Part shown: piece after piece, positions 1-64,000 of the stretch
How the letters are laid out: each line of letters starts with the position of its first letter
Position numbering within the stretch: the stretch's first letter is position 1
DNA from: Owenia fusiformis
Taxonomy: Eukaryota; Annelida; Polychaeta; Sabellida; Oweniidae
Direction of reading: 5' to 3'
Assembly (NCBI GenBank): GCA_903813345.2
Contig: CAIIXF020000006.1
Location: forward strand, 10,172,348-10,236,347
DNA length: 64,000 bases
Made by a program: the position numbers and the translations under genes
The notes under the pieces: generated by a model
The model's database searches: none
What the model was told of the DNA's origin: nothing
What the model saw: only the letters and a program-made list of their open reading frames with translations

Positions 1-327
1 TATTTTTGGCTATACTTTACTTGTATGTGTGCCTCATGAGCTGTCATTGCAAAATAATAAGAGAATATGAAGAGTATTATGAGATAACATTATTTGATAA
101 CTTGAATTTTGTTATATTTGTAACAATTGTTCCTGTTTTTTATGGTAAAATGCATAAAAATAGAAAACTATTTCTGGTAGCATATGTATAATGCAATTAC
201 ATTTAAAATATACCAATGCAATTTTGTTGCATAAAAGTATGCCATATTGACTCTGCAATTCTTTGCATTCATTCATTTTAACTGATTGCATCCTTGTCTT
301 GATATCAACATGACTATCCTTTTTAAG

Positions 328-654
328 ATGAAGTACGGATGTTTGCCTATCCTTGTTTTGTGTCTGCTTGTGTTGTGTGAAGCATCATTACGTTCCCAAC
401 AGCTTGAAAAATTGTCCAAACCAAGCGATTGGAGATTTACCAACTGCAGTGAAAATCGCGGAAGCTTGTGTGTGTGTCCAAAAAAGGCATGTGGTTGTGT
501 AACTATAAGACAGGAAGATCTTTCACCGCGTAGGAGGGCTACAAGTTTCAGTTATTTCATGTTCTCAGACTGCAATGAGTTTCCCCAAAGCGATCCAAGT
601 TATATTGACAAGCGTTGTGGATGTCAAGGCAATTGCCATTGTGCCACTCTGTAG
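328..654 (+). CDS. small secreted cysteine-rich protein, family unknown
   Basis: A complete single-exon ORF. The longest reading starts at 286, but I prefer the Met at 328 because it gives a compact signal peptide (MKYGCLPILVLCLLVLCEA, probable cleavage after CEA); the mature part is then about 89 residues. The mature part has ten cysteines, clustered as one in FTNC, four in LCVCPKKACGC, one in SDC and four in RCGCQGNCHC. The even number and secretion signal suggest an extracellular disulfide-bonded peptide. A dibasic-like RRR occurs in the middle and could be a processing site. I do not recognise the family. It could also be one exon of a longer gene, since an acceptor-like stretch lies upstream and a possible GTAATG donor lies just after the stop at 655-667. 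Confidence that it is expressed is moderate. Confidence 0.45.
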   Translation: MKYGCLPILVLCLLVLCEASLRSQQLEKLSKPSDWRFTNCSENRGSLCVCPKKACGCVTIRQEDLSPRRRATSFSYFMFSDCNEFPQSDPSYIDKRCGCQGNCHCATL

Positions 655-3600
655 AATCTTAAGGTAATGGAATCATACAACATATATTTATGATACATGG
701 AAAAGATCAGAACAACATAATGGTTTTAGGATCAATGCTGCTCTTTGAATTAATATCTACTTATCCAACATGTCAGTTACATTAAAAAGTCATACAATGT
801 CCCCAAGGTTCAAAGCATAACTTTCTGAAACTGATAGTTTAGAGACTACTAGTACATGAATTAAATGCATGGCATTGTATCCAGAGATGTTCAGGTTTAT
901 CAATTGAATATCAAGTTTTCATCTACACAACTGAATTGGAATAGGGTAACATTTTAGAAAACCAAAAGAATTCAACCCTGCTTGTCCCAATATTGACACC
1001 CAATACTGTACAATGTGTATTTCATGCACAGATTATACACAAATGGAAAGCTTACATGTAGTGATATGAAACCATAGGTGTTGAAACCATTAAACACCAA
1101 TTTAGGATATATGCAATGAACATATATTGTAATCCATCATGATGTTTCAGATGTTTGGTTGACCATGACCTACAAAGGAACTGGAGGATTATGAATGACA
1201 AACTACATTGATTTTCAATAAATATTTGATTTTCATGTATATGAAGTAAACAAATAAATAAATAAGATGATCACAAATTAGCTGTCAGGTGTAATGAGTA
1301 TTAAAGGAAAGCCATTTATATATAGAATGGATGAAAAATGGTAACCATGTAATATATCAATTGTGCTCAAACCTTTAGTCAGGTCCTTATCAAACCACAA
1401 AGCCGCATATGACAATGAAAAACAAAGGACTTCGAGTTGTTTGTAGAATGAATCGGGGGAGTTTTTTCATGCATTTCGCTTATGTTTTTCATCCAAAAAA
1501 CATCAATACTCTTTAAAACATTTTTATTGACTATAAGATTGCACCATATAATCCCCTACAATATTTCTCATTTTCAATTCAGAGAACTTCAGAGGACTGG
1601 GAATCATTGATCCTAAATGCTTTTAAATAATATTTTTACTGTTTTAAATAGGTTTCATGTATGCCAATGATTTCTCAAATTGTGTAAATGGTACCCATTC
1701 CTTAATCCCTAGAATTTTCTCTTTGAAGTGCCAATATTAAAGACAAATACAGTAATTCACGAATAAAGATTGAGATTCTATGATTTATGGCACAATATAC
1801 AACCAATTTTTTTACCAAATCACAGAGTATACGAGGTCTTTGACATTGGGCAGAACATGGCAGTGGATGCTAAATGTCACCACCTGCCATTTGTTACAGA
1901 CACCATGTTACAGATGTCATGTTACAGATGCTGGATGCCAAACACCAAATGTTGGAGACTAAAACAATATGTCACCACTTAAAAGGTCTTATATTTGCCA
2001 CAAATCATAGAATCGAATCAGTTTAATTTAGTTTATGACTTCCCATATCATATTAGAATACTATCTAGTACTTAAAAAACCATGACATATGTTTTAAATA
2101 AATTGCAGTTTCGATTTATTTTTTCACAAAAATGCATAGTTACAAAAACACCACCGGTAAAAATCAAACCATTATGAGAATTGCAATATATCCTAGATAT
2201 GTGTGTAATAATAAAATACATTTTTAATCATCATGCTCACATACTCATACTTTAAGAGTATACACTCAAAAGTAAAATACATGAGTTAAGAAATAGATAA
2301 ATCCCAAGTAGCCAAGATTTATTCAAAACCAACTTAATCCTAGGTAAGCGTGACTGAGCCGTTTCAAGCTATGGTCTACCTACAAGAGATATATTTATGA
2401 ACATTTTGTTGTGAATGCATATGGTGTAGTTTGGGAGTTAATTAACAATTCAGTTGAATAAATCCAAGTTTGATACAAAGGACTCTTGTTTTATTTTTTT
2501 AACAAAAGTCAAACAAGACATGAACATGCAAAATGTCACTACCTGCCATTTGTTAAAGATATTGACTGCCAAACACCATCCACAAAAAAGTTGGAGACAA
2601 TATACAATATGCCACCACTTTTGATGATGACATAATAAACAAGATTATGCTTTTGGATTGATTATGCTGGCAATGTTTTACAATAAACATACCAAAAAAC
2701 AAATTGGAGTCCATTGTCTTAAATAAAACCAAACAAACGTTCAGTTTGCTGTGTGAAAGTAATTACATTAGTTCCATGTATAAACAGCAGATTTTTAAGA
2801 TTTCCATAGGAAAGTCTAGTAGCATTATGATGTACCAATATTATGGTATTTTAGTACATGTATTACCATATTTTGACCTATTCTGTCACAATGTTTAAAA
2901 GTCTTTGATTCAGACTGGCACCCTCAATTATTTCTTACACTCCCTCTGTGATAATTCAGTAATGAAAATGATTATCTAATCAAGGAAGTTTGACTTACAT
3001 GGTATGCAGTGTTCTCAACAGGATTTTTTGGTTGGTGCAAAATTCTCCTTTTCACAAAAAATTGGTCAAAGAAATGTGCCTATTTCTCATGATTTTTCTA
3101 TTTTCAAGTGGGTGCAAATGGATTTTCAGGTAGGTGCAAGACTGTTTTTAAAATTGCAGGTGGATGCTGCGCCCACTTGCTTTAATGCTGGGGAGATCAC
3201 TGATATGTCTTGAATACATGTCAGCAAAATAAGTTTTGAAATGCAATTATATGTTTCTCAATAAGATGTTTCAGAAAAAAGTATGTTCATATATATATCG
3301 AACATATCTTATCTATTTAGTATTTGTCACTGCAAATAGCTAAAAGTCCTGCCACTAATAATTCTGAAATCCTCTAGATTTTCAGATAATGTATGCAATG
3401 AAAACTCAGAGTAAATAAGTCACAAAATAGACCTACTAAGATTTATCATGCATAATGTACAGTACATACTATACATAATGCACAATACAGTACTGTGTTT
3501 TCAAGATTCAATACAAACATTTTTACTGTGTCCATAATCTTTATCATAAACCATCAGACCACTTAATCATCTAATTGAATGTGATGTCCTTAGTTTCAGC

Positions 3601-3766
3601 ATGGAAAGGGGCTTATAAGGTACCAAAATTAAGGTCTATACAACTTAAGCCTCCAAAACATAAGCAATACAAAATTATCCAATTTCACATGGACACCTCT
3701 TTTTATGTTGATCACAGATAAATACAATTCTTGTAATTCCTGATATCCTTGTTTGGTCTTCAATTG
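655..3766. other. intergenic, AT-rich, with dispersed repeat fragments
   Basis: No supported coding sequence. Two related repeat fragments lie at about 1858-1985 and 2525-2625, both carrying CACTACCTGCCATTTGTTA-like text and ending in a form of 'tatgtcaccactt'; a third copy is in a PAXIP1 intron at about 32270-32400. The right part may hold the 3' UTR of DOLPP1, whose stop codon is at 3767-3769 on the minus strand. Confidence 0.5.
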
Positions 3767-6700
3767 TTAGTTTGACTTGGACTTTCTCAATCGCCTCCTG
3801 AAAGATAACAACGATGCATTATTACAGGAGAACACCTTCTTTTAGTAAAATCAGCTTTTTTGTCAAAATGTCACAGTTTTCATAATATACGATTCATATT
3901 CATTGCATAATAATAGATTATTTCATGATCAGGTGATATCAACTGAGGACTGACTTCAGAAGTCATTGCCTACATATTCATGATATTGACTATTTTTCTT
4001 GAGTTAAATTTAAGGTTGTTTTCAACTTTGTCACTGTCCAATTGTTGATTCTGCCTTTAAATCATTACCTGTGGCTATCATTAGACCAACAATATCATTA
4101 ATTTAATTAACAGAAAATGAATATAACATACTTTGCCTCTACTCGTGAAGATGTGTATTCAAACCACATCACATTTGGAATGAGTGTTGAGTCGCGTAAC
4201 ATAAGGTGCTCTGAGATTGGCCTGGAAATACAACAAAATAAGGAACTTGCTCAAAATATCAATTAGTCTAAATATGTTTTCAAGGGATATATTAGGATTA
4301 GACACACTGTCTCCTTTTGTTAAAATATCCAACATGCTAATTCCAATGCTTTAAATCTAATCCATTAAAATATTTGACAAGGACTCTACTTGTACCAGTT
4401 TTGCACAGGTTTAAAATCAGTATCTACAGGGTGGGCAAAACATGTTTTAAACATACAATATAGAATATCTATTTCTCCACTAAATATCTTACCATGCTGC
4501 AATGGTAGGGAAGAGAGGTGTGAAGACAAACTGTACCATGATGAACCAGAATATACCTAGAGTGGACCCTGTTACACCTCCCCACAGCACCTGACGTATT
4601 GTATGGTACCCTAAATATACCCTGCAATGAACAAAACTAATCCAATTCATGGCCTCTGTAATAGACAGGCTGAGACTTTCAAGGAGGGCTTCTTTAGATT
4701 AGTCAGTTGGCCTCTGGGTATTATCATCAGTATTGCCAAATTCATTATCAAAACACACCTAGATCTTAATTAAAGCAGCTTAACTTTTTGTGTCTTGAGG
4801 ATCAACTGATCTCCAGAAAAATGCTCACTTGAAAACTGATGAAATATTGGCATACATGTACTGGTATGAACTTTGTATAAAGACTTGGTGTAAAGTTTCT
4901 AGGGAGGACATTGTAATAATATTACCTGCTGTAACAGACAGCAGTTGATGCTACTAAAGCTAATGCGCTCACTGCATATTTCCACAGCTCATCAAATAAA
5001 CTGCTATTTTTGTATATTCTACAAAATAAACAAAACATATTTATCCCATACTTGAACGTGGTTGAGGCACATGAAACAGGTTTCAGAACTCAGAATAAAT
5101 CAGATATCCTGAACCTAATAAAGGATAATCTATATATACTTAACAGAATACCAAACAGTAGAAATAAAAAACAAACAGTCATAAACATGTAGTAAATCAC
5201 TATATAGAGTCAGTGAGAGGTTTGTTTGAATCATGAATATCAAGTCGTGTCAAAATTTTGAACTACATGTAATACATATTTATATTTATTAGGAAGGTTC
5301 CGATGTTTTGAAAATATTAAGGTGATATGAATATCTTTAAGTGTTTCAATATTTTTATTGTTCTTACCTTACTAAAACAAAAAGTATTAAATATGATGTA
5401 AAGAACCACATGAACTGTGAGTGACTAGAAGGCATTCCATATTCTGTATATAAGATTCTTTTGTCTGGAAAACACAATGGATGTAAAAATTAATCAGAGA
5501 ATTAGTTGTGTTTATACCTTAAAATTGAAAATCAAGCTACCTTTTTGGAAGAAATAACATCCCAACAATGCTATTATTTTATACTTTACTTAGCTTGTAT
5601 TCGCGAATGCAACTTTCTTCTGTCAGCTACTCAGTTAAACTACTATTTTATGACCAACTCATTTGAAATGAATGAAACAGTCACAGGTACTATTCATATC
5701 TAAATGAGTTGCCCATAAAATAGTAGGTTAATCTGGTAGCTGACAGCTCAAAGTTGCATTCATGAATACAAATTTAGTTAATACATAAATTTTACCTTTT
5801 GATGGCCTTGCTTCTTTTATTGTATGCTTTAACAGCCAGTTAACTCCTTCATTAGACACTATTCCAGCCAAGTAGCAGATCTAAAAGTAAATTGCATAGG
5901 CATTAAATAATAACTTATATGGCTATAATATATTGAGGTGTCCATAACTATCACTACAAGAAAATCTATGCCCATTAGGTATTTGAGTTATCGACGACAG
6001 ATGTATGAATGGACAGATGGACCAATGGATGGATGAATAGATTATCCCAAAGATAGCAGCGGGATAACTTTTTCCAAATAATACTTCATGCTTTTGATAT
6101 TTTCTTGGAGTGATCAATCAATGTTTAGAATGTTGACCATTGGGGGTTTATTTCCTTATAATCAGCAGGTATAATTACAACGTTTGTGGAAAGAAATAGT
6201 TTGCGCAAGGTTATGGTTTATATTCAGCAATGACGTTAATTGACGAGATAAACGTTAAATGACCTAATCGTCTCCACTGATTTAGGCAGGTGAACAATAC
6301 TTACTGTATGTAGATCTCTCCTAAAGATGATCAATGTTGCAAAACTAACAAGAAGGAATATTGGAATCAAGCTACACCAAGCCAAGGCTTTCCCTAATAA
6401 GTCACCTGAAAAAAAAGATGGTAAAATTCTAATCATGTTTCAATCATCATTGTCCTGCTCTATGTAACTGAAACTTTCAAAAATAATATGTCAAAAGTAT
6501 AAATATTTAATTAACGTTTCACAAGTTTACAATAAACAGGGTGTTTTATAATGATTCTTGCCCCATCCACAGCCGATCCTAGATCACATGGCCCCATAAT
6601 TCTATATACAGTATCATAATAAAGCTAATTGAATTTTGGACTTTTTGGCTAAATATTGCTAATTGAGAACATGATTTGTGAGCTTAGGTTTTGTAATGAC

Positions 6701-9700
6701 CATCACCTCAATTCCCTAAACTTATGGCCAACATTTGTATTCAATTGAAAGAGAAGAGTAGATATTTGTATAATACTTTGTATCATTTATAGATCTCCAG
6801 GTAGTTCTTTAAAGTATTTAATAAATTTTTCTTTCAAATACCATTAAGGTGCCACGGTACTTGGAAATGACAAAACATGCTGCATTTTTAGACATTTTTT
6901 GAACATGATAACAGATTTCTGTTTTGACCTCCAGTCAATTGTCATATTTGTTGTTCCCTCTTCAAATGAAGAGAAGCGAAAGATTTTCCTTATAAGGTCA
7001 AAATATTTCCCATGATGCAGTTCATGGAGGAACAAATTCATACTTCCTTGTTTTCCCCCATAGGTTTAACATGGGGATTTTCACACCTATTTATCAATCG
7101 ATATATTCGTTCATATTCAGATTATTATCAGAAACAATTGATCTCCTATTAATTTTAATATAACATATATTTTTTTCATTGTTTTGATCATGGGCTTTTT
7201 CAATTCTAGTTGAAAGCCCATGTTTTGATTCATAGCGTGGTGAAGACGATTGAAAATTGAGAAAATATTCCGGAAGAAGATGTCACATGATCAGTTGACT
7301 AGTCGCCATATTAGAAAAAATAATTTCAGTTGACTTACAACACTTTCATTCCAATATTACCACATTGCAAACTGCAACATTGATGAAAGAACAGAATAAA
7401 AGTACTCATCTTCAAGTTGCATTATAAAGTTACGTTGAAAACACCTATTTATCAATCGATATATTCGTTCATATTCAGATTATTATCAGAAATAATTGAT
7501 CTCCTATTAATTTTAATATAACAGATATCTTTTTCATTGTTTTGATCATGGACTTTTTCAATTCTAGTTGAAAGCCCATGTTTTGATTCATAGCGTGGTG
7601 AAGACGATGATTGAAAAGTGAGAAAATATTCCAGAAGAAGATGTCACATGATCAGTTGACTAGTCGCCATATTGGAAAAAATAATTTCATTTGACTTTCA
7701 ACACTTTCATTCCAATCTTACCGCTCTGCAAACTGCAACATTGATGCAACAACAGAATAAACGTACTCATCTTCAAATTGCATTATAGAGTTACGTTGAA
7801 ATCCTACAAACAATTGAGCAGTTTACCAAAGAAGACGCGTCACTGTTATCTAGGTCAATCAGTTCAGTGTCCGAAAGCAAATCTATAGCACTCGTTTCTA
7901 AATTTCATTGTTCATTGTACAAGCTTTTCTTGATTATACTTAGTATACTGGGGTCCATTCTTGTACTGTTCGTAGTAACAAACCTTCGTAAGTCTATTAA
8001 ATTTACGAATTCCATAAAGTTGCATTTCTGTGCCATTAATAAAGTTATGAACGATTCACAAATTATTAACAAGTTATGAAAAAAGTGACTTCATGTCTGC
8101 TGTCATTCCTTACTTTAATAGCACCTCTGACCCTTTCATAAATTTGTGAACGGCTTCTTACTTATTGTATTTTGTGACGTATTGTTATTTTTTAATCAGA
8201 GTAGACTAAGGGCAACACATCGAATTATTATCAATTTATTTCTATTTCTATTTTTGCTTCAATCTCTATTTTTATACCACTTATCATATGACTTTGATTT
8301 TATTAAATCTTGTTTGTTGTACTATCTGGACTATCTGTCCAGACAACTGTGGAATATGACGTCAATCCATTCGTTAATCTAGCTCTAAACAATTGAAAAA
8401 TTATGAATAAAATGTGTACCGTCCATTCGTAAAGGAGGAGGGAAAATATTGCAACAGATTTCGGACAGTCATATGTTGGATTTTGGCTATTTTCTGAGGA
8501 TTTAAACAGGTTGTTAGACCAATGCATTACCTCTAGGAAAAGCACTCCTAGAGATGATGAAATAATTTTGACTTTGAGACGGGGAAGATGCAAACAACAC
8601 ACCCACATGTTTTTTTCTGAAATGTTTTCCTAATTTTCAACTCCTTCCACCCCTGCCTTTTTTAATTTTTCTTGCATCAATATGTTGTATCTTAACACAC
8701 AGTTAACCCCTTTAAAGGAATAAGTGATTCCTTCAGGGGTTTTAAAAATATCCATTATGGGTGACAAAAATTAGCTGAAAGCAATGGATTGCATGAGTTT
8801 TCCCTATGGGAAAATAACATGGCAAATATTGTTTTCCACTTTATCTAAGAGGAATCACATATGACTGTCCGAAATCTGTTGCGATACTTTCCCTCCTCCT
8901 TATGAATTCATGACTCATTCATAACTTTTTAATTATTTACTAATACATCTGTATTAATAAATTTACAAGACGGGCCCCTGACCATTAAAGCAATGACAAA
9001 GAACAATACCTTTGATAGTGTCATTGTTTTATTTAGCGTGCGGGTGTAAAAACAAAATTGCATAACTAGTTTGATTATAGCTTCGCGAAATTTATCGTTG
9101 GAAAATATTGACCAATCAAATTTTGTCCTTTTTGAGGGCTTTAAAGGGGCAATAAGGCTTGTAGAGTGAAAATAGGAAAATTTTAACTTTTTCTGAGCTA
9201 TCAAGGCAATAGTTGGCTTAACATGTTCTTTGACATACCTATTTTCTTAAGGTGCTATGGAAGTTAACAGGAAATGACAAAACAGGAAGTGACAATTTTT
9301 TTTGCATTTTTAGATATTTTGGGAATAAAGATGGTTTGACCTCCAGTCAATTTAACTATTTCCACATATCATTTACATGACCAGGATCACAATGTGTATG
9401 GTCAGAATGACCCTAAACATGATGAAATAACCTTTTTAGCCCTTTGAAAGTGTGACTGAAAAAAAGCTAAAAGTAGGAGCGTAGGGATAGTCACTGAACA
9501 GAATCTTTTGAATTTTTCAGAAAATGTGCCCAATATAATGCTCTAACTAGTACAATCTTTGAAATATTAGAAAATTGTCTTAAACAAAAATGGCGGTCAT
9601 AAAAAGGAAAATAGATCGCTTTTTAAATCAGTTTTTTCATTTTTTTTCTTTTTCTATGAATGATATCAAATTTTCAAAGATTGTATCATTTAGAGCAATA

Positions 9701-11178
9701 TATTGGGCACATTTTCTGAAAAATTCAAAAGATTCTGTTCAGTGACCTTCCCTACGCTCCTACTTCTAGCTTTTTTTCAGTCACACTTTCAAAGGGCTAA
9801 AAAGGTTATTTCATCATGTTTAGGGTCATTCTGATCATGCACATTGTGATCCTGGTCATGTAAATGATATGTGGATATAGTTAAATTGACTGGAGGTCAA
9901 ACCAGAACTCTGTTATCTTTATTCCAAAAATATATAAAAATTCAAAAAAAATTGTCACTTCCTGTTTTGTCACTTCCTGTTAACTTCCATAGCACCTTAA
10001 AATGTATGGATAAACTATCAATTTCGGCATTAAAAAAGTGTAAATTCAGTTCAAAGCTTCAAAAAGAGGACGTTAACTTTTATATTTTTAAGATCCACCA
10101 TGTTTCAAGAGGAATATAAGCTGAAATAATGATTATCTAGTGGGTTTCTTTGTAGAAAAAAAAAAAGATGTTAGTCTTGATGAAATATCCAAACTTAAAT
10201 ATATTTTGACACTGGTCCATGATCGTTGAATGGCCCCTCTGCACTACTTTTTGCACCTTTAAGTACATATTTACGATCACAATGTAATTTTTGGGAATAT
10301 TTTCAGTTCGTTTACATTTTTTGTGTAACTGAAGTTATTGTTGATCGGACGGAAAGATAAGCTAATGTAGTTACTTGGAGTTCATTTACTACCATTTGGA
10401 AGGCAGGGTACCATTCATCAGATAACAGTTATACAGTAGACAGTAGTTGTTTTTTTATATTTTATTTCTTTATTTAAAATTACAACAATAAACACAAGTA
10501 CATTAGCAGCTTTGTAAGGTACATTATCAGCCACTTTTTCTGTTTAGTTTGAAAACTCACTCACTTTTATTAAAGTTTATTTGGTATTTAAATGTGAAAT
10601 AATTCGGGAAATCGACTGACAGTTTGGGGGTTTCTCCAAGCCTATCGTTGTTAGGGAAATGACGTCACATTATATTGGATTTTCACAAAAGCGGGCTACG
10701 AGTATTACATCATCAATATGCGATTGGATGGTATGGAGACATTCGTTGTGACATTTATTGAGGGGAATTTCTAACAACAGCCAAGTACTTTCACTTTCGT
10801 TATTAGAGTACTTTCCGATTTGATTAGAAAGCGAAAGCATATTTATTGCATATATTATGAAAATGAATCTAATTGATGACATTCTTCAAAAAACGCATTT
10901 TTATTGTTTTCTAAACCCTTGATAGTTATATCCATAGCTTCCTACTACTTTTCCCTTTGGTAAGCCTATGGGAAGTTTAAAAAATTGACGTGGATTTTAT
11001 CTAAATATTTCTGGAGCATTTCTTCTAATTCTGGTGCAGCATTTGATAAAATAAACTTACCAGATGGATACTCTACATATGTTAATGATATTGGTTTCCA
11101 CTGTATATCGTTTGGTTCGTTGTTATTGACAAAATTGACATCATTTTCATTTGAAAAAACTTTCCCGGTGCCCTCCAT
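3767..11178 (-). CDS. DOLPP1: dolichyldiphosphatase 1 (PAP2 family)
   Basis: Hydrolyses dolichyl pyrophosphate in the ER membrane to recycle the lipid carrier of N-glycosylation. Coding exons on the minus strand: 11178-11061, 6405-6305, 5880-5796, 5464-5368, 5018-4926, 4621-4493, 4221-4132, 3797-3767. Phases join without error to give 247 residues (human protein 238, from memory). The PAP2 triad is visible: KHTIKEARP (motif 1), [14 protein letters not shown] (motif 2, PSSH) and [13 protein letters not shown] (motif 3, conserved R and H). The start region LTYVEYPSG and the end [16 protein letters not shown] match the family. Several hydrophobic segments are present (for example [19 protein letters not shown]). 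The N-terminus is about ten residues longer than in human. Intron 1 (4.7 kb) holds most of the repeats. Every acceptor and donor is GT-AG. Confidence 0.95.
5588..5778. repeat. palindromic MITE in DOLPP1 intron 3
   Basis: Arms of about 77 bp (5588-5664 and 5702-5778) are imperfect reverse complements around a 37-bp spacer. Both arms contain GTCAGCTAC and a form of TACTATTTTATG. It lies between DOLPP1 exons 3 and 4. No transposase is present, so it is most likely a short non-autonomous element. Confidence 0.75.
7083..7801. repeat. two direct tandem copies of a ~360-bp unit
   Basis: Copy 1 is 7083-7440 and copy 2 is 7441-7801. They are nearly identical and abut exactly. Each contains a short hairpin (GGGCTTTTTCAATT / GTTGAAAGCCC, slightly degraded in copy 2). 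The high identity suggests a recent local duplication. In DOLPP1 intron 1; no coding potential. Confidence 0.9.
8401..8930. repeat. inverted-repeat element with ~75-bp arms
   Basis: The left arm (about 8401-8475, containing ACAGATTTCGGACAGTCATA) is the imperfect reverse complement of the right arm (about 8858-8925, with TATGACTGTCCGAAATCTGT). The 380-bp interior also contains a short strong hairpin at about 8704-8742 (AACCCC...GGGGTT). It has no ORF and lies in DOLPP1 intron 1. Confidence 0.75.
9247..10000. repeat. long palindromic (fold-back) element
   Basis: Arms of about 320 bp (9247-9564 and 9672-10000) are close reverse complements, beginning TTAAGGTGCTATGGAAG and ending with its complement. 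The spacer is only about 107 bp. The arms carry TTGACCTCCAGTCAATT. A degraded solo arm start lies at about 6845-6960 (AGGTGCCACGGTACTTGG...). No ORF of interest; a fold-back DNA transposon or MITE in DOLPP1 intron 1. Confidence 0.88.
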
Positions 11179-11533
11179 TTTAGATACTCACTAAAATAGC
11201 AACCAAACTTCCGGGTTCCGGCAACGCAGAAACGAATATATACAAGAAGAAGAATACATATTATTAGTGTACAACAAAAGTCTTGTACTAATTATGACCA
11301 TGGGGTGATATTCATAAATTGCTCAATTAATACATCTAATTTATTTATCTTATAAGTTGAGGAAAATAAATACCTACACATACTTCTCCCTCGATTTTGA
11401 TTTGACATTTAGATTGTTTCACCTTTTTTGTCTGCAAACAACACATGGGGGTGGTGGTTGTTTAACATGTCAATTGTCAAGGATCTAAGAGTTCATAGTT
11501 CTTCAACAAAGTAGTAGTATAAGAAGTAGAACA
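11179..11533. promoter_or_regulatory. probable divergent promoter DOLPP1 / MFSD1-like
   Basis: The DOLPP1 start codon is at 11178 (minus), and the tentative first exon of the MFSD1-like gene begins at 11534 (plus). The gap contains CTTCCGGGTTCCGG at about 11209-11222, a tandem ETS-type GGAA core often seen in housekeeping bidirectional promoters. No TATA box was assigned. This depends on the tentative MFSD1 exon 1. Confidence 0.4.
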
Positions 11534-14500
11534 ATGAGGTTGAATGCTGAAAGTTGTAAGTATAGATTTTCTGAGGAATGTACTAAAAACCCTTCGACCC
11601 TACGACCTTTCTCCGAATATTCAACCTTCAATTTCTCAATCCATATGAAGTTGCTGGAAATATTACTATGTGTATAGAACATAAGAATCTGTCCCTAGAG
11701 ATAAAGATATTTATAAGGCACATAATTTCGAACATCATCAGCGTCACGATGTAGGGAAATGGTCCTATCACCGCACGGGTACCAGGGGCGGATCTGGTAA
11801 TCAACAAGGGGGGGGGGGGCCAAAATTTCAAGTCAGAGAAAAAAAGTCTAAAAAAAATTTTGGGCCCCTAAAACCAAAAAGTAGCCCCAAATTTTGAAAT
11901 TTTGAGGCCCATTTTCTTCAAAATTTGGCCTGAAATTAAAAAATAAGGCCTTAAAAGGCCCAGGAATGACCAAAAATTTTTGGGGCCTGAAGGCCTTTTT
12001 TGGCCCAAAATTTTTTTGGGGCCCAATTTTTTTTTCTGGGCCCACCCAAGGGGGGTGCCCGGGCCCCCAGGCCCCCCCCCTAATCCGCCAGTGGGTACTC
12101 TGGAAAACTACTGACGATTTCAAATATGATAACTTCAACATACTTTGAGAATATGAGATGAAAGGTCAACCTTTCTTCTTTAATTTTAAGTCTTAGTGTT
12201 TGACATTTCTCCAATAACACTTTAAGACCCCTTTATTAGACTCGCATGTGCGGTGGTCCTAATTATCGCACAGTCGTCCTAGTTATCGCACAGTTGTGTT
12301 TCAGATGTCATTTCACGATACTGTATACATTTCTCTGTTTATAACAGATACATACAAATGCTATGATCATTTTTCTATCAGTTTTAGTGTAAAATATCAA
12401 GAAAATTAAATATACATTATATACACTTACTTTTCCGTCTTTATTTGGAGGGGGGTTAAACTTTGTCAGACGAATTTCACTTCTTGCGCAATAGCATTTA
12501 TGACAATAACGGAAGTAAACAATTCTTGAAAATGAAGAGATATTTCTAAATATATGATTTAATCATGAAGATTGGGAGTAATGGTGAACTGTTTTTCGTA
12601 ACACTGGTTTAAAAGATGGTGTATGCATATTTCAGCTATTTGGGACAATCGTGCGATAATTATAGGGCCGTGCGATAATTAGGACCATTTCCCCTAGCGA
12701 TTTTTGGGTTTTTATTTTGTGCTACTTTTGAACTTAGACTTTTGTAAGATACATTGAAGTTATCTTTGCCTTGCACTTAATTGAATAAATTCACTTCTAA
12801 CTCCTTCGTGACTGATAAATTTTTGGAAAAATGGAAAAAAAGTGAAAAGCTGAAATGAAAATGAATCTAAAAAACAATAAAATCCCATGTTAAATTGCCA
12901 TAGGGATTTTCCGAGAACTTGCAGTCTCGAAGCTCTAAAAAATTATTTGTAGGAGTTATGTCATGGTACAAATACCACTGGAATCAGCATAAAAAGATCT
13001 ATAATTCTGCGTTTTCAGATTTTTAAATTTAAGTCTCAATAAAAAATTAAATGCTAAAATAATTCCATTTCGAAAAAAAATCCAACTGCGCCATCTTGAA
13101 TTATGACGTCACAATGACACTTTCTCATTTGCATATTCACATTTTTATCAAAAAACATAAAGAATGGGTAGCCCTTCAAAATGATATATAACTTATTGGG
13201 TGTTGTTTCCTTTTCTTGCTTCTAGATTTATTTACATTTTCGTTTAATTTACCCAATCTGCCATGATTTTGAATGGCACTTGCTCTGTAAACAAATAATT
13301 TTCAATCCCAAATTTTAACATATGTGGGCTATAGTCTGAATATTTTCATTCCAAATTTCAAAAGAAAGTCAGACTAGAGGATAAAGTCTACCCCCCCCCC
13401 CTTTTCCAAGTTTTTTTAGAATTGAAACCGAGAATTCCTTGAATTGGAAGTTAGAGCCAAGGACCAGGCCCGTAAGACACTTTTCTCCAAGGGGGGTGCG
13501 GTTTTTAGCTTACTAAAGGGAATATAAAATTGTCCATTTTTTTGCTGCGTAAATCAAATCACGTAAGACAGGGGGGTGGGGGGTGGTCAGTTACTCCCTA
13601 TATTGGTTTGGAATTAACAAATGAGATGCTATTTGGTGCTTTCTGGGCACTTTCAAAGTGTAAGTTTCTAAGTTAGTAGTACGCCACCACCACAAGAATA
13701 AGAGTTGAGTGAATAAAAAACCGAGCATTCAGGGGGGTCTGGGGGTTCTCCCCCATGAAAATTTTGAAATTTGCTTGTATTTGGAGCGAATTTGGAACCA
13801 TCTGGTACGCCTGTGCGTTATGAGTCAATAAGAAAAATGTGATTTTTTTTTCAAATTCTTTTGGGGGTGTCAAAGAGGATGAGAGGGTGAAGTTGGGTGG
13901 GGTGCCAGTAGGGGAGCAAGGGGTTGTCCCTCAGAAACATTGACCATATCAAGGTGCTATTTGATGATGTCTGGGCACTTAAAAAATGTCTGAGACAATA
14001 CATGAAATTCAGAATATTTATTTTGTTTTGTGGGGGATGTAAGGGGTAGCTAACTCTCCTAGAAAATTTTACAATTTAAAGATGATATTTGGTGCTTCTG
14101 GGCACTTTTAAAGGTATTAGTCAATAAAAACATTGAAAAACAATCACAATTTTTTTCAAATTTTGGTGGTGTCAAAGAGGGGGGGAGAGGGGTACCAGAG
14201 GGGGAGGTGGGGCTGGGGTGCCAGAGGGGGAGCAAGTGTTTGTCCCCCATATCAAAACTTACAATATCAAGGTGCTATTCCATTAGAAGTTTGGGCACTT
14301 TAAAAGTGTCTGTGCCTTAAAGCGGATATTTCCCAAGAAAATTTTACAATTTTAAGACGCTATTTGGTGCTTTCTGGGCACTTTCAAAATGTATGAGTCA
14401 ATAAAAAAAATTTGATTGGGGGGGGGGGGGGTGTTAAGAGGGGGGGGCTGCCAGAGGGGGAGGTGGAGTGGGGATGCCAGAGGGCGAGTAAGTGTTAGTC

Positions 14501-17500
14501 TTCCAGAATCATTAACTTTATCAAGGAGCTATTTGATGATGTCTGGGCAATTTAAAAGTGTCTGAGACAATACATAAAACAAATTCAGAACTTTTCCATT
14601 GTTTTGTTTGGGGTGTGAGGGGTGGCCCACTCCCCCTAGAAAATTTTACAATTTTACGACGCCATTTGGTGCTTTCTGGGCATTTTCAAATTGTAAAGAA
14701 TTTGAGAAAATCACTTTTTTTGGGGGGGCGCCAGAGGGGGGGGGGGTGTTGCAAGTGCAAGATGCAAGAGGGGGAGCAAGTCCCCCAGAAACACTAACTA
14801 TATGAAGGAGCTATTTGATGATGTCTGGGCACTTTAAAAGTGTCTGAGACAAAACACTAAAATAAATTTAGAACTTTTCCATTGTTTTGTGGGGGGTGTG
14901 AGGGGTGGCCAATACCCCTAGAAAATTTTACAATTTTAAGATGCTATTTGGTGCTTTCTGGGTACTTTCAAAGTGTATGAGTCAATGAAAAAAAATTACA
15001 AAAAAATATTTTTCAAATTTATTTTGGGGGGTAACAAAGGGGGGTGCGGTCGCACCCATCGCACCCCCCCCCATCTGACGGCCCTGAGGACGTCTATCTA
15101 ATTAAAGTCAAAGTGTAATAATGACAGAAATGATACTATGTCAGTATCTAGCCTACATCAAGCATAGAAAATCTCATTTCTCATAAATATCATATTTAAT
15201 TCTACACCATGTATAGTTTCTCAGGCACCCAGACAGTGTGTAAATACTTTGAAAAATAAGTGCAAATTGTATATTTTAGTAAAAGTCACAGTTTTTTAGT
15301 CAAAGTCAAGTCAAGTTTTCTAAAAACACAATTTGTTCTTGTTTTTATTATTGGGAACATTGTGCTGAGATATGCTTGCAGGATGCACCAGAGACGGTCT
15401 TTTGAAAATTTTCTGGGGTCATGCGATCAGCAAAGTGCCGCATTTCACGCATGACCCGTCCATACCCAAAAATTGCCCCTCCGCTTGGCAAATCCTTCTG
15501 ACGCCCCTGGTTTAAGAGAGTACCGTCTTTTGATTTTATCAATTTTGATTCCATTTGGATTTGTATAGTTATGAAACTAAATCCGACTAAATAAGCATAA
15601 GGCCATAAGAAGTAGATTCTTTGTTTTGCGTCCTGCAAAATCCAAAGCATGCAAGGGTACAAGGAAAATAAACACAAATTCAAGAAAAAGCACAAACTTG
15701 CAAGCTAAGTAATATCAGGCTCGTATTGCCAGTTTTTGCCAATTAAGGGCTCACTTTTTAAAAGGATCAAGGGGTGGACATTTGACAATTTTGGCCCAGA
15801 ATCACTTGAAAATGCTCAGAATCGCGAAAAATTGTATTGATTTTGAGAGAATATTTGCCTAAGGGGGTGGTCCACTCGTTCCCCCGAATGTCCCCCCCCC
15901 GGGGGTGATAAATATACCTTCATTGATTTTAGTCATAGTACCGTGTCTAATAGTTCATGTCTACATTGGTTTTTATTTAAGTCTTTTTTAAGAGCAACTT
16001 TTTGAGAAAATGCCACCATTTCTATAGTGTTTATTTTACGTTTTTTACTATAACTCAAAAAGTAGTAGAGTGATTTTGTTGAAACTTTATATGTGCTTTC
16101 TTATTGACAATAGGCCAGATGCCAGTAGGTAGTTTTACCACCACCAGTTTCACCACCAGGTAGCTAATTTGGGTCAGATAACATGGCAAATATATTAGAA
16201 GTTGATAAACAATTTTGAAACCACATTTCTTGATGTACTTTTATATGTAGATTTCAAGTAGGAAATCACTTTGACTGAATTTTGAATATTTAATGATGTG
16301 AATCACGGTCGGATCCAGGGTGGGGGGCAGAAATTGTTTTTTGGTAGGGCCTCAATTGACCTTTTGCGATCAGAATTCAGGAATTTTGTTTATGGATACT
16401 GTTGCCACGTATTTCGTCTTATTGATGTGACGTCATATAGAAATGATATTAGACATGATGGAATCACGAAATGGCGGACACGTGGCAGTTTTGAGCTTAA
16501 AATATTGTCGTTTCTTCTATGAAAACCATGGGTCGGATATTTACCAGGTATGCCGATTTGACTAGATTATGAGTATATCTATATATGTGCGAAGTTTGGG
16601 TGAAATTCATACTAAACATCGATGCCTATAATCGCCCCCCGTTTTTGTCAAAATCGGGGGGTGCTTAACCGCTATCTAAATCATTGTCAGTACGATCTTA
16701 GACTTGGTATGTGCTTAGGATGAATGTTGATCTAGTCAAATCGAACGCTTTCGTGAAAAATAAATCAATAAAGCACGAAATATAGAAGATAAACTCTCAA
16801 AACCAAGCTTCTAAAGCTGGATGGCCTAATTGACGTCACTAAAAGATAGAATCCATTCGGTGATCGCAAATCATCAATTAGTGGACCTTTTTTCGGCATT
16901 ACTTGGCCTTTTTCGGCTTTTTTATGAAAAAGGCCTTAAACTTTCAAAATTTGGGCCCAAAATCTTTTTCTGATTAGAAATGTGAGCCCCCTTGTTAGCT
17001 TCTGGATCCATCAGTGGTAAATCATGATTATTTCTCCTCGCATCTAGTCTATTTGGTTAGTGAGCAGCGATTTTAAAAAATGGTGGTTATTTTGATGTGC
17101 CTTACTTTATGATTTTTGCTATAACTGAAAATGTAGTAGAGGGATTTTTATATTTGTAAAAATGGCAAGCCGCAGCCATAGCTGTGCGATGTGATTTGCT
17201 TCACATTGGCGTTATTGTTATCTCACTTTATGTTTATTTTCAGGTGTATTTCGGTTTGTGGTGCTGTTCTTCACCTGTATGCTAACATTTGGGTCATACT
17301 TTTGCTTTGATATGCCCAGTGTACTACAGTCCACATTCCAAGGAGTGAGTATTTATGACAACTGTGCATCTTTTAATGCAAATCTAGAATTAGAGATACA
17401 GGGTGTGACAAAATTGCAAGTCACATATATAATAAAACATATAGCTGTGACACAAAATTGTGAGATTATAAATATTTCAATTCGCTTCCAACTCAATTAC

Positions 17501-20500
17501 AGGGTGTCCAATAAATAAGGTGAAAGGTATTGTAACTTTCTTAATATTGCACCAATCTTGGTGAAATTTTCAGAGTTTGTAGATCAAACCTTTTTACCTT
17601 TATTCTGTGAATTTAAAGCGTCTTCTATTTGATTGGCCAGAGATGTGGTTGCTATAGCAACCGAAACAACAAAAAGGTGGGGCAAGTTTGTTTACGTCAC
17701 AACTTTCCAAAACATATCTATTATTTCTGAAAGCTTTATTCATACTCCCAGGTCTATTACTACTACAAATACAATATAAAAACAGTCCTTAAGTTTCATT
17801 GTTATGAAAATAAGCTATTCAACATAATGTCCATCTCTAGCTATACACTTCTTATGCCTATTCACCCACTCTCTAAACACACTTTCAAACCCATTCCGTT
17901 AAAAAACGTCAAGGAGAAAAGTTTCTGCTGCACTGTGACAATGCCCCCTCACACACAGCTATGCTCACTAGTGAAACTATTAGGGCACTGGGGCTACCCC
18001 TACTTGCACACCCTCCATATTCCCCAGACCTTGCACCCGACGACTTTTACTTGTATGCAGAACTCAAGCGTGACATGAGTGGAAATAAATTTGGAAGCAC
18101 TGATGAACTCAGATCACATGTCTTAGCAAGACTTCAGGAAATGGGCAAGAATGGGTTTGAAAGTGTGTTTAGAGAGTGGGTGAATAGGCATAAGAAGTGT
18201 ATAGCTAGATATGGACATTATGTTGAATAGCTTATTTTCATAACAATGGGACTTTAGGATTGTTTTTATATTGTATTTGTGGTAGTAATAGACCTGGGAG
18301 TATGAATAAAGCTATCAGAAAGAATAAATATGTTTTGGAAAGTTGTGACGTAAACAAACTTGCCCCGCCTTTTTGTTGTTTCGGTTGCTATAGCAACCAC
18401 AACTCTAGCCAATCAAATAGAAGACGCTCTAAATTCACAGAATAAAGGTAAAAATGTTTGGCCTACAAACTCTGAAAACTTCATCAACATTGGTGCAATA
18501 TTAAGAAAGTTACAATATCTTTCACCTTATTTATTGGACACCCTGTATCTCAACAATCATCCTCATTGTATTTTTATGAGTGTTTTGATTACATGTACTC
18601 GATAGGGTCAATATAATAAATGGTAGACACAGTTGTTTTAAATGGTTATTATTACCTCATATGGTTGAAAACTTGAATTATTCTAAGCTCCTATTGTTAA
18701 ATATTAAAAATATTGAAACCTTCCCATATGAGCGCACTAACCATGGTACTATTTTAAATAAAATTTGGAAATGCTTCTTATGTTTTACTTTAATTTTATC
18801 AGAATATCTGCATAAATGGTACATCAGGCAACAATTCATCTGGCAATAGTAGTAGTAATGCAACGTGTTGTGAAGATTGCCTGGGGATGTCCGCAGATGA
18901 CTACAATCTACTGTATGCTATATATGCTTGGACGTAAGTATATCAAACTATGAAGGACCACTTGCTCTCGTTGACTTTTGTACTAGAATGCAAAAAGAGT
19001 GATGCTCCTCAAATGTCTAAATCTGCATGATGACTTATCCTTCTAGAATTTTTGCCAATACCAATAGTCCACTAAAGCTACTTGGTTCTTTGACCTAGAT
19101 TTTCTATGGCAAAAACCATAAAGGAACAATAGCACTCCATGTCAGGACTCTGAATTGGGCATTGGTATTTATTCATGTTAATAGTAATTTTGTATAGTCA
19201 GATATTCCATACTACTTCCACATTTTTTTGATTGGAACGCAACCTTGTGCTATGGAGTAAACCCCAATATAAACAATTGATGCCAGATACATTTAAATGT
19301 ACTTTTTGTAAATTACCCATAACAATTAATTTTCTTCTCCAGCAATGCAGTTGTGGTGATTGGTGCAGGATTTTTCATTGACAAAGTAGGGAACAGAAGT
19401 AAGTTGGCTTTGCATATTGGTTTGGTATAAAGTTTTTATATACTGTAATGACAAATGACAAAAAGTTAAATTGAAAACATTTGAGCAGTTTTATCAGAAA
19501 TATGTGGTAATTCGGGAAACGTGTTCAGATGAGGTTAATATTTCAAATATGACTGTTTGAATAAGGAGGTAATCAGATTTCAAGGTTTATTTAACATGGG
19601 AGTCAATATGAGGAAAAATGGGACTGAAAAAAGGTTTCAGATTAAATCGTTTGGATAAGCCAGGTGTTCAGATATCCAGGATTCACTGTTCAGTAAAACT
19701 TGTACTGAATGGACACTCTTAATGCTGACCAATTTAACATTATAGATTTGTAACTGGGGAGGCTATATTGATTCATAATCATTTGAAGTGAACTCATCAA
19801 AGATATTTTCATTGCTGGGAATATCAAATGTATTTGAATCAACCAAATCCATTTAAGTTGTTCAATGGATGGATATGTACACTTTAAGTGAGTATATATA
19901 CATGTAGGTTTACGCTAGAGTGAAGAAGATTACAATTGGTTGATGAAACAAATTTTTCCTTGATGATATACTTTCATTCTATGAACTCCGGAAGCATTAT
20001 CTATAATACAGACACACTACCAAAATTACTGTTACTTTGTGAAATTAATCAGGAATTATACAATCAAGGTGCCCCCTAGTGAGGAATTAGACTGACTTGA
20101 TACAATATAACCATACATGTACATGGTATAGTATAGTATAGTATTATGTATACTGTTTTCATTTATGTCTATGTTATTTTCAGTTGGTGTATTTGTTTTC
20201 TCATTCCTCTGTGTGGTTGGTTCATCTACATTTGCTGTGGGTGCCATGTTTAAGGGTTCAGGTGCTATGCTGCCTCTTATGCTAATTGGGCGACTCATAT
20301 TCGGTTCTGGCAATGGTTCATTAACAAGTAAGTTTTAGTTTTTTCATATGGATATTCTGTAATTGAATGGATTACATTAATTGAATGGACATACACTTCA
20401 TACGGATCTACATAAGATTCTTTTGTCACTATTGAATGATCACTATTGTTTTTTTTATTCCAGTTGTACAGAACAGGATCATAGCATTCTGGTTTAAGGA

Positions 20501-23500
20501 TAAAGAACTTGCATTAGCATTTGGCTTTTCTTTAGCATTTTCCCGTCTAGGGAGTGTCCTCAACTTCTTGGTGACAGAAAATATAGTGAGCAGTATAGGT
20601 TTGCCATGGACCCTGTGGGGAGGTAGGGAAATCTCATACGGTAGTAATTTTCCATGATTAATAACAGTGCAAACATTGGAATTTTAAAGTTGCAATAACA
20701 ATTCCATGTTGGATATAAGAATACTTATTTCAAGATAGCAATAGCATGAAGTTACAGGTGGCAAGGCATTTTATCATGAAGTGTAGCATGTGTACAAGGA
20801 CACTCCATGTTCCTGTACAGTAACTCAAAGAATCACTAAAGAAAGAATGAGTGCCCCTTTAACAAGGAATTTTAGTATTACACTGTACTATTAATAAATC
20901 AGTAATTTGGAAAAAATAGATTGTATGTAATACATTCCTGTAATGAAATCTTTTCAAAAATTCACATCATAATATAATTAAATCTGGTTGTTCATCTTTT
21001 ATGTGACTGTGTCCTCAACAAGAATCACATATAAACAACTCCATAAAAAATAACATGTGAAAAATAATTGAATCACACATTATACTGCATATATTTAGGA
21101 GCAATGCTGTGTGGCTTTGGCTTTATATCAGCCATCATTGTTGGACTGTTGGATGTCTATGGCACTAGGCAGTTAGGAACGGATTCCACTATTAAAGAAA
21201 ACTCCAAGAAAATGGTATGTCATGAGACACTTCTGGAAATTATACTATTACATAAAGTTTGGCCTTTATTTCAATTTTAATATACCGGTATTTTAACTTA
21301 AGAGACACTCTCTGATTAAATCCAATTAAAGGGACATGAAATTCCATATCACTTTAAGAGAATAGTTTGACATCTGTTTCCTGTAATATTTAAAAACTAC
21401 CTAAGAATTGTTTCAAAAGATCCCCATAAGTGGCATGAACAACATCAACTGGTCTCAAACTAAAATTAGACTGTATTGATTTGTTTTAGAGATTCTCAGA
21501 CATCCGTTACTTTTCCCTCTCATTTTGGTTGCTCAGCCTGACAATCATGTTCTTCTACAATGGAGTCTTCCCATTTGTTGCAGATGCAAGGTGAGTGAGT
21601 CCACCTGCACCCTATTAATCCAATATCTTTGTCATATTTTGCCACTTAGAGTCATGGCATTCTAGCACCATTACTACCATCTATATTTATGCCTATGGAT
21701 AGGTGCACCTTCAATTTATGAATGCTTCAGTTTTAGAACTTGTGGCTAACCAGCGGAATTTTTTGGTGTTATCATTAAGAAGTAGTAAAATTGTTAAAAA
21801 TTGGTAATATATTTTTATGTCAGAATTGTTGCCTCTTAACTTATAAATCATTACACTTGCAATTGCAACCAGATGATGACAACTTGGCATGTAATACCTT
21901 GTTATTTTTTGTTTTAGCAAGTTTATACATGATAAGTACAAGTATGATCCTAAAGTGTCTGCATATTTAGCTGGTGCTGTTTACGATGTCTCTATGGTTC
22001 TGTCACCTTTCCTTGGGGGAATTATTGTAAGTACATGTATGTTTACTTGTAGTTAATATAATCATTGTTTATTCCTCAGTCGAATAACGCAATATTCAAC
22101 CTCTATTCCCATTGTTCAATCTACTGTATATTACCCAGGTGTATATCCCCTGTTTTTAAAATTGGTTGGTTTTCGTAACCCCCACTTCTAGGGTATTACA
22201 CATATAATTATAAAGATTTAATTATCTTTCGGGGATAGCAATTCAAAGATTCTTTTTTGGTAACTGCTGCTAACACTAAACACCATCAAAAGGCCATGAA
22301 TGTTACATTTGAGATTATGAAGATCTTTTCATTGGCATCAAAATTGTGATTGAAGACAGATATTCAGGGCACTTATATGATGTCATACACCGTAGATGTA
22401 CTTGTATTTTTCATTTCAGGACAAATTTGGCAAGAGAGGCTACCTTGCAATCGTCTGTGCATTGGCCTCTATTCCTGTGTTTGGTATATTGGCCTTTACC
22501 ACTGTATATCCTCTAGTCGCAACCCTATGGTTTGGTATCACATACTCTCTAGCAGCGGTAAGTCTTACCTAAAATGTAAGGCATCAAAGACAAATAGGCT
22601 AAGATGGTATAATGGTTTCTGATATGTTTAACTGTTAGTGTTATGAAGTATAATCATTTAAGTGATTTAGTTCTCTATCCATTTGGAGTGAGTTAACAAA
22701 TACAAGGTCTCTGAATGATATGTACATGTGTATATAGTACTATAAACCTGTTATGTACACGAGGTGTATAAAGTATTTTCAAATGTTTGGTTCCAGGCAA
22801 GTCTATGGCCCTCTATCCCCCTGGTGGTACCCCAGGCAACTATTGGTACTGCCATGGGCCTGACCACCTCTATGCAGATGATAGGCATTGGAATATGTAA
22901 TGTTGTTGTTGGAACAATCCTAGGCAAAAATAAAAAGTAAGTTCTTTACATGACAATATTACCTCCTTTACCTGAGTGCCAAGTTTATAAAAATGCTTGA
23001 AGATGTTTTATTTTCTCAATATTAGAGTTTCTTGTAATTTTTCCTGTAGTGCCTACAAGTAGTACATTGGAATTTGCTACTTGTTGTTTTCTAATTGATC
23101 ATTATTATATTAAACATGTAGATTTATGTTAACCACACACAAATGTTTGTTCCAGTCTCTCAAGGGAAGACACACTGCTGCGCTGGAAATATGTAATGAT
23201 ATTCCTCCTGGCAAACATCATTGTTTGTGTCACTACTGCTGTTGCACTCAATTTAAATGATAAACGCAAGGTAATTTTAATACAATTATTACTATTTTAA
23301 GTTTCCCATATACACATAACATACCAGTAACTGAAATTTAAGATGTTTTGATATATTTTTACATGTACTGCATATGATAATGTAGCTTCACACACTTATA
23401 TCCCCTGATCCCTGTAACTTTCTTAAATATGAAGGACTTTAACAATAAAACATTGTGTGTTTTCAAGGGAGGCATTCTAAACAGAAGTTTGAAGGAGAAA

Positions 23501-23605
23501 CGCCTTCAGCAAAGACTTGATGCTGAATCTAAAGATGAGGATGATGAGAGAAAACCATTGTTGGAGGATGATAACCAAACCAGACGCCGTACCACTATTA
23601 ATTAA
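11534..23605 (+). CDS. MFSD1: MFSD1-like major facilitator transporter
   Basis: A 12-helix MFS protein of the MFSD1 group (lysosomal dipeptide exporter in mammals). Exons: tentative 11534-11555, then 17244-17344, 18803-18933, 19343-19398, 20184-20327, 20464-20622, 21099-21214, 21490-21590, 21918-22026, 22420-22557, 22797-22936, 23156-23270, 23468-23605. Phases join throughout; total about 489 residues. The family start LTFGSYFCFD and both MFS motif-A loops (GFFIDKVGNR and GGIIDKFGKR) are clear. The first luminal loop is rich in N-glycosylation sequons (NGT, NNSS, NSSS, NAT) and cysteines. The C-terminal tail holds ERKPLLEDD, an acidic dileucine-type lysosomal sorting signal. Exon 1 (7 codons plus 1 nt, perfect GTAAGT donor, matching phase) is inferred; another first exon in the 5.7-kb intron cannot be excluded. 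Could be a paralogue rather than the strict orthologue. Confidence 0.88.
11752..12696. mobile_element. non-autonomous DNA element interrupted by a second one
   Basis: Outer ends TAGGGAAATGGTCCTA (11752) and TAGGACCATTTCCCCTA (12680-12696) are inverted repeats. Interior sub-repeats with GCGATAATTA/TAATTATCGC (at about 12255-12295 and 12650-12680) are also inverted. The left part is disrupted at about 11784-12093 by another element with ends CAGGGGCGGATCTGG / CCTAATCCGCCAGTG and a GGGTAC flank on both sides. No ORF. Lies in intron 1 of the MFSD1-like gene. Confidence 0.65.
11784..12093. mobile_element. hAT-like MITE, G/C-homopolymer rich
   Basis: Terminal inverted repeats of the CAGTGGCGGAT type: left CAGGGGCGGATCTGG, right rc CACTGGCGGATTAGG. 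The flanks share GGGTAC (a candidate target duplication of 6-8 bp). The interior consists of runs such as GGGCCC, poly-A/T and poly-C, giving spurious ORFs on both strands, which I do not annotate. Confidence 0.65.
13480..15080. repeat. degenerate G-rich tandem array
   Basis: Five or so degenerate units of about 280-330 bp, each with a form of TTTGGTGCTTTCTGGGCAC, AGAAAATTTTACAATTTTA and long G runs followed by AGGGGG. Unit boundaries are blurred by indels in the homopolymers. The many runs of G (up to 13, near 14418) could form G-quadruplexes. The ORFs seen here have no recognisable product. Lies in intron 1 of the MFSD1-like gene. Confidence 0.8.
15730..17230. repeat. dispersed repeats, including a ~710-bp hAT-like insertion
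   Basis: About 15760-15910 is a copy of a repeat also present near 42940-43060 and inverted near 46660-46770. About 16015-16085 and 17100-17200 match the unit of the 56-kb tandem array (ACTATAACTCAAAAAGTAGT). From about 16305 to 17017 an element with ends CGGTCGGATCCAGG / TTCTGGATCCATCAGTG interrupts another repeat whose uninterrupted copy is at about 60950-61085. The exon at 17244 follows directly. Confidence 0.6.
17500..18545. mobile_element. mariner-derived fold-back element
   Basis: TA target duplication (17498-17499 and 18546-18547) and terminal CAGGGTGTCC/GGACACCCTG. Inverted arms are about 397 bp each (17500-17896 and 18149-18545), far longer than usual mariner termini. The right arm contains the last coding part of the transposase and the left arm carries the same segment in antisense. 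Only about 250 bp in the middle is single copy. It lies in the intron between the 17244 and 18803 exons of the MFSD1-like gene. Confidence 0.9.
17898..18230 (+). pseudogene. mariner transposase, C-terminal remnant
   Basis: The frame from 17898 reads through KFLLHCDNAPSHTA and HPPYSPDLAPDDFYL to a stop at 18228-18230, about 110 codons. The aspartates of CDNAP and of PDDF are 34 residues apart, the D34D spacing of mariner transposases. The N-terminal DNA-binding region and first catalytic aspartate are absent, so the element cannot move on its own. The end KKCIARYGHYVE is typical of the family. Confidence 0.88.
18660..18800. repeat. dispersed repeat shared with 24990-25100
   Basis: About 18680-18760 (TAAGCTCCTATTGTTAAA ... 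ACCATGGTACTATTTT) matches about 25000-25082 in the same orientation. Short and degraded; the source family is unknown. Confidence 0.6.
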
Positions 23606-25876
23606 TCCCTGACCTCTGGAACTGAGATAATTATCTGGAAACGGTCTGAATATTATTAAAAGTATGGTACCTCATCATATAGGACCATGGGCTTTTAAGT
23701 GGCTCTATCACATAAGTAAATATTGATGATGTATACTAATGGCAGAACCTTATTTTGCAATCACTAAAGATGTGATCCATTGGCTTATTTGTAGTTTACA
23801 GGTTAAACATTGTTGGTCATAAAGTGGCGGAAACATCCATCAAATGGACCAGGACTTCTATTTTGCAACTAAAAGACCTGGTCCATTCGATGGATAATGA
23901 AAGATAATCCAGATTATCAGATTATCCAAATGTTTCAAAGCCATTCTATTATGATCTCACAGTTCTGCACAAATAGAGAGATAAAGTTTTCATATTATAT
24001 TATAGCTGATCTAGTATATGCTTAGGGTTTTTAAATAGCATAATATCTGAAACAAAGTCAGATAATGTTAAAGTAGAAAATGTCAACAATTTTATTGTGT
24101 AATAATATTTGATTAGATATACAGTATAACTAGAATTTATGTTCTAAAAAGATCAGACTGTGGGCCTCTGTCAAAATGTATTCAAGTCATGCACCCTATT
24201 TTATAGGCTGCTCTCAGATGCTTTTTAAAAGTCAATTTTTTTATGTTTTTCACAATTTTTATGTCATCCCTAAGATGTTGTTATGACATTGTTATAGCTA
24301 AAGTCATCATTTTCTTGATCTTCAATTTTAACTTAGTCAAACTGTCAACTAGTATTTCAGTTTTCAAAAATTATATTTTTTATGAGAAATTGTGCAATTC
24401 CTTTTTGGAACATATGAGGAGGCCAAGAAGGCATGAGCCTAAAATTTTAATTTTGAATGTTAATTTTTTGCTCACATGTCTATAATGAGCTATTGTTATC
24501 GCCCACTTGTCTGTCTGTCCGTCCAATTAAAATGGTTTCACTTCTAAAATGTATCTATATAAGGTTGTTTCAAAATGGCAGCCATTTTTCTTGTGAAAAA
24601 TCAGGTTTCCTGGTATTTTTTGGTCATAACTCACCAAATGTTTCACCAATTTGCTTGAAATTGTACAAGTACATGTACCTTAATTAATAGGTTATCAATA
24701 ACACCTACAAGTTTTGGCAAAATAAGTCAGATAGACGAATGGCCACCATTTTTATTGCGGAAAAATCAGATTTCAGCTTGTTTTTGGACATAAATCTACA
24801 AGTATTCCATCAATTTCCCTGGAATTGTACTCAAATATTCAAAATGCCCTTCTATTGCGAAAAAGTCAGGGTTTCAGCTCTTTTTTGGTAAGCTCCAAAA
24901 GTATTTGGCCGCTGCTTTTATTGTGGAGAAATGAGGTTTTCAGCTCCTTTTTGGTCATAATTAAACAAGTATTCCATCACTTGAATTGTACAGCTAAATA
25001 TTCTTAGCTCCTACTGTTAAACATGCATATACATGTATTGAAATCTTCCCATGTGAGCCCAGTACCCATGGTACTATTTTTAAATTTATTATTGTACTTA
25101 AATAAATGCTTATTTTACTTATTTGTAATTTTTACCAAAAATAATTTTTTATGACCATGTAAATAAATCAAAAAATAAAATCTACATTTTGTTAGTTTTA
25201 TTTTTTATATTGCTCATTTACAAGAGGTTATTCTGTAGATTCATTACAAATAAGTGAAAACACCAATGTGAATACAGCAAATATTAGTTTTAGAAAGGGG
25301 AATAAAAACAGAGGCAGCCTTTGATGAAACTATTTCCATTGAACATTTCAAGTGAAGTGTACATATTGCTATACTGAAATCTCAATTGATCAGGATATTA
25401 TGTCAATATTCAGCTGATTGTGATTCCATTGTTGGATTATTCATTGTAACGCCATTGAGCATTGTTAGACTTAACACCAACTATGGGATTTACATTGAAT
25501 TGTTGAAAAGTGTGGGGGTGGACCATTCAAAATATTTGGTAAGTTTTAAGCTAAGTGCCACTGCTGGCTTAGACAAGATATCATGATTTATAGAACTTTT
25601 TGCAACATTTTAATTGAAATATTTATTATGAAGCATTAATTAAAACATTTTGTAAAATAAAATTGGAGAAGTTCAGCTAAATGTCAAATCAAAAAGCACC
25701 CAACTACGAGTATATGGTTCAGCCCTGCCTAAAATCACTAAGTGGGGTTGCTAAGTCTCAGTTGAAAACTGAAGATCATTTATTTAGTTGACTATTCACC
25801 ACTGTAGACTAAGAGTTTCAGTTTATCTGGTGTTCTCGATAGCAACAACTGTTAATATATAGAACAATATTTGAAA
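23606..25876. other. MFSD1 3' UTR region and intergenic tandem repeats
   Basis: The first few hundred bases after the stop are probably 3' UTR. About 24480-25010 is a degenerate tandem array with units near 130 bp; each has a form of AAAATGGC..CCATTTTTATT, then AAATCAGGTTTCAGCT and TTTTTGGTCATAA. No supported gene. Confidence 0.6.
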
Positions 25877-27909
25877 ATGTCTCAGATTAAGAGAGATAGA
25901 TTTGGAGGTACGTAATATTATTTTACACAAAAAGTGAAGATTTTTATATTATAGTGTGATATGGACAATATTATTTGTATAATTTTACACTCAATAAAGC
26001 AAATCTAGTTTAAAATCTCAAATGGGGAGATATTGGTGTATTAATTGTTAAACACTATTTTTGCTGTTTTGATAATAATGCTTCAGAAGTCAACTGTAGT
26101 GGCAATTTTAGATGAATGGATTTAATGTGAAAAACAATAATCTACCAACCTATATGGAAAAATTAAAAGTTCTGTGACAGTTTTGAGGTTTACCATTCAT
26201 CAACTCCAATCATACATTTCAATTAATAAAAAATCAGACATCATAATAATCTATTACCTTAATAATATCGTTTAACTACAATATATGCCTCAATACAAAA
26301 CAGGCTAAAATTGAATAAATTTTAAAAGTTGATTGTGGTGTGTGGACATAAAACAATGATTGCGTTGACTGTTATCAATGTTTTGTTGAATCAGTATTTA
26401 CATTTACATGTACTTCTATTCAATAGTCTTGTTGTTATCTACATCATTGTTATTATTCGCTTGTATATCATAATTGTGTCAACACTTTTATCAACAATTA
26501 TTGAATGCTTAATGACTGAATTGCAATGACTTATTTGGTTATATTTCTATTTGAAAATGAAGTGTGAAACACCTCATTAGCAGCAATGGAAAATTAACTG
26601 AACAGCTCAAATTATATTTTGTTTTTAGTTTCATTTCCGTGATAGACCATCAGTTCTAATTTGAACTTAATTTCTTGCTCTGCAGATGTTGCCTAAGTAA
26701 CTGTATAATGCAAACTTTTAGAAACTATATCCAATCGGCAATACTCTCCACGTTTAATTAGTACATTTGTAAAAGTACAATATTACAACTACAATACAAT
26801 ACATATACAATAAATACAAATGTTATACAATTTATATACTGTTTATACAATATATACAAATGTGGTACAATACATATATAATATATACAGATGCAGTACA
26901 ATACATATACAACATGTACATATGCATTACAATACATATACAATATGTACATATGCAGTACAATACATATACAATATGTACATATGCAGTACAGACCTGG
27001 ATCCTACATCACCCACACCAGTTTATTTCTTCCTCATTTTCCAGATCCAATATAATATAAGCGTTTAATTAGGCTATCCTGGTATTAATATCTTATCAAA
27101 TAATTTCAACTGAAAATTAATTTTCAGGTCCATTCTGGAACCAAGGCATCATGGTAGCAGCGGCTGGAGGCCGAGTAGATATGTGTGGACACCAGATTGG
27201 GGATAGCCGATTAATGAGCACAATTCATAATATTTCACAGTACTTTGGCAAGAAGGTGATCATCAAGGGAGGCACCCGAGTGTTTGGAGTGAGCGAATAT
27301 TCAAAACCAGTAAGTACTTCAAACTGTAACACTTAATAATGAAAATGTAAAAGCAGCTACCCTATTGGTCAGATTGTATTGTTCAGTAAGTTTTTGAAAG
27401 TAACTCTCATTGAATACCTCTATAACTAAAAAAATCTGGTGAAACAATCAACTTATTCATTAGTGATTAGTCAAATGGGTTGCTCGTGAAAACCTTATGC
27501 AATGTATGTATCTATTTTCAAAATCTCAACACATAATTATTATTAATATCGTTTATAAGAAAATGAGTATTCACTTATCGGGGATCTAGAAAAGCCAATG
27601 ATTTTAAAAAGCACTTTTGAAAAAGTTTGTCTCATTCATATTTTAAAAGTGTTGTTATTTTTTCAGCACATGGTAGGCAGAGCTGCAGATCTATGGATAG
27701 ATGGCGAGACTAGAGGAGATCACGTTATGCATTTATTAAAATCCAATGCTGTTATACCTAACACTGACTATACTGTGATATACCATGGTAGGGGTACATG
27801 CCCAAATGGTAGACACATACACATCTCTAGAAATGGAGACAACAGAGCAACACAGTGGATTATTGAGCCATCAGGTGGAAATGATAGCTGTAGGTACAGC
27901 TGTAAATAA
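25877..27909 (+). CDS. small peptidase M15/hedgehog-fold-like protein
   Basis: Three exons: 25877-25907, 27128-27309, 27667-27909, phases continuous, 151 residues, no signal peptide, so probably cytosolic. The signature is HMVGRAAD (residues 72-79), the HxxGxAxD zinc motif of D-Ala-D-Ala peptidases and related hedgehog-fold proteins, followed by RHIHI (residues 120-124), which fits the second HxH zinc ligand. The order and spacing (about 40 residues) fit the M15 type. Upstream GRVDMCGHQIGDSRLMSTI is well formed but not recognised. The usual acidic residue before the second histidine motif is not obvious (CPNGRHIHI), so catalysis is uncertain. Possible poly(A) signals AATAAA are at 28967 and 28999. 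Function is not known to me; a role in peptide cleavage is inference only. Confidence 0.72.
26760..26995. repeat. AT-rich minisatellite in intron 1 of the M15-like gene
   Basis: Units of about 27-30 bp with TACAATACATATACAATATG and GTACATATGCAG, five to seven degenerate copies. The open frames across it on both strands are repeat artefacts. Confidence 0.85.
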
Positions 27910-30083
27910 CAATGTCAGAGCAAGGACACTCACATCTGAGTGAAAATGAATGCGGATCTCATTGGAATCCAGAGCTGCACATTATATATGAAGGTATTGC
28001 ACCAAATTGTAGCATCATAGTTAGGTTTTAGGGTTAGGTTATATAAGTGTAATATTTATGGGACAATAGAGTTCAGTATTATGGTGTTACAAGATTTTAA
28101 ACTACAATGTATGTTGCAATTGGTTAAATCACATCTGGGACCAGTTGTTACACCAATTTATACCAATGAATCACATAGTGTGGACTTTATGATGACGATG
28201 AATACTAGCAGTAGTATATCATTTCTGAGAGAATTTTGTAGGATTGGCACTTTCAAAATTCTATGAAAGAGCTATGTGTTTCTTGATCAATTCTAGTTTT
28301 TATGAGAGTCTATAATGGACAATGTTAGTCATTTACAAAAGGTATTCAGTAAAATTGATGTTTACTCCAATAAAAGTATTACTTGTGTAAATCTATAAAT
28401 GAGCTTGATATCTGCATTTCAGATGAAACAGTATTATTTGTCGTATTTTAAAGAATTTGATACCTTATGTAGTTCAAATGTACCTTTATGTCAGTATGCC
28501 ACCCTTTTATAAAGGCGGATCAATTATAATTGTATGGAGCAGTATTATTCACAAATATCAATCCTGATATCAGGTCTTATTGCAATGAATTGTAAAATGA
28601 CAATTGATTAAACTTTGGAGAATCAAAGGATTAAAGGCTGTCAATTCAGCATCAACAAAGGTTTATTGGAGAATATTTTCACATTATGATCAATGAAATT
28701 CACTTTACATCTATTGGTTTGGAGGATGTGACTTCACAAGGTCAATTTTACATATTAGGATATAAAGTATATGACAAGCCCATATCATGGCATCTTTCAA
28801 TAAGTCTACATTGTTCCAGCTCATTTCTTCAGAAAAATTATTCTATGAATTGTTAATACCTTGTTGCTTTACATCTTCCAAAATGTGAAATATTTCAGAT
28901 CATGTATACTTTCAGACTTTCACACAGCTTTGATATAAGTATTATTCAAGTTTTCTAGCTATGAAAAATAAATGTACAAAAGATGTATATTTTTATGAAA
29001 TAAAACTTGTATATTATGTATTATTGCAATATAAAATACCGTCTTTGTCTAATGAGGTACATAAATGAGACTTATGTTACAAATGACTATTTACACCTAT
29101 ATACATTATAATACTAAATGACCAATTAGTACTCATATCACACAACCAAAAAACAATTTCTCAAACATTTAATTAAAAATTAAAACAGAGATAAATATAT
29201 AAATAAAACTAAAATATCAGCAAAATGAGTTCTACAAAATTTAAATTCTTAAGATTGAAAAATAATACTTGAAACTCACAAATTATTTCATTGTATTTTT
29301 ACTAGAAATATAAAAATGCCCTACACAAAATCTTGATTGAAAATCTATGCGCTACAACAAAAACATACAGATATAATAACATATTCAAGTCAAAATACAC
29401 TATAATACTACTAGAGATATATAAAACACAGTATACAGTAAAACCTGTGTTTATGGAACATCTTTGGTTTGTGCATATGTTCTTTTAAGAGCTTCATTTA
29501 ACATGGATCATAAATCTTAGAAGTGTTCCACTTTACTTGACAGTTTTTACTGTACACATTAGGTTATAATTTGAAATATACAATGATATACAAACATGCT
29601 GTTATGATTGTGAATGTATGTAGACTGAAGGACATGGATTATGATGTTCATATGATTGCATAAAATTGTCTACAATGATCACATATCACTAAGAAATCAT
29701 CAAATTAAAAATAACGAAATAAATGAAGACATCATTTTCAAAACTAGATTGTAAAGCTAAAATAATTTCCATATTGGATTTACATGATCAAAATTGAAAG
29801 ACTGCATTTTGACGAGATAATTTAAAAAAAGTATTTGTCATTGGCACTTTAAAAGATATGTTCTCTTTCAATTAATAATACACCATGGACTTCTTTTTTA
29901 AATGTCATTTTTTCTTCAGCATTCTTGAACCCATTTACCCCATATGTTTTGAAACAATGGTATTTAAAATTGTCACTGTATCTCACTGTATACTTTCAGT
30001 TAGTAACATTCATTAAGAAAAAATACAGTTTTGTTCTTGTTCCCCCAGAATAACATACACCCAATATGAGTATTGTATCTTCA
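27910..30083. other. 3' UTRs and intergenic, AT-rich
   Basis: Probably the 3' UTR of the M15-like gene up to about 29020 (AATAAA at 28967 and 28999) and of PAXIP1 (minus) just before 30084. About 29434-29575 holds a small inverted-repeat element with ends CAGTAAAACCTGTG and a complement near CAGTTTTTACTGTA; a relative lies at about 59060-59240. No gene seen. Confidence 0.5.
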
Positions 30084-33000
30084 CTAGGTTTTCACAGTGT
30101 CTGTTGTTTTCTTAGCAAAATGTACACGGAATACTTCATATTCTATCTTTTGTCGGATGATTCCTGTCAAGACAAACTCTGCATTGAAGACAGCTGGAAA
30201 AATAAATAAATATTAACAGAATTTTAATTTTCAATTAATTTTCAGACCCGAATCTGTGAGAATGACAACCAAAAGGTGGCATGATTTACTGAATTGGCCA
30301 ATAATGCAAAACACAATCATAATCCAATGAAAGAGTATTAAATAGACCCTAATCCACCATCATCATGTTAAACTACTCTCTGATGGCCAGAAACGATTTT
30401 ACTTCTTATTCTTATATAATAAGACCTTTGTACAAATAAGCTAAGCATTTATGGTCTTTTAAAAGAGTTTGAATATAAAATGATCATCGTCAGTTACACG
30501 CATTTCAACAATAAAAATGTACTTACGGACTTTCTTCTGGAAGAGGTCTCTGCACAGATGTAGATCATTCTCACAAGTGATTACAATGAACACTGGCTCT
30601 CCTTTACTGTTCTTTTGTCCCTGGACAACCTTGGCCCTGGGTCGACGTGGCACAACCAAACCTCCTGCATTCTCAATCATCTCCTTAAGGGGTGCCACAC
30701 CTGGCATGACTGAGGGGGTGAGGTAGAATGTCATGTCCTGCGTGATGAAGGAAGATGCATATAGATAAGGAGAAAATGCATAAGATGCATAAGAAATGCA
30801 TTGCAGAAATCACAGTTCACACATTTATTGAGGGAATTATATGTTACTTTCTTCATTTCTTCAAGAATAACTTCATAATATTAGTATTATCAAACAATTT
30901 AATATTATACAAGTTATGTATCATATATATAAAATATAATTGAATTCTCTCATTAAAATGAAGCAGTAAATATACAGCAGAATAAGATAACAGGTAATAT
31001 GAAGCCTATGTTTCTATAATGTGGGAGATCATTGCTTACTTTAAATAGAGGTTTCTGTTTTGCACGTTTCAGCGCATCAGCTATATCAAACTTCAGGTCC
31101 TGCTCCACCTTAGCATCTTTCAAGACGAAGTTGGATTCATCTGAAAAATAAGCCATCTTAAACAACTGCATCCTCATAAGCAGGTATCCAGAATCCATAC
31201 CTCCTTCTTCCCCCTGCTATAACCAATTTGGAGGCAAATCCTTTTTTCCGTTGAGAAGATTTTATCTATCTATATTTGCATTACATAATGTTAATACATT
31301 AACAAACCCGAGATGAACTGGACAAAAATTGGAAATCGATTTTGATGTAATGTGTTCTTTATAGAAAAGTTGGCAACAAGAGCAAAAAATTGATAGTATG
31401 TTACTGCCATATTTCAGAAAATCAATAAATTGTTATTTATTCTTTACAACTATATGCTTAAGAGTCTCTAAAAGTGCAAGAAATGTATATCTATTTTGTG
31501 CTATGTTTGGACAATAGAAGAATAAATGTTTGAGTGTATCAGCAACACTGCAAGAACAGTTGGGTTTTTCAATATAAGTAAAGTTGTGGCCGTATAATTG
31601 AGCCTTTGTGAGCAGGTCAACTCTGAATCATCTCTTGATAAAAAATCGGAGATTTCAGAGATTCATGAATGATTCTCATAAAATAAACAGACAAGGCATT
31701 ACCAAGACAAAATGTAATGATGTTCTTACCAATAAACCTATCTGCACTGAATGACTCATTGATCCACTCTGAGGTGACGAGATGGCGGCATATAGGCATG
31801 GCAGTTAGGAACTTAATGGTACGGCTGACCTGATTGGTTACTAGATGTGAACACTGCTTGGCTGTCGTCACAATAGTACCACCTAGAGACTCGACTCTCT
31901 GAAAAAGAAACCTCTGTGTATATAATGTTCCTCATTGGTTGGACATGGATCACATAACTACACATAACACGTGACAGCTTCTGTAAGATAAGCATGTATG
32001 TATGAGATAATAAGAAATGAGTTGAAATGCAGCATGACATTACAAATAACAGGTATTTGATTATCAGAAGAGAACATGCAGATTTAATAACTAACTTAGG
32101 CTTACCCTTTCTAGTTCTGCAACCTTTCTCTTAGAGACCCCTGTGATGAGCACCTTTGGACTAGATGTACCTGTGTTGGGAAGACCACCTTCAAGTCTAG
32201 ATACAACAGAGAAAATAAATAAATAAAATAGAACAAAAGAGTAGTGTCATAATATAACAAACAATGCATTAACATACAAAATGTCACAACCTGCCATTTG
32301 TTACAGATGCCGTAATTTTTACAGGTGCTTTGTTACAGACACCAAACCCTGAAAACTGTTCAAAAATAAGTTTGATACTATAACACTTCTGGTGATGACA
32401 TAAACATATACAAAGATATTTTGACCAATTTTCACCATTTTTAAGTTGGCATCGGTAAAATGTTTTGCTTAAATTGACTTACTTGAGTTTCTTGGCTACA
32501 GGTTGGTGGTGTGTTTCCTCAGCCTTTCTCTTTCCTTGTTGTTGTTTCATTATGGCACTGGGACTGAGTTTCTGCAAAATATATACAAATACTTTTCTAT
32601 GCTTTGTTCAAGCTAGTTTTCTTCTCATGCATGCTGCAATTGTTCTCAAATAGACATATTAGTATTGTTTTTAAATCGGGGATGGGACTTTTTACATCTT
32701 ACTCTCAATTTTTATTCATTTTAGAGAAAAAGACAAGAGAATAATCTAAACATTGCATTCAACTGCAAATAAAATCTGAAAAAAATTATATTGCAGTATA
32801 TTTGTATTTTGGAAATATAGGGTTGCTACCATCAACAATTTAAACTTTTATTTGTCAGTGGGTGAAAAAGATAAATTTTTATATCATTTAGAAGTGACAA
32901 AAGAATGTGGCCTAAACATACCTTCCATGCATCTCTAGGTATCTTAAGGGGTACCCTCCAACCTTCTGAAAACAGGAAACATGCCTTTGTGAATGTATGT

Positions 33001-36000
33001 TCATTTCAAGTTTTAATTTTGTTAAATACATGTTCTTGTTATATTCCGAACTTCAAATAAAGTCCAGGGAAAATTGAAGCTAAAAATGTAATAGGTACAT
33101 GTATGAAGAAACTGGATTAAAAATTACAACATGGAATTAGGAAAATGGACAGCCAAACAAAATATCACAAAACTCCTCGTTTGCATTTAATATAGAGTGG
33201 AATTCGCATTGTGTAAAGTCAGACCAAAATGACAAGATAAGCAAGTGTAAAATCTTTGACCTAGTACCTAATAGGTGAGCAACTCTCCAGGGCTCTTGGA
33301 TCCTAAATGCATCATGCAAGTTAAATTGTTGGTACTTGGGTGCAACGGGTAATTTCAAGGCATCTAATTGGTTAAACATCAGGTCATTTAGCCATTGTAC
33401 ATTCACTATAGGGATCTTCCATTCTCTGGCCTTTTCATATTTCACTCCTTCCAGTCTGAAATATAATTAGAAAATTATTGAAATCTCAGATCAATCCATT
33501 AAACCATGTGCTAGTTTTTAGCATTACATGTACTTAACATTCAGAGTTGCATATTTTTGTTATAGAATGATATTAATACAAGGACAACTCAAGATATCAG
33601 CTAGTTACACACAAATGCATAACTAAATATTAATTCATTTTTCATTTGCATCAATATTACCAAGAAGTAGTGACATATTGTTATAGCCACTTGTATTGTG
33701 ACTAGCATTTGACATAAGGCATTGGAACCTATTTTCAGATGATGGCAGTTTGTTGTTAATGCTTTGTCTTACAATCTGGCTTCCTTATACTTAACCATGG
33801 TTTCAAGTGAGAAAAATAAGATGATGCAAATTCTAACCTTTTTGATATAAGTACAGTGTTTTCTCTTGTAAGGTAACCTGTGTACTTGGCTCCTATGATA
33901 GATATCATATGTTTGATCCTAGTTCTCTCTTCACCTTCAAAGTTGGTCAAGCTTATTACCTGTGAACAATAAACAGAACCATGTAGTATATTTACTGTGT
34001 ATGCAATGGCTCTTCAACTTCAAAGATGTTTCAAGAAAGTCATATTTTTAATCACAACTAAAATCATGAATAATCACATTAATATATGAATGTAGATTTT
34101 TTAAAATGTGAAATTAATTTCTACTTTGAACGAGGCATAGTCTATATATTAATATGAAATAAAAAATAATTCTGTTGATCATTTAAGAGCAGACCTGCCA
34201 TTTCCACATTTTCTTTTGGGTTCCTTACCTGGTTTCCACATGGCTTGCTACATACATCATGTGGTGTAGGAAAATGTAAGGCAAAACCTGGAGGTCCCAT
34301 ACGTTTCACCTGTAGGCAATCATTCAACCAGTGAGCTGATACAACCCTCTTTTGGTCTTTCACAGCCTGGAAATAAAATAAAATAAAATCAACCAAAACT
34401 GCCCGAAATTTTTTGTGGCCATTTTGAAATTACATTTTTGGTTATTCTCTATCAGAGGAGATCAAGACTCTAATATGAACATTTAGATCAGCATTTCTAT
34501 TATCCTTCTGCAAAGATTGGCAATATGCCTAAGTTCCACATATTGTACTCAATGATGAAAAAAAAGATTTTTTGAACTAGTGTCTATTTGGTGAACAAGA
34601 TCATTCCAAAGGATCCAAAATGTGCAACTTTAAATTTAGCCAGCACACTTAGAAACTGAGCAGTTCTAGATTTCATTACTAAAACCATCCATGCAAATTT
34701 CAAATCAATCCATCGAGCCATTTTTGGAAGTATATTTTTAAAGAAAATATTTCTAAAAATACGAACCACTTTGAATATGTCACTGGTCTGATTGTCACAC
34801 AACACATGTGTTATTCTGTGAGAATATGTCGTGTCCACCTCACCCCCATGCTGCTGGATTACTTTACGCCATGTCGTGATCATGTCAGGCTCGAGTAACT
34901 TCTGGTAGTCAGTAATATAGAACACGCAGCCAAGGAGGCACAAATCTGCAGGCACTATGGAATACAAAAAACCAAATTTTGGTTAAAGTATGACACAATA
35001 ATGGGATATTAGAAATGCGAAATCACACACATCCTCCAAATGCAGGGCTCAAGACATCATTCAATGTTGAAGGAAGGAACAAAATAAATGATGTCAGTAG
35101 TCCTGCATTTGGAGGAAGAATTACACATTATTTTTTTCACATGCAAACATTTTTCCTTAATAAAGTACATATACCTGTACTGTATACAGAGTTGTAATGA
35201 TTATTGATAGATTTCTTAAAAGGAAGTCACATACCTGCTTCACTGGGATCATGGCCATAGTAAAGAGGCTCAGGAGGACCCCTGATGGCAGGTGCATGTA
35301 GGGGGTGAGGGCTAGATCCTCTACCCCGGGGAGACCCACTTCGGCCCATTTGATTCAGAATCTGGTTGATCTGCAAGACGACAGAAATTTAATTGATTTT
35401 AGTTTTTAACAACAATGAGTTTAACACTTTATTATTTTTTTACTTATTCAATTCAATTCACTTTATTTCAAATGTTTCAGGTACAGTATTTTACATTGAC
35501 ATGAAAAGACACTGTCTTTTGTCATAAATTAATTATAATTTGATCCTACCTTCTGGCTACTTTGTCTGGGAGGAGTGTTGGGTCTGTGCCTTCCTGGGGA
35601 CCCAGGGTGTCTCCCTGGGGAACCTGGTTGTCGACCTGTGGGGGTTAAATTGGGGGCCATTCCTGACCCACTGTTGGTTATGTTCCTGAGGGTGCCTCTA
35701 GGTGACTGTGCTCTCTCCCCTATATGGGGAGGCCCATGAGGGGTCGATACCCCCAATCCCATACTCTCCATACTTGGCATTCCTGAGGGTGACATTCCAG
35801 GAGGGATTGAGGGTGAAATCCCTGGGACAAGTGGTGCACCTGGGGGTGGCGCTAGGGGTATCATACTCCTAGGTTGAGGTATTGGCATCTCTGGGGTCTC
35901 TGATATTTTACCCGCATGGATTCTATTGTTTACAAGTTTAGCCAGTGCTTCTTTTGCAGTAGGAGTATCTGGGCCTCCAGGGTACATAAATCCCCCTGGG

Positions 36001-39000
36001 CCAACTGGCGTCCCTGGTCCTGACCCCCTTGGACTCATATGTTTGGGAGCGACAGGTTTCCCATCAGTTGGTGTACCATGCATACCAGGAGGAAGAGTCA
36101 ATGGAAGATGCATTCCTAATTGTTCCCTTTCATCTGGGGGTGTGAATGCCTGTTGGATGGGGGCTGGTGGAGTGGGTGGGGTAGGAGGCTTAGGTTTTAA
36201 TATAATATGTAGCCTTGGGTGGTATTTCATGGGGTCACATTGAGATTTTTCTTTAATACTGTCAAATATCCAGTCTGGTGTGACGATTGTGATGTTCTCA
36301 TGTTGTAGAGCAGTTTCATACTTCTCCTGCAAATAGCATACAGTATACCTTCAAGTCTCTATCCAAATTGAATTATCTGAGGTGAAGCACCTCCTAATTC
36401 CTAATTAGAAAATCGCCCCAATACAAGCACAAAAATAGCTTGTACATGATACTAGATTATGGTGCTAAATATGAAAATATTGTATTGTTCAATTATTTTT
36501 CCAAATGTAGGAACCATACATGTACTCTCCAAATGTAAAATATTGTCTGACATATTCCACCAAATTTCTGCTTTTCTTACTGCATATATTTCACTTACCC
36601 CTGCTGGCTTAGTGACAATGAGATGTGTAGCTTTGCTGTTGAGGTTCAGTTGAAAATTTCCGCCATGGTATGTAATAAGACCCCACACTGACTTGTTGTC
36701 ATCTTCACTCAACTAGAAAACAAATTTTATAACACTCAAACGTTATCTTTTTCACTATTTGTGATTCCTTTGAGGCTGTGTGCTCAAGAGGTCGGGAATT
36801 TTTTTTCACTGGTTCTGGTGACTTGAAGAATTTAACATGGCAGAGACTGGGTAGTTTCACATTTGTAAGCGATGCCATATATTAAACCATATATAGCAAC
36901 ACGTGTAGCAAAATGACACCTGGTTGCACATGAGTATGTGTTAGAAGTCTACCGGACTGTCTGGACTACTTTTCACAACTTATCAAGTTTCTTTTCAAGC
37001 TGCTGTTTCAAGAACAAATCTAATAAAGACTTCTATCATATGTATATAGGTTTGAAGTCAAACTGATGATAATTTCTCCTCAATTATTGTTATATTCCAA
37101 ATTCTATACAAGTCATTTAAACGTAAAAACACTACTCACATGTGAAGGACAAGCTGTAACACCAGAGAAAAGCTGATTATGCTCTGGATTGAAGGCATTT
37201 GTACTGCATATGGTTAAGGCTTTAACAGGGATAAGAGATGCTCCTATAATCTTATGAAGGTATTACTAATTTAAAAAAAATAGTTTACATGAAATTGATA
37301 AAAAAAGTTATTCAAGAAAGGCATGAACTCAGGGATGTACCACTGACATCAGATATGGAAAAAACTTCAAAATACAGAGATTTTTGCAAGGATACGGAAG
37401 TAACACTCCACATTTGACTGATAGCACCACCCAGTTTGGCTGGAAATACAAAGCAAAAAATATGCGGAATTGAGACAAAATCAAATACAAATGTTTAAAA
37501 CAAAGAATTTCAATACACTGTATTATTTCCATGATGTGATACTTGTTCTCTCATTGGTCAATCAGGTTCTACGCAGTCATGAAGATAGGCAGTCGCCAAC
37601 TCGACTATGCGAGAATAAACAGGATATAGTCGAATCAATATAGTACGAAATTCAGAAAATAATCTCTCCAAATCAAACAGATATACCAATGTGGCCTAAT
37701 GGTCATGTCGCTACAAGATAAAATCAATCTGGTGATCACAAATCATCAATTAAGAGAACTGAGGAATGGGGATAAGCCATTGGTTCAGTTAGGCTAACAT
37801 GCATTTTAATGTTAACTTTTACATATGATTACCCTTTGCATTCGTTCATCTTCACACTTTCAGGTTACAATAAAGCGAATTCACCAAGTGAATCAGAGTT
37901 CATCGTCGAAATATGGACAACATTTCCTCTGACCTAATCACATAGGCAATGAGCATGCATTTAGCATGTGTTCTTTCCCACTAGTTGATGGGTTCAGAAA
38001 AGGTCAGCATGGTAGGTTTGAAATGATTTAAGACACAGGCTGTCACAGGTAACAGTAGTAGTGGTGGCTGCTAAACTGTAATATAGTTTAAGTTATACTA
38101 GGCAAAAGGTAGTTTATACCTAGACTCTATGTGGAGGGTAACATATGATATGTAGTTGATTATCTACTTACAGTGACAACAGGTAACTCATAAAGTTCCT
38201 TAGCCTCGCTGTAGTCATTGTCCTCACTGTCACTAGTCTCAGCAATCACATGTGTTATAATATCAGTCAGATAAGAGTCTTTTTTAGCACCACCTCCATT
38301 CAGCAGGGATATCACCTAAATCAGAAATATAAATACAAGTATAAGGAAGGAATATAGATTTCATTGGATAAAGTGTTATCCATAATTAGTGACAATCGAT
38401 AGGTAGTGAGGCAGTGTAGTAGCAAAGAGTAAAACATCAATACATATGGAACAACAAACACATACAGGTGAACAACAAGTCAATTTTCTACAAAGAATGG
38501 TATGCTGCAGGAATAAATAAAATAAACGATCTTGAACTTCTAAACAGTGATAAATCTTTCAAAACAAATGAGGCCTTAGCTGAAGAATTTGGTATTGAAA
38601 TTGATTTTATGAAACATGGAGGGCTAGTGACCGCTATTCCAAATTCATGGAAATTATTAAAAAACAGTCATTCAACAAAAGCCAGTATTCAAAAACCAAA
38701 AGATGTAACCTGTAAAAGGATATATAAAAAATATGAAAAACCTCAGAATTACCCCCTTAAAAAATCTCCTGTTTGGATTTACCCCCATAAAATGCACTGT
38801 AAGAGTTAAAGTGGTATAACCCAGATTTTTTGACAATTTATCTGAATTTTTTTCTGCAAATACATTTGACAGCCTCTAATTCACATAACATATACAAAAT
38901 TATTCTACAGATGTGCAGTACAGCCAAGCTAACTATATTTTTTGATGGGGGTCATGGGCGTAGCGCCTATTACGCAAAATACGCACAGGCGTACCAAATG

Positions 39001-40159
39001 AATTTGAAAAAATATAAAAAATGTGTTAAAATGAATTAATTTAGCTCTATTTGCGAATTTATTGATGCTTCCTACCGTATCTGTATTTCTACCATTGTCA
39101 ACATTTAAAGTTGATAAAAACGCTTAGATCCCATCAAATAGAGGTCTAACGTCCTTGAAAAAAGTTTTCCCGGGGAAGCATACCTTCGGACCCCCCGGGA
39201 TGCGCGGGCTTCGGCCACGCAATCAGGCATCCCTGAGTGTGCGTACCAACTCAAAATATAGCCCCACGCCCATGGGGGTGTTTGGAAATAGACGTATAGA
39301 CTCTAGACCTAAGCCTACCCCAAAAATTTTAAAAATATTCTAGAGTCAATACGTCCAAATCCAAACAGGGGGGTAAACACGAACGGGTTCCAAATAATGG
39401 CAAGCAGATCATTGAATTGAATAATAGTACCTCTACTACCTCTACATAATATTTATAGCCTGAAAGATACAATATAATGATGTATAACAACAATCTTACA
39501 ATAAAATAATCAATTATGATGATTTAGGTGTTTGGAATTACCCCCATGCTAGTGTTTGGAATTACCCCCACAAACTCTGTGCGTTTAAATAAATAGATGT
39601 CAGTAATAAATGAAATAAATTTGGGTTTCTTGATATGCAGGGGTGACAGGATCCAGTATCATAAGTTAAGGGTATCATATAATGATATACCATCAATCTA
39701 ATAATTAAAACAATTAAGTTTAAGTTAAGTGTTTGGAATTACCCCCATGCAAGTGTTCGGATTTACCCCCCAAAAAAACTCCTGTTCGGAATTACCCCCC
39801 TAAAATACCTTGTAGTAAAAATGGAATAACCCAGATATTTTTTACAATTTTTCGTAATTTTTTCTGCAAATGCATTCTACAGTGGATAATACACATAATA
39901 TATATAGAATCATAGCATAGATGTGCAGTACAGCCAAGCTAACTACATTTTTTGATGGGGGTGTTTGGAAATAGACGTACTGACTCTAGTCTAGACTCTA
40001 GCCTATCAAAATTTTGAAAGCATTTGATACATAAGCTATCGACTATATACGTTTGTATTTTACCTTAGAATCAATATCACCGATTACATAATATTTCACA
40101 TCTTTAAAAAATCCATCTGGAGGCTTCAGATCGTCGGGAATATGCGAAAGTTGCACCAT
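30084..40159 (-). CDS. PAXIP1: PAX-interacting protein 1 (PTIP), six BRCT domains
   Basis: Nuclear scaffold of the KMT2C/D H3K4 methyltransferase complex and DNA damage response. Coding exons (minus): 40159-40064, 38315-38172, 37439-37396, 37203-37140, 36712-36599, 36326-35550, 35370-35235, 34945-34767, 34366-34229, 33959-33838, 33455-33268, 32965-32922, 32571-32483, 32196-32106, 31898-31730, 31140-31040, 30737-30527, 30193-30084. Phases are continuous, 938 residues. BRCT pairs at about 8-190, 460-665 and 719-938, each with its tryptophan motif (PNWVVLSV, PDWIFDSI, AHWLNDC, VQWLNDL, SEWINESF). KYYVIGDID near the start and CENDLHLCRD near the end are diagnostic. The linker (about 195-455) is Pro/Gly/Ser-rich, without the glutamine tracts of the vertebrate protein, but keeps TLRNITN. 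Two donors are weak (GTATCC at 37395, GTTCGT at 34766); they are required by phase and alignment. Confidence 0.95.
35032..35116. repeat. compact intronic hairpin
   Basis: TCCTCCAAATGCAGG (35032-35046) pairs perfectly with CCTGCATTTGGAGGA (35102-35116), and ACATCATT (35054-35061) with AATGATGT (35087-35094). The two stems are separated by a symmetrical 7/7 internal loop. In the PAXIP1 intron between exons 35370-35235 and 34945-34767. It may be a tiny MITE or a structured RNA. Confidence 0.7.
38468..38809 (+). pseudogene. LINE-type reverse transcriptase ORF, C-terminal remnant
   Basis: Reads FYKEWYAAGINKINDL ... FGIEIDFMKHGGLVTAIP, the pattern found near the end of L1-like retrotransposon ORF2 proteins of invertebrates and fish (an 'AGI..V.DL' segment followed by 'F.YGGLI.AIP'). 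Only this tail is present and there is no start or RT core nearby. In PAXIP1 intron 1, antisense to the gene. Family call is from memory. Confidence 0.55.
38740..39965. repeat. two ~200-bp direct repeats, one carrying an insertion
   Basis: About 38740-38952 and 39730-39963 are similar and share the text GATGTGCAGTACAGCCAAGC followed by TTTTTTGATGGGGGT. Between and around them are short repeats of GTGTTTGGAATTACCCCCA. The first copy is split by the element at 38953-39274; after it, the repeat continues (GTTTGGAAATAGACGTA) just as in the unsplit copy at 39959-39978. Confidence 0.8.
38953..39274. mobile_element. 322-bp non-autonomous DNA transposon with GGGGT duplication
   Basis: Ends CATGGGCG / CGCCCATG are inverted. 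The flanks duplicate GGGGT (5 bp, or GGGGGT if the terminal G is not counted), and the paralogous sequence at 39953-39978 is the unoccupied site. The interior resembles sequence near 13800-13830 (GGTACGCCTGTGCGT). No coding capacity. Confidence 0.8.
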
Positions 40160-40655
40160 TTTTAGCAGATTTTAGAGTAATGTTATTTCCCAAACTGATT
40201 TCCCGCAATTTCCCAAATCTCGCGTGATTTTAAAATTCATAACTTTACGACTACTATTTATCAATATTCACACTATTGGTCATTATGAATGATAAAGCTT
40301 CATAATCATTATGTAAGTTTCAAGCTATAAAACACATAAAATCAATTTTACATATCAATATAAAGATGATTTTCAAAGTGGTAAAAAAGAAATGTCACGT
40401 GAGTATCCGAGATTTGTACGTGACTTCAACTTACAGCCATATTGTTTTTGTTGCTGAAAATCAATTATAATTGCATGTTTTTCGTCATATATGAGCATGA
40501 TCAAATAATAAAACAATAAACAATACAAAGAAGAGGATATGAAGAATATATAAGTTTAGTGAACAGTGCATTATAAGATTGCATTTTTGAAATAAAAGCC
40601 GTAAAAGTTCTGAAAATTTATTACGGAAGTAATTTTTTAATTTTTTGAAAATAGC
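40160..40655. promoter_or_regulatory. divergent promoter PAXIP1 / DCAF7
   Basis: About 500 bp between the two start codons. Visible candidates: a CACGTG E-box at 40396-40401 within GTCACGTGAG, TCTCGCGTGA at about 40218 (close to the TCTCGCGAGA element), and ACGGAAGT at about 40623, an ETS-type site just upstream of DCAF7. No TATA box assigned. These are motif matches by eye. Confidence 0.55.
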
Positions 40656-43600
40656 ATGTCAACTCTACCGACTGCAGTTAATTCCGCTCCTCCCCCGGGG
40701 AAGCGGAAAGAAATATATAAGTATGAGGCTGCCTGGAATATCTATAGTATGAACTGGAGTGTGCGTCCTGATAAACGATTTCGACTTGCTGTGGGGAGCT
40801 TCGTCGAGGAATACAACAATAAGGTTTGCATCATTATAAAGGCCTAAATCCTTACTCCGAGAGCCATGTTAGATTTTGAAACTTATGGCTCTCCAACGGA
40901 TAAATGGACATCTGAATAATAGTGACTTTTGAAACACAAATTATAAGTTGATCCGTGGCTTACTTTTGTTCTCTAACTATGTCATACATCATTATCATCC
41001 TTCCGTACAAGTATTGTACAAGTACTTCCTTTTCGATCAAGACTTGTAATTGTTAGTCAACTGAATGTTTTTTCTGCCAAATTCCAATATGGCGTTTTCT
41101 GCTCGGACACTTTCGTAAAATTTCCGGAGGTTGTCCGAACCTAACTCATTCTCAAAATTCATTTCGTTTGTTGCATATCTCGCTCCTAGCAAACCACCAT
41201 ATTGGAAATTGGTCGTAAAAACATTCACTCGATGAACCAAAGTCTTGATCGAAAAAAGAAGTATTTCAGCGCTCAAATACTTGCATGGATTGATGATACT
41301 GATGTAAGACACAGTTAGAGACCAAAAGTAAGCCGCGGATCTCATTATTCATGTTTTAAAAAAACATTATTCATGTTTTAAAAAAACAAATGCAGATTAC
41401 CGAATACCGCGGTTTTGGGTCTACGTTCGCGAATTCGTACATTTCTTAGTCATATAAATCTGACCCTCGTATGATGTTATTTGTAGCTATTTTTCTGATT
41501 TGGATATTTATTTTTTCTTATTTTCTTGCATACTAGGGTCATACACACTCCGCGCTTCTAAATTGCGGGAAATGCTTTCCTGGCCTGTCTACCCAACCAA
41601 ATTCACACAAATGATAAATAAATTTCTTTGTTTCAACTATAAAGTATTTAATCTTACCTTAGACACGTAAAACGCTTGGTAATTGAAGAAATATAAGCAT
41701 GCCGCTTGAATTTTAAAATTTTTTCATTTTGCCATGCCAAGGTCACTTCCGGGTTAATCTGAGTCTAGATGTAAAACTATATCAAACGAAATCATAAGTA
41801 CTTGTTACACGAAGATTCAGTTGAAAGCTCTTGTTGAAAGGGAAGCAGTGTCGTTAAGAAGGGAAGTTATTTGGAAAAGTTATTGTTTCAAAATGAGAAA
41901 AGTAATAAGTATGAGAGAACGGCTTTGGAATCGATCTCTGTGTAATAAATAATTATGATTCCGTTTCGGTACATGTTTACATTTAGACTACCGGAAACAA
42001 CATTCAGCAACATGGCGGGCGATAATGAAAATATAATTCAATTGATTATATCTCGTCAATTATCAAGTGTTTTACATGTCTAAGGTAAGATTTAACACTT
42101 TGATGTTGGAGCTAAATAATTACTCGATAATTTGTGTGACTTTGGTTAGTATGGTAACTATGGTTACCAAGACAGGCCAGAAAAGCGTTTACCGCAATTT
42201 GTCAGCTATAATATCTACGACGGTATATGCTAAGAAAATGATAAAAAATAAATATCCAAATAGGAACAAGGAATATCGAAAAACAGCATACAACGGTCGG
42301 ATTTATATGACTATACATTTCTGGGACTGAGTTAAGATTTTGCCAAAGTTTTTGGTGGTGAATTTGGTCCCTTTCATATAAACGCAGTGTATAGTCATGA
42401 TTTATAAATGTCTTACCTGATTATCGATAATCCCTGCATTTAATTAAGACATCTACAGCTAGCTATTTAACGTAGACATTTCTCAAATTGAAAAAGTTAT
42501 TATGCTCGCCAGGCTGCCATGTTATTTTTTTCAAAATTAACATGGCAGAGAAGCATCAGAACATAAGAGGTTACAGACTTTATAACCCAATTCACAAGCA
42601 ATCAAAGATATGCAAACGTTAAATGTCATTCGTGTGCAATACAAAAATATTATTGCACAATAGTGTTTAGATTTCTTATTGTTTGGGTTCAACTGGTTGC
42701 TTTGAAGCAGTGTAACCGACTGTATACAGGACACATATTGGAACATATTACAGACAAAAATAGCATACCTCAATAATTTCCTTCATTTAAGAGTTCTTTT
42801 TATGTGCTCAATCCTCAGTCATGGGTAATCGGAAGTAGAAGGAAATTTTTGTTTTTATTGCAATTTTTGTGCATTATTTAATCATGTATCCCAGGCCTAC
42901 AGCCAGGATTTGCCAAGCAGAGGTTCTTTTTTTGAAAAATTCCAGGGGGGTCACTTTTGACAACATTGGCCCAAAAATGGCCTAAATCGCTTGAAAGGTG
43001 CTCAAAATGGTGAAAAACTGCATGAATTTGAAAGAATTTTTGGCTGGGGGGTCGCTTTGAGTTATGATATTTTTCATCTCTTATACATGGCAAATACTCC
43101 CATATTGTAACCATACAGACAAAATATATAGGTGTACACAGGACTACTAGTCCTGGCACCAGATAACCCTCTCTCATATATATATGATTATATAATAATA
43201 TGGATATTGGTACATATAGGTCAACTGTACACATTGCTTGCAATTTTGTCACTCCCTATAGATTTTATTTTTCAAGAGGGCCAAGGCGTCATTTCCATTG
43301 GAGATATTTTGTAATTCTAAATAATGAGGAATGAAGTAATTCATGTTAATAATCCAGTTAGGAAATTATAAAGTAAAGGCTTAAGAAGGTGATGCTCATG
43401 AGCTTTTAATCAAAGTGACACACCCCTAGCTACTAAACTGTGTTTCATTTCTCATGAAGACCACTTTGGAAAAAAATCCTCAATAGTATCATTCTTTTGT
43501 TTGCTGGATTATCACTGCTTCTCACAAATGGAAAATCAATAATTGTTAGATTATATCCCCGGAGAACAAAGTTATTTCTAATAGCATATATATTGATCAT

Positions 43601-46600
43601 GCTTTATGGTATGATCCATTAAGCTCTTCACCTTTATGTATTTCTAGGATCCATTAAAGTAATAGTCAATGGAGTGTCAGGATGATAGCGAAAATTACTC
43701 TTAATGTTGATTTACTTTTTGAATAACATTTGTGGAGTAATTGCATGTCAACTGATAATTTAGCCATAATGTATTACAGTCAAATTGGACAATGGTTACA
43801 ATTACACAGTCCAGATTTGATCAATATTCTTTTGTCAATATTTTATGCTTCTGTATTTGGCAATCTAATTCCAAATGTCTTATAATTTATACTATTATCA
43901 TATTTATACTACAATTTAAAAATGAATTAAATGGGCTGATTGATTAATTTGAGTTCCTCCATACTTTGTATTTCTCGGGATTTGGGTATTGATAGATGGA
44001 ACTGGAAGGGGATCAGGGGTACAAAATGATATCATGCTCTAGACATTAATTATATTATTTCTAGATTTATAATGTTCAGTTCAATGGTATCAACCCTGCA
44101 TAATAGTATTTACTTTTTCTATATTGTTATTTATTCTTATCTCATTTAAAGGACATACACATTTCAGATTTTTACTGCTTTCAGTTTGAAATGTTTTATT
44201 ACATTTTGTGTTATTGAACTCATTTCTGATCGTATTCCAGGTTCAGATAGTATCTCTCGATGAAGAAACTTCAGATTTTGCAGCCAGAAGTACATTTGAC
44301 CACCCATACCCTACTACCAAAATTATGTGGATTCCTGATAGTGTAAGTTTTAACCTCACAAATGTAATATATGGCAGACTACCTGAATGAAATCACATAT
44401 TTAAATAGTAAATTAAGATAACTAAACTACAATGTACTTCATCACTGGACAAGTATGTTCATTTACTGATTACAGTTGAATTTGTTTATCCGAACACCTC
44501 TCTAAAACAAACATGTCTTTGTAAAGAAAGCTTTTGGGTATACTATCCCCTGTGTTGTCAACACACTGAGAGCTCCAATGTGAAAAGCCAAATGTAGTTA
44601 TATTCACTTTAATTAGACTTATATAATATCTTATATTAAGTTGGAAATATATCCAGCATACTAATAATAGATCTGCTTTAACCATTTCAGAAAGGAGTAT
44701 TTCCTGACCTGCTTGCCACAAGTGGTGATTATTTAAGGGTCTGGCGAGCCATAGATACAGAAACTAGATTAGAATGTCTACTAAATAATGTAAGTAGAAT
44801 CTTATACACCCTTAGGAAAAAAACAACCATTTTTTCCGAATTTCAACCGTTAAAATCCATTGCGCAACCATTACAAATCATTGCATAACCATTGCTGCAA
44901 CCAATTGAAATGGTTTCCAACCATTACATTGCAACCATTAAAATTTGGTTGAAAACTTTGGTTGCATATCATTGAAATTATGGAATCATTTGCAACCATT
45001 ACAAACCATTGATTGTTTAAGTTGCATTTACCAAATGGTTGCAACTATTTTCAACCATATTGTGGAAATTATTTAGTTTAAGAATGAGACAATTTGAAAC
45101 ATGAAGAACATACAAGTAAATTGAATGCATTATTATGTTTCAAAATACAGTAGTTCATGTTTATGGGCATATTATTTCTAATTAATTGAAGAGAATAAGG
45201 TTTATTCATTTTTGGCACTGGATATGATTTCAAGTTCATTCTCATAGGCATATTATTTCTATAAAGAATAAGGTTTATTCATTTTTGGTACTGAATATTA
45301 CTTCAAGTTCATGTTCATAGAGATAGTATTTCTATTTTATTGAAGAGAATCAAGTGTATTCATTTTTGGCCCTGGTCATTCTTGTAGTTTATTTGGAAAT
45401 TCCTTCTTGATTCATTCAGTTTTACTGAACAATACAACAAAACGTTCTGTGGAAATTTTCTGTTTTTCTCCTGTCTCAACAAAAAAATGTTTCTGACTAA
45501 AAGTACATACATACGTGCACATATTATGAAACATCAAAGATTGTATTTCCTGCCTCTTGTTTATGATTTGGATTAAGCTAGTGCCAAAATAACTGCTTCT
45601 TCAATATCAAAGAAGTCTTATTACAACAATTAAGTAGATTAAACTGAAAATGTTTCCAAAACATGATTTTCAAACATCAACATCCTTGTATTTATGCTTT
45701 GGATTAGGCAAGAGCCGGATTGATTGTCTTTTCTTCAATATCATTTACAAATCAAAAAATATTAATTACTAATTGGATTAAACTTTAATCATAATGACTG
45801 AAAGGGAAATATCTTAAACACTTGAATAGATGATATTTCCTTTTACTAGACATGGTTTTATGCCTATGAGCATGAACTTGAAGTTGGATATGTCTCAAAA
45901 TTGTATTATGAACTTAAGTTAACTATCGCTAGAAAAAAGAGAATTCATCAAGACCATAGCTGGCTTCAAAAATCTTAATGTGAATCTCATCTAATTTACT
46001 ATGATTGTGTCATTATTATGGTAGGGGGAATTCAAAAATAAATTATTTAGACAAAAATAATTCTTTAAAAAAGAATTAATTTGTAATGATTTTGTTAAAC
46101 TATCAAAACAGAACTTTATCTAATTGGCTGTTCAAGGGTTATAATTAGCATTTCAATGGTTATAATTAGCTTTTCAATGGTTATAATTAGCATTTCAACC
46201 GTTGCCGCTCTGTCTGTACAACTGTTGCTGCTCTGTCTTTGTACCTTATCTGAATTCAATAATGTGAAATCTTAATTTGTATTTCTACAATTTTCTTAAT
46301 GTAAATAAGCCAGCAAAATTAAACAATATTGAATTGAAACAAAAAAGAATCCTTATTTTCTTACAAGATTTCTGCATTTTTCATTCTCCTTAAAAACGAT
46401 ACCTGATAAGTGATTGCAATAGTCATAGAAATAAGTGTTTAAAATCCTAGGGATTAGATTAAATGATATATACAAATAAGTGTATGTTTTTTGTTGTTCT
46501 GGAAGTGACGTCAGACTTGTCATTGAGAACAAGATCCGAGACAAACAAAATCGAAAAAAAATTCTTTAATGAGAGAAGAGTGTGATAGACTGCAGACTAC

Positions 46601-49600
46601 AGACATGCTTACTTAAAAAAACATACTAATAATATCAACATAGCCATAGCCCAACATTATTTCAAATTCATGCAGTTTTTCACCATATTGAGGACTTTTC
46701 AAGTGATTTTGGCCAATTTTTGGCCATAGTTATAAAATATGAATCCCCTTGTAAATTTGTCAAAAGTGCAAAAGCTGGCTACAGGTCTGCCCATGAGCAT
46801 TCATTTTGAGGATTAATGGTTGCAATAGTTGCAGTTCCCAATCAATGGTTGCAATCAATTGTAACTGTTAATTTCAATGGGTAATGGTTGTAATGGTTTT
46901 GCAATGGTTTCTCAAAAATGGTTGCGTAACCATTGCAACTTTATGTAAAAAGGGTTGAAAATATTGGGTGAAGTAATGGTTGCGCAATGGTTTTGAATGG
47001 TTGATATAATGATTTTTCCTTTGATCTTCAAGGTTGAAATGATGGTTACATGATATGCAATGAAACCATTGAATTTCGGAAAAAATGGTTGTTTTTTTTA
47101 TAAGGGCGAGTCCCTTCAGTGCACCAGGGGTACAGGTCTTTGGAACTAATGATTTGTTACTAACCATACGATTGAGAAACAGACCCCATCCAGATTAATC
47201 AATGAGTTTTAAGAGAAGGCTTACATTTGATATATTATGCTTGCAAATTATTTTGATGAATAGTTATAAAGTAATGTCTGATCAAACAAAGATGTGCAAA
47301 TATTTCATCCCTTGCTTCTCAATTACTTGTTTTTTAAATATGTTTAATTTTTATATTTTAGAATAAGAATTCTGATTTCTGTGCACCTCTCACATCATTT
47401 GACTGGAACGAGGTTGATCCGAACCTACTAGGGACTTCAAGCATTGACACAACATGTACTATATGGGGCCTTGAGGTGAGTAATGTAATTATACAGTATG
47501 TACTACATGGGGCCTTGAGGTGAGTAATGTATTGAAACAACATGTTCTACATGGGGCCTTGAGGTGAGTAATGTATTGAAAACAATATGTGCTACATGGG
47601 GCCTTGAGGTGAGTAATGTAATGATACAACATATACTATATGGGGCATTGAGGTGAGTAATGTAATGATACAACATGTACTATACGGGGCCGTGAGGTGA
47701 GTAATGTATTGATACAACATGTGCTACATGGGGCCTTGAGGTGAGTAATGTGTTGATGCAACATGTACTACACGGGGCCTCGAGGTGAGTAATGTATTGA
47801 AACAACATGTGCTACATGGGGCCTTGAGGTGAGTAATGTAATGATACAACATGGACTGCATGGGGCCTTGAGTTGAGTAATGTTATGATATAACATGTTC
47901 TATATGGGGCATTGAGGTGAGTAATGTAATGATACAACATGTCAGCGCTTGCATTAGGTTAGAAAATTTGTGAGTCCCAAGGACACAATTTTTTTTAAAA
48001 AGTGTGTCCTTTGAAAAAAAAGTGTGTCCCTTATTTTTCAGTTTTTAATTTCTTGCCGCGAATTTAAAACGGAAGTAAACGTTAAGTACGGACTGAATAA
48101 ATGCATGTTCGTTCATTCGACAATGAATACATTTTATTTCATGAATGACCTAATATTTGTTTCTGAATAGGAAAAACTGTGGCGTGTCATGGTTTCAAAT
48201 CTAAAAATAAACAAAGTCGAAAAAATTCGAGAGAATCATGATTATTTGTAAATATTCAACATGTTGAGCCTTATTTACGATTCAAATAAAGGTGAGAGAT
48301 CATAATTATTTGTTTTTGTTAGGTATCGTTGTAAAAACATTGTAGTATTGACCTAAAAAAAATTTGCGTCCAAAAAACGGAAATATTTATTTTTGCGTCC
48401 TCCAAATTATTTTTGAGTCCTTAACATGTACAGGACGCCGTTAATGCAAGCCCTGCATGTGCTACATGGGGTCTGAGGTGAGTAATTTAATGATACAACA
48501 TGTACTACATGGGGCATTGAGGTGAGTAATGTAATGGTACAACATGTACTATATGGGGCATTGAGGTGAGTAATGTAATGGTACAACATGTACTATATGG
48601 GGCCTTGAGGTGAGTAATGTATTGATACAACTTTACTATTTGGGGCTGTGAGATGAATAATATATTGATACAGCATGTACTTTATTGAGTCTTTAGATGA
48701 ATACTGTATGCAACAACAGCTTAGAAAATATCCTGAAGAAAAAAAGTTGTTTGAATTGGAAACTTTAAAGATTACATGTACTTGGGAACCAAGCAATAAT
48801 ACAATGAATGAAGTTTATTGAGAATATTTAGAAAAGTCTAAAAACATTGTAAAGTAAAAGTTCATTAACATATGTGTGATTTTACTTTATACTTCCAGAC
48901 AGGACAGGTGCTTGGACGGGTTCATCAGCTTGTGTCTGGCCATGTGAAGACACAACTCATAGCCCATGACAAAGAGGTCTATGATATAGCATTCAGTAGA
49001 GCTGGAGGAGGTAGAGACATGTTCGCTAGCGTTGGTAAGATATTTATTCGGTGTTCTCCAGGGATTTTTCTCAACTGGGTGAAATTCGATTTTGGCAAGG
49101 AGAGGATGTGATTTATGAAATATCCTGATTTTCTAATTGAATCTTCAATTGGCTGCAAGGTGATTTTGAATGTGACCAATTTTGTAGTTTGGAGATGTCA
49201 ATCAATCTTTGGCAAAAAATTGATAATCATTCATCAATATGGTACATCAAGCTAAAAAAGGAAATCTCTATTTCATATCAATGAAGTTTTGCCCATACTG
49301 ATTTAATTTAAGGTACAAACAGATCCCTAATGAATGATAAATTAGTATATAGATATATGATGTAATTCTTGTCTCCTTTGATTCAGCCAAATGTGAGTTG
49401 ATGTTTTGAGTTTGACTGTTTTCCAGGTGCTGATGGTTCAGTGAGGATGTTTGATCTGCGACACCTGGAGCACTCAACTATAATATATGAGGACCCCCAG
49501 CACCACCCATTGTTAAGACTGGCCTGGAATAAACAAGATCCTAACTACTTAGCCACAATGGCTATGGATGCAATGGAGGTACAGTGAATCTTATCTTCAA

Positions 49601-52600
49601 TGTTCAGCTTAGAAAGCTATTTGAGTTGTGACATGCTCTCTTATGAACTTGATTTTGTACCCCTGATTCTCAGCTGGGTAAAATTTAAAAAATTATAATG
49701 AAAGAACTCTCCTTAATTCTTTATCTTAGAGGGAAGAAACATTAAACAATCATCTTTAAAGGAATAGTGGTAAATCGGGAATAATTCCTCAGAAAAACTC
49801 CAAAATAAATCCTTGGGCCTCAAACCTGCTCTGAAGAATGGCTATGAACCCGAACTTACTTTAGTCAAAATACTGGAGCCTGAAAAAATCACCCACCTCG
49901 AAATTGATGAAAGAAGTTTCAGTTTTCGTTTGTCGTAAAATTAACCTCCTTTTAACTACACCATCTAGTGAATGAATCATTGTTTTTGTGTCACATGATC
50001 GTTGTTTGGTGGGGGGGGTGCAGCAATGACGTAGCTGAGGTCGAGTCAGAGTTGAAAGTCTATCACTTGCTGTGACATTTGATTCAGATGCAGCATTAAA
50101 ACTATAGTCAAGTATCAAGCCTACCTGTCCTGTTTAGAAGTCAGCTATATTTTGTAACCTGTATTTTGTAAGTCCATCTGTGCTATCCCTTTTACTGAGG
50201 AATGTTTTTTAGTACTACAGTAGATTTTCTACTCTAGTGGAGATATTATGATATCACAATTACCCTTGTCTCATGCTTACACGGCCATAATTGTATCAGT
50301 TGTGTTCAAAAGTTTTTATCTCTTAACCTCCAGTTAATATTAATACTCCGAACGTAAATATTGTTCGTTTTTTATTAAATTAATTAATTAAAAATTATCA
50401 ATTTTTAACGCGTTCTGTCGAATAAAAAGTTCAAAGATTATATTTATTCATACTGAAAAAACTATATAGAATTACAAAACAAAGTATGTTGATATACGAA
50501 GACATAGAGGACACAAGTTATTTGTTCGCATTTTGACTGGCAATCCGCTAAGTGTTCTATTCACATTTGTACAACATATTGGGCGCGTCGTGTCCAGTGA
50601 GCAACCAAACAAAAAATATATAAACAAGTTCTCAAAAAAATAAATATTCAGTAGATTTCAGCAAAATATGATGGATTTCAGATTTGTTAACAATATTTTT
50701 GGTGTATCGATATTTGAGTCTTCGTATCGTCACCAAACGAGCCGATATATCAATGAATCGCGGGACCCAAATTCGCCACCTATCATAAGTTTATCGAATT
50801 AAAATGAAATTTTTCGATCCAAGAGGAAAAATTATGAAATCCGCTTGACATAATCCTTGTCTTCTTTAGTAGACACATCAGAACATGGGATTCATAGCCA
50901 TTCAACCAAGCCACAAGTATATTAGTTATTCAACATGTTCAATTGTGTTAATATTTTCGGCATTCCAACTTTAAGTGACAACAGCTTCCTTAAGGGGAGG
51001 CATCAAAAGTTCGATGTTGGATAGAAAACTAAATAAATCTAGTTAGGGGGGGGGAGGGTTTCGAACCCATATCAGTTTGCTATCCGACAAATTTCAACAT
51101 TTCAAATTTTTGGCAATTTTGACTCAGAATGCCTTGGAATGATTTAAAAATAAAGATTTTACCTGATGCTTTCTTCGTCAAGATCATTCCAAAGGATTCT
51201 ATTCCATCAATAGTTGTTAAAAGCCGCAAATGAAGGTAGGAATTAACAAAAACTAGATCGTGTTTAGCAATAATTTTTCAAATTCTCAAACCGGAAGTCA
51301 GCGATCAACTTTCACGGTATTTAGTTTTTAGGGGGAGGGGGGTCAGAGTCAAAACTAGATTTATTTAGTTTCCAATCCGACATTGAACTTTTGATGCCTC
51401 CCCTAAGTATTTTAGAAATGAAATACATGTACATGTATTACTTGATGTGTTTTTTTATCGCACCCTAAGGTGCTATGTAATCAGTTTGCTGGGTGTGTGG
51501 TTGGGCGGGCGGGCGTCCCGAATAATGTTGTCTACAGGTTTCCAGCCAAACCGTTTGAGGGATTCATTTGAAATTCTCAGGGATGTTTCTACCTATGAAA
51601 GTTTAGAACTGATTAGTTTTTCCGCATTCTGGGTAAATGTTAAGGTGGCCATTTTGGATTTTCCGTCCTAAAATCTTGTCTGTCAAGGCCTGTCTACATA
51701 TTTCCAGCCAAACCGTTTGAGGTATTCATTTGAAATTCTCAAGGATGTTTCTACCTATGAACGTTCAGAACTGATTAATTTTTCGGCATTCTGCGTAAAT
51801 GTTAAGGCGGCCATTTTGGATTTTCCGTCCTAAAATCTTGTCTGTCAAGGCTTGTCTACATGTTTCCAGCCAAACAGTTTGAGGGATTCATTTGAAATTC
51901 TCAGGGATGTTTCTACCTATGAAAGTTTAGAACTGATTAGTTTTTCGGCATTCTGGGTAAATGTTAAGGCGGCCATTTTGGATTTTCCGTCCTAAAATCT
52001 TGTCTGTCAAGGCTTGTCTACAGGTTTCCAGCCAAATCGTTCGAGGGATTCATTTGAAATTCTCAGGGTTGTTTCTACCTATGAAAGTTTAGAACTGATA
52101 AGTTTTTCGGCATTCTGGGTAAATGTTAAGGTGGCCATTTTGGATTTTCCGTCCTAAAATCTTGTCTGTCAAGGCTTGTCTACAGGTTTCCAGCCAAACC
52201 GTTTGAGGGATTCATTTGAAATTCTCAGGGGTGTTTCTACCTATGAAAGTTTAGAACTGATTAGTTTTTCGACATTTTGGATAAATGTTAAGATGGCCAT
52301 TTTGGATTTTCCGTCCTAAACTCTTGTCTGTGAAGGCTTGTCTACAGGTTTCCAGCCAAACCGTTTGAGGGATCCATTGATTTGAAATTTTCAGGAATGT
52401 TTCTACCTATGAGTTTTTCGGCATTCTGGGTAAATGTTAAGGTGGCCATTTTGGATTTTCCATCCTGAAAAGTGTATTCTGTTCAAGGGTGCGATTCTGT
52501 TCACCGTGTGGCTTATTATTAAATATCATCCTATTTATCTGAGAGGGCAGAAACATTAAACATAAATCTTTGAATGGACGAATGTTTTAGTTACAATGTA

Positions 52601-55600
52601 CTTCAGTTGTGACATTTTTTCCATCAACAATTTATCCTATCTGTAGGTACCTGTAGGACAAAAATTGATGGCATTACTATTAATTGCAAAACTGTTAATG
52701 GCATTGTAATTATTGATAAATCTAATAATGTCATAACTTTTTTAATTCAAAGAATTTATTTTACAAATACATATACATTGAACACTTATAGTGGCTTTGC
52801 TAAAAGAAACACCCATTCTCAAACACTTACAAAACACACGAGTACAATGTGGATGGCTTGTGCGCGACCCGTTTATTAAAGTAATCCATATAATATACAA
52901 AATCATACAGGTTTCACAATCTCTCTGCGTCTCTATCATCAATCCCTCTCAGGGATTCTCGACTAATGCACCGGGCATTGTCGTGGCCTCTTAGCCATTT
53001 AAACATTATTTTATCTGAAAAAACAATAATCAATTTCTCGGAGATTATTTCGATTATCCATAATCAATGCACCAAGCATTAACGTAGCTTCTTTGCCATT
53101 TGAACACTATTTAATTATATGTGCAATAAATGTTTTCAGTCAATACATCGTTGACCTGTTTCGGCATACATTCTATGTGCAAAGAAAATTAAACTTAACA
53201 GTTTATCTCTCCGTTTTCTACTAAATGATGTGAAACAAATATATCAGCGGCTATATCTGTAACTTAACTGTGAGCCAAACATGAACTGTCAAAATTAACA
53301 GTAATCATCACATTTAAAGACTTCAAATTTTTAAGTTTCAAGATTACTTTGATAAAATGAGATAATGAATAACATATCTAAGTTGTTTTGAACTTTTGTC
53401 AGTTTCGCGGAGACCCTTCTCACGAAGTGTAAGAAGTACCTAATCTAGGTAGGAGGTACCTAATCTAGAAAGGAGGTCTACCTACATCCTAAGCTGAAAC
53501 TGATGATGGTGTAGGCTCCAAAGCTCTAATGTAAAATATTGAAATATATTAACTGTATTTAACAAATGCCTTCTAATGTTTTTCCCACATTAACAAATAT
53601 TTACCTTAAAATAAATAAAATATCTGGTAAATTAAGTGAACAACCTATCTGGTCCACATAAGAAGCCGAAGTGACCAATTTACCTGAACAAACCATGACC
53701 AATCACACGACAGTACACCCAACAAACAAATTCGAGCCTTGGTATCGCATATAGCGCCAAATTCATAAGTGTTATAACACTTCAGTTAATGCATTAAATC
53801 ATTTTCAAACTCAATCACTACGTTCAATCGTTAGAAAATACATTAATCAGCCACTTGAAGCTGCAGAATTCACTAATTTCACGTGCAGAATTCAGCATTT
53901 TAACTCAGAAAACTAAAGGGAGTACATGTACTATTCTTCAAGAATACACTCTGTTAATATGAGTTTCATTAATTTAAGTCACTTAAAAATCAAAATCTTG
54001 TTCAAACAAATAAGAACATGTATTGTCTATAATTGTAGTCTTTGATAAATGTGTCTTTGTGAATAGTATCCATTATTTGTGTTTGACACTGTTTTACTTT
54101 GTGCATAAGAAATATTTGCAGATACTCAAAGTAGAGCATAAGATAAAGCTAACAACAAATACAATTTGTTGTTGTGTGTTTAAATCCAAAGAATGTTTAA
54201 TTGTTTAGAAAGACATCTTTGGTATTAACGTCAAGGTTAAGCATGTTGTCAAACAAGCAATCTTTCTAAAGCAGCTTCACACATCCTTTTGAATTCCTCT
54301 GTTGTAGTTTCTTCCTCATCAGACAAGTCATCCTCTGTGAAGGAAATGATCACCCAAAATTGGTGGAAATTCTGAAATATCTCCAGTTTATGTCTTATTG
54401 TCTGCAAATCAATGGTAGAGGAGATGGTATACAGAATCATAATGTTCGTTGGGATTTACTACTCCTTAGAGTTGCCGATTTCTAGTAATAAATGGCATAG
54501 GTATCCATGACAAACTATTAATGGTTTAACTATTAATGATACTACTAATTTATGGATAGTATGACTCAGCTTTCTCATATTCAGCTCACATTTAACTTTT
54601 TCAAAGTTGCATGAAACTTTTGCTTCACATAGTAGTATATTTCATAATTTTCTTTTAACCTCACCTTCACATATTCAATTATCATCTTTGATGATGGCCT
54701 TTTCTTTTTTGACTCGGCTATTTGGTTCACTCTAGTTGAAGCATTGAAATGTCCAATTCCTTGAAAGAAGGATGGTAGTATTCGCTCCATTGCCTTCAGT
54801 GTAAGTGCATATTCCTCAGTAAGTCCAACTAGCATGTGATACTTATCAATGTTGTGCTTGGCCTTTTGAAGTCCATATGTCATATTGGTAGAACAGATTG
54901 CTTCATGGCCACAGAACCATACAACATATCGTTTGGCAACTGCACCAAGACGACACCAAGCATCTACATCTTTAACAATGTTTATGTTTATTCTAATGCA
55001 TTCTTCAAAGGTTGGATTGTTATGGCTTTTGTAATATTCAGCATGTTTAATCTTTGGCTTAGCTTTTTTATAAGTAAAGTAATATCCTGATAACAAATTC
55101 TCAAAAGGTTCTCTGATAATGTTGAAGTAAATTGGCTGTTTGAATCCGAAGTCCTTAAAATTTACGAAATGAATATGGCGGTCCGTCACACATTTTCTTG
55201 ACACACAATCCTTAAAAGATTCCACAAAATTAAGGATGTCATTGGTGTCATTGAGTTGTTTCTGATCATATATATATGAATGCATCATTCTAAACTTGCC
55301 ATGACTGAGTTTCTTCAGGAAGGTCATCATTGTTGAAGAACCACATTTAGGCATTCTGTTGTATATCACTATATTCTGATTTGCTTTCTCATATATGGTA
55401 AATGGCAATATATCGATAGGATCTTGCTTTGTTTTAAGTTTCATTTTATCTATAGAATCTTTCACAGATTGTTCTGTCTTGTTAGCATTTTCTGATTCAT
55501 CAATTTCTTTATGCTGTATAGTAAATCTTTTTAAGTTAACCATCCAGGAGTTGTTGTTCATTTTTATTGATGACCTTGCATTGAAAACAAAATATATATA

Positions 55601-58600
55601 CAAACATCCAATTAACAGTCCAAGCAGAAGTCCACATTCTGTTTTAGTTATATGCATTTTACTGGTTCACTGTAAAAGCCTATCCCATAAGTTCCACTAA
55701 TATAAATTTTCTGCATAGTACATTGAGCTTCTACACATTTTGATATATACACACCCACACAGAAATTGGCATAAATAAACCTATTGAAGTTTTGAATGAA
55801 CCAAATAAGTCCTTAGACTGCTTTTTTTACCCTATTCAAAACTACTATTACAAAATGCCCTCAGTTTAAAATTGTAACATAATCAATTCTAGTCACATGA
55901 TGTATGGGCATTCAAATATTTCAACTATTTTTATCCCATCGAACGATATGTAAAACTGTAATAGCAATATGTTTTAGATGTAAAAAAAATTATATAGGAC
56001 ATTAATAAAGCTAGAAATGTAGATATTAAAGAAGCACATGGCAGCCATCTTGAAAAATGGCGGCCTTTACTCATTATTTTACGAATTTTGCTCTAACTCG
56101 AAAAGTAGTGGAGCGATTTTGTTCATATTTGGTATGTGAATACTATAAACATTGCACACTGTCTAAAGACACTTTTGGAAGAAGGTGGCCATTTTGAAAG
56201 ATGGCCGCCATTTTGAAAAATGGTCACCATTTTAACGTATTTTACTATAACTCGAAAAGTAGTGAAGCGATTTTGTTCATATTTGGTATGTGAATACTAT
56301 AAGCATGGCACACTGTCTAATGACACTTTTGGTAGAAGGCGGCCATTTTCAAAATGGCCGCCATTTTAACGTATTTTACTATAACTCGAAAAGTAGTGGA
56401 GCGATTTTGTTCATATTTGGTATGCGAATATTATAAGCTTGACACACTGTCATATGACACTTTTGAAAGAAGGCGGCCATTTTGAAAAAAATTTTGAAAA
56501 ATGGCCGCCATTTTAACATATTTTACTATAACTCAAAAAGTAGTGAAGCGATTTTGTTCATATTTGGTATGTGAATACTGTAAGCATGGCACACTTTCTA
56601 TTGACAGTTTTGGTAGAAGGCGATCATTTTTGCAAAATGGCCCCCATTTTAACATATTTTACTATAACTTGAAAAGTAGTGGAGCGATTTTGTTTATTTT
56701 TGGTATGTAAATACTATAAGCACAGCACACTGTCTTATGGCACTTTTGGTAGAAGGTGGCCATTTTGAAAAATGGCCGCCATTTTAACGTTTTTTGCTAT
56801 AACTTGAAAAGTAGTTTAGCGATTTTGTTATAAGCATGGCACATGGTTTAATGACACTTTTGGTAGAAGGCGGCCATTTTGAAAAATGGCTGCCATTTTT
56901 GGTATATACTTTGTTTGTAAAAATGCCATCCATAGCTGTTCGATGGGATTCGCTACGCTTTGGTGTTGCCGTTGTTCTGGTTTGCAGTAAAGAAAATAAG
57001 GGAACTAAAAAATATTGATACTTTTATTAAATTATTCATCTATTGACATTTCAAAATATTAGTTGTCAAAGGGTTAAAAAGAGATGTTGGTGTCACATCA
57101 GCTCAAATACTTTTTTGAGTGTAACATAATTTGTAATTATCAGAATCTTCATCAATTGGCCTTATATCTAGAATTTTGTTTAACTATGATTTTTATGTCA
57201 CCACCAAAAGTTGTGACATACTGTTATGGTCTCTGTTTTTATTTGTGTTTGTGACGGTGGTTGGCAACCAGCGTCTGTAACAAATTCTAAAAACTTCCAA
57301 TAACTTAACAAATACTGTTTAGAGTGATTTCAATTTTTTTCAAAATCATCTACAAGTCCTTGGAAGTTCAAATCTGACTTTATATTTGAGATTTGACCTT
57401 CAATGACTGTCTGAAGGTCAAAATGGTCTTTTTCAACTTGCTTCAAATTGACCAATTTTTTCAATATCATCTACAAGTTCTCAGAAGTTCAAATCTGAGA
57501 GATTTGACCTTCAATAACCCTCTCAAATGTAAAAAAAGGCCAAAAAGGTCTTTTTTTAACTTGCTTCAAATTGATCAATTTTTTTCAAAATCATCTACAA
57601 GTTCTCAGAATTTCAAATCTGACTTTAGATTTGAGATTTGACTTTCAATGACCTCCCAAGGTCAAAAAGGGTCAAGATGGTGTTTTTCAACTTGCTTCAA
57701 ACTGACCAATTTTTTCAAAATCAAAACTTTCTCAGAAGTTCAAATCTGACTATGATTGACCTTATAATATCTTCCTGAAAATGGCTAAAATGAGGCTTGT
57801 ACATTCCGCACACACGGCTAAAATTGCTTGAAATGCCAAATAATACCACCCAATAAAGTTTCACAATTTGTACCATGAATAAGAAACATGAATCTCATGT
57901 ACGGTACTAATAACAATATTTCCATTTAATAATTTCTAGGTAATAATCTTAGATGTGCGTGTACCATGTACTCCAGTGGCAAGGCTCAACAACCATAAAG
58001 CCTGTGTTAACTTTATCTCCTGGGCACCTCATTCTAGCTGCCACATATGTACTGCAGGTAAGACATGATATACAAACAACTAAAATAGTCTTGCATCATG
58101 AAGTTCATTTATTTTCTACATATGTTACACTGGTTCTGGTCATCACCCTTGGTGTGTCAAATTTAAAGTTTGAAGTGGGTTGAGTTTGGTAAGTCAAGGT
58201 TGTAAATTAAAACAGTTTATCATTGCATGAAGTATGTTTTCTTATTCTGAAGAATAAACAGTAGTGGTGCAACTCAAATGTCAGTACTTGCCACTCACTC
58301 GTTTAATTTGTCCAAGATAGTTGCCTGTTTTTACATTTCCTACTTGAGTGACATTTTCTGGCGAGTTGCACCACTAGTAAACGTTAGCCTCGGTTTGGTT
58401 CTAATATCATTTCTAAAAATGTATATTTCATTTAAATCTTTCAGCGGACGATCATCAAGCATTAATATGGGACATTCAACAAATGCCACGAGCAATAGAG
58501 GACCCTATACTAGCATATACTGCATCTGGAGAGATCAATCAGGTACAGTGGTCAACCACTCAACCAGACTGGATAGCTATTGGTTATAACAACTGCCTGG

Positions 58601-58617
58601 AGATTCTCAGAGTGTGA
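40656..58617 (+). CDS. DCAF7: DDB1- and CUL4-associated factor 7 (WDR68/HAN11)
   Basis: WD40 scaffold that binds DYRK1 and HIPK kinases and can act as a CUL4-DDB1 substrate receptor. Exons: 40656-40823, 44241-44342, 44691-44789, 47362-47475, 48899-49034, 49427-49578, 57940-58057, 58445-58617; phases continuous, 353 residues (human 342). Nearly invariant blocks include [75 protein letters not shown] and the C-terminus NNCLEILRV. Exon 1 uses a GTTTGC donor, the others are standard. Intron 4 carries the exon-end minisatellite, intron 6 (8.4 kb) the nested sulfotransferase gene and two large arrays. The N-terminus ([14 protein letters not shown]) is longer than in human. Confidence 0.97.
40950..41341. 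repeat. inverted-repeat element in DCAF7 intron 1
   Basis: Left end GATCCGTGGCTTACTTTTG and right end CAAAAGTAAGCCGCGGATC are inverted. Arms of about 145 bp run to about 41095 and from about 41198; both contain a form of CCAATATGG. The minus-strand ORF across it is a by-product. Confidence 0.8.
42890..43075. repeat. dispersed repeat, 'TTTTGACAA..TTGGCCC' family
   Basis: Contains CACTTTTGACAACATTGGCCC and ATCGCTTGAAAGGTGCTCAA-like text. Related copies: about 15760-15910 (same strand) and about 46660-46770 (inverted). The rest of DCAF7 intron 1 (to 44240) shows nothing further that I can assign. Confidence 0.6.
44806..47110. mobile_element. 2.3-kb element with long AACCATT-rich inverted ends
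   Basis: The left end CCCTTAGGAAAAAAACAACC and right end GGTTGTTTTTTTTATAAGGG are inverted. Each end is about 250-300 bp of repeated CAACCATT / AATGGTTG. The interior has a ~90-bp unit repeated three times (about 45160-45390, TTCATTTTTGGCACTGG-like) and a 27-bp unit repeated three times (about 46135-46200, GGTTATAATTAGCATTTCAA). No transposase is evident, so it is non-autonomous or decayed. Fills most of DCAF7 intron 3. Confidence 0.7.
47448..48715. repeat. minisatellite made from the DCAF7 exon 4 end and its 5' splice site
   Basis: The sequence CATGTACTATATGGGGCC, then TTGAG|GTGAGTAATGTAAT spanning the true donor at 47475/47476, recurs 16 more times with a period of 44-45 bp. Copies 1-10 precede the inserted element at 47943-48455 and copies 11-16 follow it. 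Thirteen of the 16 keep a perfect GAG|GTGAGT donor; copy 9 has GTTGAG, and copies 15 and 16 have lost it. Translation onward from exon 4 meets an in-frame TGA in the second unit, so using any decoy donor would shift the frame or truncate the protein. Confidence 0.95.
47943..48455. mobile_element. 513-bp non-autonomous DNA transposon inside the minisatellite
   Basis: Ends CAGCGCTTGCATTA and TAATGCAAGCCCTG are inverted. CATGT (47938-47942 and 48456-48460) is a 5-bp target duplication, and the repeat unit on either side joins exactly when the element is removed. Subterminal text with 'gagtccc..ggacac' is also partly inverted. The 5-bp duplication and CAG termini suggest a hAT5-like or related group; not resolved. 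Confidence 0.8.
50991..51406. repeat. MITE with ~60-bp inverted ends in DCAF7 intron 6
   Basis: Left TTAAGGGGAGGCATCAAAAG and right CTTTTGATGCCTCCCCTAAG are inverted and continue through ACTAAATAAATCTAGTT into G-rich stretches. No ORF. The interior is unrelated to neighbouring repeats. Confidence 0.8.
51448..52480. repeat. ~161-bp tandem array, six units
   Basis: Highly similar units, each containing TCCAGCCAAACCGTTTGAGG, TTTCTACCTATGAAAGTTTA, GCATTCTGGGTAAATGTTAA and GGCCATTTTGGATTTTCCGT. The last unit is shortened. A leader at 51455-51530 has GGTGCTATGTAATCAGTTTG followed by GGGCGGGCGGGCG. In DCAF7 intron 6. Confidence 0.92.
54249..54334 (-). other. possible terminal exon of an unidentified minus-strand gene
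   Basis: From a good acceptor (CATTTCCTTCACAG) the frame reads [18 protein letters not shown], then [10 protein letters not shown] and a stop at 54249-54251. The acidic, helix-like composition looks like real protein rather than a chance ORF, but no upstream partner exon is apparent on the minus strand. It could be a pseudogene or transposon relic. I do not recognise the family. Confidence 0.25.
54581..55657 (-). CDS. uronyl 2-O-sulfotransferase-like, intronless
   Basis: A 358-residue type II Golgi membrane protein of the sulfotransferase 2 family (HS2ST/UST), predicted to transfer sulfate from PAPS to the 2-O position of uronic acids in glycosaminoglycans. A single signal anchor lies at residues about 10-25. 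The 5'-phosphosulfate loop [11 protein letters not shown] (99-109) has the KCGS form of UST rather than the KT.S form of HS2[10 protein letters not shown] (160-167) holds the histidine region expected for catalysis, and [17 protein letters not shown] (from 178) is the 3'-phosphate site. FCGH and the C-terminal [17 protein letters not shown] also fit UST. The gene is one exon, nested antisense within DCAF7 intron 6. Whether it is the orthologue or an expanded paralogue cannot be decided here. Confidence 0.85.
   Translation of the reverse strand: MHITKTECGLLLGLLIGCLYIYFVFNARSSIKMNNNSWMVNLKRFTIQHKEIDESENANKTEQSVKDSIDKMKLKTKQDPIDILPFTIYEKANQNIVIYNRMPKCGSSTMMTFLKKLSHGKFRMMHSYIYDQKQLNDTNDILNFVESFKDCVSRKCVTDRHIHFVNFKDFGFKQPIYFNIIREPFENLLSGYYFTYKKAKPKIKHAEYYKSHNNPTFEECIRININIVKDVDAWCRLGAVAKRYVVWFCGHEAICSTNMTYGLQKAKHNIDKYHMLVGLTEEYALTLKAMERILPSFFQGIGHFNASTRVNQIAESKKKRPSSKMIIEYVKVRLKENYEIYYYVKQKFHATLKKLNVS
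56040..56970. repeat. tandem array with AAAATGGCCGCCATTTT palindromes
   Basis: About six to seven units of 120-155 bp. Each has TTTTACTATAACTCGAAAAG, TAGTGGAGCGATTTTGTTCA, TTTGGTATGTGAATACTATA, GACACTTTTGGTAGAAGG and a palindromic AAAATGGCCGCCATTTT. Single dispersed copies lie at about 16015-16085 and 17100-17200. Lies in DCAF7 intron 6. The open frames are by-products. Confidence 0.92.
57330..57775. repeat. ~130-bp tandem array, 3-4 units
   Basis: Each unit has CAAAATCATCTACAAGTTCT, CAGAAGTTCAAATCTGACTT, GAGATTTGACCTTCAATGA and TTTTTCAACTTGCTTCAAA. Ends shortly before DCAF7 exon 7 (57940). Confidence 0.85.
58262..58374. repeat. small inverted-repeat element in DCAF7 intron 7
   Basis: AGTGGTGCAACTC (about 58262-58274) and GAGTTGCACCACT (about 58362-58374) are perfect complements, with AAATGTCA / TGACATTT just inside. 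Length about 115 bp. No coding potential. Confidence 0.7.
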
Positions 58618-58800
58618 CAGTGACAATGGTACATGCAATCTCCAAGCATAGATAGCTGTCGGCTATAACAATTGCCAAGCATGGATAGCTATCAGCGACA
58701 TTGATCTCCAAGTATAGAGTGCTATAGGTTATAACAACTGCCTGGAGATACTGAGAGATGACAGGGAATGGTGCATGTATCTCCAAGCATAGATTTTATG
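58566..58800. repeat. duplicated end of DCAF7 exon 8 in the 3' UTR
   Basis: The last coding bases (GGATAGCTATTGGTTATAAC, AACTGCCTGGAGATTCTCAG and the stop region) recur after the stop codon. A short degraded copy is at about 58650-58700 and a fuller copy at about 58720-58795 (GGTTATAACAACTGCCTGGA...GATGACAGGGAATGG), each followed by ATCTCCAAGCATAG. Copies are non-coding because of indels. Confidence 0.85.
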
Positions 58801-60663
58801 CAAAATATTTTCTTGTTTGCTGCAGCTGGAGAAATAAAGCCAAATGATTTTCAGTTGGGGAATCTCTAAGAATCATTTGTCATCGATAAGAAAATGTTTG
58901 TATGTTTACTGCATCCCAAGGGGTGGTAAAGGAACTTTATAAGAGTACTTATTTGTCAAGATGTTCCCTCCATATTGGAATCTCCAAGAATAGATATATC
59001 ATCATGCAGAGTAGAGTAGAGAATTGATGGTTGAATTAAAATCATGAAAAAGATGATATACAGTAAAACCTGTCTTAGTGAACACCTCTCTCTAGTGAAC
59101 ACCTGTCCCTAGTGGACACCCTTCCTACGCACATAGTCCACTGATTTCTGTATAAACTACCCTCTCTCTAGTGAACACCTACCTACAGTGAACGTTTTTT
59201 CTTGGCAAAAAAATGTTCACTTTACACAAGTTTTACTGTACATTTAATCTAAGACTAGACAATTTGTCTGAGTTACTTTTTCATTGAGAGAGTCATGAAA
59301 GAGTTTTTTTGACAGCTTTAAAACATCTGAAATTAGTTAATTTTAAGCAGTTTATGGATTTGTAGAGTTTATCAGCCTGACTGTATTCAGGAATTCCAGA
59401 ACATTTCCCCTGTTGTTCACTGCTCATCAAACGAATGGAAGATTTCAGTTTAAACCTTCCAACATAAGATTTAAGGTTTTGTGTTTATTTGTTGATCATT
59501 GTAAAGCTATTGTGCATCTTGTAGATTTTACTATTTAATTGTGTGCATATTTCAAACTGTTTACGTAATGTTTTTACATGCCAGGACTTAATGTATGCAT
59601 GTGACTGGTGGTACTTTAGAAATGTATATTTGAAGCATAATGAAAAAATTATGCCAATTGGGAAATTGTAATGGTAAATAAATAGGTTTTGTAAATATGT
59701 AAAATATCTAAAAGATCATAATTTTACATGTACATTTCAATGATTCAGTCATCTAATTTATCATTTTATAATTGTAAATATATAGGCAGTTATTATCTAT
59801 TGTTCTTGTTGGTTATAGACTGAGTCATAAATTGGAGTAAATCTTTAAATTATGAAAAAAAAATTTCTATTCAAAATGCTTACTTATGACTGGCTTGAAT
59901 CTAGTTTAATGTCATATAAATCTTAGAATGATGAAAAAAAAATTCTATTCAAAATCCTTATACCTATGACTGGCTTGAATCTAGTTTAATGTCATATAAA
60001 TCTTAGAATGATGAAAAATTTATTTTATTTTCAAAATATGACTGGCTTGAATCTAGTTTAATTTCTTTTCTAATCAAAATGCCTGATTACTGCTATTGGC
60101 CAAAATCTAGCTTATGTCATTATCTTCTGGAGTTTTGTCTGTACTGTTAAATATCATTAACTTAAGTAAAAATAAAAGTGCATCAAAGCACTATAATGTA
60201 AACCAACAATTTCATTAATACTTAAAAATTTTATTCATTATTTGAATTTAAAGTGACCAGAATTGTGTAATTGGGTTAATTGTGCACCCCTTTGAATTGT
60301 GTGGAGTATTAGTTTTCAAATAATTCTGCTGAATGAAATTGGTAAATGTAGCTAGTGCATAACCTGTCTAAAACTTTAAGTTGTGATCAATATTGGATAC
60401 ATTAATACATTTTAAAACAATTTTATACAATATTTTGGTGAAGACATCATCTTCTGGTATATTGAATTGTGTTCAGTGATGGTAGTTACACAGTAAATCG
60501 GCAAAAACGTGAGCCACCAAAATTGTGTTCTGAAAATTGTGTTTATTTGAACATCTAGCAGTCTAGTTTGCCCATATGTAGATGTTTTTTAAGTGTGGAT
60601 TTATATTTTATAAATGTATTTATATTTTGTACATAGATAACATGCAATGCATTGTAAAATAAA
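58618..60663 (+). other. DCAF7 3' UTR (probable)
   Basis: A long AT-rich tail ends near AATAAA at 60658-60663. It contains the exon-8 duplications, a MITE at about 59060-59240 (CAGTAAAACCTGTC ... AGTTTTACTGTA, with several AGTGAACACC), and a 78-80 bp unit repeated about three times at 59847-60065 (ATGACTGGCTTGAATCTAGT). An earlier poly(A) site is possible. Confidence 0.5.
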
Positions 60664-62076
60664 CATGAAAGAAATGGTTATACTCAATACTTCAAAGTCT
60701 TTTGTTGCTAAAAATGTGTCTCATCAAAACATTGATTTCTGGCAGAAGATGGAGATAAGGGACTGAAGCCTAAAGCTCAATTTTCATATAACCCTTATGT
60801 GTCTGATACTTATTCTCATGAAAATATGTCCAGCAAAGCAAAATATCTGTCCACTAAAAGAAAAGATATTTCATTTTTTGTGATTTTATAGCATGGGGTC
60901 TATGGGGAATCTCCCCGAGCTAGAAGTCACATTTTCAAAGAAAATTATTTTTTCAAAGTTGATAAACACTTTTTAAAACCACATTTCTAGATGTAATTTT
61001 ACATGTAGAATTCAAATATGATATTACTTTGACTGAATTTTGAATTTTTAACGACGTAAATCAAGATTATTTCTACTCGCATCTGGGTTATTCAAAAATA
61101 ATTGAATTGGATTTTTTGCAAGATGCTGATTAAGTGAACAGATCATGTGAACAAAATAATACCATTTTGTCAGCTATAATAAACTCTTGGCCTAGCCTAG
61201 CAGTAGCAAAGTACAATTTGGTGTTTATTAGGGATTGATAAGTCAAATAACGACAGCAAAGCTAAGACAATCTATTGAGAGGAAATTTGAGAAAACTGGT
61301 AGGCTGAAAGAGGTTGCTTTCCTTAAGTCCAATGCTCTCAAAATCAATGTTAATACCAAGATCGGGGAGGTTATACACATAAGAGACTTATATTTTTGAT
61401 CACTGAGCAGTACGGGGCAGCATCTTTTCCAATCAATCGAGGTTGGGCCATGCAGCCGAAGGTAAGCCTTACAACAGAAGGTAAGCCATACAACCAAAGT
61501 TTGCCGATTCAATCTGACGGAGAATGCCGAGCCTCTCTTTTTGACCAATTAGAGACGTCATTTTCACACTCGTGGTACCCTCGGCCAACTTTATTTGCAA
61601 AGAAAATCTTCGGCAATCTCCGGCTTTTCTTGAGGTATCTTCGGTTGCAAGCCAAAAGTCGACACCCTGAGCAGTACAGTTGGGTACATTAGTTGAAATT
61701 TATTATGGTCACCAACCAATGAGATTTTCTTTTTAATTGTTCAAGCTGAGATAAAAGATATGCAAACATAATTAGATATATCAGAGGCTAGATATGTTAT
61801 GAAAATGAAAGCATTTTGTAGAATAATTCATTTACGCTATAGCGACTTGTTTTGTATCCTCACACAGATGTTCTCTGTTTCTATGAAAACTTTCGACCAA
61901 TCAAATTGCAAGAATTTTCAAAATGTCAGCGCCCATAAATAATTCTAAAAAATAAAATCCAACTAAATTTATAGAAATATGGACATAGAGAGCCGTAAAG
62001 TAGCAAAATCATATACCCAATGGGCTTATAAACATTCCCTCCAAGCGTAAAAGGCAGCCATTACTCGGGGTGAACC
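60664..62076. other. intergenic and TUBE1 promoter region
   Basis: About 60950-61085 is the uninterrupted copy of the repeat split at 16200-17060. Overlapping ORFs near 61243-61692 have no recognisable product. CCAAT boxes occur at about 61717 and 61898, within 400 bp of the TUBE1 start, and there is no TATA box that I can assign. Confidence 0.45.
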
Positions 62077-63480
62077 ATGACACAGTCAGTAGTGGTTCAA
62101 GTTGGACAATGTGGAAATCAAATTGGTTGTCGATTTTGGGATCTGGCTCTGAGAGAACATGCACATACAAACAAAAATGGATATTACGATGAATCACTTA
62201 GTAGTTTCTTCCGAAATGTTGACAGTAGTCGGGAGAATGCGTCTGACATCCCTCTTGGTGATGCAAAAAGTAAAATATGTGCTTTGAAAGCCAGGGCTGT
62301 TCTAGTGGATATGGAAGAAGGTGTTGTTAGTGGAATTATGAAAGGACCGCTACGAGATGTGTTTGATTATAATCAGTTGATATCAGATGTTTCTGGTAGT
62401 GGAAATAACTGGGCTGTAGGTCACAAGATGTATGGTCCACAATATAGAGAAGCGATATTAGAATCTGTACGCCGCGCAGCAGAAGCTTGTGATTGCCTCC
62501 AGTGCTTCTTCATATTGCATTCCATGGGAGGTGGGACTGGGTCAGGTGTTGGAACATACATACTGGATCTCTTAGAGGAGGAATATCCTGAGATATATCG
62601 ATTTGTCACTGCAATCTATCCGTCAGCTGATGATGATGTCATTACTTCTCCGTACAATAGTGTCCTTGCGATGCATCAGTTGACTGAAAATGCAGATTGT
62701 GTCTTGCCAATAGAAAACCAGGCACTGATAGACATTGTCAACAAAGTGAAAACATCAACTGGTAAACCAAGTATCACATCTAGCAAGGGTGCAATTGTCC
62801 AAGGAAAAAACGAACAACCATTTGATGCAATGAACAATATTGCTGCAAATCTCTTACTAAATATGACCAGCTCTGCAAGGTTTGAAGGATCACTAAATGT
62901 AGACTTGAATGAAATTTCAATGAATTTAGTTCCATTTCCCAAGCTTCATTATTTAGTGTCCAGTCAGACTCCACTGTACACCCTCGCAGACACAAACTTA
63001 CCCCCAAGGCGTCTCGATCAAATGTTCTCGGAGGCCTTCTCCAAAGACCATCAACTTATAAAGGCTGATCCTAAGCATAGTTTGTATCTTGCATGTGCAT
63101 TGATTGTACGTGGCAATGTTCAAGTATCTGACATTAGACGCAACATCGACAGATTAAAACCCTCTCTTAAATTCATCGGCTGGAACAATGAAGGTTGGAA
63201 AACTGGACTATGTAATGTACCACCAGTTGGTCAACCATACTCGCTTCTAACCCTGGCCAATAATACTTGCATCGTCAACACATTCTCTAATCTGAAGGAC
63301 CGATTTACTAAACTGTACAAGCGGAAGGCCCATATGCATCATTATACACACATTGATGGGATGGAGATGTCTGACTTTGATTGTGCATCTGAATCACTGC
63401 TTGGACTGATTGGAGAGTATTCAAGGTTAGATAAACAGGGTACTGCAGCACCAGATGCTCCAAGATTGACTGTATTATGA
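62077..63480 (+). CDS. TUBE1: epsilon-tubulin, intronless
   Basis: A tubulin-superfamily GTPase of centrioles and basal bodies, required for triplet microtubules. 467 residues in one uninterrupted exon (human protein about 475). The start MTQSVVVQVGQCGNQIG matches the family from the first residue. GGGTGSG (151-157) is the tubulin signature phosphate loop, and FDAMNNI and SARFEGSLN are epsilon-typical. The GDAKSKICALKARAVLVDME stretch and the C-terminal HMHHYTHIDGMEMSDF separate it from alpha/beta tubulin. No frame disruption, so it looks functional. The vertebrate gene has many introns, so the single exon means intron loss or a retrocopy. AATAAA lies at 63961. An element is inserted in the presumed 3' UTR. 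Confidence 0.97.
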   Translation: MTQSVVVQVGQCGNQIGCRFWDLALREHAHTNKNGYYDESLSSFFRNVDSSRENASDIPLGDAKSKICALKARAVLVDMEEGVVSGIMKGPLRDVFDYNQLISDVSGSGNNWAVGHKMYGPQYREAILESVRRAAEACDCLQCFFILHSMGGGTGSGVGTYILDLLEEEYPEIYRFVTAIYPSADDDVITSPYNSVLAMHQLTENADCVLPIENQALIDIVNKVKTSTGKPSITSSKGAIVQGKNEQPFDAMNNIAANLLLNMTSSARFEGSLNVDLNEISMNLVPFPKLHYLVSSQTPLYTLADTNLPPRRLDQMFSEAFSKDHQLIKADPKHSLYLACALIVRGNVQVSDIRRNIDRLKPSLKFIGWNNEGWKTGLCNVPPVGQPYSLLTLANNTCIVNTFSNLKDRFTKLYKRKAHMHHYTHIDGMEMSDFDCASESLLGLIGEYSRLDKQGTAAPDAPRLTVL

Positions 63481-63680
63481 AGTGTCTCACAATACATGTC
63501 TCTTTGTTTGGGTTAGACACAGGCCAATCATGCACATGTAATTTGCATATATGAACACCAATAGATCTATATTAGCAAATGAATGGCAAGGAGTATAGAA
63601 GTAATGATATGGCAATGATTTGAGCTCAGATTGCAACAAAAGTTATGATAGGCTATTTCTGAATTGAATCATCAAGCATA

Positions 63681-63924
63681 GGCATAGCCAAGGGGGGAGG
63701 TGCGATGGGTGCGATAATTATAACCAATAAAAATAGAACAATTAGACAGAAGAAGAAGAAAGGAGGTTTAAGATGCTTTTTATTTGAAGTTTCTAGCTCA
63801 ATTTTGAAGGAAGTTTATGCCTTGCTTATGCCATGATCGCACCCGCCCCTGACTGAAAACCCAAAAATTGGCAATTACACACCCCCCCTGACCCTGACTG
63901 GAATCTGACTATGCCATGCCCCTG
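63681..63924. mobile_element. 244-bp MITE in the TUBE1 3' UTR
   Basis: Flanked by a perfect 9-bp duplication TCAAGCATA (63672-63680 and 63925-63933). The ends share GGCATAG(C/T)C in inverted orientation, with the outermost bases of the left end missing. The interior has GGTGCGATGGGTGCGATAA and GATCGCACCCGCCCCTGAC, also inverted. The duplication length suggests MuDR- or hAT-like. Confidence 0.75.
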
Positions 63925-63960
63925 TCAAGCATATGCTGTTAAATTGTATACTGTTGTGTG

Positions 63961-63966
63961 AATAAA
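63961..63966 (+). promoter_or_regulatory. poly(A) signal of TUBE1
   Basis: AATAAA about 480 bp after the TUBE1 stop, the first canonical hexamer downstream on the plus strand that I noticed. Confidence 0.5.
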
Positions 63967-64000
63967 TTTTTAATGCTTACAGTACATTCTGCTTAGTCTG

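Follow-up and report, generated by a model that had tools for sequence, protein, structure and literature searches.

A minisatellite carrying the donor site of its own exon in intron 4 of a WD40-protein gene of the annelid Owenia fusiformis

The analyzed stretch of DNA (hereafter, the window) comprises 64,000 nucleotides of contig CAIIXF020000006.1 of Owenia fusiformis and contains, at positions 40656–58617 of the forward strand, an intact WD40-protein gene with 8 coding exons, whose single open frame spans 354 codons including the stop. From its sequence, we take this gene to be DCAF7/WDR68, presumably an essential and conserved gene; searches of Pfam and of solved structures (PDB) returned WD40 propeller proteins and did not name DCAF7. 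The features between exons 4 and 5 are collected in Table 1. The donor of exon 4 is the best match to U1 among the 7 donors of the gene, with a predicted duplex energy of −12.4 kcal/mol versus −4.9 to −11.0 kcal/mol for the other six. The weakest of the seven is the donor of the first coding exon (40824, AAG/GTTTGC, U1 duplex −4.9 kcal/mol; the slash marks the exon–intron border here and below). The acceptor of intron 4 possesses a normal pyrimidine tract (pyrimidine fraction 0.76).

Table 1. Positions of the exon 4–exon 5 features, numbered from the first letter of the window
Feature	Position	Strand	Remarks
Exon 4	47362..47475	+	114 nt; last 33 nt (47443-47475) form repeat unit 1; from exon model and unit alignment
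Intron 4	47476-48898	+	1423 bp
Authentic 5' splice site, intronic side, GAG/GTGAGTAA	47476..47483	+	GT at 47476
Minisatellite block 1	47487..47942	+	10 downstream units of 44-45 bp and left part of the split unit
Perfect decoys of block 1 (n = 9)	GT at 47520, 47564, 47609, 47653, 47697, 47741, 47785, 47829, 47917	+	47873 broken
Element, 513 bp	47943..48455		Terminal inverted repeats, CAGSGCTTGCATTA; target duplication, CATGT; inside one repeat unit
Minisatellite block 2	48456..48707	+	Remainder of the split unit, then further units
Perfect decoys of block 2 (n = 4)	GT at 48478, 48522, 48566, 48610	+	Followed by 2 degenerate units (48653, 48697)
Intron 4 3' splice site, ATTTTACTTTATACTTCCAG	48879..48898	+	Outside the array, dissimilar to its unit
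Exon 5	48899..49034	+	136 nt; holds the premature stop (48945) when decoy 1 is used

Intron 4 carries a minisatellite with a 44-bp unit that joins 33 nt from the end of exon 4 (ATTGACACAACATGTACTATATGGGGCCTTGAG; ATTGA...CTTGAG) to the first 11 nt of intron 4 (GTGAGTAATGT). The array thus begins inside exon 4, at 47443 in the register of the units or at 47445 according to Tandem Repeats Finder, and includes the authentic GT. Tandem Repeats Finder recovered it independently as two blocks (47445–47942, 44 bp × 11.3; 48456–48685, 44 bp × 5.3), both with 87% matches. The original prediction, made from the sequence alone, had recognized the exon end and the donor as the constituents of the unit but had set the exonic part at ~28 bp. 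Its derivation of the units from the exon is borne out by the unit alignment, in which 14 of the 16 downstream units diverge by 7–15% from the exon copy, whereas the last two, which lie nearest to the acceptor and are the most decayed of all, diverge by 19 and 23%. The predicted number of copies (16 at a period of 44–45 bp) also holds for the single haplotype and assembly analyzed, on which the copy number rests, and becomes 17 when the exonic unit is counted; the copies are, however, not contiguous, since a 513-bp element, absent from the original prediction, splits one of them.

A perfect GAG/GTGAGT was found in 13/16 downstream units, in agreement with the original prediction, which had also placed the first four decoy donors (47520, 47564, 47609, and 47653) and the start of exon 5 (48899) correctly. 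The donor is broken in the remaining three units, at 47873 (GAGTTGAGT), 48653 (GAGATGAAT), and 48697 (TAGATGAAT). Throughout the 64-kb window, the 9-mer GAGGTGAGT occurs 14 times on the forward strand and never on the reverse strand; all 14 occurrences belong to the array, corresponding to the true site and the 13 decoys, and only 0.12 would be expected on the forward strand from base composition, which rules out a chance origin of the donor copies. A 22-base pattern from the unit had no matches in collections of viral and of prokaryotic contigs, in line with the animal origin of the DNA.

Distances between units were calculated for 15 of the 17 units, which differ from one another by ~12% on average. 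Adjacent units are no more similar than random pairs (permutation p = 0.27, 15 units). For the unit alignment, one extra A was taken out of the unit at 47609 and one gap was introduced into the unit at 48653; the split unit (48478) also received one gap, and 10 of its columns were masked. A simple assembly stutter is an unlikely source of the array, given the mean difference of ~12% among these 15 units and the foreign element inside one unit, although the copy number in the assembly may be wrong.

The inserted element has terminal inverted repeats of 14 bp, in which 13/14 terminal bases pair, and is flanked by a duplication of the target CATGT. When the element and one CATGT are removed, the donors at 47917 and 48478 are spaced by 43 bp; hence, the element interrupted a formerly continuous array and is the younger of the two. 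The element resembles a non-autonomous DNA transposon. In hAT elements, short terminal inverted repeats beginning with CAG are usually accompanied by an 8-bp target duplication; the present element has repeats of the CAG type (13/14 bases), but its target duplication is 5 bp long. A blastn search of the window revealed no second copy, the hits being the element itself and short stretches of weak similarity. The AATAAA/ATTAAA hexamers of intron 4, three in number, are confined to the element and are thereby flanked by U1 sites on both sides, although three hexamers in 513 bp are little above the window mean of 1.5.

Each of the decoys leads to a premature stop. Use of decoy 1 adds 44 nt and shifts the frame, so that translation stops at 48945 in exon 5, whereas decoy 2 and every later decoy bring the TGA at 47521–47523 into frame. 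The original prediction had expected a TGA within two units upon reading into the array, and this holds from decoy 2 onward; decoy 1 escapes that codon. Among the array donors, only the first one gives the full protein. The premature stops, being followed by several exon junctions, would be expected to trigger nonsense-mediated decay (NMD). Exons ending at decoys 1–4 would measure 158–291 nt, which is within the usual size limit of exon definition.

The predicted U1 duplex energy of the true donor (−12.4 kcal/mol) is the same as that of all 13 intact decoys, and therefore pairing with U1 cannot separate the true site from the decoys. Pairing within the pre-mRNA was rejected as the reason for a choice of the first donor, since in a local-pairing model the true donor is the least accessible of the 17 sites (chance of being unpaired 0.0007 versus 0.002–0.17). 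Furthermore, when identical donors are duplicated in vitro, the intron-proximal copy, i.e., the one nearest to the acceptor, is reportedly favored. As neither U1 pairing nor structure nor the proximal-donor rule favors the first donor, something else must do so if the gene works. Early transcription of the first donor together with closure of a 114-nt exon is weak as a lone explanation, because decoys 1–4 would still yield exons of 158–291 nt.

A further candidate is provided by runs of guanines. GGGG is present in 15/16 downstream units, and the density of G-runs in intron 4 amounts to 11.2 per kb versus 2.6–5.3 per kb in the 6 other introns of the gene. The exon copy also carries GGGG (47465), which places one run on the exonic side of the true donor as well. 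In human cells, G-runs bound by hnRNP F/H are reported to strengthen a donor when they lie downstream of it and to act as silencers when they lie in the exon (PMC12062376). The same paper describes TP53 intron 6, where a weak native donor faces a strong rival and is inactivated once the four G-runs between the native and the cryptic donor are deleted, as well as TP53 intron 3, whose replacement by an intron lacking G-runs led to just 1.3% skipping of exon 4 (PMC12062376). The weak-native, strong-rival pair of TP53 intron 6 differs from the equal donors of the present array. Provided that the gene is functional, the first donor is probably the one chosen, owing to its early transcription and to the GGGG runs downstream of it; for the latter step, the human cells serve as an analogy. 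The original prediction, in which the splicing machinery must choose the first donor or tolerate noise, goes further than the sequence shows.

The array is not a one-off, as two human genes offer close precedents. The variable number tandem repeat (VNTR) in intron 18 of human ABCA7 lies next to exon 18, and its 25-bp unit contains the donor of that exon (De Roeck et al., 2018; PMC5954066). Splicing at the donor of the next unit is reported to retain one VNTR unit, which shifts the frame and creates a premature stop, the product being subject to NMD; one-unit retention is reported at 2 ± 1% (the second of two values given "respectively"). According to the same paper, use of this extra donor is unaffected by VNTR length, whereas exon 19 skipping and lower expression correlate with length, the lower expression being attributed by the authors neither to NMD nor to the isoforms with premature termination codons (PMC5954066). 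Both arrays are minisatellites located directly behind an exon, with a unit that includes the donor of that exon and has a length that is not a multiple of three, and in both the next-unit donor leads to a frameshift and a premature stop, which in our case is predicted from the sequence. ABCA7 differs in its 25-bp unit, in a length that varies among people, and in that extra-donor use and the link between length and exon 19 skipping were measured, whereas the array described here has a 44-bp unit with 33 coding nt and 13 perfect decoys.

The minisatellite of human IFI6 (6-16, G1P3) is reportedly another provider of multiple donors, as Turri, Cuin and Porter are said to have found in 1995. Its repeat unit is 12 bp long and keeps the frame, whereas every decoy in the DCAF7-like array leads to a stop. 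According to a further source, two downstream repeat units of IFI6 are used as donors, giving rise to three mRNA species (PMC4526556); the likeness lies in downstream repeats of a minisatellite serving as alternative donors. Minisatellites of the ABCA7 and IFI6 kind are characterized by starting at and including the authentic donor, by keeping its consensus in several units, by the use of some downstream donors in RNA, and by a copy number that differs between individuals; the first two features were found here, and the array is thus an object of that kind, in another gene and another animal. A literature search for a repeat in a DCAF7/WDR68 intron gave no title on the subject among the matches listed, the gene names appearing in the top match only.

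A different outcome of tandem duplication is the gain of an intron from an AGGT-bearing segment, for which PMC4974935 describes the Rogers model, ATP2A1, and 24-bp repeats in fission yeast, the duplicated exon segment supplying both new splice sites. The present array shares with that model the tandem duplication of a segment bearing AG/GT (GAG/GTGAGT in 13/16 downstream units) but differs in its acceptor, which ends at 48898, 191 bp past the last unit, and is unlike the unit (ACTTCCAG). Since the acceptor is situated beyond the array and has a normal pyrimidine tract, the 3' end of the intron is not owed to the array; creation of the intron by the duplication is thereby ruled out, and the acceptor by itself suggests that the intron predates the array.

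Taken together, these features make it likely that a donor-bearing minisatellite has grown within a pre-existing intron, with decoys that are mostly ignored and a leak that is passed to NMD. A 44-bp segment spanning the border of exon 4 and intron 4 would have been duplicated in tandem and then multiplied, through slippage or unequal exchange, into an array of 17 copies with the exonic one counted, before an element bearing terminal inverted repeats inserted into one unit. The exonic unit would stay first, as selection on the protein would keep the coding exon, while the downstream copies would act as decoy 5' splice sites mostly ignored by the cell. Along with the 114-nt exon, the first donor would be transcribed and committed ahead of the decoys. 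For this donor, all GGGG runs after exon 4 would function as intronic enhancers, whereas for a later donor the runs already passed would fall inside the lengthened exon and exert silencing. A small leak to the decoys, chiefly to decoy 1, would yield premature stops and be removed by NMD. Expression or exon 5 definition may be modulated by how long the array is. Judging by ABCA7, the length of the array might alter recognition of exon 5, skipping of which would be frameshifting owing to its size of 136 nt, and the proposal of the original prediction that the array is a candidate length-polymorphic splicing modifier appears reasonable on the same analogy.

The variation among units bears on whether the decoys matter to the gene. 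In the main column test, which covered 14 of the 17 units (all but the exonic copy and the two degenerate units at the distal end), a 14-nt donor block (GAGGTGAGTAATGT), picked after the data had been seen, contains 2/14 variable columns versus 19/30 in the remainder of the unit (one-sided Fisher test, p = 0.0027). Mismatching cells number 2 in the block and 42 in the remainder. For the 9-mer alone, the same 14 units show 1/9 versus 20/35 variable columns (p = 0.016), and 6 of the 44 windows of nine columns match the donor 9-mer in low variation, all six within the 14-nt block. The contrast is weaker for all 17 units, both for the block (5/14 versus 22/30, p = 0.020) and for the 9-mer (3/9 versus 24/35, p = 0.062). 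Columns with a consensus G are equally variable inside and outside the block (2/6 each, 14 units), whereas A and T columns vary in 0/8 cases inside and in 12/18 outside; thus, the contrast stems from the A and T columns. The constancy also continues beyond the U1 site into AATGT. The low variation of the donor block hints at maintained decoys, or at least at decoys that are not being purged.

The array could instead be an ordinary minisatellite that carries a donor by accident, has no measurable effect on splicing, and bears decoys that are not under selection. Consistent with this, donors have been lost in 3/16 downstream units, the two distal ones being decayed throughout; neighbors are no more alike than random pairs (p = 0.27, 15 units), as in a well-mixed array, and the same gene has other tandem arrays, e.g., those at 51528–52471 and 56076–56829 in intron 6. 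Yet some leakage is to be expected from 13 strong donors placed beside the true site, as reported for the related ABCA7 array, and the constancy of the donor block (2/14 versus 19/30 columns, p = 0.0027, 14/17 units) is not predicted for a purely neutral array; we consider such a bystander rather unlikely. The same constancy would be accommodated by selection for the decoys as a landing platform for U1 and G-run binding, which would strengthen recognition of exon 4 or block premature polyadenylation. Near-invariance of the block in 14 units while the exon-derived part drifts, the 0/8 versus 12/18 variable A and T columns, and the position of the three hexamers, flanked by the blocks of U1 sites, all fit a platform, but the block was chosen post hoc, its contrast fades when all 17 units are included (p = 0.020; p = 0.062 for the 9-mer), the consensus-G columns show no such contrast, the constant stretch continues beyond the U1 site into AATGT, and the hexamers are hardly in excess of the window mean. 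Selection for such a platform is therefore quite improbable, and we give equally little credence to its elaborated form, in which the array would be a maintained device whose 13 non-productive decoys and G-runs hold U1 and hnRNP F/H at the start of the intron, thereby aiding recognition of exon 4 and protecting the transcript from ending prematurely, with array length as a dial of output.

Recursive splicing would dispose of the decoys in another way, with CCTTGAG/GTGAGT serving as a 3' site and as a new 5' site at once, so that the units would be removed stepwise and the mRNA would remain unchanged. Ratchet sites consist of an AG directly before a donor and require a pyrimidine tract and YAG. 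An AG does immediately precede GTGAGT in every intact unit, and this AG/GT layout is also that of the AGGT tandem-duplication intron in the published model (PMC4974935). Nevertheless, all 14 array sites tested have GAG, versus CAG or TAG in 7/7 real acceptors of the gene, and their pyrimidine fraction is 0.47–0.59, versus 0.65–0.76 in the real acceptors. A stepwise intron of 44 nt would in addition be shorter than the usual animal minimum. With neither a pyrimidine tract nor YAG at these 14 sites, recursive splicing at GAG/GT was rejected, and we regard it as the remotest of prospects.

Intron 4 offers a clean natural test, in that 14 donors with identical predicted U1 pairing reside in one transcript and only the first gives protein. 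Such a test could weigh the contributions of transcription order, exon length, G-runs, and acceptor distance to 5' splice site choice. If the first donor is used, the locus would also show to what extent perfect decoys are tolerated by a gene that we presume to be essential and conserved. Considered along with ABCA7 and IFI6, it points to a possible recurrence across animals of minisatellites seeded by the donor of an exon itself.

Several other repeats were observed in the window. Intron 6 of the DCAF7-like gene, 8.4 kb in length, contains a 162-bp unit repeated 5.9 times with 91% matches (51528–52471) and a compound array with periods of 134, 136, and 281 bp and GGCCGCCATTTT blocks (56076–56829). 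Elsewhere, a direct tandem duplication of 361 bp with 94% matches is located at 7083–7801, and a compound array of TACAATACATA-like units with periods of 11, 20, 31, and 40 bp at 26784–26993. The heptamer ACATGTA is represented by 33 copies in the window, some of which are contained in the minisatellite itself, versus ~7 copies expected by composition.
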